From positions 1,131,099-1,195,098 of the forward strand of contig NZ_FXAW01000001.1 of the NCBI RefSeq assembly GCF_900177665.1: a stretch of DNA of 64,000 nt, written 5' to 3'. The notes under the pieces are model-generated. The model was not told where the DNA came from and ran no database searches. It saw only the letters and a list, made by a program, of their open reading frames with translations. Position numbers and translations under genes: made by a program. The stretch comes from Marivirga sericea (GTDB lineage Bacteria > Bacteroidota > Bacteroidia > Cytophagales > Cyclobacteriaceae). Below, piece by piece: positions 1-64,000 of the stretch; the first letter of the stretch is position 1, and each line of letters starts with the position of its first letter.

Positions 1-2
1 TA

Positions 3-2360
3 CCCATACGGAACACTGTACTTTTCCCAGGAGTAGTAATCCCTATTACAGTAGGGCGTCAAAAATCGATTAAACTTGTTAAAAAAGCATATAAGGGCGA
101 TAGAATAATTGGTGTTGTAGCGCAATCCAACAGTAAGGTTGAAGATCCCGGAAAAGATGATATTTACAGCGTAGGAACTGTTGCTCGTATTCTAAAAATG
201 ATTGTTTTACCAGATGGAAATACTACAATCATTATTCAGGGTAAGCAAAAGTTTCAAGTAAATGAAATTGTTCAAGAAGATCCTTTCCTGATTTCTACCT
301 ACAAAGAGTTGGATGACGAAGAGTTAGATCCAAAATTAAAATCGAATAAAGCTGTTATTCAATCCTTAAAAGATGCTGCCAGTAAAATTTTAAAATTAAA
401 TCCTGAGATTCCACAAGAGGCTCAGGTGGCTTTGGACAATATCGAAAACCCTAATTTCTTAACACATTTCCTTTCTTCTAATATTAATTCCGAAGTAGCA
501 GATAAGCAAAAACTCTTAGAAAAAACGAATGCCAAAGAGCGTGCAACGCTATTATTGGAGTTCATGCTCAAGGATATCCAAATGCTGGAATTAAAGAATG
601 AAATTCACAAAAAGGTTCATACTGATATCGATCAGCAGCAGAGAGATTACTTTTTAAGACAACAAATTAGAGTTTTGCAAGATGAATTAGGCCAAGACAG
701 CCCAGATCAAGAATTAGATAACTTGAGACTAAAGGCTCAAGAGAAGAATTGGTCGGAGACTGTGCAAAAACATTTTAATAAAGAAATTGATAAGCTTTCT
801 CGTATCAATCCACAAGCAGCAGAATATCCGGTTGCCATGAATTATGTGGAATTACTATTAGAATTACCTTGGGGTGAATTGACTAAGGATAATTTTGATT
901 TGAAAAGAGCCAAGAAAATTTTAGACCGAGATCATTATGGGCTAGAAAAAGTAAAAGAACGAATTATAGAGTACCTAGCAGTATTAAAGCTAAAGCAGGA
1001 TATGAAAGCCCCGATTCTATGTCTTTACGGACCTCCGGGAGTTGGTAAAACTTCATTGGGTAAGTCGATATCTGATGCACTAGGCAGAAAATATGTTCGG
1101 ATGTCATTGGGTGGAGTTCATGATGAAGCGGAGATACGAGGACATAGAAAAACCTATGTAGGTGCTATGCCAGGGAAAATTGTGCAGAACATGAAAAAAG
1201 CGGGCAAATCAAACCCTGTTTATATTTTAGATGAAATAGATAAAGTCAATTCTGATTTCAGAGGGGATCCTTCTTCTGCTTTGCTTGAAGTTTTAGACCC
1301 AGAGCAAAATGAAACCTTCCAAGATAATTACTTAGAAGTTGAATATGACTTATCAAATGTACTTTTCATAGCAACCGCCAACTCATTAGACACCATTCAT
1401 CCTGCCTTAAGAGACAGAATGGAAGTGATTGAAGTAACCGGCTATACACTAGAGGAGAAAGTAGAGATCGCCAGAAAGCATCTTATACCCAAACAGAAAA
1501 AAGAGCATGGTTTAAAAACTAAAGATGTAGCAATTAGTAAAAAAGCTGTTGCTAAAATAATTGAAGACTACACACGCGAGTCAGGTGTTAGAGGTCTAGA
1601 AAGAACTATTGGTAAAATTGTTCGAAATATTGCCAAATCCATTGCGATGGAAGAAGAGTTTAACAATAAGATTGAACCCGAAGATGTTGTAAGAATATTA
1701 GGCGCAGAAGTTTTTGAAAAGGAAGTCTATCAAGATAATGAGACCGCTGGTTTAGTAACGGGCTTAGCCTGGACTTCAGTTGGTGGAGAAATCTTATTTA
1801 TTGAATCTAGTTTAAGTAGAGGAAAAGGAAAGCTGACCCTTTCTGGTCAGTTAGGAGATGTCATGAAAGAATCGGCAATGACTGCACTCTCCTACTTACG
1901 TTCTCATGCTGGTGAATTAGGCATCCATCACAAGATATTTGACCACTATGACCTGCATATCCACGTCCCAGCTGGTGCAGTGCCAAAAGATGGACCATCA
2001 GCAGGTATAGCCATGATCACTTCTTTGGCTTCGATTTTCACGCAAAGAAAAGTAAAATCGAAATTGGCCATGACAGGTGAAATCACTTTACGTGGTAAAG
2101 TATTACCAATTGGTGGATTGAAGGAAAAGATTCTTGCCGCAAGAAGAGCAGGTATAAAAGATGTAATCCTATGTCAAAGAAATAGAAAAGACATAGATGA
2201 AATCGATTCAAGGTATATTAAAGGCTTGAATATTCACTTCGTTGATCAAGTGAGTGAAGTCCTGGAAATCGCTTTACTAAAAGAAAAAATCAAGAATCCG
2301 ATAGATTTTGTGATTCCTGAAGATGATAATAAGAAAACTGTCTCGGCCACGATTGTATGA
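3..2360 (+). CDS. lon: ATP-dependent protease Lon (5' partial)
   Basis: Cytoplasmic AAA+ serine protease that unfolds and degrades misfolded or regulatory proteins. The reading frame is open to the left edge: bases 3-197 translate in frame to residues of the Lon N-terminal domain (PIRNTVLFPGVVIPITVGRQ), so the first ATG at 198 is internal and the true start lies outside the window. In order: LAN substrate-recognition domain, coiled coil (about 600-750), AAA+ module with Walker A GPPGVGKT near 1030, Walker B ILDEIDK near 1227, and a C-terminal protease domain with the catalytic serine in KDGPSAG near 1990 and the lysine in LRGKVLPIGG near 2100. About 785 residues are present, close to full length. 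The stop overlaps the porQ start (ATGA), indicating translational coupling. Confidence 0.97.
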   Translation, partial: PIRNTVLFPGVVIPITVGRQKSIKLVKKAYKGDRIIGVVAQSNSKVEDPGKDDIYSVGTVARILKMIVLPDGNTTIIIQGKQKFQVNEIVQEDPFLISTYKELDDEELDPKLKSNKAVIQSLKDAASKILKLNPEIPQEAQVALDNIENPNFLTHFLSSNINSEVADKQKLLEKTNAKERATLLLEFMLKDIQMLELKNEIHKKVHTDIDQQQRDYFLRQQIRVLQDELGQDSPDQELDNLRLKAQEKNWSETVQKHFNKEIDKLSRINPQAAEYPVAMNYVELLLELPWGELTKDNFDLKRAKKILDRDHYGLEKVKERIIEYLAVLKLKQDMKAPILCLYGPPGVGKTSLGKSISDALGRKYVRMSLGGVHDEAEIRGHRKTYVGAMPGKIVQNMKKAGKSNPVYILDEIDKVNSDFRGDPSSALLEVLDPEQNETFQDNYLEVEYDLSNVLFIATANSLDTIHPALRDRMEVIEVTGYTLEEKVEIARKHLIPKQKKEHGLKTKDVAISKKAVAKIIEDYTRESGVRGLERTIGKIVRNIAKSIAMEEEFNNKIEPEDVVRILGAEVFEKEVYQDNETAGLVTGLAWTSVGGEILFIESSLSRGKGKLTLSGQLGDVMKESAMTALSYLRSHAGELGIHHKIFDHYDLHIHVPAGAVPKDGPSAGIAMITSLASIFTQRKVKSKLAMTGEITLRGKVLPIGGLKEKILAARRAGIKDVILCQRNRKDIDEIDSRYIKGLNIHFVDQVSEVLEIALLKEKIKNPIDFVIPEDDNKKTVSATIV

Positions 2361-3409
2361 TATGGAAAAAGGTCATAGCAAACCTTATTCTACTTTGTTT
2401 GACAATTGCCACGGCATATGGTCAAATAGGAGGATTGCGTGCCTTTTCTTTTCTGGAAACTCCTAATCACGCAAGAATTGCAGGATTAGGAACAGTAAAT
2501 GTGAGTTCAAATGCAGGAGATGTCAATATGACTTGGCAAAATCCCGCTTTGTTGAATTCCGATATGAATGGACAAATATCATTCAGTTTGAACCCATATT
2601 TTGCTGACATTTACAATAGTCAGATTACTTATGCCCATGATTTTGACAGACTAGGCATAGTGAGCTTTGGTCTAATCTACGCGCATTATGGACAATTTGA
2701 GGGGTTTGACAAAACAGGTGGTAAGACAGAAAATTTCAGTGCATCTGATTATGCATTTCAAGTTAGCCATTCAAGAGAAGATGGGGTGTTTCGTTATGGG
2801 GCTAGTTTGAAATTTGTAGCTAGCCAAGTCAGCGGTTTTAATCAATCAGCATTGCTAACTGATTTGGGAGGTGTATTTGTGCATCCAGAAGAGGAACTTA
2901 GCTTTGGCTTAGTCATCAAAAACTTAGGCTTTTACACCTCTAAATATGTAGTAGAAGATAGAAGTTTGCCTTTTGATGTACAATTAGGCGGAACATTTAA
3001 GCCTCAGTTTATGCCATTCCGTTTCTCCTTATCGGTAAATCGGCTGTATCAATATGATTTAAGTTATTTTGATCAGAGTTTAAACAGTGATGATGATAAT
3101 GTGGTTTTTAATGATGTGCGTAACAATCCACCCTCGACTTTTGATAAAATATTTCAGCATATAACCATTGGAAGTGAAGTAATTTTGGGGAAAAATGTAA
3201 ATCTAAGAGCCGGTTATAACCATTTAATCAGACAATCTCTGAAAGCTGAACAAGTAGGAGGAGCAGGTGGTTTTACCTTTGGAGTATATCTCGAAACCAA
3301 AAAATTTAATTTGGCTTATTCAAATGCCATTTACCAAGCGGGAGGTTTTGCTCATTTTATAACGCTAGGAACTAATTTGAAAGAATTTGTAAAGAAGAAA
3401 AAATCATGA
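2357..3409 (+). CDS. porQ: Type IX secretion system protein PorQ
   Basis: 350-residue predicted outer-membrane beta-barrel protein of the PorQ family, part of the T9SS machinery that exports proteins with C-terminal sorting domains; PorQ works with PorU, PorV and PorZ in the surface attachment complex (family knowledge). A signal peptide spans residues 1-22, ending TAYG before Q23. The early segment RAFSFLETPNHARIAGLGTV, followed by NPALLNSDM, is characteristic of the family. The rest is alternating beta-strand sequence typical of a barrel. The start overlaps the lon stop and the stop overlaps the hslU start, both by ATGA, so it is co-translated with two protease genes. T9SS cargo genes are in the same window at 50456 and 57112. 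Confidence 0.88.
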   Translation: MIWKKVIANLILLCLTIATAYGQIGGLRAFSFLETPNHARIAGLGTVNVSSNAGDVNMTWQNPALLNSDMNGQISFSLNPYFADIYNSQITYAHDFDRLGIVSFGLIYAHYGQFEGFDKTGGKTENFSASDYAFQVSHSREDGVFRYGASLKFVASQVSGFNQSALLTDLGGVFVHPEEELSFGLVIKNLGFYTSKYVVEDRSLPFDVQLGGTFKPQFMPFRFSLSVNRLYQYDLSYFDQSLNSDDDNVVFNDVRNNPPSTFDKIFQHITIGSEVILGKNVNLRAGYNHLIRQSLKAEQVGGAGGFTFGVYLETKKFNLAYSNAIYQAGGFAHFITLGTNLKEFVKKKKS

Positions 3410-4794
3410 ACAATAACTTATTTTTGACACCGAAGGAAATCGTTGCAGAACTTGATAAATATATAATAGGACAGAATGATGCTAAACGCAATGTTGCTAT
3501 TGCCTTGCGTAATCGATGGAGAAGGATGAATACCCCCATGGACATTCAGGGTGAAATAGTACCTAATAATATATTAATGATTGGAGCAACGGGTGTAGGT
3601 AAAACTGAAATTGCGAGACGATTGGCAAAAATAGCAGATGCACCATTTACGAAAGTGGAAGCTTCTAAATTTACAGAAGTGGGATATGTCGGACGAGATG
3701 TAGAAAGCATGGTGCGTGACTTGGTAGAGCAATCCGTGAACTTGGTGAAAGCTGCCAAAAAAGAAGAGGTAAAAGAAAAAGCCACGCAAGCGGTTGAAGA
3801 TGTGATTTTAGATGCTTTGATCCCACCCATGAAATCAACAAATCAACGACCTATTAGCACCACAGCAGAAAATCAGGTGCCAGATAATGATTACGAATTA
3901 AATCAAAAAACTCGCGAACGTTTCAGACAAAAGCTCCGCAATGGCGAATTAGAAGATCGTAAAATTGACATCAATGTAAAAACTCCAGCCAACAATGGAA
4001 TGGGTATGGTTGGTGGAGGTATGATGGATGAAGCCTCCATGATTAATCTTCAGGATATGCTCAGCAACATGATGCCGAAAAAAAATAAGAAGCGTAAAGT
4101 CACTATCGAAGAAGCTAGAAAGATCTTAATTGAAGAAGAGGTTTCTAAATTAATCGATATGGATGAAGTGAAAGAAGAAGCTATCAAAAAAGCTGAAAAC
4201 ACGGGCATGATTTTCATTGATGAGATTGATAAAATTGCAAAAGGTAGTGGAAATTCAAGCGGTGGAGATGTGAGCAGAGAGGGAGTTCAAAGAGACCTTT
4301 TACCAATTGTGGAAGGCAGTGCTGTGAATACTAAATATGGTTTGATCCATACTGACCACATCCTATTTGTGGCGGCTGGAGCTTTTCATGTGAGTAAGCC
4401 ATCTGATTTAATCCCAGAGTTGCAAGGTCGTTTTCCAATTAGAGTGGAATTAGACAGTTTGACAAAAGACGATTTCTTGAGGATACTAAAAGAGCCGAAG
4501 AATGCTTTAACTAAACAATACATTGCATTACTAAAAGCAGAAGAAGTTGAGTTGCTTTTTGATGATGACGCATTAGAAGATTTAGCTGAAATTGCTTTTC
4601 AGGTGAATTCGGAAGTGGAAAATATTGGTGCAAGAAGATTGCAAACCGTCATGAGCAGATTATTGAATGAGTTATTATTCGATATCCCTGATAAAATAGG
4701 TGCCAACGCCAAAGTAGTGATTACTAAGCAAATGGTAGGAGAAAAATTAGATGGATTAGTGAAGGATAAGGACTTGAGTCAGTATATACTGTAA
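3406..4794 (+). CDS. hslU: ATP-dependent protease ATPase subunit HslU (ClpY)
   Basis: AAA+ unfoldase of the HslUV two-component protease; it feeds substrates to the HslV peptidase in the cytoplasm. At 462 residues it is of normal family length. N-terminal LTPKEIVAELDKYIIGQNDA is the family signature. Walker A GATGVGKT is at residues 60-67; the intermediate (I) domain, with a Gly/Met-rich stretch, is at about 105-245; Walker B IFIDEID is near 269-275. The C-terminus ends DLSQYIL, matching the conserved HslU tail that inserts into HslV, which suggests it still drives an HslV partner. hslV itself is not in the window. The gene is coupled to porQ by ATGA and followed by a strong terminator. Confidence 0.96.
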   Translation: MNNNLFLTPKEIVAELDKYIIGQNDAKRNVAIALRNRWRRMNTPMDIQGEIVPNNILMIGATGVGKTEIARRLAKIADAPFTKVEASKFTEVGYVGRDVESMVRDLVEQSVNLVKAAKKEEVKEKATQAVEDVILDALIPPMKSTNQRPISTTAENQVPDNDYELNQKTRERFRQKLRNGELEDRKIDINVKTPANNGMGMVGGGMMDEASMINLQDMLSNMMPKKNKKRKVTIEEARKILIEEEVSKLIDMDEVKEEAIKKAENTGMIFIDEIDKIAKGSGNSSGGDVSREGVQRDLLPIVEGSAVNTKYGLIHTDHILFVAAGAFHVSKPSDLIPELQGRFPIRVELDSLTKDDFLRILKEPKNALTKQYIALLKAEEVELLFDDDALEDLAEIAFQVNSEVENIGARRLQTVMSRLLNELLFDIPDKIGANAKVVITKQMVGEKLDGLVKDKDLSQYIL

Positions 4795-4815
4795 TCTCCT
4801 TTTCGTTTGTAATTG

Positions 4816-4851
4816 AAGCCCGAAATTCTGATTTGAATTTCGGGCTTTTTT
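4816..4851 (+). terminator. Rho-independent terminator after hslU
   Basis: Perfect 13-bp inverted repeat: arms 4816-4828 (AAGCCCGAAATTC) and 4835-4847, a 6-nt loop, then a T run to 4851. It lies 22 nt after the hslU stop and closes the lon-porQ-hslU operon. Confidence 0.9.
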
Positions 4852-4916
4852 ATGCCAAAAAAACTAAACTTAAATTCTTTTCAATCGATTAATCAAATAT
4901 CAATATTACCTAAACT

Positions 4917-5645
4917 ATGAAAAAATCATTATTCATCATCACTGGAGCTAGCAAAGGAATAGGCAAAGGATTAGCAGAAAAAGCACTGAAAAGAGGTGCT
5001 GAAGTACGGGGAATAAATCGAACTCATTCTATTCAGCATGAGAATTATAAAGCTTTGACTTATGATTTATCAGATATTCCTAAGCTCACAAAATCATTAC
5101 CAGAACTATTTTCAGATGCACAAAAATTTGAAGAAGTGGTTTTAATTAATAATGCAGGAACATTGGGTGAGATCGGGCATTTGGGAGCTATTGAAAATGA
5201 TAGCATCCCGCATTTATTTGATTTGAACGTAAGTGCTCCTCTCCTACTGATGAATCAGTTCATGAAAGATTTTAAGGATTTTTCTGGTGAAAAAATCATC
5301 ATTAATATAAGTTCAGGTGCAGGGAAAAATGCCGTTGATGGCTGGTCTGGCTACTGCGCATCAAAAGCAGCCTTAGATATGGCTACAAAAGTTGCAGCGA
5401 AAGAAGTTGATATGGATCAAACAGGTTTTGTCATTAAAGCCATTGCTCCTGGCGTGGTAGACACCGAAATGCAAACTCAAATTCGCAGTACAGATGAAAA
5501 ATCATTCAGCGGGGTGGATAAATTTAAGAATTTAAAAGCTGACAATCAATTGAGCAGTGAAGCTGAGGTTGCAGAAAAATACTTCCATTTCATCGATAAC
5601 CTTGAGCAGTACCCTGATGTGATTTTGGATGTTAGGGATGTTTGA
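4917..5645 (+). CDS. Short-chain dehydrogenase/reductase (sepiapterin/benzil-reductase-like)
   Basis: NAD(P)-dependent oxidoreductase of the classical SDR family, 242 residues. Seen: cofactor-binding TGASKGIG at residues 9-16, NNAG at 78-81, catalytic serine in the INISSG segment around 132-133, and the catalytic pair Y146-x-x-x-K150 in GYCASK. After the active site comes APGVVDTEMQTQIRS. The overall pattern, including the late KFKNLKAD segment, resembles the sepiapterin reductase/YueD-type benzil reductase branch, but substrate specificity cannot be read from sequence. It stands alone between the hslU terminator and the large AsmA-like gene, with no operon partner. Confidence 0.8.
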   Translation: MKKSLFIITGASKGIGKGLAEKALKRGAEVRGINRTHSIQHENYKALTYDLSDIPKLTKSLPELFSDAQKFEEVVLINNAGTLGEIGHLGAIENDSIPHLFDLNVSAPLLLMNQFMKDFKDFSGEKIIINISSGAGKNAVDGWSGYCASKAALDMATKVAAKEVDMDQTGFVIKAIAPGVVDTEMQTQIRSTDEKSFSGVDKFKNLKADNQLSSEAEVAEKYFHFIDNLEQYPDVILDVRDV

Positions 5646-5846
5646 AAAAAGAGGTAGTTCAATTCATTTTTCTGCCCCATTTAGAAAAAACACTTACTTT
5701 TTTTGAAAAATCATGAAATTGTGAAAAATCGACCACGATCAAGTTATCCGATATCTCAAGTTGAGGTTGAACGGATTTTGTTTTCTGTGAAGCTATTTCC
5801 ACCCGTAACTACTAGTTTTCATCAAAAAACCCCTGCTATTTCAGTC

Positions 5847-5867
5847 AAAAAGCTTATCTTAAGCTTT
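5847..5867 (+). repeat. Small inverted repeat just upstream of the AsmA-like gene
   Basis: Perfect 9-bp arms (AAAAGCTTA and TAAGCTTTT) around a 3-nt loop, ending 10 nt before the ATG at 5878. It could be a translational-control hairpin or a chance palindrome in AT-rich DNA. The rest of the 5646-5877 gap shows nothing recognisable. Confidence 0.4.
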
Positions 5868-5877
5868 TAGAACTTAT

Positions 5878-8800
5878 ATGAACCGAAAACAAAAAAAACT
5901 ATACCGCTCTATCGGCTTTGCTATCCTTATTTTATTTTTAGGTTTTATAGTTAATGATCAATTAAGAAAACTGGGGAATAGAATTTCGGGAGAATATCTG
6001 CAAGAATTGATAAGCACAGAAAGCAAAGGCTTATATCAATTAAATTTTGATGATATCGATCTAAATATTCTAAGACAGTCCCTTAATCTGAAAAATATCA
6101 GCTTGTCTGCAACACCTGCGAATAGGGAAGATAGCATCAATGCAAAGAATCTTTATGAAGCGAGGGTGGGTGAAGTCAATATCTCGCTTGAATCGGTTTT
6201 AAGGATCTATACTCAGAAAGAATTAGTAGTAGATGGTATAGAGGTAATTGATCCATTGCTATTTATGACTAAAATAAATCCAGAAAAAAAACCGCTTAAG
6301 TTTGGCCGGGAAACAGGGGAACTTTATGACGTAATTTCTGAATATTTGGATCTACTACAAATCAACTACTTAAAGGTACGAAGTGGAACCGTAGAGCATT
6401 CCCCGAGTAACTTCAGATTAAAGGCGATTGATTTTTCGGTCGAAAATTTTCAAGTATCACAAGAAAGAAATCGAAAAAAAATTTTTTATTCTGAAGCGAT
6501 AAATCTTGGTGTAAATCAGCAATCTATTTTACTACCTGACAGTATTCATGAGCTGAGTTTTGAAGGTTTTGAACTGTCTACTAAAGACTCTATTCTTAAT
6601 TTCAATAACTTTAAAATTAACCCCAGGAAAGACATCGACCCCGGGGTAGTTTTTCAGCAAGAAAAGCAAAATGTTTACGATATTGATATTCCGACTTTAG
6701 AATTGAAAGGAATTAACTATCTAAAAGCCTATGAAGATAACTTTCTAGTCGTAAAGGAAGTCAATATTCCTAAGCCACAAATAAAAATTCAATCTGTATT
6801 AAAATCAAAAAAACAAAATACAGAACAGGCTGAAAACAGTATTGGAGCATCTCTTTTAGCCTTATTTGATTTAATTGAGGTAGATAAACTGAAAATTAAA
6901 GAAGGAGGATTAAACCTTACCTTAAAAGGTGATAATCAGCAAAGATTTTTGTCAGACAACATCAGCATAGACTTGTTCAATATTCAACTAGATTCAACCC
7001 AAAGAGATATTCAAAATATTATCCACTACTTTGAGCATGCAACAGTAGAAATCAACGATTACGATTATTTATTACCTGATAATCTACACAACATCAAATT
7101 TAAAAAACTTAATTTTAATACTATTGATTCCACATTATTGGTTCAAAACCTTGAAATCAAGCCTTCTAGAAGTCTTGAGGATAGCACCATGACCCAATTT
7201 AACCTTTCCCTTCCCGTGATGAGAATAGATGGGATTGCACACCGCGATATATATGATAACGAGCGCGTAAACCTAAAAAGCTTAGCCCTCAGAAATTCAG
7301 TAATTACCATTACACCACCCTATTTAAAAAACAGTGAAAATCAAAAAGCGATGATCACTCCAGAGAGGTTATCAGATATTTTAGTGAAGTATCTTTCTGA
7401 GGTAAAACTTAAGAAATTTTCGGTACTAAATACAGATTTAAATGTAGGCAATACACTGAAGGGCAAATCGCTCAATATAGAATCGCACCTCCTCAAGCTT
7501 GATTCTGGACTTCATTCTTGGCATATGATAGCAGACAGTACTTTAATCAATGGTCAGGAATTAGTTTTCAAAATGAATTCAGGAGATTTCAGTGTCAGCA
7601 GTTTCCAATCTCAAAACAATCTTCACTCCTTAGATTTAACTGATGTGAATTTTACTTATAAAGAACAAAGAGACCGCCTAACAGTAGAATATTTAAACGT
7701 TAAAGGAGTACAATTAGACAGTATTCTTAATAGAAAAAAAATCAATATTGACAGCCTCACACTTTTTAAACCAAAGCTCAATTTAAGCTACAAAGAATTC
7801 AGTCAACCTTCAAAAGAGAAAAGGGAATGGACATTCTCTGAAAAGCCTATTAACATTTTATTAAAAGAGGGAGACTTAAGTTATCAAATAGATGAATTCA
7901 GAAATCTAAGCATAGCAGATTTTGACGTAGAATTAAACTACGATAATCAAGTTAAGTTTTTTCAAGTTACTGCAAATAAATTAAGCCTAACTGATGATAA
8001 GTTAAAACATCAAATTAGATTAGCACGATTGAGTTTACCCAAAAATCAATCAAACCTATCGCTAAAGGATTTGCATATCAATCCTTACCATCAAAATGAT
8101 AGTTTTTCTATCTCAATTAAAGTACCTGAAATCAGTTTTACAAATTTTAATCAAAATGAACTCCTCCAAAATCAGCGTTTTGAAGCTGATAGCATGTTAA
8201 CTCGTATCACTCAATTAAACTATAGAGGTTCCAACAATCTTAAAAAGTATTTCAAATCTTCAAATGAAAAGAATAATAAATTAAACCTTGCCATAAAAAA
8301 CAGCAAAATCAATTTACTGGGTTCAAGTATTTTATTAATAGATAATTCAAAAGAGGTGAGTCAGCTCCTCACTTCGGATGCACAACTGACAGTGCGTAAT
8401 TTGACTTTTCCGAAAAATGAGAATTCAAATTTCGGATTTGCTGATGATTTTACAATCAAAAACAAAACCATGGCATTTTATTCCCCATCAAAAGACACTA
8501 TTTCACTGAAGAATTTGACCTTGAACAGTTTTAGGAAAACAGGCGAAATTGAAGAGTTTCTTTTTACAGGAGCTAAAAACAATACTTCCTTGGCATTTGG
8601 AGATATTAAGTTGATGAATTTGAATTTCGATGACTACATTAATCGTCAAAGAATCAATGTTCATGAGATTAGTAGTGCAAAGACCTCTATTAACCTTCAA
8701 ATTAATGGAGAAAACAGCAGTATATCGAGAGGAATTCCTATGCCATTTAAATCAATCAAAATACAACAACTTCACTCAGAAAATATAAACATTGAGTTAT

Positions 8801-9975
8801 ATCACCAAGAAAAAAAGCGTAGCTATTTTATTCGAAAAGCTGATCTATCTGTCAACAGATTAGCTTTGGATTCCATATTAAATCCAAAAAAAATACATCA
8901 TCAGTTAAATTCAGTAGTTTTCACAGGAAAAAATTACAGAGAAAATTTCGGAAAGAATTACACCGTCACTGCTGAAGACTATACCTTCCGTTACCCTGAG
9001 GCAGCTTTTAGCGCTAATGCAATCAAATTACGATCCCAATACGATCGTTTTGAGTACAGCAAACATATTAATTATCAGAATGATTGGTTTAAACTAGATG
9101 TATCGACTTTAAAAGCCAAAAATCTCAATATTGACAGTCTATTAAACAGTCAAAAATTCATTCTCAACAAATTGGAAGTGCAAGATGGAGACTTCACTGT
9201 ATTTAGAGATTTAAATGTACCACATAATGATAATAGAATAGTTCCGATGCCTCAGAAATTGCTTTCTGAATTAGAGTTTGCCTTTCAAGTAGATACAGTT
9301 TTTGTAAATTCAGATATCCACATTCACATTATCCCTAAAGAAACTTCGGGTATAGGAACTATGACCCTCAATATCGATGAAGGTCATATTTTCAATTTAA
9401 GGACACATCATTTTAAAAATGAAAACCCTCTAGTGCTTCAAGCCAAAGGACAACTGAATGAAAAAGCCGACTTCTCCACCAAAGTGGAATTTCCTATACC
9501 ATCGGAAAAAAGTGAGTTCCGCTTTATGGGAACTGTAGGAGCACTGGATTTGAGAGCCCTAAACGAAATGCTAATCCCCCTAGGTGCAATTGAAATACGC
9601 TCAGGAGCTAATGAGGAAGTAAACATAAATTTTCAAGGTAATGAAGATTATGCAGAAGGCTTAATGGAATTTAGATATAATAATCTTAAAATTAATCTAT
9701 TGGACAGGGAAACCTACCAATCAAAAGGCTTTGGGAATAATCTAAAAACCATTTTTGCTAATAGCTTTGTGGTCAGTTCAAAAAATCCAAGATGGTTCAG
9801 CCTTCAAGAGGGAAATATTTTCTTTGAACGAATAAAAAGTCGCTCTATTTTCAACCTCTGGGCTAAGGCACTTTTAAGTGGTGCAGTAAGCAGCATTGGT
9901 ATCAATAAAAGTAAAGAAGAAGCGAAAGCCTATTATAAAGAAAACAAAGAAGAGGTGATGGAGAATGAAAACTAA
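5878..9975 (+). CDS. Large AsmA/DUF748-like envelope protein
   Basis: 1365-residue protein, not assignable to a precise family by eye. A single N-terminal membrane segment (about residues 11-25, FAILILFLGFIVND) anchors a long, beta-strand-rich periplasmic region. The same kind of segment recurs: LDSILNRKKINIDSL near 611, LDSILNPKKIH near 995 and IDSLLNSQKF near 1083, each followed by a short hydrophobic strand, suggesting a repeated structural unit. The C-terminal 250 residues (GTVGALDLRALNEM, later SGANEEVNINFQG) resemble the end of AsmA/DUF748-type proteins. Such proteins are thought to form lipid-conducting grooves between the membranes; that role here is inference. It is monocistronic. 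Confidence 0.6.
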   Translation: MNRKQKKLYRSIGFAILILFLGFIVNDQLRKLGNRISGEYLQELISTESKGLYQLNFDDIDLNILRQSLNLKNISLSATPANREDSINAKNLYEARVGEVNISLESVLRIYTQKELVVDGIEVIDPLLFMTKINPEKKPLKFGRETGELYDVISEYLDLLQINYLKVRSGTVEHSPSNFRLKAIDFSVENFQVSQERNRKKIFYSEAINLGVNQQSILLPDSIHELSFEGFELSTKDSILNFNNFKINPRKDIDPGVVFQQEKQNVYDIDIPTLELKGINYLKAYEDNFLVVKEVNIPKPQIKIQSVLKSKKQNTEQAENSIGASLLALFDLIEVDKLKIKEGGLNLTLKGDNQQRFLSDNISIDLFNIQLDSTQRDIQNIIHYFEHATVEINDYDYLLPDNLHNIKFKKLNFNTIDSTLLVQNLEIKPSRSLEDSTMTQFNLSLPVMRIDGIAHRDIYDNERVNLKSLALRNSVITITPPYLKNSENQKAMITPERLSDILVKYLSEVKLKKFSVLNTDLNVGNTLKGKSLNIESHLLKLDSGLHSWHMIADSTLINGQELVFKMNSGDFSVSSFQSQNNLHSLDLTDVNFTYKEQRDRLTVEYLNVKGVQLDSILNRKKINIDSLTLFKPKLNLSYKEFSQPSKEKREWTFSEKPINILLKEGDLSYQIDEFRNLSIADFDVELNYDNQVKFFQVTANKLSLTDDKLKHQIRLARLSLPKNQSNLSLKDLHINPYHQNDSFSISIKVPEISFTNFNQNELLQNQRFEADSMLTRITQLNYRGSNNLKKYFKSSNEKNNKLNLAIKNSKINLLGSSILLIDNSKEVSQLLTSDAQLTVRNLTFPKNENSNFGFADDFTIKNKTMAFYSPSKDTISLKNLTLNSFRKTGEIEEFLFTGAKNNTSLAFGDIKLMNLNFDDYINRQRINVHEISSAKTSINLQINGENSSISRGIPMPFKSIKIQQLHSENINIELYHQEKKRSYFIRKADLSVNRLALDSILNPKKIHHQLNSVVFTGKNYRENFGKNYTVTAEDYTFRYPEAAFSANAIKLRSQYDRFEYSKHINYQNDWFKLDVSTLKAKNLNIDSLLNSQKFILNKLEVQDGDFTVFRDLNVPHNDNRIVPMPQKLLSELEFAFQVDTVFVNSDIHIHIIPKETSGIGTMTLNIDEGHIFNLRTHHFKNENPLVLQAKGQLNEKADFSTKVEFPIPSEKSEFRFMGTVGALDLRALNEMLIPLGAIEIRSGANEEVNINFQGNEDYAEGLMEFRYNNLKINLLDRETYQSKGFGNNLKTIFANSFVVSSKNPRWFSLQEGNIFFERIKSRSIFNLWAKALLSGAVSSIGINKSKEEAKAYYKENKEEVMENEN

Positions 9976-10235
9976 AGTTTCCTTTTCAGACCTTAATTTG
10001 CTTATTCGTGCTAATGGAAAGAAAAATTGTCTGAGATAGAAATCATGAAGAATAGCGACTTCAGCAAAACTACTTTTCTTCAATTTTGATGGTAGACCGC
10101 CCTCTTTGTTTATATCCTACAAGTCAAAATTTTAAGATTAGTATTTTTTTAATAATTTTAAATTCAATAATTTTTAAGATAGTAAAAATAAAAAAGGCAG
10201 TAGATTTAATATCAATTGCCTAAAAATATCAACCA

Positions 10236-11999
10236 ATGAAACTAACACAAGAGCAATCCTCTATCATTCAATCGGATGGTAACATTAAAATAAATGCGGT
10301 GGCTGGCTCTGGAAAAACTACCACACTGATTTCTTATGCCGAAAGCAGACCTAAGAATAGTCGAATCCTCTATCTAGCTTTTAACAAATCAGTAAAACTA
10401 GAAGCAACCAAAAAATTTAAATCCATCAATCTTCGCAATGTAGATGTGCAAACGGCCCACTCCCTGGCGTTTAAACATGTCGTTATTGGGAATGATCTAG
10501 AAATCAATAGCAATGGCTACAAAAATCACGAGCTAGCAGATATTCTAGGAATTAAAGGCAGTGGCGAGCCACTTGCCGAAATGATTATAGCTAACCACAT
10601 AAGCAAATTCACATCCTATTTCTGCAATAGCAGCGTCTCCAAAGTCGAAGAGTTAAATTATGAAGATACCATAGCAGATAAAAAAGCTTTAGGGTTTGTT
10701 GAAACAAATTATTCCTACATAAAAAAGAAAACCCGTGAATTTCTAGCTAAAATGAATAGTGGAGAAATTGCCATCACACATGACTTCTATCTCAAAACAT
10801 TTCAATTACAAAACCCCTTATTAGACTACGATTATATTCTGTTTGATGAAGGGCAAGATGCCTCTCCTGCAATGCTAGATGTTTTCCTTAAGCAAAAAGC
10901 TACCAAGGTAATTGTAGGAGACACGCATCAACAGATTTACTCCTGGAGATATGCTGCCAATTCACTTGAAATGGTCGACTTCAAACCCTTTGAACTATCG
11001 AGCAGCTTTAGATTTAATGACAAAATTGCAGAATTGGCTCAAGCTGTGGTCGAAAGAAAAAATTACGTCCAGCCAGATCTTAAATTTCAATTAAAAGGCC
11101 TCGGAACTCCTTCGAAGGGGGAGCAAAAAGCGGTTTTGGCTAGAACTAATCTTGGTTTATTATCTAAGGCCATCGATTACATCTCAGAAAGGAAAAACTT
11201 AGAGGGTATATACTTCGAAGGTAATATTAATTCTTACACTTACGCAGATGACGGAACTTCTCTCTATGATGTGCTAAATTTATACAATGGCAAAAAGAAA
11301 TTCATTAAGGATCCTTTGATCAAAAAAATGAAGGAATTGGAGGATTTGGAGGAGTATATTGACAAAACGGAAGACATGCAATTGGGCATGATGGTAGAGT
11401 TGGTTAGAGAATACGGTAATGAAATACCGAAATTTATCAAGCAATTGAAGGAAAAGCATGTGGAAAATCAAGATCGTGACAAAGCCAACATCATTTTCTC
11501 CACTGTTCATCGATGCAAGGGTATGGAGTATGACTCAGTTCAACTCGTAAATGATTTTTTAACAGAGGAAAAATTAAAAAAAATAAGCCAGCAAAAAAAG
11601 ATTCCTAACTTAATCAAACAAAAGCTCAAAGAGGAAATTAATTTATTGTACGTAGCTATTACCCGAACCAAAAATAAGCTCTATATAGACGAAGAACTAA
11701 TTCCTGAAAATTGGGAAGAGAACAGACAAATCATCCTCTTGAAACGAAAAGAAGAAGAATATGGTGCTGCTATCAAGGATTTAAACCTTCACAACTTTGA
11801 AAAAAGAACTTTCAACAATGCTGACATCAAAAAGAAACAAAATTCAGCTTACTCCCCATGGAATGATGAACTGGATCGAGAGCTCCAATTTATGTTTGAG
11901 GAAGGATTAAGTACAATGGATTTAGCAAATCATTTCGGCAGAACTAAAGGTGCTATAAGAGCCAGAATTCAAAAATTAAATTCATTTGATGAACAGTAA
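10236..11999 (+). CDS. UvrD/Rep superfamily 1 helicase, FBH1-like, with C-terminal HTH-like module
   Basis: 587-residue SF1A DNA helicase. Motif I AGSGKTT is at residues 23-29, followed by LYLAFNKSV, a Q/AFNK arrangement typical of the FBH1-like branch. Walker B is DEGQD at 204-208 (the usual form is DEAQD). Motif III is VGDTHQQIYSWR, motif IV SSSFRF, motif V FSTVHRCKGMEYD near 420, and motif VI LLYVAITRTKNKL. After the helicase core a short C-terminal module (about 545-583; WNDELDRELQFMFEEG, then GRTKGAIRARIQKL) looks like the small helix-turn-helix domain often appended to DNA-processing enzymes. It stands alone after an AT-rich 260-bp gap. The likely role is recombination or repair at stalled forks; a defence role is not supported by neighbours. 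Confidence 0.85.
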   Translation: MKLTQEQSSIIQSDGNIKINAVAGSGKTTTLISYAESRPKNSRILYLAFNKSVKLEATKKFKSINLRNVDVQTAHSLAFKHVVIGNDLEINSNGYKNHELADILGIKGSGEPLAEMIIANHISKFTSYFCNSSVSKVEELNYEDTIADKKALGFVETNYSYIKKKTREFLAKMNSGEIAITHDFYLKTFQLQNPLLDYDYILFDEGQDASPAMLDVFLKQKATKVIVGDTHQQIYSWRYAANSLEMVDFKPFELSSSFRFNDKIAELAQAVVERKNYVQPDLKFQLKGLGTPSKGEQKAVLARTNLGLLSKAIDYISERKNLEGIYFEGNINSYTYADDGTSLYDVLNLYNGKKKFIKDPLIKKMKELEDLEEYIDKTEDMQLGMMVELVREYGNEIPKFIKQLKEKHVENQDRDKANIIFSTVHRCKGMEYDSVQLVNDFLTEEKLKKISQQKKIPNLIKQKLKEEINLLYVAITRTKNKLYIDEELIPENWEENRQIILLKRKEEEYGAAIKDLNLHNFEKRTFNNADIKKKQNSAYSPWNDELDRELQFMFEEGLSTMDLANHFGRTKGAIRARIQKLNSFDEQ

Positions 12000-12099
12000 A
12001 TTATATTTTCAATTAAAATATTACAGTTGAAGGGATATATTTTATCGATGAATAGCTATTTTTCTTCTTTTTAGTAATCTTTATGACAAAATATCAGAG

Positions 12100-14139
12100 A
12101 TGAGAAAGCTATTAATACTCCTTTTGCTTATTCCTTTTTTAGCATTTAGCCAAAATGAGCAAGTTTTATATCAATTGGTAGAACTCAATAATGAAGTAAA
12201 TTCAAGATACCATGAAAGTGCTCCTTTGGTTACCCCAGATAATAAGAGACTCTACTTTACGATTTCGAACCATCCTGAAAATAATGAAGGAAGAGATAAT
12301 TCACAAGATATATGGTACTCTGATAAACAAGCAGACGGGACTTGGGGCAAGGCTATTCATATGGAATCTCCATTTAACAAAAGAAAATTTAATCAAGTTT
12401 TAACAATTCTTGATGATGGGAATTCTCTATTCATTAGAGGTGGTGATCGTAAAAAAGAGAAAGGCTTTTCAATTGTTACAAAAGAGAAAAACGGTTGGAG
12501 CAAACCAGACGAGTTACCGGTCGAAGACTATGATAAAATGAGTAAAGGTAGGTTTTCTGGCGCAGTAATCAGCGAGGACCGAGAAGCCATTATCATTTAC
12601 ATGAACGAAAGAGAAGGCAAAGCTTACAGTGATCTTTATCTTAGTAAAAGAAAAAGTGACGGCAGCTATTCCAAGCCAAGAATAATAGAATCCTTAAGTA
12701 CTTATAAAGATGAATTTGGGCCCTATTTAGCTGAAGACGATCAGGTAATGTATTTTGCTAGTAACCGAGAAGGGACTACGGGAGGCGTGGATGTTTGGAA
12801 AGTTAAGCGATTAGATGGTAGCTGGTTAAATTGGAGTGAGCCAGAAAATATAGGCGCACCAATTAATACTGATGGATTTGACTCCTATTTCTCAGTTGAC
12901 AAGTCTGGACAAAATGCGTTCACAACTCGTACGTATGTCAGTGCGGACGGGAGCAATATGAACATCTACGGCCTTGTACCAAAAGCTAAAATTATAGTTA
13001 AAGGCAAAGTTCTAGATGAGGAAAGCATGGAACCATTAGCATTATACCTAACCGCAAAACCGAAAGCGGACAAAACTATTAATATAAATGTCAAATCTGA
13101 TGGCTTCTATACTTTTACCACTTATAAAAACAAACCCTTCGACCTTTTAGCTGCGAAAATCGGTTATGAGCAACTGAACGAATTGCTAGACTTATCAGAA
13201 ATAAAACAGGACACCATTATTCATAAAAATTTACTCTTAAGTCCAATTAAGTCCAAGGTTAACTTATATGGCTTAATTACAGATAGCAAGACTTTAAACC
13301 CGGTAAATGCCAAAGTATATGTAAAAAAGGATATTTTTCTTGATTCAGCCAGAACAGCATTTGAAGATGGCGGATATAGCATGGTCTTAGAGGGTGCAGG
13401 AGTTTATCAAATAAAGATCGTTTCAACAGATTATGAGAATATAGAAGAAGAATTTACGGTTAGTGTCCCTGCAGGTGAATACGAATATGAGGTAAGAAGA
13501 GATTACGAAATGAATAAGGAGATTAAACCATATATAGTGTCCGGAATTGTATTAGATGAAAAAACTAAAGAACCTTTAGAGGCTGATTTAAATTTTGAAA
13601 TACAAGACACTACTATCGCAAGCCTGAAGAGCAAGACGGATGGTACTTTTAATTTAATAATAAAAAAAACTGGTGAACTAATTATTAGGGGCAAAAAAAT
13701 CAACTATTTAAATCTTGAAGAAAAAATGATCATAACTGATAACCAAGACTTTAGAGAATATAGCACAACTTTGGAAATGTCTCCAATTGAAGTCGGAAAA
13801 ACGGTTATCATTGACAATATCTATTTCAATTTTGATAAAACCACTCTTAAAGAGGCTTCATTTCCGGAATTGGATAGGCTAACTGATCTTATGAATCAAA
13901 ATCCAGGCATAAAGATTGAGATTATTGGCCATACAGACAGTAAAGGGAGCGATGATTATAATCTGACCTTAAGCGAAGGAAGAGCACAAGCAGTTATGGA
14001 ATATCTGTTAGAAAAAGGAATAGCAAAAGGCAGAATGACCTCCAAAGGATTAGGAGAAACCTCTCCTATTAGCAGCAATAATACAGACGAAGGACGTGCT
14101 GAAAACAGAAGAGTTGAATTTACAATTGTGGCTAAATAA
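12100..14139 (+). CDS. PD40-repeat / OmpA-like outer-membrane protein
   Basis: 679 residues. The signal peptide is 1-17 (FLAFS before Q18). Residues about 45-285 carry PD40/WD40-like beta-propeller repeats (LVTPDNKRLYFT, YLAEDDQVMYFASNREGTTG). Next come three carboxypeptidase-regulatory-like Ig-type segments (starting KGKVLDEESMEPL, YGLITDSKTLNPV and SGIVLDEKTKEPL). The C-terminal 110 residues are an OmpA/MotB peptidoglycan-binding domain (IYFNFDKTTLKE, IIGHTDSKGSDDYNLTLSEGR). The architecture resembles the T9SS protein PorE but without an N-terminal TPR region, so it may be a PorE relative or a general envelope anchor. It is monocistronic, converging on the serine hydrolase gene with no spacer. 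Confidence 0.85.
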   Translation: MRKLLILLLLIPFLAFSQNEQVLYQLVELNNEVNSRYHESAPLVTPDNKRLYFTISNHPENNEGRDNSQDIWYSDKQADGTWGKAIHMESPFNKRKFNQVLTILDDGNSLFIRGGDRKKEKGFSIVTKEKNGWSKPDELPVEDYDKMSKGRFSGAVISEDREAIIIYMNEREGKAYSDLYLSKRKSDGSYSKPRIIESLSTYKDEFGPYLAEDDQVMYFASNREGTTGGVDVWKVKRLDGSWLNWSEPENIGAPINTDGFDSYFSVDKSGQNAFTTRTYVSADGSNMNIYGLVPKAKIIVKGKVLDEESMEPLALYLTAKPKADKTININVKSDGFYTFTTYKNKPFDLLAAKIGYEQLNELLDLSEIKQDTIIHKNLLLSPIKSKVNLYGLITDSKTLNPVNAKVYVKKDIFLDSARTAFEDGGYSMVLEGAGVYQIKIVSTDYENIEEEFTVSVPAGEYEYEVRRDYEMNKEIKPYIVSGIVLDEKTKEPLEADLNFEIQDTTIASLKSKTDGTFNLIIKKTGELIIRGKKINYLNLEEKMIITDNQDFREYSTTLEMSPIEVGKTVIIDNIYFNFDKTTLKEASFPELDRLTDLMNQNPGIKIEIIGHTDSKGSDDYNLTLSEGRAQAVMEYLLEKGIAKGRMTSKGLGETSPISSNNTDEGRAENRRVEFTIVAK

Positions 14140-15192
14140 CTACTTAAAACTTCCAAATACCTTTGAAATCATCTGATAAAAATTCCCTTGGTGAAATTTA
14201 TATTCTTTTTCAGTATCTACCCTATGGATGAGCACCATATTATTTCCAGGATACACTCCCAACATGTGAACTCCCGTGCCAGTATGGTAAAAAGATTTAC
14301 TAGTCCTGTTTTCGTTTGGATACAATACATACCAAAGCATTCCATAAGCAATTTCATACTTAGGATTAGTTATGCTATGGGGTTTAGTACTGATCTCAAT
14401 CCAACTCTCAGGTATAATCTGTTTACCATTCCAATTCCCCTTCTGCAAATACAACTGACCATACCTTGCCATATCTCTTGAAGATAACCGAAAGTGATAA
14501 GCGGGAAATTTCGATTTTGATGCCTCCTTCTGGTAAAAACCATCCGTTTCTGGAATTTCCACTTCTGGATCTTCACCATCAATTTCAATAAATTTCGCTC
14601 GATAATCTTGCATACCAATTGGCTTAGCAATCTTCTCGTCAAAAAGCTCATAAATTGTTTTATTTGTTGCACCTTCTAAGATGTTTCCCAACACATTAAA
14701 GTCCCAATTATTGTAATAAAAGTGTTCTCCTGGAGCATATTGACCTCTTTCTGGCTTATTTCTTAGCATTCCTTCAGAAACTGCACCCGATGCATGGTAA
14801 ACACCAGAACGAGATTTTAAAAGATCTGCAATAGTTGCTTGCTTTTCCTTCTTAGTTAAGCCTTCAATATCATCGATTTCTAAATCCTCGAGTGTCGCTG
14901 AAGTGTCTATTATTCCTTCTTCTACTGCAATTCCGTACAAACTATTGATCAAAGACTTCCTTATAGAATGCACAGTATGCTTTTTCGTAACGTCACCAAA
15001 TTGATGCGCAATTTTTCCATCTACCAGTATCATTAAAGAAGATGAACCAGCAGATTTCAAAAATCTATCTAAACTATCTAGTTTTGTAGGATCTAAACCA
15101 CTCTTTTCAGTTGAGATAGAGGATAAGTCTTCATTACTCTTTGAACATGAAAGAATCAAAAATAATGGGATCAATAAAAGTATGTTTTTCAA
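14140..15192 (-). CDS. Beta-lactamase-family serine hydrolase lipoprotein
   Basis: 350 residues. A lipoprotein signal ends in LILSC (Cys16), so it is predicted to be membrane-anchored in the envelope. Class C beta-lactamase/penicillin-binding fold motifs: S76-I-R-K79 (SxxK), Y158-Y-N160 (YxN) and H302-T-G304 (the KTG-equivalent box). The family includes esterases, D-aminopeptidases and PBP-like enzymes, so the substrate is unknown. It lies downstream of dapA on the same strand, 164 nt away and separated from it by a large inverted repeat, so it probably has its own promoter. Confidence 0.85.
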   Translation of the reverse strand: MKNILLLIPLFLILSCSKSNEDLSSISTEKSGLDPTKLDSLDRFLKSAGSSSLMILVDGKIAHQFGDVTKKHTVHSIRKSLINSLYGIAVEEGIIDTSATLEDLEIDDIEGLTKKEKQATIADLLKSRSGVYHASGAVSEGMLRNKPERGQYAPGEHFYYNNWDFNVLGNILEGATNKTIYELFDEKIAKPIGMQDYRAKFIEIDGEDPEVEIPETDGFYQKEASKSKFPAYHFRLSSRDMARYGQLYLQKGNWNGKQIIPESWIEISTKPHSITNPKYEIAYGMLWYVLYPNENRTSKSFYHTGTGVHMLGVYPGNNMVLIHRVDTEKEYKFHQGNFYQMISKVFGSFK

Positions 15193-15302
15193 GAAATTTT
15201 AATTTGTTCTAATGGTTAGATGCAGGTAAATACAATTGGTTGCATTCAATTACTATTTTTTTCAGCGGCAGGTTAAGTAGCAACCCGATAAAAAGGATTT
15301 GC

Positions 15303-15357
15303 AATTCATGTTATACAGCTACAATAGAAGCATCATAGCTGTATATCTACATGAATT
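15303..15357. repeat. Nested inverted repeat between dapA and the serine hydrolase gene
   Basis: Outer arms 15303-15310 (AATTCATG) and 15350-15357 are an 8-bp perfect match. Inner arms 15312-15320 (TATACAGCT) and 15337-15345 are a 9-bp perfect match, with a 16-nt loop. The right end reaches into the dapA stop codon. No T run follows on the minus strand, so it is not a classic terminator. Confidence 0.7.
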
Positions 15358-16259
15358 TATTTCAAGCTGTACTTTTTCATCATCTGTGAAATTCTCTCAG
15401 ACAATCCATCCGTAGCAGGCAATAAGGGCATTCTAACAAAGTTTTTGCAAATACCCTGCTGCCGCAATGCTTCTTTTGCGCCAATTGGGTTACTTTCCTC
15501 ATACATCAGCGGATTGATTGACAATAATTTGAACAAGCTTTCATTTGACTTTGCGAAATCGCCATTTAATGCATTGCTTACCATGCCAGCAAATACCTCT
15601 GGGAAAGGATTCGCTAAGACAGAAATTACCCCTACAGCTCCTAAGGTTATCATGGAATTAGTCAAAAGATCCTCTCCTGAAATCAAAAGAAATTCATCGG
15701 GTTTTTTGGCCATGATTTCCATGCATTGACCTAAGTCACCTGAAGCTTCTTTAATTCCAATTATGTTCTCATGCTTAGCCAGTCTTAGGGTAGTCTCAGC
15801 GCTCATGTTAGATGCTGTTCTGCCTGGAACATTATACAAGATTACTGGAATTGGTGATGCGTCAGCAATTTTTATAAAGTGCTGATAAATGCCTTCCTGC
15901 GAAGGTTTATTATAATGAGGTGATGCAGACAGGATAGCATCTACTCCAGATAAATCCATTTGGTCTATTAAATCAATAACACCAGAAGTATTATTGCCCC
16001 CCGCTCCAAATACTATAGGTAGGTTCTTTGGATTATGAGTTTTTACAAATGCTAAAATCTCTTGTTTTTCTTTTAAAGTGGTAGTAGCAGATTCGCCGGT
16101 CGTTCCTTGCACTACAAAATAATCAGCTCCTTTGGCAGTATGGATTAAAAGTTTTTCTAATGCTTCTCTATCTACTGTTAAGTCTTCTTTAAAAGGGGTA
16201 ACTAATGCGGGCCCCACCCCTGTAAATTTTTTAGTTGTTTCCTGAAATTTTTCTGACAT
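15357..16259 (-). CDS. dapA: 4-hydroxy-tetrahydrodipicolinate synthase
   Basis: Condenses pyruvate with aspartate semialdehyde in the diaminopimelate/lysine pathway, supplying peptidoglycan precursor. 300 residues, normal length for this TIM-barrel aldolase. Visible active-site elements: TTGES at 53-57, Tyr142 in ILYNVPGRT, and Schiff-base Lys170 in GIKEASGD. The start overlaps the end of the upstream gene by 29 nt, so the two are probably translationally linked. The last stop-codon base lies inside an inverted repeat. Confidence 0.96.
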   Translation of the reverse strand: MSEKFQETTKKFTGVGPALVTPFKEDLTVDREALEKLLIHTAKGADYFVVQGTTGESATTTLKEKQEILAFVKTHNPKNLPIVFGAGGNNTSGVIDLIDQMDLSGVDAILSASPHYNKPSQEGIYQHFIKIADASPIPVILYNVPGRTASNMSAETTLRLAKHENIIGIKEASGDLGQCMEIMAKKPDEFLLISGEDLLTNSMITLGAVGVISVLANPFPEVFAGMVSNALNGDFAKSNESLFKLLSINPLMYEESNPIGAKEALRQQGICKNFVRMPLLPATDGLSERISQMMKKYSLK

Positions 16260-16761
16260 AATGAATAATCTCTTCTGTTAAAATTTTGGTATCTCCACTT
16301 TTATTTGGCTTGATCATCAATTCAAAAAATGAGGCTTGATTTTCTTCCGCTTGATAAGCACCGATGCGCGTATCCGATTTTGAATGTACTAACAAATACT
16401 GCATGTATAAGTTGGGCGAATCATCCAAGCAAAATAAATACTCTAATTTTTGATTTAAAAAGCTTTGAAAATAAGGATTGTCGATACTTCCGAAAAACCC
16501 AATGTCTTTGTCTTCAAAAAAATCAAAATAGAACTCAAAGTTTTGTGTATTCTTCGCTTTGTAGGCTAAAGCGGTCACCTCTATCCCATCTTCCTTCAGC
16601 GTTTTGATGAAATTTTTAACTGCTTCATGCTTTTTCAAATCATCAAAAGAAAAAATTACACCTACTTTTCTTAACTTATTGTAGGTATAAGCCTGATGTA
16701 AAAACTCATTTTTCTTTTGTCCTCTTCTTACTTTATATGATAAAATTTTATCTTTAATCAC
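16231..16761 (-). CDS. Uncharacterised protein (DUF6913-like) upstream of dapA
   Basis: 176-residue cytoplasmic protein with no signal peptide. The N-terminus is basic (LSYKVRRGQKKNEFLHQAY); then come alternating strands and helices including VGVIFSFDDLKKHEAVKNF and DIGFFGSIDNPYF, followed by FLCLDDSPNLYMQYLLVHSK. I recall it as the uncharacterised Bacteroidota family named DUF6913, usually beside dapA; no function is known to me. It overlaps dapA by 29 nt and follows ligA by only 4 nt on the same strand, so ligA, this gene and dapA probably form one transcript. Confidence 0.7.
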   Translation of the reverse strand: MIKDKILSYKVRRGQKKNEFLHQAYTYNKLRKVGVIFSFDDLKKHEAVKNFIKTLKEDGIEVTALAYKAKNTQNFEFYFDFFEDKDIGFFGSIDNPYFQSFLNQKLEYLFCLDDSPNLYMQYLLVHSKSDTRIGAYQAEENQASFFELMIKPNKSGDTKILTEEIIHYVRKISGNN

Positions 16762-16765
16762 TGCT

Positions 16766-19224
<2,459 letters not shown>

Positions 19225-21387
19225 ATGAAAAACTTACTATTTATACTTTGTTTAATGAGCACAAGCCTTGTTTTTGCTCAAAAAGAAATTACTGTTGCTG
19301 ATATCTACGAGAAAGGTACTTTCCGTCAAGAATCTGTTTATAATGTAAATTGGATGAATGATGGTAAATTTTATTCTGCTTTGGATGATAATAAGGTGCA
19401 AAAAATTGATGTAGAAAATGGTAAAGTTCAGGAGACTATAGTTGATGGAGATCTATTGGCAACTCAACTTGAAATTAAAAACTACTCCTTCAGTAAGGAT
19501 GAGCAAAAACTTTTGCTAGCCACAGATGTAAACTATATTTATAGACGTTCATTTAGTGCAAAGTACTATGTTTATAATCTGAAAAATAAAAGCTTAACAG
19601 CTTTATCAGAAAATCCACAGATGTTTGCTACCTTCTCTCCTGACGCAAAGAAAGTTGCCTATGTATTCGAAAACAACATCTATATTTTCGATTTGCAGTC
19701 CAAAAACACTACCCAAGTGACATCAGATGGAAAAATCAATGAGATAATTAATGGTGGCTCTGATTGGGTTTATGAAGAAGAGTTTTACGTGACCAAAACA
19801 TTTTATTGGTCTCCTGACAGCAAAAATTTGGCGTATTACACCATGGATGAAACCCATGTGAAGGAATATACATTGCAAAAATGGAATGACGGAGCTTTAT
19901 ACCCGGAAAATTACGTTTATAAATATCCAAAAGCTGGGGAAGCTAATTCGCATGTATGGATTTCAGTGTATGATTTAGCATCAGCAGAAAGTGTGAAAAT
20001 GGATGTAGGCGAAGAAAAAGACCAGTACATCCCAAGAGTTCAATGGACGAAAGACTCTAACCTCTTAAGCATAACCCGTATGAACAGAAGGCAAAATACA
20101 TTAGAGATATTGCATGCCAACGCAACTACGGGAGGAAGCAAAGTAGTTTTAAAAGAAGAGTCTGACAGTTATGTGGCATTGAATTATTGTGATGATTTGA
20201 CCTACACCAATGATGGGAAATATTTCATTCAATCAAGCGAGCAAGATGGTTACAAGCATCTTTACCTTTATACATTAAATGGGGAATTGGTTAGACAAAT
20301 TACAACAGGAAATTGGGAGGTAGTCAGTATAGTAGGGATTGACCAAAAAGACAATAGGATTTATTATGTCAGCACAGAAAACTCTCCTTTGGATCGTAGT
20401 TTCTATTCCATAGGATTAAACGGCAAAAACAAGAAGTTGATGGGTGAAGAATCAGGAATGACACGTGTCAATATGAGTAATGACTTTAAATATTATCTGA
20501 AATATTATAGCAATCCTAACACTCCTAATCAAGTAAGTTTGCACCAAACTAAGGGCAATCAAAAACTCACTACGCTGAAAGATAATGCTAGCTATAAATC
20601 CATCACAGAAGAATTCGGATTTGTGGAAAAGGAATACTTCCAATTCAAAACTTCAGAAGAGGTTAGCTTGAACGGCTACTTCTTAAAACCGGCGGATTTT
20701 GATAAATCGAAGAAATATCCTGTCATTGTTTATCAATATAGTGGTCCTGGCAGTCAGCAAGTTCAAAACAGTTGGGGTGGCGGTCATTTTAATTGGCACC
20801 AAATGATGACTCAAAAAGGCTACGTTGTTGCAGTGGTTGATCCACGAGGCACTGGCGGAAGAGGAGAAGCTTTCAAAAAAATGACGTATCGTCAACTAGG
20901 CAAATACGAAACTTTAGATATGATCGAAACTGGTGAATATTTAGGTAGCTTGGACTACGTAGACAAAGAAAGAATAGGAATCTGGGGTTGGTCTTACGGA
21001 GGTTATATGGCTGGAAATGCCATTTTAGACGGGGCTGAAGTTTTCAATGCCGCTGTATCGGTTGCTATGGTTTCAAACTGGCGCTATTATGACACCATTT
21101 ATACAGAGCGTTACATGGACTTACCACAAAACAATGCTGATGGTTATGATGATAATTCTCCACTAAGCAAAATTGATAAGTTAGAAGACCCATATTTGAT
21201 TATCCACGGAACGGGAGATGATAATGTGCATGTTCAGCATACCATAGTTTATCAAGACGCGCTTCTGGAAGCAGGAAAACAATTTGATTTATTCTACTAC
21301 CCTGACCGAACTCACGGTATAGGAGAAGATGGTGCTAGACCACATCTATTTAGAATGATGACCCAATGGTGGTTAGAAAATTTATAG
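19225..21387 (+). CDS. Dipeptidyl peptidase IV (S9 prolyl oligopeptidase family)
   Basis: Exported serine exopeptidase that removes N-terminal X-Pro dipeptides. 720 residues, normal for bacterial DPP4. The signal peptide ends SLVFAQ (about 1-19). The beta-propeller domain includes SDWVYEEEF with the double-glutamate motif (E184-E185) that binds the substrate N-terminus and distinguishes DPP4 from other S9 members. The C-terminal alpha/beta-hydrolase triad is Ser590 (GWSYGGYM), Asp665 (GTGDDNVH) and His697 (DRTHGI). Likely periplasmic, in peptide scavenging. It converges on the acyl-CoA ligase gene across a shared terminator. Confidence 0.93.
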   Translation: MKNLLFILCLMSTSLVFAQKEITVADIYEKGTFRQESVYNVNWMNDGKFYSALDDNKVQKIDVENGKVQETIVDGDLLATQLEIKNYSFSKDEQKLLLATDVNYIYRRSFSAKYYVYNLKNKSLTALSENPQMFATFSPDAKKVAYVFENNIYIFDLQSKNTTQVTSDGKINEIINGGSDWVYEEEFYVTKTFYWSPDSKNLAYYTMDETHVKEYTLQKWNDGALYPENYVYKYPKAGEANSHVWISVYDLASAESVKMDVGEEKDQYIPRVQWTKDSNLLSITRMNRRQNTLEILHANATTGGSKVVLKEESDSYVALNYCDDLTYTNDGKYFIQSSEQDGYKHLYLYTLNGELVRQITTGNWEVVSIVGIDQKDNRIYYVSTENSPLDRSFYSIGLNGKNKKLMGEESGMTRVNMSNDFKYYLKYYSNPNTPNQVSLHQTKGNQKLTTLKDNASYKSITEEFGFVEKEYFQFKTSEEVSLNGYFLKPADFDKSKKYPVIVYQYSGPGSQQVQNSWGGGHFNWHQMMTQKGYVVAVVDPRGTGGRGEAFKKMTYRQLGKYETLDMIETGEYLGSLDYVDKERIGIWGWSYGGYMAGNAILDGAEVFNAAVSVAMVSNWRYYDTIYTERYMDLPQNNADGYDDNSPLSKIDKLEDPYLIIHGTGDDNVHVQHTIVYQDALLEAGKQFDLFYYPDRTHGIGEDGARPHLFRMMTQWWLENL

Positions 21388-21466
21388 TGAAAAAGGCCCG
21401 TAGAGAGTCTATCTTATTTTTACTCTAATAAGTGGAGTGTAAAAAAATGAGTTGCTCATCCCCCAA

Positions 21467-21500
21467 ATTAAAGGCTTCTCAGAATTGAGAAGCCTTTAAT
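21467..21500. terminator. Bidirectional terminator between DPP4 and acyl-CoA ligase genes
   Basis: 15-bp perfect stem (ATTAAAGGCTTCTCA at 21467-21481, complement at 21486-21500) with a 4-nt GAAT loop. A-rich and T-rich flanks allow it to stop transcription from both converging genes. Confidence 0.85.
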
Positions 21501-21528
21501 TACTAACTCCAGAATTATTAATTATTAA

Positions 21529-23196
21529 CTATCGCTCGCGAAGATGTCTTCTAATTATTTTACCAACATTCGATTTAGGCAATTCCTTTTCAAAAGAAAC
21601 AGCTTTCGGACATTTATATTTGGTTAAATTTTCTTTACAATAATCTAATATTTCCTGCTCTGTAAGGCTTTCATCTTTTTTGACAACAAAAGCTTTCACC
21701 ACTTCTGTAGATTTTTCGTCTGGAATACCAATTACAGCAACTTCTAAAACTTTATCCATACCAGCAATCACATCTTCAATTTCGTTAGGATAAACATTAA
21801 AACCTGATACATTGATCATATCTTTTTTTCGATCCACGATCTTAAAAAAGCCATCTTCATCTTGTACTCCTATGTCACCAGTCCTAAACCATTCCTTATT
21901 AAAGAAAGTCTCTTCGTTTAATTCTGGCTTATTCCAATATCCACTCATCACTTGTGGGCCTTTTCCGCAAATTTCGCCAGGCTCACCCAAATTCACTTCT
22001 TTTCCCTCTTCATCCAATATTTTCATATCTGTACTTGGAGTAGGCATTCCAATCGTCCCAATTCGTTCAGTACCATCTAAAGGATTAACACTCAAAACCG
22101 GAGAAGTTTCACTTAAACCATAGCCCTCAACAAGCGGACCTCCAGTTAATTCTTTCCATTTTTCGGCCACCGCTCTTTGCACTGCCATACCGCCTCCAAT
22201 AGAACCTTTCAAATGTGAAAAATCTACTTCTTTAATATTAGGTTGATTTAATAATCCATTAAACAAAGTATTAACCCCAGTCATCAAGGTAAAAGGGTGT
22301 TTTTTCAACTCCTTAATAAATGCTGGCATATCTCTTGGATTGGTAATCAAAATACTTTTTGCCCCAATACTAAACATTAGGATACCATTTACTGCTAGGG
22401 CAAAAATATGATATAATGGCAGAGCTGTAATCATTTGTTCTTGCACTCCGTCAGCAAATAGTGGCTTGAACCATTCCTTAGTTTGCATTGTATGAGCTAC
22501 CAAATTTCTATGCGATAACTGAGCCCCTTTACTTACACCTGTTGTTCCGCCCGTATATTGTAAAAATGCTAAATCTGACGGATCAATCTCTGGCTTTTTG
22601 AAAGAAGTACTTTTACCTTTCTTCAAGGCATCTTTAAATTTAACAGCAGTAGGTAAATTAAAGCTAGGCACCATTTTTTTGATATTTTTTACAACAAAAT
22701 TCACAATACCTCCTTTTAAACCTCCCAGCATATCACCCAGCTGAGTCACCACTACGGTTTTAATTTCCGTTTCCTCCAAAATCTTTTCAAGGTTACTCGC
22801 AAAATTGGCTACAATCACAATAGCTTTTGCTCCAGAATCCTTAAACTGATGAGCCATCTCTCTGGCAGTGTACAAGGGGTTAGTTCCTACAACGATAACT
22901 CCAGCTTTCAGAGCTCCGATCATAGCAATAGGATACTGCAAACAGTTCGGCATTTGAATGGCCATCCTGTCCCCTTTTTTCAGACCAGCCTCATTTTGCA
23001 GATAAGCAGCAAAATTGTTCGATAACTCATCCACTTCTGAATAAGTCAATACCTTACCCATGTTTTCATAGGCTTCATTGCTCCCATACTTCTGAAAGAC
23101 TTCTTCAAACAAGGCAGGAAGGTTTTTATATTGATCGGGGTTAATCTCTCTCGGTACTCCTTTCGGATAATTATTGTACCATGGAAAATCGCTCAT
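21529..23196 (-). CDS. Long-chain fatty-acid--CoA ligase (AMP-forming)
   Basis: Activates fatty acids to acyl-CoA via an acyl-adenylate; FadD-like member of the ANL superfamily, 555 residues. Seen: P-loop-like YTGGTTGVSKGA at 214-225, LPLYHIFALAVNG, the motif GYGLSETSPV, the hinge region WFRTGDIGVQDEDGFFKIVDR and the following DMINVSGFNVYPNEIE, and a catalytic lysine near the end in KSNVGKIIRR. No signal peptide. Chain-length preference is not readable. It is a single gene, divergent from the suf operon and converging on DPP4. Confidence 0.92.
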   Translation of the reverse strand: MSDFPWYNNYPKGVPREINPDQYKNLPALFEEVFQKYGSNEAYENMGKVLTYSEVDELSNNFAAYLQNEAGLKKGDRMAIQMPNCLQYPIAMIGALKAGVIVVGTNPLYTAREMAHQFKDSGAKAIVIVANFASNLEKILEETEIKTVVVTQLGDMLGGLKGGIVNFVVKNIKKMVPSFNLPTAVKFKDALKKGKSTSFKKPEIDPSDLAFLQYTGGTTGVSKGAQLSHRNLVAHTMQTKEWFKPLFADGVQEQMITALPLYHIFALAVNGILMFSIGAKSILITNPRDMPAFIKELKKHPFTLMTGVNTLFNGLLNQPNIKEVDFSHLKGSIGGGMAVQRAVAEKWKELTGGPLVEGYGLSETSPVLSVNPLDGTERIGTIGMPTPSTDMKILDEEGKEVNLGEPGEICGKGPQVMSGYWNKPELNEETFFNKEWFRTGDIGVQDEDGFFKIVDRKKDMINVSGFNVYPNEIEDVIAGMDKVLEVAVIGIPDEKSTEVVKAFVVKKDESLTEQEILDYCKENLTKYKCPKAVSFEKELPKSNVGKIIRRHLRER

Positions 23197-23570
23197 AGTC
23201 GTATATTTTATTTCAATTATTTCGTTTCGGGTTGGAAATTACTAAAAAATATTATTCTTCCATAGAGCAAATTCAAACAACATTCATACACTTGAATGTA
23301 ATTAAACGAGATAAGCTGTAAATCAACTGATTAAGGGCTTATGTTTTTACACGGTTAATTTTTAAAAAATGATTATTTAATGAAATAAAGTAGGTCAACT
23401 TCTACCACTTTCTACCGTTGAGGGTGCTAAAGGTAAAAGTGTTGCTATGCGCAATTACTATAGATTTAATCAATAAATAGATTGTTAAAAAAGATAGGAT
23501 TTTGATAACATAAGCAGACAAAATATGTTAACTTTGTATCTTAATTGAAATTAGTCTAAATAATTCATAT
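23197..23570. other. 374-bp divergent intergenic region upstream of sufB
   Basis: AT-rich spacer between the acyl-CoA ligase gene and sufB. It holds no credible ORF and no RNA gene that I can recognise; the only supported element is the sufB promoter candidate at 23501-23536. I see no obvious IscR/SufR-type operator palindrome. Confidence 0.5.
23501..23536 (+). promoter_or_regulatory. Candidate promoter for the suf operon
   Basis: TTTG at 23501-23504 and TAACTTTG at 23529-23536 match the Bacteroidota -33 (TTTG) and -7 (TAnnTTTG) elements. The 24-nt spacing is slightly longer than usual. The sufB ATG is 34 nt further on. Confidence 0.5.
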
Positions 23571-25016
23571 ATGAGTAAAGACGATCAAATACTGGAAGAA
23601 TTCGCCTCAAAGGAATATGAGCATGGTTGGACAGTAGATTTTGAAGCAGACTCAGCTCCTCCGGGGCTAAACGAAGATATAGTACGTTTTATTTCTGCCA
23701 AGAAAGAAGAGCCGGAATGGCTGTTGGAATGGAGGCTGAATGCATATCGTAATTGGAGAAAAATGGCAGAGCCGAAATGGGCTAATGTGCATTATCCGAA
23801 ACCAGAATTTGAAGATATTATATATTATTCTGCACCTAAGCCAAAAGACAAGCCTAAGAGCTTAGATGAAGTAGATCCGGAAATGAGAAAAACCTTTGAA
23901 AGATTAGGTATTTCTTTAACAGAACAAAAAAGATTAACAGGAGTAGCTGTTGATGCAGTAATGGATTCTGTTTCAGTAGGAACTACATTCAAAAAACAGC
24001 TAGGCGAGTTAGGAATAATATTCTGTTCTTTCAGCGAGGCTGTTAAAGAACATCCTGAACTGGTTAAAAAATATATTGGTTCAGTGGTTCCTTCAAATGA
24101 CAACTTCTATGCAGCTTTGAATTCAGCTGTATTTTCTGATGGTTCATTTTGTTATATTCCAAAAGGAGTCAGATGCCCGGTTGAGCTTTCAACATATTTT
24201 AGAATTAATGCTGCTAATACAGGTCAGTTCGAGAGAACACTGATCGTAGCAGAGGATGATTCTTACGTAAGTTACCTGGAAGGTTGTACTGCACCAATGC
24301 GTGATGAAAACCAATTGCACGCAGCAGTTGTAGAGATTTATGCAGCTAAAAATGCTGAAGTAAAATACTCTACTGTCCAAAACTGGTATCCTGGTGATAA
24401 AAACGGTAAAGGCGGTATTTACAACTTTGTAACCAAAAGAGGAATTTGTGCTGGTGATTATGCTAAAATAGCCTGGACACAGGTAGAAACTGGTTCTGCA
24501 GTCACTTGGAAGTACCCTAGCTGTATCTTGAAAGGAGATTATTCGCAAGGGGAGTTTTACTCCGTTGCAGTTACTAACAATATGCAACAAGCCGATACAG
24601 GTACCAAGATGATTCATATTGGTAAGAACACCAAAAGTAGAATTGTCTCTAAAGGTGTATCTGGTGGAAAGAGTCAGAACTCCTACAGAGGATTGGTCGA
24701 AATCCACAAAAGAGCAGAAAACTCTAGAAATTTCTCACAATGTGACTCTCTATTAATGGGTGACAAATGTGGGGCGCATACTTTTCCATATATAGAAATT
24801 AAGAACAGCTCTGCTCAGGTAGAACACGAGGCTACCACCTCTAAAATTGGTGAAGATCAAATATTCTACTGTCAGCAAAGAGGGATAGATGAAGAAAGCG
24901 CTGTCGCTCTAATCGTTAATGGTTATTGCAAAGAGGTGCTAAATAATCTACCGATGGAATTCGCTGTTGAGGCGCAGAAACTATTAGCCCTAACGCTAGA
25001 AGGCTCTGTGGGATAG
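23571..25016 (+). CDS. sufB: Fe-S cluster assembly protein SufB
   Basis: Scaffold subunit of the SufBC2D complex that builds Fe-S clusters in the cytoplasm. 481 residues, typical length. The family pattern is clear: an N-terminal helical part ([18 protein letters not shown]), the beta-helix core ([20 protein letters not shown]), the segment YLEGCTAP with a conserved cysteine, and a late [12 protein letters not shown]-like stretch (here [20 protein letters not shown]), then the C-terminal helical region. First gene of sufBCDSE-DUF59, all on the plus strand. Confidence 0.97.
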
Positions 25017-25031
25017 TACATATAGAATAGC

Positions 25032-25047
25032 ACTTTGAATTCAAAGT
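25032..25047. repeat. 16-bp perfect palindrome in the sufB-sufC gap
   Basis: ACTTTGAATTCAAAGT is fully self-complementary, sitting 15 nt after the sufB stop and 44 nt before sufC. It has no T tail. It might be an operator, an mRNA-processing hairpin or coincidence. Confidence 0.6.
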
Positions 25048-25091
25048 ACATTGAACAGAAGTATAATTTTTTGAAATAAGCATATATCATA

Positions 25092-25847
25092 ATGTTATCA
25101 ATTAAAGATTTACATGCCTCAATTGAAGGCAAAGAAATATTAAAAGGCATTAACTTAGAGGTGAAGCCAGGCGAAGTACATGCCATCATGGGGCCTAATG
25201 GTTCTGGAAAAAGTACCCTAGCTTCAGTATTAGCCGGAAGAGAAGATTACACAGTAGATTCTGGTGAAATTACTTTCAACGGAAAAGATTTACTTGAATT
25301 GGAAGCTGATGAAAGAGCTAAGGAAGGGGTTTTCCTTGCTTTTCAATACCCTATTGAAATACCAGGAGTAACGACTACTAACTTCATGAAGACCGCTCTG
25401 AACAAAATCCGTGAATACAAAGGGTTGGAACCGCTGGATGCTGTTTCTTTTCTAGGTCAGATGAAGGAAAAAATGAAATTGGTAGAAATTGACCAGTCGT
25501 TATTGAGCAGATCACTGAATGAAGGTTTTTCTGGTGGTGAAAAGAAAAGAAACGAAATATTCCAAATGGCAATGTTAGAGCCCACTCTCGCTGTCTTAGA
25601 TGAAACAGATTCAGGTTTAGATATTGACGCCTTACGTATTGTAGCAAATGGCGTTAACAAATTGAAAAATGACGATAATGCAACCATTGTTGTGACGCAC
25701 TATCAAAGGCTGTTGGATTATATAGTACCTGATTTCGTACATGTTTTATTCGATGGTAAAATTGTTAAAACAGGAGGAAAAGAGCTAGCGCATCAATTAG
25801 AAGAGAAAGGCTACGATTGGATCAAGGAAGAAGCAGGCGTTGCATAA
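25092..25847 (+). CDS. sufC: Fe-S cluster assembly ATPase SufC
   Basis: Soluble ABC-type ATPase of the SufBC2D scaffold; ATP hydrolysis drives the conformational change needed for cluster formation. 251 residues. Walker A GPNGSGKST is at 34-42, the Q-loop in FLAFQYPIEIPGV, the ABC signature in GFSGGEKKRNE, and Walker B plus D-loop in LAVLDETDSGLDID. No membrane segments, as expected for SufC. It lies 75 nt after sufB and 18 nt before sufD. Confidence 0.97.
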   Translation: MLSIKDLHASIEGKEILKGINLEVKPGEVHAIMGPNGSGKSTLASVLAGREDYTVDSGEITFNGKDLLELEADERAKEGVFLAFQYPIEIPGVTTTNFMKTALNKIREYKGLEPLDAVSFLGQMKEKMKLVEIDQSLLSRSLNEGFSGGEKKRNEIFQMAMLEPTLAVLDETDSGLDIDALRIVANGVNKLKNDDNATIVVTHYQRLLDYIVPDFVHVLFDGKIVKTGGKELAHQLEEKGYDWIKEEAGVA

Positions 25848-25865
25848 TTTTAATCAGCAATACAT

Positions 25866-27191
25866 ATGAGTAAATTGATTAAAGAAGATATCGATAAATT
25901 TTTTATAGCGCAATTTGAGTCTTTTGAAAACTCCTTAAATGGAGAGAGTAAAAAACCATTGCACTCAAAACGGAAAACCGCAATTGATAATTTCAAAGAA
26001 GTGGGATTTCCTCATGCAAAACATGAAGAATATAAATACAGTAATGTAGCCAAAATCTTTAGTAAACTTTTTGATGTAGAAAACTTATCTGACGATAGCT
26101 TTTCTTTAAGTTTAGACGAAGCTGCCAAGTACTTTATTCCAGAATTAAATGCGATTCGCTTAGTATTTATTAATGGTGTGTTAGATAGTAAATTGTCAGA
26201 CCTTGATACATTGCCAAAGGGAGTACATATCCAAGCTATCAAAACTGCAGCAGATGATTATGCTGATGATTTTGAAAAGCATTTTAATACCCATAAAATC
26301 GAAGGGGCAGATAACTTTTCTGAACTGAATACAGCCTTTACAAATGGTGGCGTTTTTGTTAAAATTGATGCCAATGCAGTGGTGGAGACTCCAATTGCGT
26401 GCTATTATTTTAATGATGCGAAAAATGCAGATGTTATCAGCCAGCCAAGAAATTTGGTCATCGCTGAAAAGAATAGTCAGGCTTCATTGATTGAGTCATA
26501 TGTTACTTTAGGCGAAAATACCAGTTTTACTAACGCAGTTACAGAAATTGTAATTGAGGACGATTGTATTTTTAATTATTACAAATATCAGAATGAATCT
26601 GATCAGGCAATTCAGGTTGGAGCTACCATGGTTCATCAATTAGGTAAGTCTGTTTTCAACGGAGTTACATTAAGTTTGAATGGCGCCATGCTCCGTAACA
26701 ACTTAAATATTGCAATTCACAAAGAACACTCTGAAACAAATATGTATGGATTGTACTTATTAGATGGGAAAACCCATGTTGATAATCATACTGTAGTTGA
26801 TCATAAAGTGGCAAACTGTGAAAGTAACGAAATGTATAAGGGGATTTTGGATGGTCAATCACGAGGTGTTTTCAATGGAAAAATCTTCGTAAGACAAGAT
26901 GCACAGAAAACTAATGCATTTCAGTCAAATAGAAATGTAGTGCTTTCTGATGATGCTGAGGTAGACACAAAACCGCAATTAGAGATTTGGGCAGATGATG
27001 TTCAATGTTCTCATGGTGCCACAGTTGGTCAGCTGGATTTAGACCAGTTATTTTACTTGAGGGCTAGAGGAATTGATAAACAAACAGCAAAATCAATGCT
27101 ATTAAATGCGTTTGCTTCTGATGTTCTAAGCAACATTAAAATTGAGGCTTTCAGAACACTAATTGAAAATAAAATTAACGAACGATTATAA
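25866..27191 (+). CDS. sufD: Fe-S cluster assembly protein SufD
   Basis: Partner of SufB in the SufBC2D scaffold, paralogous to SufB. 441 residues. N-terminal helical domain (AIDNFKEVGFPHAKHEEYKY), the SufBD beta-helix core (SQPRNLVIAEKNSQASLIES, then HVDNHTVVDHKVANCESNEM), and the family C-terminus with DVQCSHGATVGQLDLDQLFY, including the conserved histidine in CSHGAT. The short gaps to sufC and to the sufS start 10 nt after its stop support one operon. Confidence 0.96.
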   Translation: MSKLIKEDIDKFFIAQFESFENSLNGESKKPLHSKRKTAIDNFKEVGFPHAKHEEYKYSNVAKIFSKLFDVENLSDDSFSLSLDEAAKYFIPELNAIRLVFINGVLDSKLSDLDTLPKGVHIQAIKTAADDYADDFEKHFNTHKIEGADNFSELNTAFTNGGVFVKIDANAVVETPIACYYFNDAKNADVISQPRNLVIAEKNSQASLIESYVTLGENTSFTNAVTEIVIEDDCIFNYYKYQNESDQAIQVGATMVHQLGKSVFNGVTLSLNGAMLRNNLNIAIHKEHSETNMYGLYLLDGKTHVDNHTVVDHKVANCESNEMYKGILDGQSRGVFNGKIFVRQDAQKTNAFQSNRNVVLSDDAEVDTKPQLEIWADDVQCSHGATVGQLDLDQLFYLRARGIDKQTAKSMLLNAFASDVLSNIKIEAFRTLIENKINERL

Positions 27192-27201
27192 ATCTGTACA
27201 T

Positions 27202-28440
27202 ATGAGTATAGCAGTAGCACCAAATTTGGATATTCAAAAAATAAGAAAAGATTTTCCCATCCTTGAGCAAAAGGTGAATGGAAAACCTTTGATTTATTTT
27301 GATAATGCTGCCACTACTCAAAAGCCACATTCTGTAATCAATGCCATTTCCGAGTATTATAGTGGCTATAATGCCAATATTCATAGAGGATTGCATTCAT
27401 TAGCTGAAAAAGCTACTACTGCCTTTGAAGACACAAGAAAGGTTTTTCAAAAATTCATCAAAGCTGCAGAGGTAGAAGAAGTAATTTTTACCAAAGGGAC
27501 CACTGATGGTATTAATTTAATTGCTAATGCTTACGGAAGAAAATTTCTTCAAGAAGGCGATGAAATTTTGATCACAGCCATGGAGCACCATTCTAATATT
27601 GTGCCTTGGCAAATGATAGCTGAAGAAAAAGGGGCTATATTAAAAATAGTTCCTGTAAATACTAAAGGTGAAATTTCACTTGATGATGTAGAAGAATTAA
27701 TCAACGATAAGACTAAAATTGTATCAGTAGTATATGCTTCCAATTCATTAGGAACGGTCAATCCAGTAAAAGAAATTGCGAAATTAGCACATGCTAAAAA
27801 TGCTATAATGGTTGTGGATGGAGCTCAAGCTTCTTCTCATTGCGTTGTAGATGTACAAGATTTAGATTGTGATTTTTATGCCACTTCAGGTCATAAAATG
27901 TACGGGCCAACAGGATGTGGTATTTTGTACGGCAAGAGAGCTATTTTGGAAAAAATGACTCCTTACCAAGGAGGTGGTGAGATGATCAACAATGTGAGTT
28001 TTGAAAAAACCACCTATAACGATATCCCTTATAAGTTTGAAGCAGGTACGCCTAATATTGCCGATGTCGTTGCATTAAGGCATGCAGCGGAATACATTGA
28101 AAATATTGGAAAGGCAAACATTATGGCCCATGAGCAAGCGTTAACGCAGCATGCACATGAGCGACTTTCGGAAGTTCCGGGAATAAATTTCTACGGAACA
28201 GCAGATAATAAAGTGAGTGTTCTGTCCTTCACCATAGATAATGTGCATCCTTATGATGCAGGTATGATGTTGGATGCTAAAGGTATAGCTGTAAGGACTG
28301 GACACCATTGCACTCAACCTTTAATGGATCACTACGGAATAGAAGGAACAATTAGGGCTTCATTCTCTGTTTACAATACAATAGAAGAAATTGATTTTTT
28401 TGCAGACTCATTGAAAGATATTGTCGCAAAATTTAGCTAA
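27202..28440 (+). CDS. sufS: Cysteine desulfurase SufS
   Basis: PLP enzyme that removes sulfur from cysteine and passes it to SufE for Fe-S assembly. I place the start at the ATG at 27202 (MSIAVAPNLDIQKIRKDFPI), 10 nt after the sufD stop. An in-frame ATG at 27163 would run inside sufD and add 13 residues unlike the family. With this start it is 412 residues. PLP-lysine is Lys232 in SGHKMYGPTG; the active-site cysteine is Cys370 in RTGHHCTQP, the group II desulfurase form. N-terminal YFDNAATTQKP is diagnostic. Confidence 0.96.
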   Translation: MSIAVAPNLDIQKIRKDFPILEQKVNGKPLIYFDNAATTQKPHSVINAISEYYSGYNANIHRGLHSLAEKATTAFEDTRKVFQKFIKAAEVEEVIFTKGTTDGINLIANAYGRKFLQEGDEILITAMEHHSNIVPWQMIAEEKGAILKIVPVNTKGEISLDDVEELINDKTKIVSVVYASNSLGTVNPVKEIAKLAHAKNAIMVVDGAQASSHCVVDVQDLDCDFYATSGHKMYGPTGCGILYGKRAILEKMTPYQGGGEMINNVSFEKTTYNDIPYKFEAGTPNIADVVALRHAAEYIENIGKANIMAHEQALTQHAHERLSEVPGINFYGTADNKVSVLSFTIDNVHPYDAGMMLDAKGIAVRTGHHCTQPLMDHYGIEGTIRASFSVYNTIEEIDFFADSLKDIVAKFS

Positions 28441-28450
28441 AATTTAGTCA

Positions 28451-28894
28451 ATGGCTGATAATTCAATCAACACAAAACAAGACGAGATTATAGAAAAATT
28501 TTCCATGTTGGATGGTGACATGGAAATGATGATAGGCTATCTGATGGAGCTTGGTGAAAAGCTTCCCGAGATGCCTGAAGGTTTAAAAACTGAAGATAAT
28601 ATTGTAAAAGGTTGCCAATCCAAGGTATGGTTAACTGCCGATGAAAATGACGGGGAATTACATTTTCAAGCAGATAGCAATACCGCAATAACAAAAGGAC
28701 TTGTAAGTCTTTTAGTTTCTATATTGAACAATGGTAAAATAGATGACGTTTTGAATGCTGATTTATACTTTGTTCATAAAATTGGAATGAATCGTTTTAT
28801 AGGTACGCAAAGATCTAATGGGTTTCTATCAATGATAAAACAAATCAAAATGTTTGCATTAGCGTATAAAACTAAATTAGAAAACGAAGCTTAA
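28451..28894 (+). CDS. sufE: Cysteine desulfuration protein SufE
   Basis: Sulfur acceptor that takes persulfide from SufS and delivers it to SufBCD. 147 residues. The acceptor cysteine is Cys55 in IVKGCQSKVWL, and the C-terminal segment includes FIGTQRSNGFLSMIKQIK, typical of SufE. It starts 10 nt after the sufS stop. Confidence 0.96.
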   Translation: MADNSINTKQDEIIEKFSMLDGDMEMMIGYLMELGEKLPEMPEGLKTEDNIVKGCQSKVWLTADENDGELHFQADSNTAITKGLVSLLVSILNNGKIDDVLNADLYFVHKIGMNRFIGTQRSNGFLSMIKQIKMFALAYKTKLENEA

Positions 28895-28905
28895 ATTGAT
28901 GCACT

Positions 28906-29247
28906 ATGGCAGAAGAGACAAAATTTGAAAAGAAAACAGAAGTACCCAATTTAAGAGATAAAGTTCTTGAGGCTATTAAGTCTGTCTATGATCCGGAAAT
29001 TCCAGTGGACATATACGAGCTAGGGTTAATATATGAAGTAAATGTGTATCCAGTAAATAACGTCTATATTCTGATGACGCTAACCTCTCCTTCATGCCCT
29101 GCCGCGGAAGAAATTCCAAGTGAAGTGGAAATGAAGGTAAGAGCGATTGAAGGAGTGAGCGATGTGAAAGTGGAACTAACTTTTGATCCACCTTACTCAC
29201 AGGAAATGATGAGTGAAGCCGCTAAGCTGGAATTGGGCTTTATGTAG
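28906..29247 (+). CDS. SUF-associated DUF59/MIP18-family Fe-S maturation protein (SufT-like)
   Basis: 113-residue MIP18/DUF59 domain protein; relatives at the end of suf operons help deliver Fe-S clusters to target proteins. Seen: DPEIPVDIYELGLIY at 29-43 and the conserved cysteine Cys64 in LTSPSCPAAEEIP, then the C-terminal DVKVELTFDPPYSQEMMS. It starts 11 nt after sufE, so it is the last clear member of the operon. The symbol sufT is used for related proteins, but I leave it open because subfamilies differ. Confidence 0.9.
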   Translation: MAEETKFEKKTEVPNLRDKVLEAIKSVYDPEIPVDIYELGLIYEVNVYPVNNVYILMTLTSPSCPAAEEIPSEVEMKVRAIEGVSDVKVELTFDPPYSQEMMSEAAKLELGFM

Positions 29248-29427
29248 CCCCCTAACCCCCAAAAGGGGAATTGGAATTAAGACTTTTAAAATGAGTGATT
29301 TTAAAGAAAGAAGCTAGAGTCTTGAAGAAGAATAAAAGAATAATAAATAGTTGTTGAAATAAATGATTAAAAATGCCTAGACATTATCAGTCTTACATCT
29401 TTAATCTAAAATCTAAAATCTAAATAT
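29248..29427. repeat. Repeat-like intergenic segment between the DUF59 gene and the bacilliredoxin gene
   Basis: Directly after the stop codon is CCCCCTAACCCCCAAAAGGGG (29248-29268), a C/G-rich hairpin-like tract that contrasts strongly with its AT-rich surroundings. I recall this motif as a common intergenic repeat in Bacteroidota genomes. At 29403-29423 the heptamer AATCTAA occurs three times in tandem, ending 4 nt before the next ATG. Confidence 0.65.
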
Positions 29428-29844
29428 ATGTATCCTGAAGAATTAGTAGCACCAATGCGTGCAGATTTAACAGAAGTTGGTTTTGAAGAACTCAAAACAG
29501 CTGATCAGGTGGCTGAGCACCTAAAAGACCATAAGGGAACGTCTTTAATGGTAATAAATTCAGTTTGCGGATGTGCTGCGGGTGCAGCAAGGCCAGGTGT
29601 TAAGTGGGCAGTGCAACAAAGCACAAAAAAACCCAATAATTTGACTACTGTTTTTGCTGGTGTTGATCAGGAGGCAGTAGCTAAGGCTAGAGAGCTAACG
29701 GCACCTTATCCACCATCATCTCCTTCTATTGCTTTGTTTAAAGATGGCGAGTTGGTTCACTTCGTGGAAAGACACCACATTGAAGGTAGAACTGCTGAAA
29801 TGATCGGGAATCATTTGGTGCAGGTTTTTGAAGAATATTGTTAA
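29428..29844 (+). CDS. Bacilliredoxin BrxA/BrxB family protein
   Basis: 138-residue member of the YphP/YqiW (BrxA/BrxB) family, which in Firmicutes removes bacillithiol from S-bacillithiolated proteins. N-terminus YPEELVAPMRADLTEVGFEE and the redox motif Cys47-Gly-Cys49 in NSVCGCAAGAARPG are diagnostic. Thioredoxin-like fold, cytoplasmic. It lies 180 nt after the suf operon on the same strand, probably with separate expression but in keeping with Fe-S and thiol redox. It implies a bacillithiol-type or similar thiol pool; that is inference. Confidence 0.9.
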   Translation: MYPEELVAPMRADLTEVGFEELKTADQVAEHLKDHKGTSLMVINSVCGCAAGAARPGVKWAVQQSTKKPNNLTTVFAGVDQEAVAKARELTAPYPPSSPSIALFKDGELVHFVERHHIEGRTAEMIGNHLVQVFEEYC

Positions 29845-29884
29845 TATGATAGTAGAGTCTAAAACCTAGATTCAAGACAAACAG

Positions 29885-29920
29885 AAAAAAGGTTGCTGAA
29901 AAATTAGCAACCCTTTTTTT
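29885..29920. terminator. Terminator between the bacilliredoxin and amidase genes
   Basis: Stem GGTTGCT (29891-29897) with AGCAACC (29906-29912), preceded by six A and followed by seven T after one extra C, 8-nt loop. The A/T flanks make it usable on both strands between converging genes. Confidence 0.85.
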
Positions 29921-29935
29921 GTGTCTAATTATATT

Positions 29936-31579
29936 TTACTGATAATCAGCCGGAATCTTTCTCGCCTTAGAAGCTTTCTCGAAAGCATACGCCAATAGTA
30001 ATACTTTCTGTTCAGAATACGGTTCTGCAATAAAAGTCAACCCCTTGGGCTGACCGCTCGCCTCATATCCCATTGGAACGGTTAAAGCAGGGTGATGAGC
30101 TACTGCTGCATAGCCTGCACTCCAGTTATTAATAGATATAACAGCATCCAAATCATTCTCCTGCATCATCGTTTCGAAATATCGCCTTCCTTCACTCATC
30201 AAACGGGTTTTCAAACTATCGAATGCTACTACTGAAGTAGAGTCATTTACAACCCCTTCAAATCTGGCTTGTCCGTAAGGAATTCTTACTGAAGAATCTT
30301 TTAAATTATATTGAATTACGTCCTGAACAGAGTGTAAATCAATACTTGAGCCAGCATAATTCTCAAAATAATGAGGTAAATCAGCTTTCATATCGAGGTT
30401 TAGTAATGTCAAAAAACCAGATAGATTCACTTCTGGTGCTTCCACCTCAACTAATACAGCACCTTGCTCCTCAAGTTTCTTAATATTCAATTTATATAAA
30501 GAGTCCGCCAAAAAACCTTTCATTATGCCTAATCTCATCCCAGATAAATCATTTTCTTCTAAAGATTTCCAGTACTCCTTATCGGAAGAGTTTCCAAGAG
30601 TGATTTCATCTCTTGGATCTTCGCCTGTCAAAGCTGAAAGCATAATGGCGTTATCTATAACATTTCTAGTCATTGGGCCAGGTGTATCCAAAGTGCTGGA
30701 AATAGGTACTATTCCTCCCCTACTCAACAATCCCACCGTTGGCTTCAACCCTACTATTGAATTAGAACTAGATGGCGATAAAATAGAACCTGATGTTTCA
30801 GTTCCTATTGCACCTGCTGCATAGTTAGCAGCAATAGCAGAACCACTACCCGAGCTTGATCCACCGGTATCAAACATTCCTCTACCATATGGATTTAAGG
30901 TTTGTCCACCTATAGCATTATAACCATTGGGACAGCCATCGCATAAGAAATTAGCCCATTCACTTAAACTAGATTTTCCCAGAATGATGGCTCCACTATT
31001 TTCTAATTGGCTCACAATAAATGCATCCTCCGTTTGATTATTCTGTAAAGCCACGGCACCAGCTGTTGTAGGAATACCTTTAAAATTTATATTATCCTTC
31101 AATAGAATCGGCATTCCATAAATAGGATGATGATCCTCAGAACTATTCTGATCCCTTTCGATGGCTTCTTGCACCGCATCAGGATTAATAGAAATAATAT
31201 TATTTAAGGTACTCAAACTATCATTTTCGAAAAGTACTATTCGATACAAATACCATTGAGTCAACTCTTTATAGCTAAGTTTCCCTTCAGATATCGCAGT
31301 TTGCATACTTAACATATCCTGTTCTAATATCAAGGGCGTTAACAGCTGATATTCCTTATCTCCAAAATCACTAATTTGCGGTTCTATTTGCTTCCATAAA
31401 TCATTTCTGTCGCTCACTTTTGACTGAATCAATTTATATCGCATCTGTTGAGATTCATGATCAGCATTTTCGGCAAGCAAGGATGTCTCATCATAAGGAA
31501 CCCAAGTATCAATTTTGGTCTCTGGCTTATTCTCGCATGCCCAAAAACCCAATATTAGCAAGTAAAATATTCTTTTCAT
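29936..31579 (-). CDS. Amidase-signature-family lipoprotein
   Basis: 547 residues, predicted lipoprotein (signal ending GFWAC, Cys15), so it acts in the envelope. Amidase signature enzymes hydrolyse amides with a Ser-cisSer-Lys triad. The lysine is in MPILLKDNINFKG, and the Gly/Ser-rich segment FDTGGSSSGSGSAIAANYAA with the following TETSGSILSPSS supplies the two serines. A late region SAGYAAVAHHPALTVPMGY is typical. The substrate is unknown; Bacteroidota relatives are often annotated simply as amidase. The nearest upstream gene on this strand ends 108 nt away. Confidence 0.9.
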   Translation of the reverse strand: MKRIFYLLILGFWACENKPETKIDTWVPYDETSLLAENADHESQQMRYKLIQSKVSDRNDLWKQIEPQISDFGDKEYQLLTPLILEQDMLSMQTAISEGKLSYKELTQWYLYRIVLFENDSLSTLNNIISINPDAVQEAIERDQNSSEDHHPIYGMPILLKDNINFKGIPTTAGAVALQNNQTEDAFIVSQLENSGAIILGKSSLSEWANFLCDGCPNGYNAIGGQTLNPYGRGMFDTGGSSSGSGSAIAANYAAGAIGTETSGSILSPSSSNSIVGLKPTVGLLSRGGIVPISSTLDTPGPMTRNVIDNAIMLSALTGEDPRDEITLGNSSDKEYWKSLEENDLSGMRLGIMKGFLADSLYKLNIKKLEEQGAVLVEVEAPEVNLSGFLTLLNLDMKADLPHYFENYAGSSIDLHSVQDVIQYNLKDSSVRIPYGQARFEGVVNDSTSVVAFDSLKTRLMSEGRRYFETMMQENDLDAVISINNWSAGYAAVAHHPALTVPMGYEASGQPKGLTFIAEPYSEQKVLLLAYAFEKASKARKIPADYQ

Positions 31580-31687
31580 TATATAAGAGTTAGGTAGTTT
31601 AATAAATCAGTTCCCAATATAAACATTATTAAACCCTTTTATTTAAGGCTATTTTAATTTTACAGGATTGGTTGTTTTTCCTTATAA

Positions 31688-32656
31688 TCAATAAAACTCC
31701 GGACTATTAAAGAATATCCCCCAGTAAACCTTCGCCTGTCGTAATTTTTGATCCTCTTCATAAAGAAATGCATCACCATTTTGATCTATCATAGGAACAT
31801 GACGGCTCTTCGCGGTATTCCATTTTTTAGGCCAAATGGGTAAGTCATGCATAAATTTATTTTGAATAACGTTTCTGATCATTTCATGGTCATAACCAGC
31901 TGATAATGCTAATTGGTTTCCAAATGGAAGTTGACGAGCATAGTCAATCGCAAGAATTCCGTGAGAATACTTTCCGTAAGGAGTATCACTTAAGTCAAAG
32001 TAGCCATATCGTGAAAAACTTGAAGAATTGATTCTTTTGGTATTAGGATGGTCTTTATTACCTGTCCAAAAAATAAATGAAGTTGCAATGCTTTGTACAG
32101 AATCTTGATAACCAATTCTGATGGCAGCAGTCCTAAACTTATCTACTGACTTTGCTGCAAGTAGATCATTTTCATGCAATATAAAAAAATGTCCGAAGTT
32201 CAGACCTAGCTCTCCTGTTGGTTGTTTTGTATTCCACTTGTTAAAATAATATCGATAGAAGTAATGAAATTCATAAAAATGATCATTACTAAAAGGTGAA
32301 TCAATATACGGCCGATAAATTGTGGAATACTGCTGAAAAGCTGAAGCCCATTTCACCCCTACTATTTGTTGAAAAGACTTTTCATAAAACCCAAGATCCT
32401 GGAAAGTATACAGTAAATCATAACGAATCGTCAAATTGGCATAAGATTTACCAATACTACTGGAAAAATAAGACCCTAACCGGTTTTGATGAGAGCCTAT
32501 TTGTAAACTTATTCCAGCTCGCACATAGAAACTAAGATTTCCGTTTTTGATAGACTTTTCCTGTGCATATGAATTAGGAGGAAAGAGGCTAATTACTGAG
32601 AACAGCAAAATCACAATTAAAGCGAGCCATCCCTTAGGTTTCATTGCTTCTATCAC
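31688..32656 (-). CDS. Exported protein of unknown function
   Basis: 322 residues. A long N-terminal signal (about 1-31, LIVILLFSVISLFPPNSYAQ) is followed by sequence rich in aromatic residues and alternating polar/hydrophobic strands, suggesting an outer-membrane or periplasmic beta protein. A conserved-looking C-terminal stretch (MIRNVIQNKFMHDLPIWPKK, then VPMIDQNGDAFLYEEDQKLR) reminds me of proteins labelled polymorphic toxin type 23 in this phylum, but I am not sure, and no immunity gene is seen. The next gene on the same strand is another exported protein, so they may be expressed together. Confidence 0.55.
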   Translation of the reverse strand: MIEAMKPKGWLALIVILLFSVISLFPPNSYAQEKSIKNGNLSFYVRAGISLQIGSHQNRLGSYFSSSIGKSYANLTIRYDLLYTFQDLGFYEKSFQQIVGVKWASAFQQYSTIYRPYIDSPFSNDHFYEFHYFYRYYFNKWNTKQPTGELGLNFGHFFILHENDLLAAKSVDKFRTAAIRIGYQDSVQSIATSFIFWTGNKDHPNTKRINSSSFSRYGYFDLSDTPYGKYSHGILAIDYARQLPFGNQLALSAGYDHEMIRNVIQNKFMHDLPIWPKKWNTAKSRHVPMIDQNGDAFLYEEDQKLRQAKVYWGIFFNSPEFY

Positions 32657-32754
32657 GAAATAGCTTATTATAATACATTACAATTCATTTTTGATTTGCG
32701 GACGACAAAAGTAACTAGATAATATCATTAATCTACTCAGGATCACATGCCGGT

Positions 32755-33540
32755 TTAAAACTTGTAATTAACCCCAGCAGTAAAATTATAAATTGTCTGC
32801 GTGATGGGAACTATCGGTTCATCTTCATAAGAAAGCGTGAAGCTATTATTTATACCTAATTTCTCTGTAATTTTAGAATTTATATTGAGTTCAATGCTGT
32901 ATCGGTTTCGCCATAGTTCTTCCTCAGGATCATAAGTAGTTTGATAATAATTAATAGTGTTAATATCAATGTAATCATTTACATCCCACCGAAATCCAAT
33001 ATAATTAGTTGATTTTATAAAACTTACCTTCATTTGCTTCTCAGTACCCGGTATCAACCAAGCCTCATATTCCCACATGATTCCAGGACTAAAGAAAAAA
33101 CTAAAATTCTTTCTTTTAATAAAATCATTTCGAATACCAAGACCACCAATCCAGCGAGGGAATAAGCCTCTAAAATTGTCGTACTGAAATTGTACAAAAG
33201 CCTCAGGGTGCATTCTACGATTTTCAAAGATACTGAATCTAAGATGTTGAAATCCTGTATTCAAAAAAGCATCTTCATTTATTTCAAGATAAGAAAAATC
33301 GTTAATTAATGATAGTCTAGCATTCTTAGGAAAAATAGCAATGCTAGATTTGAAACTGGCTCCTAAAAACTCAACTGGTTCATTAGCTGCGGCACTTCTA
33401 TTATACATTGAAAAACTGGCTGTCATATTACCCTTTATTAAACTGCTGTCTTTCTCAATCTTGGAACTTTGAAGGTTCAATATCTGACTAATTCCTGCAT
33501 GTGAGAGGCAGATAAAAACTGCTACTAAAAAAAACTTCAT
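32755..33540 (-). CDS. Exported protein, probable outer-membrane beta-barrel (DUF481-like)
   Basis: I place the start at 33540 (MKFFLVAVFICLSHAGISQ), which gives a clean signal peptide and 261 residues. The longer frame to 33642 adds 34 residues that would bury the signal. The mature part is repeated amphipathic strands (FQHLRFSIFENRRMHPEAFV, FSFFFSPGIMWEYEAWLI, RYSIELNINSKITEKLGINN) ending in an aromatic residue (VNYKF), as outer-membrane barrels do. It resembles the DUF481 group of salt-induced barrel proteins. Specific role unknown. Confidence 0.65.
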   Translation of the reverse strand: MKFFLVAVFICLSHAGISQILNLQSSKIEKDSSLIKGNMTASFSMYNRSAAANEPVEFLGASFKSSIAIFPKNARLSLINDFSYLEINEDAFLNTGFQHLRFSIFENRRMHPEAFVQFQYDNFRGLFPRWIGGLGIRNDFIKRKNFSFFFSPGIMWEYEAWLIPGTEKQMKVSFIKSTNYIGFRWDVNDYIDINTINYYQTTYDPEEELWRNRYSIELNINSKITEKLGINNSFTLSYEDEPIVPITQTIYNFTAGVNYKF

Positions 33541-33997
33541 TAAAACTCTTTTACCTATTAACAAAGGACAAATATTATTATAAAATAAGCAGCTACAAAG
33601 CATTCTAGAAGGAGATATTATTACGAACAGTCTAAAAAACATGAATCCTTACTACTTCTGCAATAAACTATTAAATCTTTGTGCTTAAGCAATTGGTATT
33701 TATCATTTGTATTGCTTTGCCTAGAAAAAATATCTCTTGATAAGAAATATTATATTGAAATTAAATCGCTTCCACATTGTCCTACAAAATAATATTTGGG
33801 TATTTTTTACACAATAGCGATTTATCAAAAAATAATTCTTACCTTTGTGCAACAATTACAATCCTAGGCTACTCGAAAGGTTCGAAAATGGCTTGGGTTA
33901 AGCCAGGGAATAATCGAGAGTCGCTTTAATGCAATAGGCTGCTTAGCAGTCATGTCACAACATATCCCTGATATTGTATTAAATTTTAAAAGAACAC
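33541..33997. other. 457-bp divergent region with a structured-looking leader for the DEAD-box gene
   Basis: The left half (33541-33835) is AT-rich with nothing recognisable. From 33848 to 33997 the base composition changes and several hairpins can be drawn: 33872-33876 with 33914-33918 (CTCGA/TCGAG) enclosing 33889-33894 with 33900-33905 (TGGCTT/AAGCCA), then 33937-33942 with 33946-33951 (GGCTGC/GCAGTC including a G-T pair). This is compatible with a regulated 5' leader or a small RNA. I cannot assign it to a known RNA family. Confidence 0.5.
33840..33847 (+). promoter_or_regulatory. Candidate -7 box for the DEAD-box helicase gene
   Basis: TACCTTTG matches TAnnTTTG. It lies 150 nt before the ATG, implying a leader of roughly 145 nt that contains the hairpins described for this region. 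No clear TTG element is seen at the expected upstream distance. Confidence 0.45.
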
Positions 33998-35785
33998 ATG
34001 TTAACATTTGAAGAATTAGGCCTTAAGCCTGACATCCTAAAAGCAATTTTAGAAATTGGTTTTGTGGAACCTACTGCTATTCAGCAAAAAACTATTCCAC
34101 ATTTATTAAATACTAAGCAAGACCTTATAGCCTTAGCTCAAACGGGTTCTGGTAAAACAGCTGCCTTTGGGTTACCTGTTATCAACCAGATAGATAGTGA
34201 ATCTAAAAAAACACAATCATTAGTATTGTGCCCTACAAGAGAATTAGCCATTCAAATTGCGAATGACTTTAACTCTTACACTAAATATTCTAAAAAATTA
34301 GATGTAGTTCCAGTATACGGTGGTGCTAGTATAGAAACGCAAATCAAATCGTTAAATAAAGGTGCTCAGATTGTGGTGGGTACACCGGGTCGTGTAGTGG
34401 ATTTGATTAAAAGAAAAAAGTTAAAATTAGAAGACATTGAATGGGTAGTGCTTGATGAAGCAGATGAAATGTTGAATATGGGTTTTAAGGATGATTTGGA
34501 TTTCATCTTATCACATACACCTGATCAAAGACAAACCTTATTGTTCTCTGCGACTATGTCGAAGGAAGTATTAAGGATTTCTAACAACTATATGAACAAT
34601 CCTGAGGAAATATCTTCAGGAAAAAGAAATCAGGGTGCTGATAAAGTAGAGCATTTCTATTTCGTAGTGAATGGCAGAGACAAATACTTAGCCTTGAAGA
34701 GAATTGCGGATATCAATCCTGATATTTATGCTATCATCTTCTGTAGAACTAAGAGAGAAACACAAGAAATCTCTGACCAATTGATGGCAGATGGCTACAA
34801 TGCTGATTGTTTGCATGGTGATTTATCACAAGCGCAAAGAGATGCGGTAATGGGTCGTTATAGAAAAAAGAATTTACAAATGTTGGTAGCTACAGATGTG
34901 GCAGCCAGAGGGTTGGATGTAAATGAAATCACGCACGTAATCAATTACAATATTCCTGACGATTTAGAAACCTATACCCACCGAAGTGGTCGTACTGGTC
35001 GTGCTGGAAAAGCGGGTATCTCAATGGCGATTATAGGCCCAAGAGACCTTAATAAAATCAAGCAATTAGAGCGTATTTTAGGCAAAACATTCACTAAAGC
35101 TGAAGTTCCTGCAGGAGATGCCGTAATTGAAAAGCAATTGATGTCCTTCATCGAAAAAGTGAAGTCTACAGAAGTTGAAGAAAAACAAATTGAGCCTTTT
35201 ATCAACAATATTGCTGCTGAGTTTGAAGATTTAAGCCGAGAAGACCTCATCAAGAAATTCGTTTCTTTGGAATTCAATAAATTTTTGGATTACTACAAAA
35301 ACTCTGCTGACCTAAATCAAAATGCCAAAGCAGGAAGAGATAGAGATTCGGACAGAGGAGGCGATAGAAGCGATCGAAGAAGAAAAGGTGGTGATTTTAC
35401 TAAGTTATTCTTGAACATAGGCGAAAAGGATAATTTGAATGCAGGTACGTTGTTAGGCTGGATAAATGGCTTGCAAAGTGTTCCAAATGGAATTGAATTT
35501 GGTAAAATTGATGTTCAGAGAAGCTTTACTTTCATGGAAGTAGAAAGCCAACATGAGCAGACAGTTTTAGGTGCATTGAACGTGAGTGAATTTGATGGGC
35601 GTAAAGTCGTAGCCGAACCTAAAACGGGCGGAGGGCCAAGAACATCAAATAGATCTGATAAATCTGACAGACCAGACAAGAAAAGAGGAAGTGGATTCAA
35701 AAAACGCCCTGCTTCAGGTGGAGATAGAAAATCTGGCGGAAGAGCTAGAGTGAAAGCCGGATCCGGTGGTGGAAGAAGAAGATAA
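33998..35785 (+). CDS. DEAD-box RNA helicase with DbpA-like RRM and Arg/Gly-rich tail
   Basis: ATP-dependent RNA helicase of the DeaD/CsdA type, acting in ribosome assembly, mRNA turnover and cold adaptation (family knowledge). 595 residues. Q-motif in PTAIQQKTIP, motif I AQTGSGKT at 47-54, PTRELA, motif II DEAD at 153-156, motif III SAT, motif VI HRSGRTGRAG. After a linker, a DbpA/CsdA RNA-binding domain is at about 455-535 (FLNIGEKDNLNAGTLLGWIN). The last 60 residues are rich in Arg, Gly, Lys and Ser, likely for RNA binding. It is expressed alone between its long leader and a terminator. Confidence 0.95.
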   Translation: MLTFEELGLKPDILKAILEIGFVEPTAIQQKTIPHLLNTKQDLIALAQTGSGKTAAFGLPVINQIDSESKKTQSLVLCPTRELAIQIANDFNSYTKYSKKLDVVPVYGGASIETQIKSLNKGAQIVVGTPGRVVDLIKRKKLKLEDIEWVVLDEADEMLNMGFKDDLDFILSHTPDQRQTLLFSATMSKEVLRISNNYMNNPEEISSGKRNQGADKVEHFYFVVNGRDKYLALKRIADINPDIYAIIFCRTKRETQEISDQLMADGYNADCLHGDLSQAQRDAVMGRYRKKNLQMLVATDVAARGLDVNEITHVINYNIPDDLETYTHRSGRTGRAGKAGISMAIIGPRDLNKIKQLERILGKTFTKAEVPAGDAVIEKQLMSFIEKVKSTEVEEKQIEPFINNIAAEFEDLSREDLIKKFVSLEFNKFLDYYKNSADLNQNAKAGRDRDSDRGGDRSDRRRKGGDFTKLFLNIGEKDNLNAGTLLGWINGLQSVPNGIEFGKIDVQRSFTFMEVESQHEQTVLGALNVSEFDGRKVVAEPKTGGGPRTSNRSDKSDRPDKKRGSGFKKRPASGGDRKSGGRARVKAGSGGGRRR

Positions 35786-36158
35786 TTTTCAAGTTAGGAG
35801 TTAGAAAACTTGAAGCTAGAAGTATGATTTAGCTTAAGATTCCTAAACATTAAAAATAAATGGAAAGCCTTTTTGCAGTAATGTAGAAAGGCTTTTTTGG
35901 TTTAAACCATCACATAGGTTTTACACTCAAACACATTTCTAGTCAATAACATCATCTGATATTAAACTTAGCATTCTAAAAATAAATAGGGCTAAGTGTA
36001 AAAATTACACTATCCTTTTCTCCAAATTAACTCCTGTCTATCAATAAGTTAACATACATTTAAATTTATAGACTTAACCTTTCACCAAAAATTCTTATGT
36101 TTTATTCAATAGATTTCCTAATTTCATTCCACTTAAACTATTACAAAAATTAATTACT
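35786..36158. other. 373-bp intergenic region after the DEAD-box gene
   Basis: It begins with repeat-like sequence (AAGTTAGGAGTTAGAAAACT around 35791-35810), then a terminator at 35864-35898, then AT-rich DNA upstream of the Gfo/Idh gene in which I see no clear promoter or RNA gene. Confidence 0.5.
35864..35898 (+). terminator. Rho-independent terminator after the DEAD-box helicase gene
   Basis: 9-bp stem AAAGCCTTT (35864-35872) with AAAGGCTTT (35887-35895) followed by a T run to 35898; 14-nt loop. Confidence 0.8.
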
Positions 36159-37649
36159 ATGGACGACTCAAATAAAGACAATCATTTAAACAGGCGTAAA
36201 TTCTTGCGCAATATGGGGTTGGCAGCAGCCGGTATCACTATTGTACCAAGTAATGTAATTGCTGGCTTAGGGCATACAGCACCCAGTGATAAGCTAAATA
36301 TCGCAGGAATTGGAGTAGGTGGCATGGGCCGTACTAATTTGCGACACATGAAGTCGCAAAATATTGTGGCTTTAGCTGATGTGGATTGGAAATATGCGGA
36401 CAAAACTTTCAAGGACTATCCAAAAGCAAAAAAGTATAAGGATTACCGTAAGATGTTGGAAGAAATGGATAAAGATATTGATGCTGTTATGATCAGTACA
36501 CCAGACCATACGCATTACGTATCTGCTAAAGATTCTATGAATGCTGGTAAGCACATATATCTTCAGAAACCATTAACACATTCCGTTTATGAATCTAGAA
36601 AACTTCGGGAGCTTGCAGACAAAACTGGAGTAGCCACTCAAATGGGTAACCAAGGAAATTCCTCCGATGATATGCGAAAAGTATGCGAATGGATTTGGAA
36701 TGGTGAAATTGGTGAAGTAACTAAAGTTGATGCTTGGACCGATCGACCTATCTGGCCACAAGGTTTAGAAAGACCTAAAGAAGAAATGAACGTTCCTAGC
36801 ACCCTAGATTGGGATTTGTTTTTAGGACCTGCAGCGGAAAGACCCTACCATGAAGCCTATACGCCTTGGAACTGGAGAGCTTGGTGGGATTTTGGCACTG
36901 GAGCATTAGGAGATATGGCCTGTCATATCATGGATCCTGTTTATAAAGCATTAGAGTTAGGCTATCCCTATGCTTTTCAGGCTTCATCAACTCAGGTAAA
37001 TACTGAAAGTGCTCCTGTAGCAGAAAAAGTAACTTACTATTTTGGTGAAAGACCTAAAAAAGGCAAAATCAATATGCCAGCTGTAGAATTCACATGGTAT
37101 GATGGAGGATTAAAACCCGATAGGCCAGAAGGTTTAAAAGAAGGAATGTATCCTGGAGACCAAATGGGTTGGGGTGGCGCCATATTTTATGGAACAAAAG
37201 GTACTCTAATATGCGGTACCTATGCTATGGAACCATTTATAATTGGTAGAGAAGATAATCCGCCACCTGTAACAAACGAATTAAGAAGAATTCCGAATGC
37301 TATGGAAGGTGGCCATGAAATGGACTTTGTACGTGCAGCCAAAGAAGATAAAAAATCAAGAGTAGAATGTAGTTCTAACTTCGCTTATGCAGGCCCATTA
37401 AATGAGGTCGTAGTATCAGGTAATTTAGCAGTTAGATTACAAGATTTAAGGAGAAAGCTAGACTGGGATGCTGAGAACATGAAAATCACCAATATTGGAG
37501 ACGATGAGGAAATTAGGGTAGTCAGTACAGATAGTTTCACAGTTGTTGATGGAAATCCTAGATTCGATACAAAATATCAAACTATAAATGCCAAAAAAGC
37601 AGCTGAAGATTATATAAAACGTCCTTATAGAAAAGGCTGGAATTATTAA
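36159..37649 (+). CDS. Gfo/Idh/MocA-family oxidoreductase with Tat-type signal
   Basis: NAD(P)-dependent sugar or glycoside oxidoreductase, 496 residues. The N-terminus NRRKFLRNMGLAAAGITIVP is a twin-arginine-like signal, so it is probably exported folded with its cofactor. Rossmann segment LNIAGIGVGGMGRTNLRHMK; the family box YLQKPLTHSVYE (EKP-equivalent, here QKP); the long C-terminal domain with WNWRAWWDFGTGALGDMACH is typical of the large Bacteroidota subgroup. It is followed by a DUF1080 gene and a TIM-barrel epimerase-like gene, a combination associated with oxidation and cleavage of glycosides through 3-keto intermediates. Exact substrate unknown. Confidence 0.88.
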   Translation: MDDSNKDNHLNRRKFLRNMGLAAAGITIVPSNVIAGLGHTAPSDKLNIAGIGVGGMGRTNLRHMKSQNIVALADVDWKYADKTFKDYPKAKKYKDYRKMLEEMDKDIDAVMISTPDHTHYVSAKDSMNAGKHIYLQKPLTHSVYESRKLRELADKTGVATQMGNQGNSSDDMRKVCEWIWNGEIGEVTKVDAWTDRPIWPQGLERPKEEMNVPSTLDWDLFLGPAAERPYHEAYTPWNWRAWWDFGTGALGDMACHIMDPVYKALELGYPYAFQASSTQVNTESAPVAEKVTYYFGERPKKGKINMPAVEFTWYDGGLKPDRPEGLKEGMYPGDQMGWGGAIFYGTKGTLICGTYAMEPFIIGREDNPPPVTNELRRIPNAMEGGHEMDFVRAAKEDKKSRVECSSNFAYAGPLNEVVVSGNLAVRLQDLRRKLDWDAENMKITNIGDDEEIRVVSTDSFTVVDGNPRFDTKYQTINAKKAAEDYIKRPYRKGWNY

Positions 37650-37672
37650 TTGCTCAGCTATTTATATTTAAA

Positions 37673-37703
37673 TCCAGTTGGCTCAAAAGAAGAATCAACT
37701 GGA
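37673..37703 (+). terminator. Weak hairpin between the Gfo/Idh and DUF1080 genes
   Basis: 8-bp stem TCCAGTTG (37673-37680) with CAACTGGA (37696-37703), 15-nt loop, followed by an AT-rich stretch without a solid T run. It may reduce read-through or stabilise the upstream mRNA; not a strong terminator. Confidence 0.35.
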
Positions 37704-37757
37704 ATTATTTCTAAACAAGAATAAGTATATTTTTTGAAAATTTTAATAAAGAGAACA

Positions 37758-38573
37758 ATGAAAAAATCATTATTTATCGGTTTCATCGCGTTGACAGCTA
37801 TATATGCATGCGATAGCGGAAAAAAAGGAAGCACTGAAGAAAGTGCAGATTCTACCGCAACTGAAGAAGTTATAGAGGAAGTTACTGCAGTAGCTACAGG
37901 CCCCAATACGTTAACTTCAAAAGAAAAAGAAGATGGTTGGAAGTTATTATTCGATGGAAAAACAACTGATGGCTGGCGCGGATATAAAAAGGAGACTTTT
38001 CCTGTGGCTTGGAATATTGATAATAACGCACTTCATATTCAAGGTTCCGGTCGTGGTGAAGCTGGTGCACAAGACGGAGGCGACATTGTGTACGATCAGG
38101 AATTTGCTGACTTTCACTTGAAAGTAGAATGGATGGTCGATAGCGCAGCAAATTCTGGTATTCTTTATCGTGGTAAAGAAGAGTATGATTACATCTGGAA
38201 GACTGCTCCTGAAATGCAAGTACTGGACAATAAACATCATCCTGATGCAAAATTAGGAAAAAACGGAAACAGAAAAGCTGGATCTTTATATGACCTTATT
38301 GCAGCAAATCCACAAAACTTTAAAGGTCACGGCACTTGGAATCAAGCAGAAGTTATTGCTAAAGGAAATGACATCGTTCATATTCAAAATGGAGATACTG
38401 TCGTACAATATACCATCGGTTCTGAGAGAATGGCGAATCTAGTTGCCAATAGCAAGTGGGCTGATATAGGCAATGAAAACTGGGGGGCGATTGCAGCTAA
38501 AGGTTTCTTTGCTCTCCAAGATCATGGAGATGATGTATGGTTTAGAAATATCAAAATTAAGGAATTGAAATAA
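37758..38573 (+). CDS. DUF1080 (3-keto-disaccharide hydrolase domain) lipoprotein
   Basis: 271 residues from the ATG at 37758. An upstream in-frame ATG (37734) adds eight residues before the signal and is less likely. The lipoprotein signal ends LTAIYAC, followed by an acidic Ser/Glu-rich linker. The DUF1080 domain begins at GWKLLFDGKTTDGWRGYKKE and shows SGILYRGKEEYDYIWKTAPE, LDNKHHPDAK and the end GFFALQDHGDDVWFRNIKIK. The fold is concanavalin-like; family members act on 3-keto-glycosides or their elimination products (established for some, inferred here). Neighbours support this pathway. Confidence 0.9.
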   Translation: MKKSLFIGFIALTAIYACDSGKKGSTEESADSTATEEVIEEVTAVATGPNTLTSKEKEDGWKLLFDGKTTDGWRGYKKETFPVAWNIDNNALHIQGSGRGEAGAQDGGDIVYDQEFADFHLKVEWMVDSAANSGILYRGKEEYDYIWKTAPEMQVLDNKHHPDAKLGKNGNRKAGSLYDLIAANPQNFKGHGTWNQAEVIAKGNDIVHIQNGDTVVQYTIGSERMANLVANSKWADIGNENWGAIAAKGFFALQDHGDDVWFRNIKIKELK

Positions 38574-38577
38574 GTTT

Positions 38578-38622
38578 GAAGTCAGAAGTTGGAAGTACTT
38601 CGAACTTCCAACTTCTGACTTC
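38578..38622. repeat. 19-bp perfect inverted repeat between converging genes
   Basis: Arms 38578-38596 (GAAGTCAGAAGTTGGAAGT) and 38604-38622 match perfectly around a 7-nt spacer. It sits 4 nt after the DUF1080 stop and 6 nt before the end of the opposite gene. There is no T run, but the hairpin is strong. The AGAAGTTGGAAGT-type sequence looks like a dispersed intergenic repeat, with a weaker relative near 35791. Confidence 0.85.
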
Positions 38623-38628
38623 CCACTT

Positions 38629-39525
38629 CTAACTCTTTTTGATTCCTTTCAAATACTTATAACTCTTTGTGATTTCATCAAAAGGATTTCCACTTTTGGT
38701 TTGATCTTGCTCTACAAAGAATTGCTTTAGACCGGCTGTAGATGCATGATTAAATATATTTTGCCAATCAATTACGCCCTCTCCTACTGCTGAGAAAAAT
38801 TGCTCTTCTCCAGCTTCCATATCCTTTACGTGCCATAATGGAAATCTACCTTCATTACTTTTAAAATACCCAACAGGATCTACCCCAGCTCTGGCAGTCC
38901 AATATAAGTCTAATTCAAACTTCACTAGATTTACATCACATTGAGACAATAACAGATCATATGGAATTTTACCATCTAATCTTTCAAATTCGAAGTCATG
39001 ATTATGATAAGCCATTTGTATTCCGTACTCTTTCGCTGTTTCACCACATGAATTCAATAAGTCAGAAAGTTCTTTATAATCATCTATACTTTCACGCTCT
39101 GAATCAAACAGATATGCACAAGCAATATGACTTTGACCTAATTCCGCAGCATCGGCAACTGTTCTCTCCCAATCGTTAGTCATGGTACCAATGTTATCTG
39201 GCATAGACCAACCAGTTAAAACGTGACTACTTTTTGCTTTCAAGTCTAATTCATCTAAAATAGCTTTGACCTCTTTAATACTTTTACCAAAGTACTTTCC
39301 ATCTGAATAGTTGAAAAACTCTAGATTTTTATAACCAATATTAGCCGCTTTCTCAATCGTACCTCTAAAATCTTTCTCTAAAGCTTCCCTCAAAGTGTAT
39401 AATTGTAAACCTGCTTCCTTTGCGACACCTTGCACTCGAGGTACACAAGATGAAACAATAGAAGGTGATATAAATGCTAAAGCCGAAGTCATTCCAGCTT
39501 GCTGTAAAAATTTACGTCTGTTCAT
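38629..39525 (-). CDS. Sugar phosphate isomerase/epimerase-like TIM-barrel protein, exported
   Basis: 298 residues of the xylose-isomerase-like TIM-barrel family (PF01261 type). The N-terminus NRRKFLQQAGMTSALAFISP is a Tat-like signal, followed by SSCVPRV, which might also serve as a lipobox. Conserved barrel segments: LQLYTLREALEKDFRGTIEK, MAYHNHDFEFERLDG with likely metal-binding His/Glu, VKFELDLYWTARAGVDP, PLWHVKDMEAGE and FFVEQDQTKSG. Some homologues in gut Bacteroides are 3-keto-glycoside lyases or hydratases rather than phosphate isomerases, which would fit the export signal and the neighbouring Gfo/Idh and DUF1080 genes. It faces them in convergent orientation. Confidence 0.85.
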   Translation of the reverse strand: MNRRKFLQQAGMTSALAFISPSIVSSCVPRVQGVAKEAGLQLYTLREALEKDFRGTIEKAANIGYKNLEFFNYSDGKYFGKSIKEVKAILDELDLKAKSSHVLTGWSMPDNIGTMTNDWERTVADAAELGQSHIACAYLFDSERESIDDYKELSDLLNSCGETAKEYGIQMAYHNHDFEFERLDGKIPYDLLLSQCDVNLVKFELDLYWTARAGVDPVGYFKSNEGRFPLWHVKDMEAGEEQFFSAVGEGVIDWQNIFNHASTAGLKQFFVEQDQTKSGNPFDEITKSYKYLKGIKKS

Positions 39526-39593
39526 AGTATAATAGTTTGATAATGGAATTTAGCAAATATTGTACATACATGGAAATATGCGAGCTAAAACAA

Positions 39594-40019
39594 TTATGAT
39601 TTTTTCTCCTTCAGCAGGTCCCTAATTTCTGCCAAAAGCTCAATATTTCTTGGAGTTGCCACAGTTCCATCTTGTTCATTTTCAGATTTCTTTCTTAATT
39701 TATTGAACATCCGTACGACTAAATAAATACAGAATGCTATAATCAAAAAGTCAATTGTAGTCTGAATGAGATTTCCATAATTAATGGTAATGGCGGCACC
39801 AACAATTTCTCCTTTATCATCCAATTCAGCTTCCTGATACACATAAACCAGATCTTGAAAATTCATTTTACCTATGAAAATGCTTAAAATAGGCATAATA
39901 AAATCCGCCACAACAGAATTGACCACTTTGGTGAAAGCTGAACCAATAATAATACCTACAGCCATATCGAATACATTTCCCTTTATGGCAAATTCCTTGA
40001 ATTCCTTGAAAAAAGTCAT
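39594..40019 (-). CDS. mscL: Large-conductance mechanosensitive channel MscL
   Basis: Inner-membrane pore that opens under osmotic downshock. 141 residues. N-terminal amphipathic helix and first membrane segment in FKEFAIKGNVFDMAVGIIIG and SAFTKVVNSVVADFIMPIL; second membrane segment in IQTTIDFLIIAFCIYLVVRM; a charged C-terminal helix (LLAEIRDLLKEK). The periplasmic loop between them includes YVYQEAELDDKGEIVGAAI. Single gene. Confidence 0.96.
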   Translation of the reverse strand: MTFFKEFKEFAIKGNVFDMAVGIIIGSAFTKVVNSVVADFIMPILSIFIGKMNFQDLVYVYQEAELDDKGEIVGAAITINYGNLIQTTIDFLIIAFCIYLVVRMFNKLRKKSENEQDGTVATPRNIELLAEIRDLLKEKKS

Positions 40020-40072
40020 GTTGAATAATTATAAATTAAGTAAATACAGAATATAAAAAAAGACAAAACAAA

Positions 40073-40104
40073 AAAAGCCACAAGATCTATACCTTGTAGC
40101 TTTT
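40073..40104 (-). terminator. Probable minus-strand terminator downstream of the DUF2911 gene
   Basis: On the minus strand a 12-bp stem with one mismatch (arms 40094-40105 and 40073-40084) is followed by a run of T. It lies about 206 nt past the DUF2911 stop and just upstream of mscL. The 40106-40310 interval between them has no ORF; it would be either a long 3' untranslated region or a small transcript. Confidence 0.6.
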
Positions 40105-40310
40105 AAATATTAATAGAACGTATCCAGATCGAATAAGCAGCATCCAAATCCATTACATACTGTAGTTGTTTTTTAAATAAAACTAAGTAAGGTTTAGACT
40201 ATTCTTTACAGTTTAGATCATTTCAAATAAACCGTAAAATATATCAATTCAGAAATATGCAGGTCAAAACACCAGCCAACTGTACTGCAGGAGATAGAAC
40301 TCTAGAATTA

Positions 40311-40856
40311 CTAAAATTCAATCGGAATGCTCACCATTGTATTAGCCCAAAGCATTTGAAGACTTACGTCACCATTTGCTTGATCAAAGCGAATAGTAAA
40401 TGGTTCAAATAGATCATCTGACTTGTTTACAGGCACTTCAAATCTCACAAAATCATTTTCTTCATCATACTTATATGCACCCCACTGTCCAACATCTTTA
40501 TTAAGTATAATAGTCCAACTCTTTGCGCCTGGAATAGTGAATACTGAATAGGTTCCAGCTGGAACTGTCTCCCCTGCCATCTTAATTGCATCTGTAACAG
40601 TTATTTCTGTTGCTTCATTAGCACCTGTTCTCCAAATTTTACCCAAAGGGGCAAGTTCAGCAACTTCGGTAAATGCCTCTCGCCCTCTTAAATGCGGTCT
40701 ACCGTAAGTAACTTTGACATAAGTATCTTCAAAACTGTAAGTCACCATTCCTAAAGGACTTGGTTTCTGTTTTAATGCTTCTTGAGCCTGTACATCAACA
40801 CCTAACAATAAAATTAGGGCAAAGCAGATCAATATCGGTTTGATTATATTTTTCAT
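40311..40856 (-). CDS. DUF2911 exported protein
   Basis: 181 residues with a signal peptide (about 1-25, ICFALILLLGVDVQAQ). The DUF2911 pattern is clear: SPLGMVTYSFEDTYVKVTYG, then RPHLRGREAFTEVAELAPLG, KIWRTGANEATEITVTDAIK and AGTYSVFTIPGAKSWTIILN. This is a common Bacteroidota periplasmic family of unknown biochemical function. Single gene, divergent from the dCMP deaminase gene. Confidence 0.9.
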   Translation of the reverse strand: MKNIIKPILICFALILLLGVDVQAQEALKQKPSPLGMVTYSFEDTYVKVTYGRPHLRGREAFTEVAELAPLGKIWRTGANEATEITVTDAIKMAGETVPAGTYSVFTIPGAKSWTIILNKDVGQWGAYKYDEENDFVRFEVPVNKSDDLFEPFTIRFDQANGDVSLQMLWANTMVSIPIEF

Positions 40857-40918
40857 AATTTCCTGTTTTTATTTTAAAAGCAATTTACAATTTTATTAAT
40901 GATAGCGCCATAAACCAT

Positions 40919-40926
40919 TATATTTG
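40919..40926 (+). promoter_or_regulatory. Candidate -7 box very close to the dCMP deaminase start
   Basis: TATATTTG matches TAnnTTTG and ends only 4 nt before the ATG at 40931. If used, the transcript would begin essentially at the start codon (leaderless). Confidence 0.35.
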
Positions 40927-40930
40927 TTTT

Positions 40931-41413
40931 ATGAAAAAACCACAATTTGATGATATTTTCATGGAACTGGCTGTTAATCTTGCTAAACGCTCACACTGCA
41001 TAAAAAGACATGTAGGTGCGGTCTTAACAAAAGAAACCAGAATCATTTCTATTGGTTACAATGGCCCTCCTGCAGGCACTCACAATTGTGATGAAGAATT
41101 CCCAGGAAAAGGTTGCGGATTGGATTCAAAAGGTAGTTGCATGTTAGCCATTCATGCAGAGCAAAATGCTATAATGTATGCAGTAAAGAATAATGCCTCC
41201 GTTGAGAATTCAACACTCTATGTTACACTTTCACCTTGTCTTTCTTGTGCAAGAATCATTTTCAGTATGGGTATTAAAAAAGTAATCTACTTAAATTCTT
41301 ATGCACACTACAAAGGACTCGAAAGAGATGAAGGCATAGACTTTTTAGAAAAATTTGATGTAGAAGTAGAACACTATGAGGGTAATTTGCAAAATGTTAC
41401 ACATATGATTTGA
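40931..41413 (+). CDS. Deoxycytidylate (dCMP) deaminase
   Basis: Converts dCMP to dUMP for thymidylate synthesis; zinc-dependent cytidine-deaminase fold, cytoplasmic. 160 residues. The zinc site is H75-A-E77 in IHAEQNAI and Cys103/Cys106 in SPCLSCARI; the N-terminal substrate segment GAVLTKETRIISIGYNGPPA is typical of dCMP deaminases (ComEB/Dctd type). Single gene. Confidence 0.93.
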   Translation: MKKPQFDDIFMELAVNLAKRSHCIKRHVGAVLTKETRIISIGYNGPPAGTHNCDEEFPGKGCGLDSKGSCMLAIHAEQNAIMYAVKNNASVENSTLYVTLSPCLSCARIIFSMGIKKVIYLNSYAHYKGLERDEGIDFLEKFDVEVEHYEGNLQNVTHMI

Positions 41414-41481
41414 AAATCTTCAATATCAATTAATTTCTTACTCACCTTAAGGAAAGGTACTATTACAACTAAATTTTTCTT

Positions 41482-41489
41482 TACTTTTG
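41482..41489 (+). promoter_or_regulatory. Candidate -7 box for the lipocalin-like lipoprotein gene
   Basis: TACTTTTG fits TAnnTTTG, 22 nt before the ATG at 41512. The upstream -33 element is not evident. Confidence 0.4.
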
Positions 41490-41511
41490 TTCTAAACTTA
41501 ATTATAAAAGA

Positions 41512-41982
41512 ATGAAAAATTTTAAATTATTATTAGTATTAATTGTCGGAATGTTAGCTTTCCAAGCATGTAACAATGATGACGAAGAAAACCTAGCAAA
41601 TAAAGCCGATTTAGTAGGTCTTTGGACTTCCACTGAAGTAGAAACAACCTTTTTAGTTGATGGCGAACCTTATACTGACCAGGACTTAGGACCACAATTT
41701 GAAGGCGATGGGCAAACGGTTGTATTTAGAGAGGATAATACATTTACATCAAACGAAGGAACAATCGATGAAGACGCAGGAACCTATTCTTTAAATTCAG
41801 ATGGTAGTGTTATTACTTTTAACAGCAATACCGGTGAAACCTACGATTTTGAAATTCTATCTGCCTCTGCTGATCTGTTAAAAATTAAACTTGAAGAAGA
41901 CATTACTGCCTTAGCAGCATTATTCGGAGTCGAGATTGAAGAAGATTTTATTATTTCAAGTGAAGTAACTTTTGTAAAATAA
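41512..41982 (+). CDS. Lipocalin-like lipoprotein
   Basis: 156 residues. The lipoprotein signal ends LAFQAC (Cys20), followed by an acidic linker (NNDDEENLANK). The domain starts LVGLWTSTEVETTFLVDGEP and continues with FREDNTFTSNEGTIDEDAGT and YSLNSDGSVITFNSNTGETY, the usual start of small lipocalin-like proteins in Bacteroidota. Likely a surface or periplasmic ligand-binding or structural lipoprotein; ligand unknown. The 3' end is 15 nt from converging murB. Confidence 0.8.
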   Translation: MKNFKLLLVLIVGMLAFQACNNDDEENLANKADLVGLWTSTEVETTFLVDGEPYTDQDLGPQFEGDGQTVVFREDNTFTSNEGTIDEDAGTYSLNSDGSVITFNSNTGETYDFEILSASADLLKIKLEEDITALAALFGVEIEEDFIISSEVTFVK

Positions 41983-41997
41983 AGGTTTACAATTACC

Positions 41998-43023
41998 CTA
42001 TATAAAATTCACTTCAGGACTTAATTCAACGCCAAATTTAGATTGAATTGAGTCCTGAATTTTTTTTGCCAAATTCAATACTTCTTTCCCTTCCCCCTCT
42101 CCATAATTTACTAATACCAAAGCCTGCTTTTGATGCACCCCAACACCATTTTCTTGATACCCTTTCCATCCTGCTTTTTCAATTAACCAAGCTGCTGCTA
42201 ATTTCACTTGTCCATTCCCCAGATCATATGAAGGGATTTCTGGAAATTCATTTTGTAGCTTTTTAAATTGTGCTGCATCAATAATTGGATTCTTGAAGAA
42301 ACTACCAGAGTTTCCGATCTCTGCAGGATCCGGAAGCTTTGATTGCCTTATTTTGATAATTGCATCACTCACATCTTGAATAGAAGGGTTTTCAATATTC
42401 TTTTCAGCCATCACATCTTCAATGACACCATAATCAAGTTTTAATTGATGAAATTTAGGTTTATCAAGTTGAAAGCTTACAGTTGCAATTAGATACTGGC
42501 CTTTCAATTTATGCTTAAAAACACTTTCTCGATAAGCAAACTGACAATGTTCTGCAAAGAATACCTCTAATTTCCCTGTATTTAAATTGATAGCTTCAAG
42601 GGAATGAAAACTATCTTTAATTTCCACACCATAAGCCCCAATATTTTGCATCGGTGCAGCACCGACTGTCCCAGGGATTAAAGATAGATTTTCTAATCCT
42701 CCCCACTTTTGCTTAAGGGTGTGTAGTACAAACTGATGCCAACTTTCACCTCCTCCACATTTAACCGTGACGATCTTATCGGTTTCTTCTACTACTTCAA
42801 TTCCCTCAATCCTATTTACTACTACTAGACCATGAAAATCATTTGTAAGTAATACATTGCTACCTCCTCCAAGTATCAAATGCCTATTATTCTTCCATTC
42901 AGAAGTACTCATTAGTTCCTGAAATTCCGATACAGATTTGATTTCAATGAATAAATCTGCTTTGACATCAAAGCCGAATGTATTGTAAGCCTTTAAATCC
43001 TTAGAATTCATGAATTTCAACAT
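41998..43023 (-). CDS. murB: UDP-N-acetylenolpyruvoylglucosamine reductase
   Basis: FAD enzyme that reduces UDP-GlcNAc-enolpyruvate to UDP-MurNAc in peptidoglycan synthesis. 341 residues, of the longer (type I, E. coli-like) form. FAD-binding HLILGGGSNVLL and SLIPGTVGAAPMQNIGAYGV; active-site serine in GNSGSFFKNP; the C-terminal glutamate in LSPEVNFI. A second in-frame ATG four codons later (MNSKDLKAYNTFGFD) could be the real start. Confidence 0.96.
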   Translation of the reverse strand: MLKFMNSKDLKAYNTFGFDVKADLFIEIKSVSEFQELMSTSEWKNNRHLILGGGSNVLLTNDFHGLVVVNRIEGIEVVEETDKIVTVKCGGGESWHQFVLHTLKQKWGGLENLSLIPGTVGAAPMQNIGAYGVEIKDSFHSLEAINLNTGKLEVFFAEHCQFAYRESVFKHKLKGQYLIATVSFQLDKPKFHQLKLDYGVIEDVMAEKNIENPSIQDVSDAIIKIRQSKLPDPAEIGNSGSFFKNPIIDAAQFKKLQNEFPEIPSYDLGNGQVKLAAAWLIEKAGWKGYQENGVGVHQKQALVLVNYGEGEGKEVLNLAKKIQDSIQSKFGVELSPEVNFI

Positions 43024-43129
43024 ACAGTAATAAAAGTTAAAATAAGTTTATGATACAATAAAAAGTGTGAATCAATTGGCTATTAAAAAACTATTTAATT
43101 AGTTTAGTGAAACCGCTCTTAAAATTACT

Positions 43130-43936
43130 ATGAAAAAATTATTCATCATAAACTTATGCTTTTTCATTTTAATAGCTTGTACTAATCATAAGGAAAAAGG
43201 AAGCCAACTCTTCGAATCCGGAGATTATAATCATGCACTTGGTCACTTTGAAGAAGTTCTTAAACTTGATCCTAGAAATGAAATGATGTTATATAATGCA
43301 GCTCGTTGTTATGAGGAATTAGGGCAATACAGTGAGGCAATTAATCTCTATGATCGGAGTATTGACAATCAAAAAGATTTAACAATAGCTTATCTGGGTA
43401 GAGGAAGATCGTATTTCAAAGCTGGTGATTACAAAAGTTCAGTAGTAGACTTTACTAATGCTCTTTACTATGATGAGACAAATGAAGATGCTCTTTATTA
43501 TGGTGCACTTAGTTTTATGAAAGATTCATTATATGGAAAGGCTAGAAAAGTATTTACCACATTACTAGAATTAAATCCAGATCATTACAAGGCTAGATTC
43601 AATAGAGGAGTTCTATATGCTATACAAGCCAATACACTCTTTGCCTTATCAGATTTCAATAATTTAATAAGGAACAAAAAGCTACTTCCAAACGCTCATT
43701 TTAATAGGGGCATCGTTTACCAATACATGAACAATTACGATGGTGCTATTTACGATTTCACAAAAGCGATCAACTTAGGCTATTATAATGAAGAGGTATT
43801 GACAAAGCGAGCAAATTGCTATCTAGCAACAAGCCAAAAGCAAAATGCTTGTAAAGATTTTGAAAAACTCAGCAAGTTTAGCCACCAGAAGGCCAAAGAA
43901 TTGATGATAAAGTACTGCGATCAATACAGTTTATAG
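43130..43936 (+). CDS. TPR-repeat lipoprotein
   Basis: 268 residues. The lipoprotein signal ends ILIAC (Cys17). Then six or seven tetratricopeptide repeats run to the end, e.g. GSQLFESGDYNHALGHFEEV, AARCYEELGQYSEAINLYDR and FNRGIVYQYMNNYDGAIYDF. TPR lipoproteins serve as protein-protein scaffolds in the envelope; the partner is unknown. The 3' end is 2 nt from the end of converging xseB. Confidence 0.85.
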   Translation: MKKLFIINLCFFILIACTNHKEKGSQLFESGDYNHALGHFEEVLKLDPRNEMMLYNAARCYEELGQYSEAINLYDRSIDNQKDLTIAYLGRGRSYFKAGDYKSSVVDFTNALYYDETNEDALYYGALSFMKDSLYGKARKVFTTLLELNPDHYKARFNRGVLYAIQANTLFALSDFNNLIRNKKLLPNAHFNRGIVYQYMNNYDGAIYDFTKAINLGYYNEEVLTKRANCYLATSQKQNACKDFEKLSKFSHQKAKELMIKYCDQYSL

Positions 43937-43938
43937 TG

Positions 43939-44142
43939 CTAATCCTCTAAATCATTAAAAGCTTCTTCCACTTTTGTTTCGGCCCCCTTAAGCTTAGATT
44001 TACAATTCTTTAATAGTTCCATTGACTCATTAACAAGTTCTGTAAGTTGATCAATAGGGACTTCTTCATGCTCTACCCTATTCAAAATTTCTTCTAATTT
44101 GTGCAGGGATTCTTCGTAGCCTAGTTGTTTCTTTTTTGCCAT
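43939..44142 (-). CDS. xseB: Exodeoxyribonuclease VII small subunit
   Basis: 67-residue small helical subunit (XseB) of the single-strand-specific exonuclease VII. The pattern GYEESLHKLEEILNRVEHEE, then VPIDQLTELVNESMELLKNC, is diagnostic, ending with an acidic tail. The large subunit xseA is not adjacent; upstream on the same strand, 6 nt away, is surE. Normal length. Confidence 0.9.
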   Translation of the reverse strand: MAKKKQLGYEESLHKLEEILNRVEHEEVPIDQLTELVNESMELLKNCKSKLKGAETKVEEAFNDLED

Positions 44143-44148
44143 CTAAAA

Positions 44149-44928
44149 TTAAATTTTTATATCCCATTCATCATTTAGCATGCTGATGGTATGATGAGCA
44201 GTCAAATCAAATTGGCAAGGAACTATTGATACATAATTGTTTGCGATTGCCCATTCATCGTTATCTTCACCCTTGTCAAAATTGACAAAATTACCTGCCA
44301 TCCAAAAGTATCTTCTGCCATTTGGATCAAATCTTTGATCAAACTCTTCCTCCCATTTAGCTCTCGCTTGTCGACAAATTTTTACTCCTTTGATCTGTTC
44401 ATTCCTTTTAGGCGGGAAATTTACATTCAAAGTGGTATGCTTAGGTAGGCCTTTATCAAGCACTTGCTTCGCAATAGCTTTTACATAATCCAAAGCATGT
44501 ACAAATTCCGCATCTTGTGCATAATCACATAAAGAAAAACCAATAGAAGGATATCCTTCTATAGCGCCTTCAATAGCAGCTGACATAGTACCAGAATACA
44601 GAACACTAATGGACGTATTACTCCCATGATTAATTCCACTTACTATTAAATCTGGAGTTCTGTCTTTAAGCACGTGATGTTTTGCTAGCTTAACACAATC
44701 AGCAGGCGTTCCTGACGATTCGTATGCTGTAACATCCTCTCCAAAAATATCTGTTTTATCTAATCTAAGTGTATTTCCAATGGTAATGGCATGCCCCATT
44801 CCAGACTGCGGACTGTTTGGTGCCACTACAACTACCTCACCCAATTCCTTCATACACTCTACTAAATGACGGATTCCCTTACTTGTTACACCATCATCAT
44901 TACTTACTAAAATCAAAGGTCTTTGCAT
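44149..44928 (-). CDS. surE: 5'/3'-nucleotidase SurE
   Basis: Metal-dependent nucleoside monophosphate phosphatase of stationary-phase survival. 259 residues. Metal-binding Asp-Asp in LVSNDDGVTSKGI near the N-terminus; PNSPQSGMGHAITIG; SGINHGSNTSISVLYSGTMS; YESSGTPADCVKLA. All are canonical. It is followed by xseB 6 nt downstream and preceded by an exported unknown protein 15 nt upstream, so it is part of a minus-strand run with ribBA. Confidence 0.95.
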   Translation of the reverse strand: MQRPLILVSNDDGVTSKGIRHLVECMKELGEVVVVAPNSPQSGMGHAITIGNTLRLDKTDIFGEDVTAYESSGTPADCVKLAKHHVLKDRTPDLIVSGINHGSNTSISVLYSGTMSAAIEGAIEGYPSIGFSLCDYAQDAEFVHALDYVKAIAKQVLDKGLPKHTTLNVNFPPKRNEQIKGVKICRQARAKWEEEFDQRFDPNGRRYFWMAGNFVNFDKGEDNDEWAIANNYVSIVPCQFDLTAHHTISMLNDEWDIKI

Positions 44929-44943
44929 ATCTACATTTATGGA

Positions 44944-45570
44944 CTAGCGAGATGAAACTAAACCATTATAATAATTCATAATGATTACCAAATCGCCTTG
45001 TTTGTCTACTTTTAATTTTTTTTCTTTCATGTATTCAACCATTTCATTCTCAAACCTACCGAAGAATGGATAAAGGTCTTTTCTCTTCTCAGAAAACATG
45101 TGAATTTTTCCGTCATCAGTAAGTAGAAAATAATCATAGGTTAAAATCTCTCTACTCCCAAATCCTCGCGTTCGATACATAGGATTTCCAAATCTATTAT
45201 TATTTTCTACAATCACGTATTCGCGAGCCATTAAGGTGATTTTACCTTCTTCTAATATTTCAAAAAAAATAGGCGCTTTCACGCTTCCCTTGAGATTGTA
45301 TGGAATTGAATACACAGAACGGACTCTTTTGAAAAATTGGCAATGAAAGCTAAAAAATAGAATATTTTGGGAAGTAAAAGTTTTTACTCTATCATCCGCT
45401 GTCATTTGCACTAAATTGGATTCAAAATCGTACTGAATATTTCCCCTAAGAGTATCTTCCGAATCCAATACAATATAACCAGGATGCCACAATTCTTGGG
45501 GTAACTTCTGCGCAAAACCCAAAAAACTATAAACAAAAAGCGATATCGTAAGGATAAAGATTTTTTTCAC
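44944..45570 (-). CDS. Exported protein of unknown function downstream of ribBA
   Basis: I place the start at the GTG at 45570, 1 nt after the ribBA stop. It gives a signal peptide VKKIFILTISLFVYSFLGFA and 208 residues. A longer frame from 45633 lies inside ribBA and would add 21 unrelated residues. The mature part is strand-rich (VLDSEDTLRGNIQYDFESNL, TLMAREYVIVENNN), with no motif that I recognise. It resembles small Bacteroidota exported proteins with a DUF4369- or GLPGLI-like layout, but this is uncertain. Probably translationally coupled to ribBA. Confidence 0.6.
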   Translation of the reverse strand: MKKIFILTISLFVYSFLGFAQKLPQELWHPGYIVLDSEDTLRGNIQYDFESNLVQMTADDRVKTFTSQNILFFSFHCQFFKRVRSVYSIPYNLKGSVKAPIFFEILEEGKITLMAREYVIVENNNRFGNPMYRTRGFGSREILTYDYFLLTDDGKIHMFSEKRKDLYPFFGRFENEMVEYMKEKKLKVDKQGDLVIIMNYYNGLVSSR

Positions 45571-45571
45571 A

Positions 45572-46795
45572 TTAGCTATCTTTAAGTATACTGTGGCCCA
45601 TCTTATCTCGCTTAGTTCTAAGGTAGTTTTCATTATGCTTATTTGGTGGAATCTCTAAAGCTACATTCTCTACAATTTCCAAGCCATAACCTAACAACCC
45701 AGCTCTTTTTGTAGGATTGTTAGAAACTAATTTTATTTTTCTTACACCCAGCTTTCTCAAAATCTGAGCTCCTACCCCATAATCACGCTGATCCATTTTA
45801 AACCCAAGCGCAACATTTGCTTCTACTGTATCCATACCTTGCTCTTGCAACTTATAGGCTTTCAGCTTATTCATCAGACCTATTCCTCTTCCTTCTTGAT
45901 TCATGTAAACAATAACTCCTTTGCCTTCTTTTTCAATCATCTCCATGGCTTGATGCAGCTGAGGGCCGCAGTCACAGCGACAAGAACCAAAAATATCTCC
46001 GGTCAGGCATGAAGAATGAACACGCACTAAAACAGGTTCATCCTCTTTCCATTCTCCTTTTATTAAAGCCAAATGATTATCTTTAGTAGTCGTTTGTTCA
46101 AAAGCTACCAATTTAAAATCACCATAATCTGTAGGCATATCTACATCGACTTTCTCTTCTACTAATGACTCATTGTTTAATCTGTACTCGATCAAATCCT
46201 TTATTGCCACTAGTTTAAGATTAAATCTATCTGCTACTATTCTCAAGTCTGGCAACCTGGCCATAGTACCATCTTCATTCATGATCTCTACTAGTACACC
46301 ACCTGGCTTCAAACCAGCTAACTTGGAGAAATCAACTGCAGCTTCAGTGTGTCCAGTTCTTCTTAATACTCCACCTTGCCTAGCTTTTAAAGGGAAAATA
46401 TGACCGGGCTTACCCAAAACTTCTGGTTTAGTGTTAGGATTAACGAGAGCTTGAATAGTTTTTGACCGATCACTAGCCGATATTCCTGTCGTAGTTCCTT
46501 CTCCAATAAGATCAACAGAAACCGTAAAAGGTGTTTCAAATTGAGCAGTATTTTTACCTACCATTAACTCCAAACCTAATTCGTTACATCGGTCTTCAGG
46601 AATTGAGGCACAAATCAACCCTCTTCCGTGCTTGGACATGAAATTAATAATCTCAGGAGTCACTTTTTCTGCAGCGCAAATGAAATCACCTTCATTCTCT
46701 CTGTCTTCATCATCTACAACAATGATGATTTCTCCATTTCTAACAGCTTCAATTGCTGATTCTATAGTATCTAATTGGATTCTTTCTGACGACAT
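45572..46795 (-). CDS. ribBA: Bifunctional DHBP synthase / GTP cyclohydrolase II (RibBA)
   Basis: Fused riboflavin-pathway enzyme, 407 residues. The N-terminal half is 3,4-dihydroxy-2-butanone-4-phosphate synthase ([20 protein letters not shown], then [13 protein letters not shown]; later [18 protein letters not shown]). The C-terminal half is GTP cyclohydrolase II with the zinc cysteines in [18 protein letters not shown] and [20 protein letters not shown]. Both active-site sets look complete. Downstream, the exported unknown, surE and xseB genes follow closely on the same strand. Confidence 0.97.
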
Positions 46796-46894
46796 AAATC
46801 TTTGAAAAATAATAAATCACAAAGGTAGCCATTATTTCAGGATTACCCCATAAAAATTAAAACGAATGCGTGCAAGAAGTGTTTGAATATTGCA

Positions 46895-48817
46895 TTATTT
46901 CACTACTACCATTCCTAGCAAATTCCCAATTTCCATCTTTGCTTGATTAAGCTGCATCAGATATTGAAGAATTAACTGTTCATCTTCTTGAGAATCAATA
47001 TCTTTTAGTTCCTCTGTATTCTTCTCCATCAAATGTAGTATAGACCGATGTTTAAGCCTTAAAACATGAATGTAAATAGAGTCATTTAAAATGTGTCGTT
47101 CGTGCGGAGTATAAATCTCGAATTTCTTCTCCCAGTTTTCACTTAATTCATAACGATCAGTGTAGAGAGAAAATATCACTTTCCGCACCTCTTCTGAACC
47201 GTTTTTTATAAAAAAAGCTTCATTTAAGATTGTTCCATCTTCAAGATGGGAAACAAAATTATTCAGAATTTCAGCATAAACAGGATGTATAAATTCGGTA
47301 TCCTTTAATTCTTGTAACAGGTAATCAATTACCAGTTTATCATCGGCTAAAGGTAATTCCGCATAGGTAAGCAATAATCTTATGCTTTCCCTCTCTTGCA
47401 GAGCCACTACATCAAATGGAGTATACTGCTTTTGGACTTGCTCTGGAGCTTTATTATAGCTTTCACTTAAATAATTCGCTTGGCGTTTTGTAATATCTCC
47501 TTTACTCTGTTTTTCTCGAAGAATAATTTTATTCTGCTCAGCAATCAAGAGCTCCTCATCTATTTCAAGTATGTCGCTACATTCCTTTATGTAGATTGCC
47601 CTTTTTACCGGATCGGGAATTCTGGATATAGAGCGAACTATATCTTGAATGGTTTCTGCCTTTTTGATCGGATCCTTCTTGGTCTCCTCCAAAAGCAGAT
47701 CAGATTTAAAACGAATGAAATCCTTTGAATTATCTGCTAAAAATCTTTTAAATTCCTCATCTCCCATCTTTCGGGAATAGCTATCAGGATCTTCCCCATC
47801 AGGGAAAATAACCACTTTAACATTTAACCCCCCTTCTAATATCAAGTCAATTCCGCGCATTGCGGCTTTTAAACCGGCTGCATCACCATCGAATAATACC
47901 GTTACATTCTGTGCGTATCTCCCGATCAGCTTTATTTGCTGGGTAGTTAAAGAAGTTCCTGAAGAGGCCACTACATTTTCTACCCCGGATTGATGCAAGG
48001 AAATAACATCTGTGTAGCCTTCAACCAGATAACAGTTCTCCTCATCTCGAATGCTTTTTTTAGCTTGAGCAATTCCATACAGAACTTCACTTTTATGATA
48101 AACATCTGTTTCAGGCGAATTAATGTATTTTGGTTGTTTTTTATCATTTACCAAGATTCTCGCTCCAAAAGCGATTGGCTTTCCAGAGATAGAATGAATC
48201 GGGAAAATTACTCTATTACGGAATCTGTCATAGGTTTTATCTTCTTTTTTGATGATTAAACCAGCTTTCTCCAACAAATCTTCGGAATGCCCAGCTTTTG
48301 TTGCTGCTTTTATCAATCCATCCCATTCATCAAGAGAAAAGCCTAAATCAAACTTATCAATAGTAGCGTTTGAGAAAGCTCGTTCTTTAAAATAGCTTAA
48401 TCCAATTGATTTTCCTTGAGGGTTGTTATGTAGAAGATCTTTAAAATATTCTGCGGCAAAATTCAAGACTATATAGAAACTTTCTCTTTCATTATAGGCT
48501 TCTTGCTGCTCAGGGGAGGATTCTGTTTCTTCAATTTCAATTCCGTATTTATCAGCTAATTGCCGGATAGCTTCCGGAAAATTAAGTCCCTCCAAATCCA
48601 TGATAAATTGTATAGAATCACCAGCCTTTCCACATCCAAAGCATTTATAAATTCCTTTATTTGGAGCAACGGAAAAAGAAGGAGTTTTCTCATCGTGAAA
48701 AGGGCAACAAGCCCACATGTTTTGCCCTTTCTTTTTGAGCGGTACATAATCACCTACCACTTCTTCTATTTCAGCTCGATCTTGAACTTCCTGTATCGTT
48801 TTTGGAGTTAATCCCAC
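46895..48817 (-). CDS. dnaG: DNA primase DnaG
   Basis: Makes RNA primers for replication. 640 residues. N-terminal CHC2 zinc ribbon: Cys38, His41, Cys59 and Cys62 in CCPFHDEKTPSFS and KCFGCGKAGD. The catalytic core with TOPRIM motifs is YLVEGYTDVISLHQSG and VTVLFDGDAAGLKAAMRG. The C-terminal part is divergent, helicase-binding type. Divergent from mrp with 137 nt between starts. Normal length. Confidence 0.96.
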   Translation of the reverse strand: MGLTPKTIQEVQDRAEIEEVVGDYVPLKKKGQNMWACCPFHDEKTPSFSVAPNKGIYKCFGCGKAGDSIQFIMDLEGLNFPEAIRQLADKYGIEIEETESSPEQQEAYNERESFYIVLNFAAEYFKDLLHNNPQGKSIGLSYFKERAFSNATIDKFDLGFSLDEWDGLIKAATKAGHSEDLLEKAGLIIKKEDKTYDRFRNRVIFPIHSISGKPIAFGARILVNDKKQPKYINSPETDVYHKSEVLYGIAQAKKSIRDEENCYLVEGYTDVISLHQSGVENVVASSGTSLTTQQIKLIGRYAQNVTVLFDGDAAGLKAAMRGIDLILEGGLNVKVVIFPDGEDPDSYSRKMGDEEFKRFLADNSKDFIRFKSDLLLEETKKDPIKKAETIQDIVRSISRIPDPVKRAIYIKECSDILEIDEELLIAEQNKIILREKQSKGDITKRQANYLSESYNKAPEQVQKQYTPFDVVALQERESIRLLLTYAELPLADDKLVIDYLLQELKDTEFIHPVYAEILNNFVSHLEDGTILNEAFFIKNGSEEVRKVIFSLYTDRYELSENWEKKFEIYTPHERHILNDSIYIHVLRLKHRSILHLMEKNTEELKDIDSQEDEQLILQYLMQLNQAKMEIGNLLGMVVVK

Positions 48818-48954
48818 TTATTTATCAAAAATTTTACTTTTATTTAAACTAATTCCAACTAATTTCCCGTATGAATTGTTAGCTAAATTGATAAAGATTA
48901 ACTTGCAGCAATTCTAATAGCAAAACTACGATTTTTTAATTATAATAGATATAT

Positions 48955-50049
48955 ATGGCTGTTACTAAAGATAGCATAATTAAAGCATTAAGTACTGTAG
49001 ATGATCCAGATTTCAAAAAAGATTTGGTGACATTAAATATGATTAAGGATGTAAGCATTGATGGAAATGCTGTATACTTCACTGTGGTATTAACCACTCC
49101 TGCATGTCCACTAAAAGAAATCATTAAAAATGATTGTATAAATGCGATTCATAAACTTGTAGATAAAGACCTACAAGTATTTCCCAATATGACTTCGGAT
49201 GTTACCTCAACAAGAAGTTCTGCACCTTTGTTACCTAATGTTAAAAACATTATTGCTATAGGTTCTGGTAAAGGTGGTGTAGGAAAATCTACTGTTACAG
49301 CCAATTTAGCAGTATCTTTAGCGCAAGAAGGTGCAAAAGTTGGTTTGATTGATGCTGATATATTCGGACCCTCCATTCCTACTATGTTCAATTGCGAAGC
49401 CGAACAGCCTGAAGTAAAGCAAGTGGACGGTAAAAATATTATTGTTCCCATAGAGCAGTATGGGATTAAATTAATTTCAATTGGATTTTTAACTCCTCCA
49501 GATAATGCAGTGGTATGGAGAGGTCCAATGGCCAGTTCCGCTTTAAAGCAATTTATAGGAGATACAGATTGGGGTGAATTAGATTACTTACTAATTGATT
49601 TACCTCCTGGCACGAGTGACATCCATTTAACGCTAGTACAAACTATCCCAGTAACTGGTGCTGTAGTTGTAACCACACCTCAAAAGGTTGCTTTAGCAGA
49701 TGCTAGAAAAGCAATCGGTATGTTCAAACAACCGCAAATCAATGTTCCAATCTTGGGGTTAGTAGAAAATATGGCTTATTTTACTCCCGCTGAATTGCCT
49801 GACAATAAATACTTCATATTTGGCGAAGGAGGAGGATATAAGATGAGTGAGGAATATGATATTCCATTCTTAGGACAAATGCCGCTAGTCCAGTCTATCC
49901 GCGAAAGTGGAGATTCGGGCTATCCTACTGCCATGAAGGACGGACCTTCGGCCGATGCATTTAAAGATTTAGCCCAAAAATTAGCCCGTCAAGTTGCTAT
50001 TAGGAACGCAAACCTGGCGGATACAAAAAAAGTGGAAATGACGAGTTGA
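48955..50049 (+). CDS. Mrp/NBP35-family Fe-S carrier ATPase
   Basis: P-loop ATPase that binds and transfers Fe-S clusters (ApbC/Mrp). 364 residues. N-terminal DUF59/MIP18 domain (about 1-80, LSTVDDPDFKKDLVTLNMIK, with Cys51 in TTPACPLKEI), then the deviant Walker A GKGGVGKST at 105-113, DADIFGPSIPTMF, and the switch LPPGTSDIHLTLVQ. In the C-terminal part the usual CxxC cluster motif is absent: the segment after LVENMAYF reads TPAELPDNKYFIFGEGGGYK. The gene is followed 12 nt later by an NifU-like gene, consistent with an Fe-S role. Confidence 0.93.
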   Translation: MAVTKDSIIKALSTVDDPDFKKDLVTLNMIKDVSIDGNAVYFTVVLTTPACPLKEIIKNDCINAIHKLVDKDLQVFPNMTSDVTSTRSSAPLLPNVKNIIAIGSGKGGVGKSTVTANLAVSLAQEGAKVGLIDADIFGPSIPTMFNCEAEQPEVKQVDGKNIIVPIEQYGIKLISIGFLTPPDNAVVWRGPMASSALKQFIGDTDWGELDYLLIDLPPGTSDIHLTLVQTIPVTGAVVVTTPQKVALADARKAIGMFKQPQINVPILGLVENMAYFTPAELPDNKYFIFGEGGGYKMSEEYDIPFLGQMPLVQSIRESGDSGYPTAMKDGPSADAFKDLAQKLARQVAIRNANLADTKKVEMTS

Positions 50050-50061
50050 AATCAATAAACT

Positions 50062-50337
50062 ATGGATATAATAAATAGAGTTGAAAAAGCATTGGATTCT
50101 ATTAGGCCCTATCTTGAGGCCGATGGGGGAAATGTGAGAGTCTTAGATTTTAATGAAGGTCTTTTAAGATTGGAATTACTTGGCGCCTGCGGAAACTGTC
50201 CAATGTCGACCATGACCTTAAAAGCGGGTGTTGAAGAGGCTGTTAAAAAAGCAGTGCCTGAAGTTACTTCGGTGGAAGCTATCAATATTACATCTGCCGA
50301 TGACCCTAATGCTGAGCTCCCTCAAACAATGCGCTAA
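50062..50337 (+). CDS. NifU C-terminal-domain (Nfu-type) Fe-S carrier
   Basis: 91-residue single-domain Nfu/NifU_C protein. DSIRPYLEADGGNVRVLDF and the cluster-binding pair Cys43/Cys46 in LLGACGNCPMSTMTLKAGVE are diagnostic. Such proteins carry a 4Fe-4S cluster to apoproteins. It is cotranscribed with the Mrp gene. Confidence 0.94.
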   Translation: MDIINRVEKALDSIRPYLEADGGNVRVLDFNEGLLRLELLGACGNCPMSTMTLKAGVEEAVKKAVPEVTSVEAINITSADDPNAELPQTMR

Positions 50338-50455
50338 TTGTCTTTTGAATTAATAAAATGCTCAAAAAGTAATTTTGTGCTTAATGAAGCTAAAACTTAA
50401 TTTTTGGTTTTAACTTCGTTTCTAGTTATTTTTAGATAAAATTAGTGCGAGATCA

Positions 50456-53407
50456 ATGAAAAAACTATACCACTCATACATAGTCTTGATTATCAGGAGT
50501 GGTATTTTATTATTCTTTAGTCTACTTTCGTCATCAGTTACAGCTCAAGAAAGATGTGCCGTACCACAAATACTGGAAGAAAGAGAAAGGAAATATCCTG
50601 AATTGAGTACCGAACAATTCGAAAATTGGATCGCTAACAAGAAAACCCTTCAAACAACCTTCTCTTCAAGAAAAAAAGCTGATACCTTAAAAATACCTGT
50701 TGTCTTTCATATCATCCATAATGGTGAGCCTATTGGAATCGGAGGAAACCTTTCCAAGAGTAGAATTGACCGTCAATTAGAAATTTTAAATGAAGATTTC
50801 AATAGGACTAATAGCGATTCTACCGAGACTCTAGATGAATTTAAAGATATTGCTGCTGCATTTCAAATAGAGTTTATTTATGCAAAGCAAAGCCCTGATG
50901 GACAAGAAACAGATGGCATTGTTAGGATACCTGGAAGTGAACCAACCTACAGTTATCAAGAGAGGAGCATACTGAGTTCAGAAAGTTATTGGCCAGCTGA
51001 AGAATATCTCAATATTTGGGTGGCCGATTTGGCAGGTGGGAGTTTAGGTTGGGCTGAGTTTCCTGTTTCAAATTTAGTTGGTTTAGAGGAAGCCAGTAAT
51101 AATAGATTAATCGATGGAGTAAGTCTTGATTATGAATTCTTAGGTGATAATCCAAATAGCCCCACATTTGAAAGCAGAGGAAGAACAGCGACCCATGAAA
51201 TGGGACATTTTTTTGGTTTACGACATATTTGGGGTGATGGAGGTTGTTCTGTAGATGATTTTTGTGATGACACTCCTGAAGCCAATAGTTCTAGCACTGG
51301 ATGTAATCTGACCAAAACTACATGCGGAAGTCTTGATATGGTGCAAAACTTCATGGACTATACTAATGATGAATGCATGAATATTTTCACTTTGGATCAG
51401 AAAGAAAGAGTCCGAACAGTGGTCGAGAATAGTCCAAGAAGGCTAAGTCTTACAACATCTAAAGGGTTAGAAAGCCCACCTGTTTTCAATAGAGACTTGG
51501 GGCTTACAGAGCTGAATTCTCAATTTACAGGTAGTTGCAGTGGGAATTTCAACCCACAAATCACCATCAAAAACCAAGGTATTTTCCCAGTTGAAGAATA
51601 TAGTGTTCAGATGTTCATTAATGGTATTCTTGAAGAAACTGTGGAATTAACTGAAACACTAGAAAGCAACGAACAAAAAACAGTTTACTTTTCTCTGCTC
51701 AATTTTGAAGAAACTGCCCAATATTCAATTTTTTACCAAGTAAATTTAACCGGTGGATTTGAAGACGAGCGCATGGAAAATAATCAAAAGCTCGAATATT
51801 ATCAAAGATTGGAAGAAGAGAGACTACCTTATGAGAAAAAATTTCAAAGAAATATCAATCCGTGGTTTATTAGAAATGCTGATCAGAAAGAAACTTGGCA
51901 ATTATATGAAAATGCAATTGGTATACCTTTTTATGAAAATCGAGAAAATTTTGGACAAAAAGAGGAAATTATTTCTCCCGTTTTTGATTTTACCACCATC
52001 GATGTTCCTGAGTTAAGTTTTGTTTTTGCTCAAGCAGAAGATTCTATCCCTAATAGAGTTAGTATTTATGCTTCTTATGATTGCGGTCGAACATTCAATG
52101 ACTTAGTATTTTCCAATACTATAACTGATCTATCAACCGCCTACGAAGTCGATTCTGTTTTCACCCCTCAGGTTCGATTAGACTGGGATACCGTAAAAAT
52201 AGACCTCAATCGGCTAAAAGATGAAGAATCCGTATGCTTTAATATCGTGGCCGAAAATAGACTTTCCAATAATTTTTACATTAGCGAATTCAAAGTAAAA
52301 GAATCAAACAAAAAAGATAAAGAAATTGAGATTGTAAAATGGGAAGATATTAATCCTCTATTTTGTGATGAAGGTTTGGAAGGAATCTTAACTCTCAAAA
52401 ATATAGGACGTGAATTTATAGGGAACTACACAGTCCAAATCCTTAATCAAAATGACCTGATAAAAGAATACATAATAAATGATGAAGTATTGACTTCAGG
52501 TCAGAATACTCAATTGAGTATTCTGCTACCTAAACCTGATCAAAATATTGGAGAATACGAAATAAGAGCCATCACTAATGATGCAGAAGAAGAAATCATT
52601 AATACCTTTTACTTACCTTTTGAAAATAATTGCTTTGAAGAATTACCTCCCTTACGTTTGAGCTTAAGAGAAAGTGATAATGATAATTGGTTTGATTTCA
52701 ACCCTAACAAAGATGCAGGATGGACATACAGTACAGACTACCGCGCGGTTACTAGTAATTCGTCAAATATAACGAAGGAATCCTCAGAGGACTGGTTGAT
52801 TAGCCCATTATTGGATGTGAGTAATACCAACTACTTAGGACTAATATTCGATGTCTCCTATCGAAAACCTTTTAGACAAGCAGAGAAATTTGAAATTTAT
52901 ATTTCGGATAGCGATGGTAAAAGTTTTAATTCTTTAATTTACAGTAAAGAAGGTGATTCCTTGGCTACTTCTTTTGGCAACAACGTTAGTAACCAATTGA
53001 TTTGGAGAAACGAATTTGTAGATTTATCTCCATTTGTATTCAAAGAAAAAATAAGATTAGCCTTCAAGGTTACACATGATAATGGTCAGAATGTATTTTT
53101 AAAGAATATTACTTTTTTTGTGGGGCAATCTCCACCACCCCCTTACCCTAATACAAGGAAGCCTTTTGTCATATACCCGAATCCGGCTAAAAATGATCTA
53201 AATTTACACTTGAATTTAGATATAGCTGAACAAGGTTTCTTTCAGATTTTGGACATGAGAGGAAAAGTAATGTTAGAGTTTACAGAACCGAAAATCCTTA
53301 ATCAATTCATCAGCTTCAACGTTTCACAGTTGGCTGAAGGAATGTATATTTTAAGGTTGAATACGAAAAGGATTACTGCTACTGAACGATTTATGATCCA
53401 AAAATAG
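50456..53407 (+). CDS. M43 (pappalysin-type) metalloprotease with T9SS sorting domain
   Basis: 983 residues. The signal peptide is about 1-30 (ILLFFSLLSSSVTAQ). The zinc metzincin motif H247-E-M-G-H251-F-F-G-L-R-H257 is complete, with the Met-turn in LDMVQNFMDYTNDECM. Cysteine-rich segments around the active site (CSVDDFCDDTPEA) are typical of M43. Then come a CARDB/Ig-like region and MAM-like or choice-of-anchor segments (ISPVFDFTTIDVPELSFVFA). The last ~80 residues form a T9SS type A sorting domain (FVIYPNPAKNDLNLHLNLDI, then AEGMYILRLNTKRITATERF). Secreted or surface-attached, probably for nutrient acquisition. Confidence 0.93.
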   Translation: MKKLYHSYIVLIIRSGILLFFSLLSSSVTAQERCAVPQILEERERKYPELSTEQFENWIANKKTLQTTFSSRKKADTLKIPVVFHIIHNGEPIGIGGNLSKSRIDRQLEILNEDFNRTNSDSTETLDEFKDIAAAFQIEFIYAKQSPDGQETDGIVRIPGSEPTYSYQERSILSSESYWPAEEYLNIWVADLAGGSLGWAEFPVSNLVGLEEASNNRLIDGVSLDYEFLGDNPNSPTFESRGRTATHEMGHFFGLRHIWGDGGCSVDDFCDDTPEANSSSTGCNLTKTTCGSLDMVQNFMDYTNDECMNIFTLDQKERVRTVVENSPRRLSLTTSKGLESPPVFNRDLGLTELNSQFTGSCSGNFNPQITIKNQGIFPVEEYSVQMFINGILEETVELTETLESNEQKTVYFSLLNFEETAQYSIFYQVNLTGGFEDERMENNQKLEYYQRLEEERLPYEKKFQRNINPWFIRNADQKETWQLYENAIGIPFYENRENFGQKEEIISPVFDFTTIDVPELSFVFAQAEDSIPNRVSIYASYDCGRTFNDLVFSNTITDLSTAYEVDSVFTPQVRLDWDTVKIDLNRLKDEESVCFNIVAENRLSNNFYISEFKVKESNKKDKEIEIVKWEDINPLFCDEGLEGILTLKNIGREFIGNYTVQILNQNDLIKEYIINDEVLTSGQNTQLSILLPKPDQNIGEYEIRAITNDAEEEIINTFYLPFENNCFEELPPLRLSLRESDNDNWFDFNPNKDAGWTYSTDYRAVTSNSSNITKESSEDWLISPLLDVSNTNYLGLIFDVSYRKPFRQAEKFEIYISDSDGKSFNSLIYSKEGDSLATSFGNNVSNQLIWRNEFVDLSPFVFKEKIRLAFKVTHDNGQNVFLKNITFFVGQSPPPPYPNTRKPFVIYPNPAKNDLNLHLNLDIAEQGFFQILDMRGKVMLEFTEPKILNQFISFNVSQLAEGMYILRLNTKRITATERFMIQK

Positions 53408-53645
53408 ATTCGATAGAAATTATTCCACTTTCTACTCTTACAAATTGCAATTCATGGGTTGAATTCTTAATTGATATGTTATTTTTACATTTCAATTAGG
53501 CTCCATATTCAAGAAGTCTAATTGGCCCAAAAAGATCAAGTCTTAATCAAAACGTAAAAAGTGGCTTGCACAGACCTTGGAATTTGTAAAACTAGAACGA
53601 ATTTCTAACGTGCACTTAATTTTATTATCCATATAAATCGAATTA

Positions 53646-56330
53646 ATGAAAATCGGAATATTTTTTGGAGGTCAGTCTAGAGAAAGGGAAATATCATTTG
53701 CAGGTGGAAGAACGGTTTATGATAATTTAAACAAATCTATATTTGAGGCAGTCCCCATTTTTGTAGACAGTAAAGGTCATTTCGTTTTGCTGGATTGGCA
53801 GTACATTTATAAAGGTACAATCCGCGATTTCTATCCTCCTGTAGATTTCTTGCCTAAATCTGACTTGCCTGTTCAAATTTATGCCGAATCATTAAAAGAT
53901 CTATCTGAAAATGACTGGGATAAGTTAATTGCTGAAGTTGGGAAAAGAATTGATCCATCTAGTTTTAATAAATATATGGACTTTGCATTTTTAGCTATGC
54001 ACGGACCATTTGGAGAAGACGGCAACATACAAGGCATTTTAGAATGGTACGGGATTCCCTTTAGCGGAGCTGGAATACTACCCTCCTCAATAGGAATCAG
54101 CAAAATTGCACAGCGTCAATTTCTCCAGCAAGCTAATTTTGATGGCCCAAAAAGTGTAATACTCAATCAAGCAGATTGGAATAGTCAATCGCATGAAAAT
54201 ATTTTCAAAAGCTTAAAACATAAACTGGATCTCCCGCTCGTCATAAAAGCACCTCACCAGGGCTCTTCTATAGGCGTAAGTATCTTAATTGAAGATGATT
54301 TAGCAAAATTTGAACACTTGATTCAGAAAAGCTTTTTTGAATTAGAAATAAATAAAGCTGAATGGGATAACTACAGCCAAACTGAAAAAATCAGTTTCAT
54401 AGCCAAAATGGTGGATATCAGAGAAGGTATTGGACTGCCAGTAATTGTAAATGAAGACTTATTATACACGCCTGATGAGTTGATGTATTACCTCAACCAA
54501 AGCTTCCCAGCCCAGCAAGAGTCTATAAAATTGAAAGCTATTGATTCTGAGGATTCACTTTTAATCGAATCCTTTATCGAAGGAAAAGAATTTTCTTGCA
54601 TCGTAATTCAAGATGAACACGGCCGGCCTATTGCTTTGCCACCAACTGAAATTCGCAAGGGAAAGGACGTATTTGACTATCGTTCGAAGTATCTTCCCGG
54701 CATAAGCAGAAAGATCACGCCCATCGATGCTCCGCAGGATATCATTGAAAAAATACGAACACAGTGTTCCGACTTATTTAAGGCATTGCAAATCGATGTA
54801 TATGCCAGAATAGATGGTTTTATAACGAAAGAAGGAAAAGTATTCTTAAATGATCCGAATACTACTTCGGGCATGTTACCTTCTTCCTTCTTTTTTCATC
54901 AAGCAGCTGAAATTGGACTCAATCCTTCACAGTTTTTAAGCTACATTATTAGAACCTCCTTAAATGCTAGATTAAAAAGTGGAAAGCATCATTTTGAATT
55001 GCAGAAAATGATCAAAAAATTAGATAAGGAATTGGAGGGATTAAAAAACGAAGCTCAAAAGAAAATTAATGTTGGAGTAATTATGGGAGGATTCTCAACA
55101 GAAAGACATATATCTGTGGAAAGTGGACGCAATATCTATGAAAAACTCTCTTCTTCTGAAAAATACTTACCAATTCCTATTTTCTTAAGCGGAACCGAGG
55201 AGCAACATGAGCTTTTTGTATTGCCAATCAATATCATGTTGAAAGACAATGCGGACGATATCAAAGATAAAATCAAGGATTATCATGTGCATCCCATAAT
55301 TTCACAGATAAAATTTGAAAGTAGTGAGATCACTGAAAAGTACTCTCACAGTACTAATACTTCTTTAAAAAAGATTTCCTACGCTAACTTACCAGAATTG
55401 ATAGATGTAGCCTTTATTGCGCTTCATGGAAGACCAGGGGAAGATGGCGCAGTACAGACAGAACTAGAGCAGTTGAATATCCCTTACAATGGCTCTGATG
55501 TAGAGAGTTCGAAGATCACCATCAATAAATTCGAAACAAATGAAAGGCTAAAAGATGCAGGAATATCTGTAGCTGATCACAGATTAGTTTTTGAGGACAA
55601 ATGGCAGAGCCACAAGGAAGCAGAAATTGAAGCAATAGAGCAACAGTTGGATTATCCACTAATTGCCAAGCCAGCTGATGATGGCTGTAGCTCAGCAGTG
55701 AAGAAAATAAAAAACAGATCTGAACTAGAAGCCTTTGCGGGAATGATGTTCAGACCTCAAGAGGAGTTTATAGAGAATTTAGCCAATATTCTAAAACTCA
55801 AAAAGAATGAGGAATTCCCTCAAAAGAATTTTTTCTTGTTAGAAGAACTTATTGATAAAAAGGCTGCAAAATACTTTTTGGAGATAACTGGTGGACTTTT
55901 GACACATTTCAAGGAAGATGGGAGCATCGATTATGAAATATTTGAACCATCGGAAGCGTTAGCTGGAGGTGAAGTTTTAAGTTTGGAAGAAAAATTTCTG
56001 GCCGGAGAAGGTCAAAACATTACGCCTGCCAGGTACACCCCAGAAGCGAAAAATTATAAGAAGGTGGCCGAGCAAGTGAAAGCTACGCTGAAAAAGACAG
56101 CAAAAGTACTAAATGTAACAGGTTATGCAAGAATTGATGCTTTTGTACGGGTTAATGAGGATTTAAGTGCAGAAACTATTATTATTGAGGTAAACTCATT
56201 ACCTGGAATGACACCAGCAACTTGTATTTTTCATCAAACAGCGATCAATGGCTATAAGCCGTATGATTTTATTGATAAAATACTTTCTTTTGGAACTGAA
56301 AAAATGAAAAAACAAACCATTGCAAAATGA
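53646..56330 (+). CDS. Tandem D-alanine--D-alanine ligase (two ligase units in one chain)
   Basis: 894 residues, about 2.5 times a normal Ddl. Unit 1 (about 1-455) begins MKIGIFFGGQSREREISFAG; unit 2 (about 473-890) begins NVGVIMGGFSTERHISVESG. Both carry the Ddl N-terminal domain and an ATP-grasp domain: LAMHGPFGEDGNIQGILEWY and IALHGRPGEDGAVQTELEQL, then GVSILIEDD and LIAKPADDGCSSAV. Metal ligands differ: unit 2 has D831, E848 and N850 (IIIEVNSLPGM), while unit 1 has D390 and N405 with D403 where Glu is usual (LNDPNTTSGM). Unit 1 also has an insertion around residues 225-310. Role: D-Ala-D-Ala for peptidoglycan, or a related dipeptide-type product. Overlaps the PASTA gene by ATGA. Confidence 0.9.
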   Translation: MKIGIFFGGQSREREISFAGGRTVYDNLNKSIFEAVPIFVDSKGHFVLLDWQYIYKGTIRDFYPPVDFLPKSDLPVQIYAESLKDLSENDWDKLIAEVGKRIDPSSFNKYMDFAFLAMHGPFGEDGNIQGILEWYGIPFSGAGILPSSIGISKIAQRQFLQQANFDGPKSVILNQADWNSQSHENIFKSLKHKLDLPLVIKAPHQGSSIGVSILIEDDLAKFEHLIQKSFFELEINKAEWDNYSQTEKISFIAKMVDIREGIGLPVIVNEDLLYTPDELMYYLNQSFPAQQESIKLKAIDSEDSLLIESFIEGKEFSCIVIQDEHGRPIALPPTEIRKGKDVFDYRSKYLPGISRKITPIDAPQDIIEKIRTQCSDLFKALQIDVYARIDGFITKEGKVFLNDPNTTSGMLPSSFFFHQAAEIGLNPSQFLSYIIRTSLNARLKSGKHHFELQKMIKKLDKELEGLKNEAQKKINVGVIMGGFSTERHISVESGRNIYEKLSSSEKYLPIPIFLSGTEEQHELFVLPINIMLKDNADDIKDKIKDYHVHPIISQIKFESSEITEKYSHSTNTSLKKISYANLPELIDVAFIALHGRPGEDGAVQTELEQLNIPYNGSDVESSKITINKFETNERLKDAGISVADHRLVFEDKWQSHKEAEIEAIEQQLDYPLIAKPADDGCSSAVKKIKNRSELEAFAGMMFRPQEEFIENLANILKLKKNEEFPQKNFFLLEELIDKKAAKYFLEITGGLLTHFKEDGSIDYEIFEPSEALAGGEVLSLEEKFLAGEGQNITPARYTPEAKNYKKVAEQVKATLKKTAKVLNVTGYARIDAFVRVNEDLSAETIIIEVNSLPGMTPATCIFHQTAINGYKPYDFIDKILSFGTEKMKKQTIAK

Positions 56331-57115
56331 AGCTAAAAGCTAATTCTTTAAGAGATTTATTTATTCACCTGGGTATAATTGTTGGACTGGGTATAATTAT
56401 CATATTGAGTTTTTTCTACATCTATTTACCTGTAACCACTCATCATGGAGAGAGCATAACCGTTCCTCAATTGGAGGGGGTTCATTTGAATGAGTTAGAT
56501 GAATTTTTATTAGAACGGGATTTACGTTACGAAGTAACAGCAGATTCTGGTTTCTCAGCTGAATATCCACCACTAACTGTTTTAAGTCAAGATCCTGCAG
56601 AAGGAAAAAAAGTGAAAGAAAATAGGAAAATCTATGTTTCACTGAATGCTACAAGCCCACCTAATGTTAAAATGCCCAAATTGGTGGATGGATCACTAAA
56701 AAATGCGCAAATGGTATTAGAAAGTTATGGACTCTTATTGGGTGAAATAACTTACGAACCCCATGAATTTCAAAATGCTGTTTTAAAACAGAAATTGGAT
56801 GGGAAAGAAATAGAGGCTGGTGAAGATTTAGCAAAAGGTTCAACCATTGATCTCGTGATAGGAAATGGATTGGGCAGGCCATTTGCTATGCCTGATGTGG
56901 TGGGCAATAATAAAGAAGACGCAGAATTCATTATTGTCGGCAGTGGATTGCAATTAGGTAAAGTGAAAACAAGGGAAGATGATGAAAAAGCAGCAGGAAT
57001 CGTACTACAACAATATCCTGAATCTGGCACATCAGTTAGAACCGGAAACAGTGTAGATATTTGGATAGTAGCCCCAAAAAATGAAAATGAATTATTGACT
57101 CCTGATGATATATGA
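56327..57115 (+). CDS. Membrane-anchored PASTA-domain protein
   Basis: 262 residues. One membrane segment (about 14-35, HLGIIVGLGIIIILSFFYIY), then three PASTA domains outside: about 43-110 (ITVPQLEGVHLNELDEFLLE), 115-182 (VKMPKLVDGSLKNAQMVLES) and 189-254 (FAMPDVVGNNKEDAEFIIVG). PASTA domains bind muropeptide or beta-lactam-like ligands in kinases and PBPs; here there is no kinase or transpeptidase domain. Overlap by ATGA with the tandem ddl upstream and with the T9SS protein gene downstream places it in one translationally coupled operon. Confidence 0.92.
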   Translation: MKLKANSLRDLFIHLGIIVGLGIIIILSFFYIYLPVTTHHGESITVPQLEGVHLNELDEFLLERDLRYEVTADSGFSAEYPPLTVLSQDPAEGKKVKENRKIYVSLNATSPPNVKMPKLVDGSLKNAQMVLESYGLLLGEITYEPHEFQNAVLKQKLDGKEIEAGEDLAKGSTIDLVIGNGLGRPFAMPDVVGNNKEDAEFIIVGSGLQLGKVKTREDDEKAAGIVLQQYPESGTSVRTGNSVDIWIVAPKNENELLTPDDI

Positions 57116-59034
57116 AAACTGCTAAGCTTTTAAAACTATATTTTATAGGCTTTTTGCTGATTTATTTCTCACCGTCCCAAGCTCAAATTCAGGAGAGACC
57201 AATTTCTCATTTACAAAAAAATCAAAGCTCTACACAAAGAACAGCTATCACCATCGATACTTTATCACTACCATTATGGGAAGATTTTTCCTATAAAGAG
57301 TCGCAACCCGATAGTAGTATCTGGCTTTATGGCGAGAATATATTCGTTAATAGTAGCTACGCTCACCTTCCACCTTCCATAAATGTTGCCTCTTTAGATG
57401 GATTTAATGGTCAAGGACAGCCTTACGATCCCGATGCAAGCAATAATGGTATCGGAGATAGCTTGGTCTCACAACCAATAGACTTATCCGGCTTCACAGT
57501 CAACTCCAATATCAACCTAAGCTTTTTTTGGCAACCTGGCTATGGTGGATTTGCACCAGATCAGCAAGATTCTTTGAAAATAAGTTTTAAAAATTCAGAA
57601 GGGAATTGGATTCAAGTTGGGGGATTTAGGGGAAATGGAAATATAGAACCGCTCTTATTTTCGCAACATTTTGAGCGAGTAAATGATACAAGCTTTTTGC
57701 ATGCTGGTTTCCAATTCAAATTTGAAATAGCTGGTAATTTAGCTGGTGATTTTGATTTATGGAATATTGACTACATCTATTTAAATGAAGGAAATACGCC
57801 TGTTGGCACTCAAGAAAATGCCTATGACTCATATGAAGACAGAACGTTCTCAAGAAAAGCCGGCACCCCATTCGGAAACTATTTCGCAATACCGCTGCAT
57901 CATTTAGAAGAAGAATGGCTCACTCAAAACCTTCATTCATCAGATTTTATTTACAATAATTTATGGGCCGGAAATGCAAACAACTTCTCCTTCGGAACAG
58001 AATTCTTTAGTATTGTTTACGACACCCTCAAAGCAGGCAGTATTATCGATTCATTGGATGTAGATGGAATATTTCTAACAGACTTACAAGATACCGCCCG
58101 CTTTACCTATAAAGTCAAAAACAAAACACAATTCATTGATTATTTGATCGCTGAGAAAAACGTTGAAGACTCTGTATATCTAAATTTCCAGTTCAACCTG
58201 GGTACTAATGACAGCTTATTCTTTGAAACCGTCAATGGAGTAGCTCAATACTACCCTGACTTAAGTTTCAGGCAAAATGACACCATATCTACCATTATTC
58301 CATTACATGATTTTTATGCATATGATGACGGCACAGCAGAATCAAGAATTCAACTCAATTCCAGAAACTATCTGCTTGCGCAAGGCTATGAAATGATAGG
58401 CGAGCAATACTTAACCGGAATTGAGTTATATGCTCCTAATATTGGACAAAATTCATCAACTCAAAATATTACTTTACTTGTCTGGAATGAGCTTACTGCC
58501 AATACTGATGATATTCTCAGAGCGCAAAACGTCTTAATTAATGAAAGCACTTCAATCAATCAATTTCAAAGGTTTTCATTCGACAGGCCTGTTCTACTGA
58601 AAGGCGAGTTCTTTATTGGATACAGAGAAGAAAATGACGAGCCTCTTTCCATAGGATTTGATAAGAGTACAAATAGTGCCGACAAACTTTTCTACAATCA
58701 AAGTGGTACCTGGGAGCCCAATACGGTTTTAGAAGGAAGCGTCATGATTCGTCCTGTATTCGATGAGGCAAGAATTACAGTTTCTAATGAAAAAGTATTG
58801 GATACTGACTGGAGAATAAAAGCATATCCCAACCCCAATAAGGGGCTACTAAAGCTTACAGAGAACTGGGATCAAATAAAAATATACGATCTTCAAGGGA
58901 GATTACGGCTAGAGTCTTCTAATCCAGAAAATCTAAAAGAACTGGATATCAGTAAATTAGAGAATGATCTTTATTTATTAAAGATCATGAAGGGCAGTAA
59001 GCAAAGCATTTTAAAGATTATGCTTAGGAAATAA
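57112..59034 (+). CDS. T9SS-exported protein of unknown function
   Basis: 640 residues. The signal peptide is 1-24 (LLIYFSPSQA). The N-terminal part contains a lectin- or MAM-like segment (NINLSFFWQPGYGGFAPDQQ, FDLWNIDYIYLNEGNTPVGT) with no catalytic motif that I recognise. The C-terminal 75 residues are a T9SS type A sorting domain (RIKAYPNPNKGLLKLTENWD, IKIYDLQGRLRL, LYLLKIMKGSKQS). It is coupled to the PASTA gene by ATGA, an unusual setting for a T9SS cargo. Confidence 0.88.
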   Translation: MKTAKLLKLYFIGFLLIYFSPSQAQIQERPISHLQKNQSSTQRTAITIDTLSLPLWEDFSYKESQPDSSIWLYGENIFVNSSYAHLPPSINVASLDGFNGQGQPYDPDASNNGIGDSLVSQPIDLSGFTVNSNINLSFFWQPGYGGFAPDQQDSLKISFKNSEGNWIQVGGFRGNGNIEPLLFSQHFERVNDTSFLHAGFQFKFEIAGNLAGDFDLWNIDYIYLNEGNTPVGTQENAYDSYEDRTFSRKAGTPFGNYFAIPLHHLEEEWLTQNLHSSDFIYNNLWAGNANNFSFGTEFFSIVYDTLKAGSIIDSLDVDGIFLTDLQDTARFTYKVKNKTQFIDYLIAEKNVEDSVYLNFQFNLGTNDSLFFETVNGVAQYYPDLSFRQNDTISTIIPLHDFYAYDDGTAESRIQLNSRNYLLAQGYEMIGEQYLTGIELYAPNIGQNSSTQNITLLVWNELTANTDDILRAQNVLINESTSINQFQRFSFDRPVLLKGEFFIGYREENDEPLSIGFDKSTNSADKLFYNQSGTWEPNTVLEGSVMIRPVFDEARITVSNEKVLDTDWRIKAYPNPNKGLLKLTENWDQIKIYDLQGRLRLESSNPENLKELDISKLENDLYLLKIMKGSKQSILKIMLRK

Positions 59035-59188
59035 GTCATAAGATTTACAATTAAAAAGGTGATTCATTTGTGTAGAGCGACAATGCCCAAATTATTAGTA
59101 AAGATTTACAAAGACCCGAATTTATCTAACTATTAGCTCCACCTCCAAAATTAAAATGGTAATTTCACCATTTAATTAATACAACAAT

Positions 59189-59635
59189 ATGAAACCCACA
59201 GTAGATCATAACAACTTTAGATTTTCGGAAGACATACAAGTGAGATGGACCGACTTAGATCCATTGGCACATGTCAACAACTCCATCTACATTCAATATT
59301 TCGAAATTGCACGCGGTCGCTATATGCTACAAGCATCCCCTTCTTGGGATTGGCACAAAGACATGTTTTTATTGGCTAATATTAATTGTAATTATTTGCA
59401 AGAATTAAAAATTGGAATGCCAAAGACAAAATGTTGGGTTAGGACCAAAGAAATGGGCAGAAAGAGTTTTGTTCTAGAGTATATGATTACTACTGATGAT
59501 AAAACAGTTCATACTGTAGGAACTTCAATACAAGTAATGTTCGACACCAAAACAAAAACTACCATTGAAATTCCAGAATGGTTAAGAACTGAGTTAATGA
59601 GATATGAAATAGATGGCAGCATAGCGTTGAAGTGA
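59189..59635 (+). CDS. Acyl-CoA/acyl-ACP thioesterase (hotdog fold)
   Basis: 148 residues of the 4HBT/FadM-type thioesterase family. The signature VRWTDLDPLAHVNNSIYIQY with following FEIARGRYML is clear. Substrate chain length unknown. Single gene after a 154-nt gap. Confidence 0.9.
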   Translation: MKPTVDHNNFRFSEDIQVRWTDLDPLAHVNNSIYIQYFEIARGRYMLQASPSWDWHKDMFLLANINCNYLQELKIGMPKTKCWVRTKEMGRKSFVLEYMITTDDKTVHTVGTSIQVMFDTKTKTTIEIPEWLRTELMRYEIDGSIALK

Positions 59636-59671
59636 TTTTTCCAAACAAATCAGTTTCTACACAAAACTAAA

Positions 59672-59703
59672 TTGTCTATCAAGTCGTTCTTGGTGTAAAT
59701 TTG
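59672..59703 (+). promoter_or_regulatory. Bacteroidota-type promoter for msrA
   Basis: TTG at 59672-59674, 21-nt spacer, and TAAATTTG at 59696-59703: the best match in the window to the -33 TTG / -7 TAnnTTTG consensus. The ATG is 8 nt downstream of the -7 box. Confidence 0.6.
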
Positions 59704-59711
59704 ATAATATT

Positions 59712-60350
59712 ATGATAAGAAATACTGCAATAATTATTCTAAGTATACTTTTTTTCGCTTGCGCTGCAGAGAATAAAAAATCTGAGATTTCGGAGACTGA
59801 TACGCAACCAATTCAAAATACAGCAAAAATAGATACTGCCTATTTTGCGGGCGGGTGTTTTTGGTGTGTAGAAGCTTCATTTGAACAAATTAAAGGGATC
59901 AAAGAAGCTGTTTCAGGTTATTCTGGAGGAGAAGAAAAGAATCCGTCTTATAAGGAAGTTAGCTACGGTAGAACTAACCATGCGGAGGCTGTAATGGTTT
60001 TGTATGACAGCTCAATAATAAACTATGAGACCTTATTGGAAATTTTCTTTGTTGCCCATGATCCTACTCAATTGAACCGACAAGGGCCTGATGTAGGTAA
60101 ACAATATCGTTCTGCTATCTTTTATCGCAATTCAACGGAAAAAAATCTAGCTTTGAAGAAAATGAATGAGTTAGCTCCAAAGTTTAATAATGAGATCGTT
60201 ACGGAACTCACTGCTTTCACCAAGTTTTGGGAAGCTGAAGATTATCACCAGGATTACGAGAAGAAAAATCCTAATGACCGTTATATAGTTAATGTTTCAA
60301 AACCTAAAATAGATAAGGTAGCCAAAACATTTCAAGATCTATTGAAATAA
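59712..60350 (+). CDS. msrA: Peptide-methionine (S)-S-oxide reductase, lipoprotein form
   Basis: Repairs oxidised methionine in proteins. 212 residues. An N-terminal lipoprotein signal ends ILFFAC (Cys17), so this MsrA is envelope-anchored rather than cytosolic. Catalytic Cys49 in YFAGGCFWCVEASFEQIKG; EAVSGYSGGEEKNPSYKEVS; DPTQLNRQGPDVGKQYRSAI; EDYHQDYEKKNP. All are canonical. No msrB is fused or adjacent. Confidence 0.95.
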   Translation: MIRNTAIIILSILFFACAAENKKSEISETDTQPIQNTAKIDTAYFAGGCFWCVEASFEQIKGIKEAVSGYSGGEEKNPSYKEVSYGRTNHAEAVMVLYDSSIINYETLLEIFFVAHDPTQLNRQGPDVGKQYRSAIFYRNSTEKNLALKKMNELAPKFNNEIVTELTAFTKFWEAEDYHQDYEKKNPNDRYIVNVSKPKIDKVAKTFQDLLK

Positions 60351-60373
60351 AGTTTAAGTACTGAGAAAATAGG

Positions 60374-60406
60374 AAAGGCACCAGCTCAGAGCAGGTGCCT
60401 TTTTTA
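60374..60406. terminator. Bidirectional terminator between msrA and the aldolase gene
   Basis: 9-bp stem AAAGGCACC (60374-60382) with GGTGCCTTT (60394-60402), 11-nt loop, T run to 60406, between converging genes. Confidence 0.82.
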
Positions 60407-60427
60407 TTTTCCTTTAGCTTATTATTT

Positions 60428-61489
60428 TTAAGCTAGTTTATTCAAGCAATTCAATTCTTTAAAAGCCTGCTTCAATCTAACCACCATGCTCTCTTCACCT
60501 TTTCTTAGCCAAGCTCTAGGATCATAAAATTTCTTATTGGGAGCATCAGGGTCATCAGAAGTCCCGATTTGCATCTGCAATCTATCCTCATTATCCTTAT
60601 AATAATTTCTAACACCATTCCAGAAAGACCATTGCATATCTGTATCGATATTCATCTTTACTGCACCATATCCAATAGCTTCCTCTATTTTCTCTGGCTC
60701 AGAACCTGATCCGCCATGAAAAACAAACAATACCGGCTTATCTCCTGTATTATGCTTCTTTTGGATGTGATCTTGAGAATTCTTCAAGATATCTGGACGC
60801 AACTCAACATTACCTGGTTTATATACACCATGAACATTACCAAATGAAGCTGCAATAGTGAAGTTGTCACTAATTTCTTTCAACTGCTCATAAGCATAGG
60901 CTACCTCCTCAGGTTGGGTATATAATCTGCTGCTATCTACTCCAGTATTATCAACCCCATCTTCTTCTCCACCGGTGATACCCAACTCAATTTCGAGATG
61001 CATCCCCATTTCTGACATCGGCTTCAAATACTTCTTACAAATTTCTATGTTCTCTTCTAAAGGCTCTTCTGACAAATCTATCATATGAGAGCTAAACAAA
61101 GGCTTTCCATGTGTTTTATAAAACTCTTTTCCAGCTTCCAGTAGTCCATCAATCCAAGGCAATAACTTTTTAGCACAATGATCAGTATGTAGCACTACTG
61201 GGACGCCATATTCTTTTGACATCAAATGCACATGGTGAGCACCCGCAACAGCACCTGCAATAGCTGCTTTTTGACCATCATTTGAAAGCCCTTTACCAGC
61301 ATTAAATACCGCCCCTCCATTTGAAAACTGAATAAAAACTGGAGAATTCACATCTCTAGCAGTCTCTAAAACTGCGTTGATGGAATTGTTACCAATTACA
61401 TTGACTGCAGGCATTGCATACTTATTGTCTTTAGCATGATGAAGTAAATTCATCATTTCATCTCCGGATAATACTCCTGGTTTAGCCAT
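60428..61489 (-). CDS. fbaA: Fructose-bisphosphate aldolase, class II
   Basis: Zinc-dependent glycolytic/gluconeogenic aldolase. 353 residues, of the longer (type A, E. coli FbaA-like) form. Asp103 and zinc-ligand His104 in VVLHTDHCAKKLLPW; glycine-rich phosphate-binding segment VFHGGSGSEPEKIEEAIGYG; AVKMNIDTDMQWSFWNGVRN. No signal peptide. Single gene on the minus strand. Confidence 0.96.
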   Translation of the reverse strand: MAKPGVLSGDEMMNLLHHAKDNKYAMPAVNVIGNNSINAVLETARDVNSPVFIQFSNGGAVFNAGKGLSNDGQKAAIAGAVAGAHHVHLMSKEYGVPVVLHTDHCAKKLLPWIDGLLEAGKEFYKTHGKPLFSSHMIDLSEEPLEENIEICKKYLKPMSEMGMHLEIELGITGGEEDGVDNTGVDSSRLYTQPEEVAYAYEQLKEISDNFTIAASFGNVHGVYKPGNVELRPDILKNSQDHIQKKHNTGDKPVLFVFHGGSGSEPEKIEEAIGYGAVKMNIDTDMQWSFWNGVRNYYKDNEDRLQMQIGTSDDPDAPNKKFYDPRAWLRKGEESMVVRLKQAFKELNCLNKLA

Positions 61490-61653
61490 GTTTATCTATT
61501 TAAGTTTGTTAAAAATCTTTCAGAATCCAAAAATGCCAATAATGGTAGAAATATAAAAGGGAAAGCAGTTTTAATGTTAATGATTTGATGTGCAGGGATA
61601 TTGCTAAGTTAATTTACTGTATGAAAGTGATAATATTGAATAAATTAACGCTT

Positions 61654-61680
61654 AAAAAAACAGAGAGCAAAGCCCTCTGC
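61654..61680 (-). terminator. Terminator downstream of susD
   Basis: On the minus strand, stem CAGAG/CTCTG (61661-61679, with one more G-C pair after a mismatch) followed by seven T (61660-61654), about 42 nt after the susD stop. Confidence 0.7.
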
Positions 61681-61721
61681 GTTTTCGTTTTATGATTGTA
61701 TATGAAGAAGAATTTTAATAA

Positions 61722-63278
61722 TTAATATCCATCGTTTTGTTCCAATTCAGGATTCGCTGCTAAATCAGTAGCTGGAATTGGAAATATTTCCAAATGTTCA
61801 CTTATTGAAGCTCCATCAATGTTATTCCCTTTCCATGGCCAAGTATATGTTCCACCTGTATATTGTCCGAAACGAATTAAATCAGCTCTCCTGTGACCTT
61901 CCCAATAAAGCTCTCTAGCTCGTTCATCTAAAATAAAATCTAGCGTTAAAGCACCAGCAGTTATGTTTCCTGAATTATCACCATATGCTCTTTCTCTTAA
62001 TTGGTTAATGAAGGTTACCGCCGTAGCTTCACTTCCGCCTCCACCACGCAAAACTGCTTCTGCATACATCAAATAGGCATCGGCTAACCTGAACATAGGG
62101 TAGTCTGTGTCCGCAAATTCAGTATTACTACCCTGTTCACCATCTGTGGTCAAGTTCGTATATTTTGGCACAGCATATCCTTCCGTAAAAACTGTTAAAT
62201 CTGCAATTTCTAAAGTTTGTCCATCAGAAAAGAATCTTGCTCTGCTGTCAATATCGCCTGTTTCATCAGGAAATAATGCTACAAGATTTTCTGTTGTTCT
62301 TAATCCTGCCCAAGCACCGCTTGTTCCATAATCAGCAGCTGTCATATTTCCACCAATCGCTCCATTAATCAAGAAAGTAGTGCTTCCGTAGCTCTGAGTT
62401 TGAATACCATCAGACGGAAGCGTGAATATCAGTTCATTACTTGTATGATTATCTGCTCTGAAATTCAATTGGTAGTCATTTTCTATTGAATAAGGACCAT
62501 TGAGCACTTTTTCCAAAGCAGTTACGGCTTCCAAATAATGATTACTTCCTGTATACACTTCGCCATTTAAGTATAATTTTGCTTGTAACATCCAAAGTGC
62601 TGCTTTATCAGCTCTTCCGTATTCATTTTGCTGCGGATCAGGCAGATCACCTTCTATGGCACTCAGTTCTTCTGCTATAAAATTAAACACTTCTTCTGGT
62701 GTATTTTGCACTGGAAAATCAGTGGTGATTTCCGTCACTATAGGGACATTTCTAAATAAATCCAAAGCATGCCAGTAAGCTAGTGCTCTCAAAAATCGCA
62801 CTTCACTTCTGTAAGCTTGAGCTGTTGCTATCTCTGTATCATTGTATCCGTAATCAGCTAACAAATCACTACTACTTTGTTCTAAAAAGTCGTTACTGTA
62901 TGAAATAATAAGGAATAATCTATAGTACAGCACATTAACGAACTGGTTGTCAGAAGACCAAGTATGCGTATTCAAATCTTGAATACCAGCATCTTGCCAA
63001 GCGATGACTGCTTCGTCAGTAGTTAATTCCTGCGCTTTCCAATAAGCTCTAATGTAAGAGGTAAAGCCCTCATCGTTTACCAAAGCTAAATCTGCATCAC
63101 CTGCTGGGCCTTGCTGCCCCGTTAAACTGTAAGCTGCATAAATTTTAGCCATGTAGCGTTCCAAGTTTTTAACATCTTGAAAGGCTATGTTTGCTGTTTC
63201 TCCAAATTCAGGTCTTAAATCTAAATCAGTACATGATATGATAAAACCCGCTAGAATAATGTATATAAATTTCTTCAT
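61722..63278 (-). CDS. SusD/RagB-family nutrient-binding outer-membrane lipoprotein
   Basis: 518 residues. The lipoprotein signal ends GFIISC (Cys16). The SusD-like TPR-rich architecture is clear: RSEVRFLRALAYWHALDLFR, ADKAALWMLQAKLYLNGEVY, FRLADAYLMYAEAVLRGGGG, FILDERARELYWEGHRRADL and the closing PIPATDLAANPELEQNDGY. It forms the lid of a SusCD importer with the adjacent SusC gene. The substrate (glycan or peptide) is not evident because the rest of the locus lies outside the window. Confidence 0.95.
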   Translation of the reverse strand: MKKFIYIILAGFIISCTDLDLRPEFGETANIAFQDVKNLERYMAKIYAAYSLTGQQGPAGDADLALVNDEGFTSYIRAYWKAQELTTDEAVIAWQDAGIQDLNTHTWSSDNQFVNVLYYRLFLIISYSNDFLEQSSSDLLADYGYNDTEIATAQAYRSEVRFLRALAYWHALDLFRNVPIVTEITTDFPVQNTPEEVFNFIAEELSAIEGDLPDPQQNEYGRADKAALWMLQAKLYLNGEVYTGSNHYLEAVTALEKVLNGPYSIENDYQLNFRADNHTSNELIFTLPSDGIQTQSYGSTTFLINGAIGGNMTAADYGTSGAWAGLRTTENLVALFPDETGDIDSRARFFSDGQTLEIADLTVFTEGYAVPKYTNLTTDGEQGSNTEFADTDYPMFRLADAYLMYAEAVLRGGGGSEATAVTFINQLRERAYGDNSGNITAGALTLDFILDERARELYWEGHRRADLIRFGQYTGGTYTWPWKGNNIDGASISEHLEIFPIPATDLAANPELEQNDGY

Positions 63279-63288
63279 TTTCCTTTAA

Positions 63289-64000
63289 TTAAAATTTTGC
63301 GTTTACTCCGAAAATAAATGCAGTAGATGGAGGATAAATATTATTATCGATTTGCACCTCTGGGTCTAATCCACTATAGCCCGAAATTGGTAGCATATTT
63401 TGGACAGTACCGTATAGTCTTAATCTGAAATCTTGAATTTGGTTGAAATTGTAACCTACTGTTAAATTATCAAGCTTTAAGAAACTACTATTCTCTATGT
63501 AATAATTGGATAATAATTGCCTATTCTGAAAGCCAGTTTCAATAACTGATTCGTGCAGATTATTTAGTATTTGGGCTTCGGTCAATCTTCCTGACCAACC
63601 ATTGGCTGAAGCTGTATTATTATATGTTTGGCCGCCCAGTTTCGCTCTTAAAGTAAAATTAAGATCGAAATTACCGTACCTCATATTGGAGCTCACATTG
63701 GTAAATATTGGATGTATCGCTACCCCTTGAGTTTGCAAATCATTTTCGTTGATCAGCCCATTATCATCAATATCTTCATAGATACTGTTAGTCCCACCTG
63801 TTAAAGGGTTGCCTGCGTCATCATAAAGATGATTATAAGAATAAAAAGTCGAAATTGGCTGCCCTACTTGCAAAACTTGAATTGTTCGACCAATATCTCC
63901 TGTAATACCCCCTACTTGAATACCAGGGCTGTCTTCATCTATTTCATTATTAAGCTTTACAATTCTATTTTGATTGTAAGTGAAATTATATCCTAAATCC
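63289..64000 (-). CDS. SusC/RagA-family TonB-dependent outer-membrane receptor (5' part off the window)
   Basis: Only the C-terminal ~237 residues are present; the frame is open to the right edge. Upstream of base 63873 it continues in frame (DLGYNFTYNQNRIVKL, IQVGGITGDIGRTIQV), so there is no start here. Typical SusC C-terminal strands: FNFTLRAKLGGQTYNNTASA, SSFLKLDNLTVGYNFNQIQD, LRLYGTVQNMLPISGYSGLD and terminal FIFGVNAKF with C-terminal Phe. It is followed 10 nt later by susD. Confidence 0.95.
   Translation of the reverse strand, partial: DLGYNFTYNQNRIVKLNNEIDEDSPGIQVGGITGDIGRTIQVLQVGQPISTFYSYNHLYDDAGNPLTGGTNSIYEDIDDNGLINENDLQTQGVAIHPIFTNVSSNMRYGNFDLNFTLRAKLGGQTYNNTASANGWSGRLTEAQILNNLHESVIETGFQNRQLLSNYYIENSSFLKLDNLTVGYNFNQIQDFRLRLYGTVQNMLPISGYSGLDPEVQIDNNIYPPSTAFIFGVNAKF

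Follow-up and report, generated by a model that had tools for sequence, protein, structure and literature searches.

Ordinary D-alanine-D-alanine ligases (Ddls) work as dimers, and the F-type Ddls, such as LmDdl2, are single units. Glu15, Ser150, and Tyr216 are treated together as a triad, and the VanA-type D-alanine--(R)-lactate ligases belong to the same Ddl family as the tandem protein described here. Two ATP-grasp units with different jobs in one chain occur in CarB, whose likeness to the tandem is one of analogy only and whose reaction differs. For E. coli DdlB, excerpts of a published description have Tyr216 touching the nitrogen of the second D-Ala and Ser281 its carboxylate, with Arg255 and Gly276 of the oxyanion pocket in contact with the peptide carbonyl and Lys97, Lys144, and Lys215 with the phosphates (PMC5717164). 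Ser150 and Tyr216 are described, in the excerpted part of a second paper, as conserved in Ddls whose sole product is D-Ala-D-Ala, and DdlB with the changes Ser150 to Ala and Tyr216 to Phe reportedly gained weak D-Ala-D-Lac activity (PMC7691350). An active-site Phe is the mark of the F-type Ddl in vancomycin-resistant lactic acid bacteria according to excerpts of a third (PMC7829361), and the excerpted literature links Phe-216 F-type Ddls to D-Ala-D-Lac.

The locus lies in a 64,000-nucleotide stretch of Marivirga sericea DNA, which was analyzed whole and is called the window. Compared with E. coli DdlB, its ligase consists of two fused divergent units, unit 1 having a long insertion and E270D and unit 2 having S150C, Y216F, and S281T. 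Unit 2 shares Phe at the Tyr216 place with the F-type Ddls of Leuconostoc and lactobacilli (such as LmDdl2), as excerpts describe them, and this place is the only one compared. In the list of features that follows, split units are those encoded by separate genes and relics are chains that have lost the core of unit 2.

53646..56330, +: tandem Ddl of 894 aa, from ORF and domain searches; the sole Ddl found in the genome
53646..54980, +: unit 1 (about residues 1-445), a Y-type Ddl unit with catalytic residues kept and E270D (Asp403)
54300..54548, +: insertion within unit 1 (about residues 219-301); most relic and split unit 1 sequences have one of comparable length
54981..55061, +: linker joining the units (about residues 446-472, with approximate borders)
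55062..56327, +: unit 2 (about residues 473-894), an F-type Ddl unit
55686..55688, +: Cys681, at the place of DdlB Ser150; Cys in 93/93 tandem proteins
55995..55997, +: Phe784, at the place of DdlB Tyr216; Phe in 93/93 tandem and 6/6 split proteins
56220..56225, +: Thr859-Cys860, aligned with DdlB Ser281-Leu282 on the acceptor side
56327..57115, +: membrane protein of 262 aa carrying three PASTA domains; its gene shares the ATGA at 56327-56330 with the ligase gene
57112..59034, +: T9SS type A sorting-domain protein of 640 aa, the conserved partner of the PASTA protein; ATGA overlap with the PASTA gene

Two Ddl units with different active sites

The original prediction placed two Ddl units in one 894-residue protein, and each proved recognizable by itself: residues 1-442 and 475-894, queried apart, each matched 37 distinct solved sequences that are Ddl/Van ligases by name. 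A domain search of the chain placed Dala_Dala_lig_N (PF01820) in two stretches and Dala_Dala_lig_C (PF07478) in four. The whole chain scored above the curated cut-offs of both families (167.5 versus 34.6 and 188.3 versus 24 bits) and above that of TIGR01205 (358.5 versus 245.65 bits), and a genome search put both N-domains above the PF01820 cut-off. Because the only two PF01820 matches in the window's genome (G000) fall inside the ORF at 53646-56330, the tandem protein is the sole Ddl found there, and the suggested check for another single-domain ddl in the genome found none. Both units align with E. coli DdlB over the N-domain and the ATP-grasp domain, with mean identities of 29.6% for unit 1 and 28.2% for unit 2. 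Among the best 25 of 40 models, D-lactate ligase models gave the whole chain 124.8-185.1 bits against cut-offs of 550-775, and its score against the VanA-type D-Ala-D-Lac ligase model (NF000206) was 185.1 versus 550 bits. An AlphaFold2 model of the tandem, built with four Marivirga relatives, had a mean pLDDT of 38, too low to be usable.

Residues were compared in E. coli K-12 DdlB numbering across 93 tandem proteins, 6 split unit 1, 6 split unit 2, 14 relic, and 24 ordinary Ddl sequences. The tandem proteins comprise a first set of 53 (nearly all from the order, with close relatives; L086 is from outside it) and 40 from the class. The counts exclude the partial sequences L084, L085, L149, and L152, the contig-end chains L143, L144, L164, and L165, and the duplicates L015, L016, L018, L027, and L166-L170.

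In unit 1, K97, S150, E180, E187, K215, Y216, R255, D257, N272, and S281 are kept in 93/93 tandem proteins, and E15 and K144 each in 92/93 (one row truncated and one Arg, respectively). Unit 1 thus has the residues of a D-Ala-D-Ala-specific Ddl (Glu15, Ser150, Tyr216, Arg255, and Ser281), despite D270, S275, and, mostly, F282. Its metal ligands are D390, D403, and N405, and the Asp403 that had been noticed in place of the usual Glu is real: Asp stands for E270 in 93/93 tandem, 6/6 split, and 14/14 relic proteins (113/113 unit 1 sequences) and is a fixed family trait of unit 1. The large insertion also reported for this unit amounts to 84 residues, versus 13 in E. coli DdlB. Further changes in unit 1 are S275 in 93/93 and R213 and F282 in 90/93 each; ordinary Ddls have S150, Y216, S281, and P275 in 24/24.

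Unit 2 has the metal ligands D831, E848, and N850 that had been read from the sequence, and E15, K97, K144, S151, E180, E187, K215, R255, D257, E270, and N272 are present in 93/93. The original prediction took unit 2 to be canonical and unit 1 to be the deviant one, and the alignment shows the opposite: the catalytic residues are retained in unit 1, and the supposedly canonical unit 2 is the altered one, because C150, F216, T281, and L210 occur in 93/93 tandem proteins, with C282 in 83. Split unit 2 has F216 and T281 in 6/6 and C150 in 5/6. One unit 2 from a 0.7-Mb genome (L081:2444-3661) has Ser rather than Cys at 150 and keeps Phe216 and Thr281. Judged by its alignment, unit 2 bears the F-type mark, Phe at the Tyr216 place, together with further changes of its own, and Cys at 150 and Phe at 216 set it apart from Ddls specific for D-Ala-D-Ala. 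We found no characterized counterpart of S150C combined with L282C.

The claim of two non-identical sites is thus borne out across the 93 aligned proteins, and the reading that we prefer, at a little short of an even chance, is a ligase with two sites and two specificities, one Y-type and one F-type, both for D-alanine-type ligation. Unit 2 might instead have no catalytic role and act as a regulatory sensor of ATP, D-Ala, or a wall precursor, as the replacement of both Ser150 and Tyr216 would allow; this is quite improbable, given that those of its ATP, metal, and oxyanion residues that were examined do not vary (93/93).

Distribution and history of the tandem protein

Within the order sample, 288/292 genomes match the tandem protein at E<=0.001, many of them weakly, as ordinary Ddl, and classification of the match table places unit 2 in 16/21 families of the order. 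The family of M. sericea itself (f1) has unit 2 in 5/54 genomes (G000, G283, G214, G232, and G244); the other 49 match weakly, and all 16 of these that were checked have one ordinary-length Ddl. In families f2, f4, and f11, 25/25 genomes checked have a single frame, 555-657 aa long, that contains one N-domain. In f20, a family of small genomes, six encode the units separately, with the two genes on different contigs or no closer than 80 kb, and other genomes have them fused.

Mapping the fusion more widely, as had been proposed, gave an answer that depends on the sample. In the phylum sample, just 8/392 genomes matched the whole-protein query at 1e-30, which suggested a tandem confined to the order; the class sample, in which 161/396 genomes match the unit 2 profile at E<=1e-35, ruled this out. 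Judging by their handle numbers, the two samples consist mostly of different genomes. Among the matches listed, 157 of the 161 class genomes lie outside the order, in 39 families, and nearly all of the unit 2 matches fall in frames of 860-1000 aa; the two shorter frames that were fetched (L143 and L144) both run off contig ends. Exactly two PF01820 domains, and no third, were present in 38/38 class tandem genomes and in 11/11 checked in the order (G000, G214, G232, G244, G004, G014, G011, G017, G059, G050, and G012), so these genomes have no other Ddl of such a kind. The tandem is a widespread variant of Ddl and the sole Ddl found wherever this was checked. A literature search, which left subscription journals mostly uncovered, returned no tandem or fused Ddl among the matches listed.

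A D-Ala-D-Ala dipeptidase family, Peptidase_M15 (PF01427), occurs in 57/152 unit-2-bearing and 123/131 other genomes of the order sample (283/292 classified). As a functional marker it is a lead only, as few clades are involved and they are not independent, and f5 (5/5) and f18 (13/15) have both; a small first sample had looked cleaner than the true pattern.

Identities were used to compare constraint because dS was saturated in most dN/dS comparisons. The first 53 tandem proteins give 1378 pairs, over which identity averages 59.2% for unit 1 and 60.4% for unit 2 (correlation 0.95); by this measure, constraint on both is similar. Within a chain, the two units are 25% identical to each other. 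The tree separates unit 1 from unit 2 sequences as one clade each (support 0.986 and 1.0), and the split that places both units together, apart from the ordinary Ddls (25 outgroup sequences), has a support of 0.957, so the tree leans toward a shared origin of the two units.

The relic sequences of f2, f4, and f11 form one clade (support 1.0) among the tandem lineages, with inner supports mixed to weak. The tail after unit 1 matches the N-terminal part of unit 2 in 11/14 relics (E 3.5e-22 to 5.3e-7; the best of 280 shuffled tails was 0.098), and three have no such match. From this single clade and the unit 2 stub in 11/14 tails, the catalytic core of unit 2 was, most simply, lost once in the relic clade. 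Relic unit 1 has the ordinary acceptor-loop residues Pro275 (14/14) and Leu282 (13/14), with Arg213 in 0/14. Among tandem-unit-1 columns that are at least 95% fixed, relics have lost 7/22 in two active-site loops versus 7/91 elsewhere (Fisher 0.006), where the two loops were picked after the residue alignment had been seen and the relic clade counts as one event. The unit 1 line can serve as the only Ddl of a cell, because f2, f4, and f11 have one N-domain with ordinary acceptor-loop residues. In f20, five of the six unit 1 sequences from split genes cluster with a fused sequence (support 0.994) and the sixth, L082, is basal; because of this grouping, the simpler reading is that the separate units of f20 arose by fission.

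Two rivals to the two-site ligase draw on this history. The first is an obligate intramolecular heterodimer, in which both units would make only D-Ala-D-Ala and each would need the other as its partner. It would account for the equal conservation of the units, for the keeping of both separate genes in six f20 genomes, for the unit 2 N-terminal stub retained in 11/14 relic tails (E<=5.3e-7; best shuffled 0.098), and for unit 1 active-site loops that differ where the unit 2 core is gone. It leaves the fixed C150, F216, and T281 of unit 2 unexplained, and we regard it as unlikely. The second is a reversed division of labor, with unit 2 supplying D-Ala-D-Ala and unit 1 (F282, S275, and D270) doing something else. 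The relic clade, in which the unit 2 core is lost, is where unit 1 shows the ordinary Pro275/Leu282 pair, as such a division would have it; however, unit 1 keeps Glu15, Ser150, and Tyr216 and unit 2 lacks two of these three, and this arrangement is rather improbable.

The PASTA and T9SS genes beside the ligase

The gene for the membrane protein with three PASTA domains overlaps the ligase gene at ATGA (56327-56330), just as had been described. The most hydrophobic 19-residue window of its product begins at residue 11. It shares PASTA repeats after a membrane segment with the PASTA kinases (PknB/Stk1) but has no kinase domain: the PASTA kinase model (NF033483) gave 100.6 versus 450 bits, over profile positions 338-562 of 563 only, that is, PASTA only. 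The secreted 640-aa T9SS protein beyond it has no Pfam match outside its sorting domain.

Absence of the PASTA link from relatives had been named as part of what would refute the original prediction, and the link is conserved. Among 91 tandem loci (not de-replicated, and excluding the locus in the window), PASTA adjoins the tandem in 70: 69 have it downstream on the same strand, 49 of these overlapping or within 10 bases, and one has it fused. The other 21 have no PASTA in the stretch covered, which in some loci is just 0.7-1.5 kb long. In the f20 fissions, PASTA lies beside unit 2 in 5/6 and beside unit 1 in 0/6, a pattern that a regulatory unit 2 could also explain, and it lies beside 0/14 relic genes (L069 with just 243 bases downstream). 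A PASTA match is present in 70/70 genomes searched, and L049 and L184 each have two adjacent PASTA genes.

The idea that PASTA is specially tied to the fusion is ruled out, since it also occurs beside ordinary ddl genes (downstream on the same strand in 7/24, with 4 more nearby on the opposite strand) and is steadier beside the T9SS gene. With the sorting domain left out, the main part of the T9SS protein has a matching ORF just after 84/101 PASTA genes that have 500 or more bases of downstream sequence, and also in 15/20 fetched loci where PASTA sits away from ddl. As a control, 83/84 ORFs matching that main part in the loci covered sit just after PASTA; the exception, L104, is a locus without PASTA, beside an ordinary ddl. 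The PASTA and T9SS proteins are the steadiest pair, which the ligase often joins.

A genome outside the order encodes unit 1, unit 2, a membrane segment, and PASTA as a single 1197-aa chain (L086:4751-8344). Because this fused chain exists, a tie between a cytoplasmic ligase and a periplasmic PASTA domain, a topology predicted for these proteins, is plausible, and PASTA might recruit the ligase to the membrane. That PASTA senses a wall precursor, as the original prediction proposed, would be a guess.

A possible two-site ligase and what it would mean

In the two-site ligase that we prefer, unit 1 would be a working Y-type D-Ala-D-Ala site supplying the essential dipeptide, and unit 2 would also work as an ATP-grasp site, its acceptor side remodelled to the F-type. 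Given that remodelling, unit 2 would be expected to couple D-Ala with another second substrate, or with a wider range of them, for which a 2-hydroxy acid such as D-lactate is a candidate because of the Phe at 216; this Phe alone does not prove depsipeptide synthesis. Alternatively, unit 2 may make the same product under other conditions. The two units may also pair physically. We favor two sites because the ATP and metal residues of unit 2 and its C150, F216, and T281 are equally fixed, because unit 2 is as conserved as unit 1, because the tandem genomes checked have no other Ddl of such a kind, because six f20 genomes have both units as separate genes, and because the unit 1 line can serve alone in f2, f4, and f11. 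The reading is weakened because, if unit 1 by itself supplied all D-Ala-D-Ala in tandem species, the loss of unit 2 would not have required the change seen in the relic unit 1 acceptor loop (a single event, in that clade only), because unit 2 catalysis would be dispensable in the relic clade, and because most of f1 has one ordinary Ddl (16/16 checked; 49/54 by weak match).

A fuller version, in which unit 1 of the chain makes D-Ala-D-Ala and unit 2 makes a D-Ala depsipeptide or another D-Ala-D-X product, would mean that many families of the class routinely build two kinds of wall precursor, or else a non-wall metabolite, in connection with an envelope module of PASTA and T9SS proteins; we hold it to be somewhat unlikely.

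Ddl is an essential antibiotic target and is usually taken as one small enzyme. Here no Ddl was found other than a fused pair. This pair of an ordinary and an F-type site is kept in many families, alongside natural fissions, one truncation, and one triple fusion. The role of Tyr216 and Ser150, and the possibility that tandem bacteria make more than one wall precursor, are thereby made directly testable.
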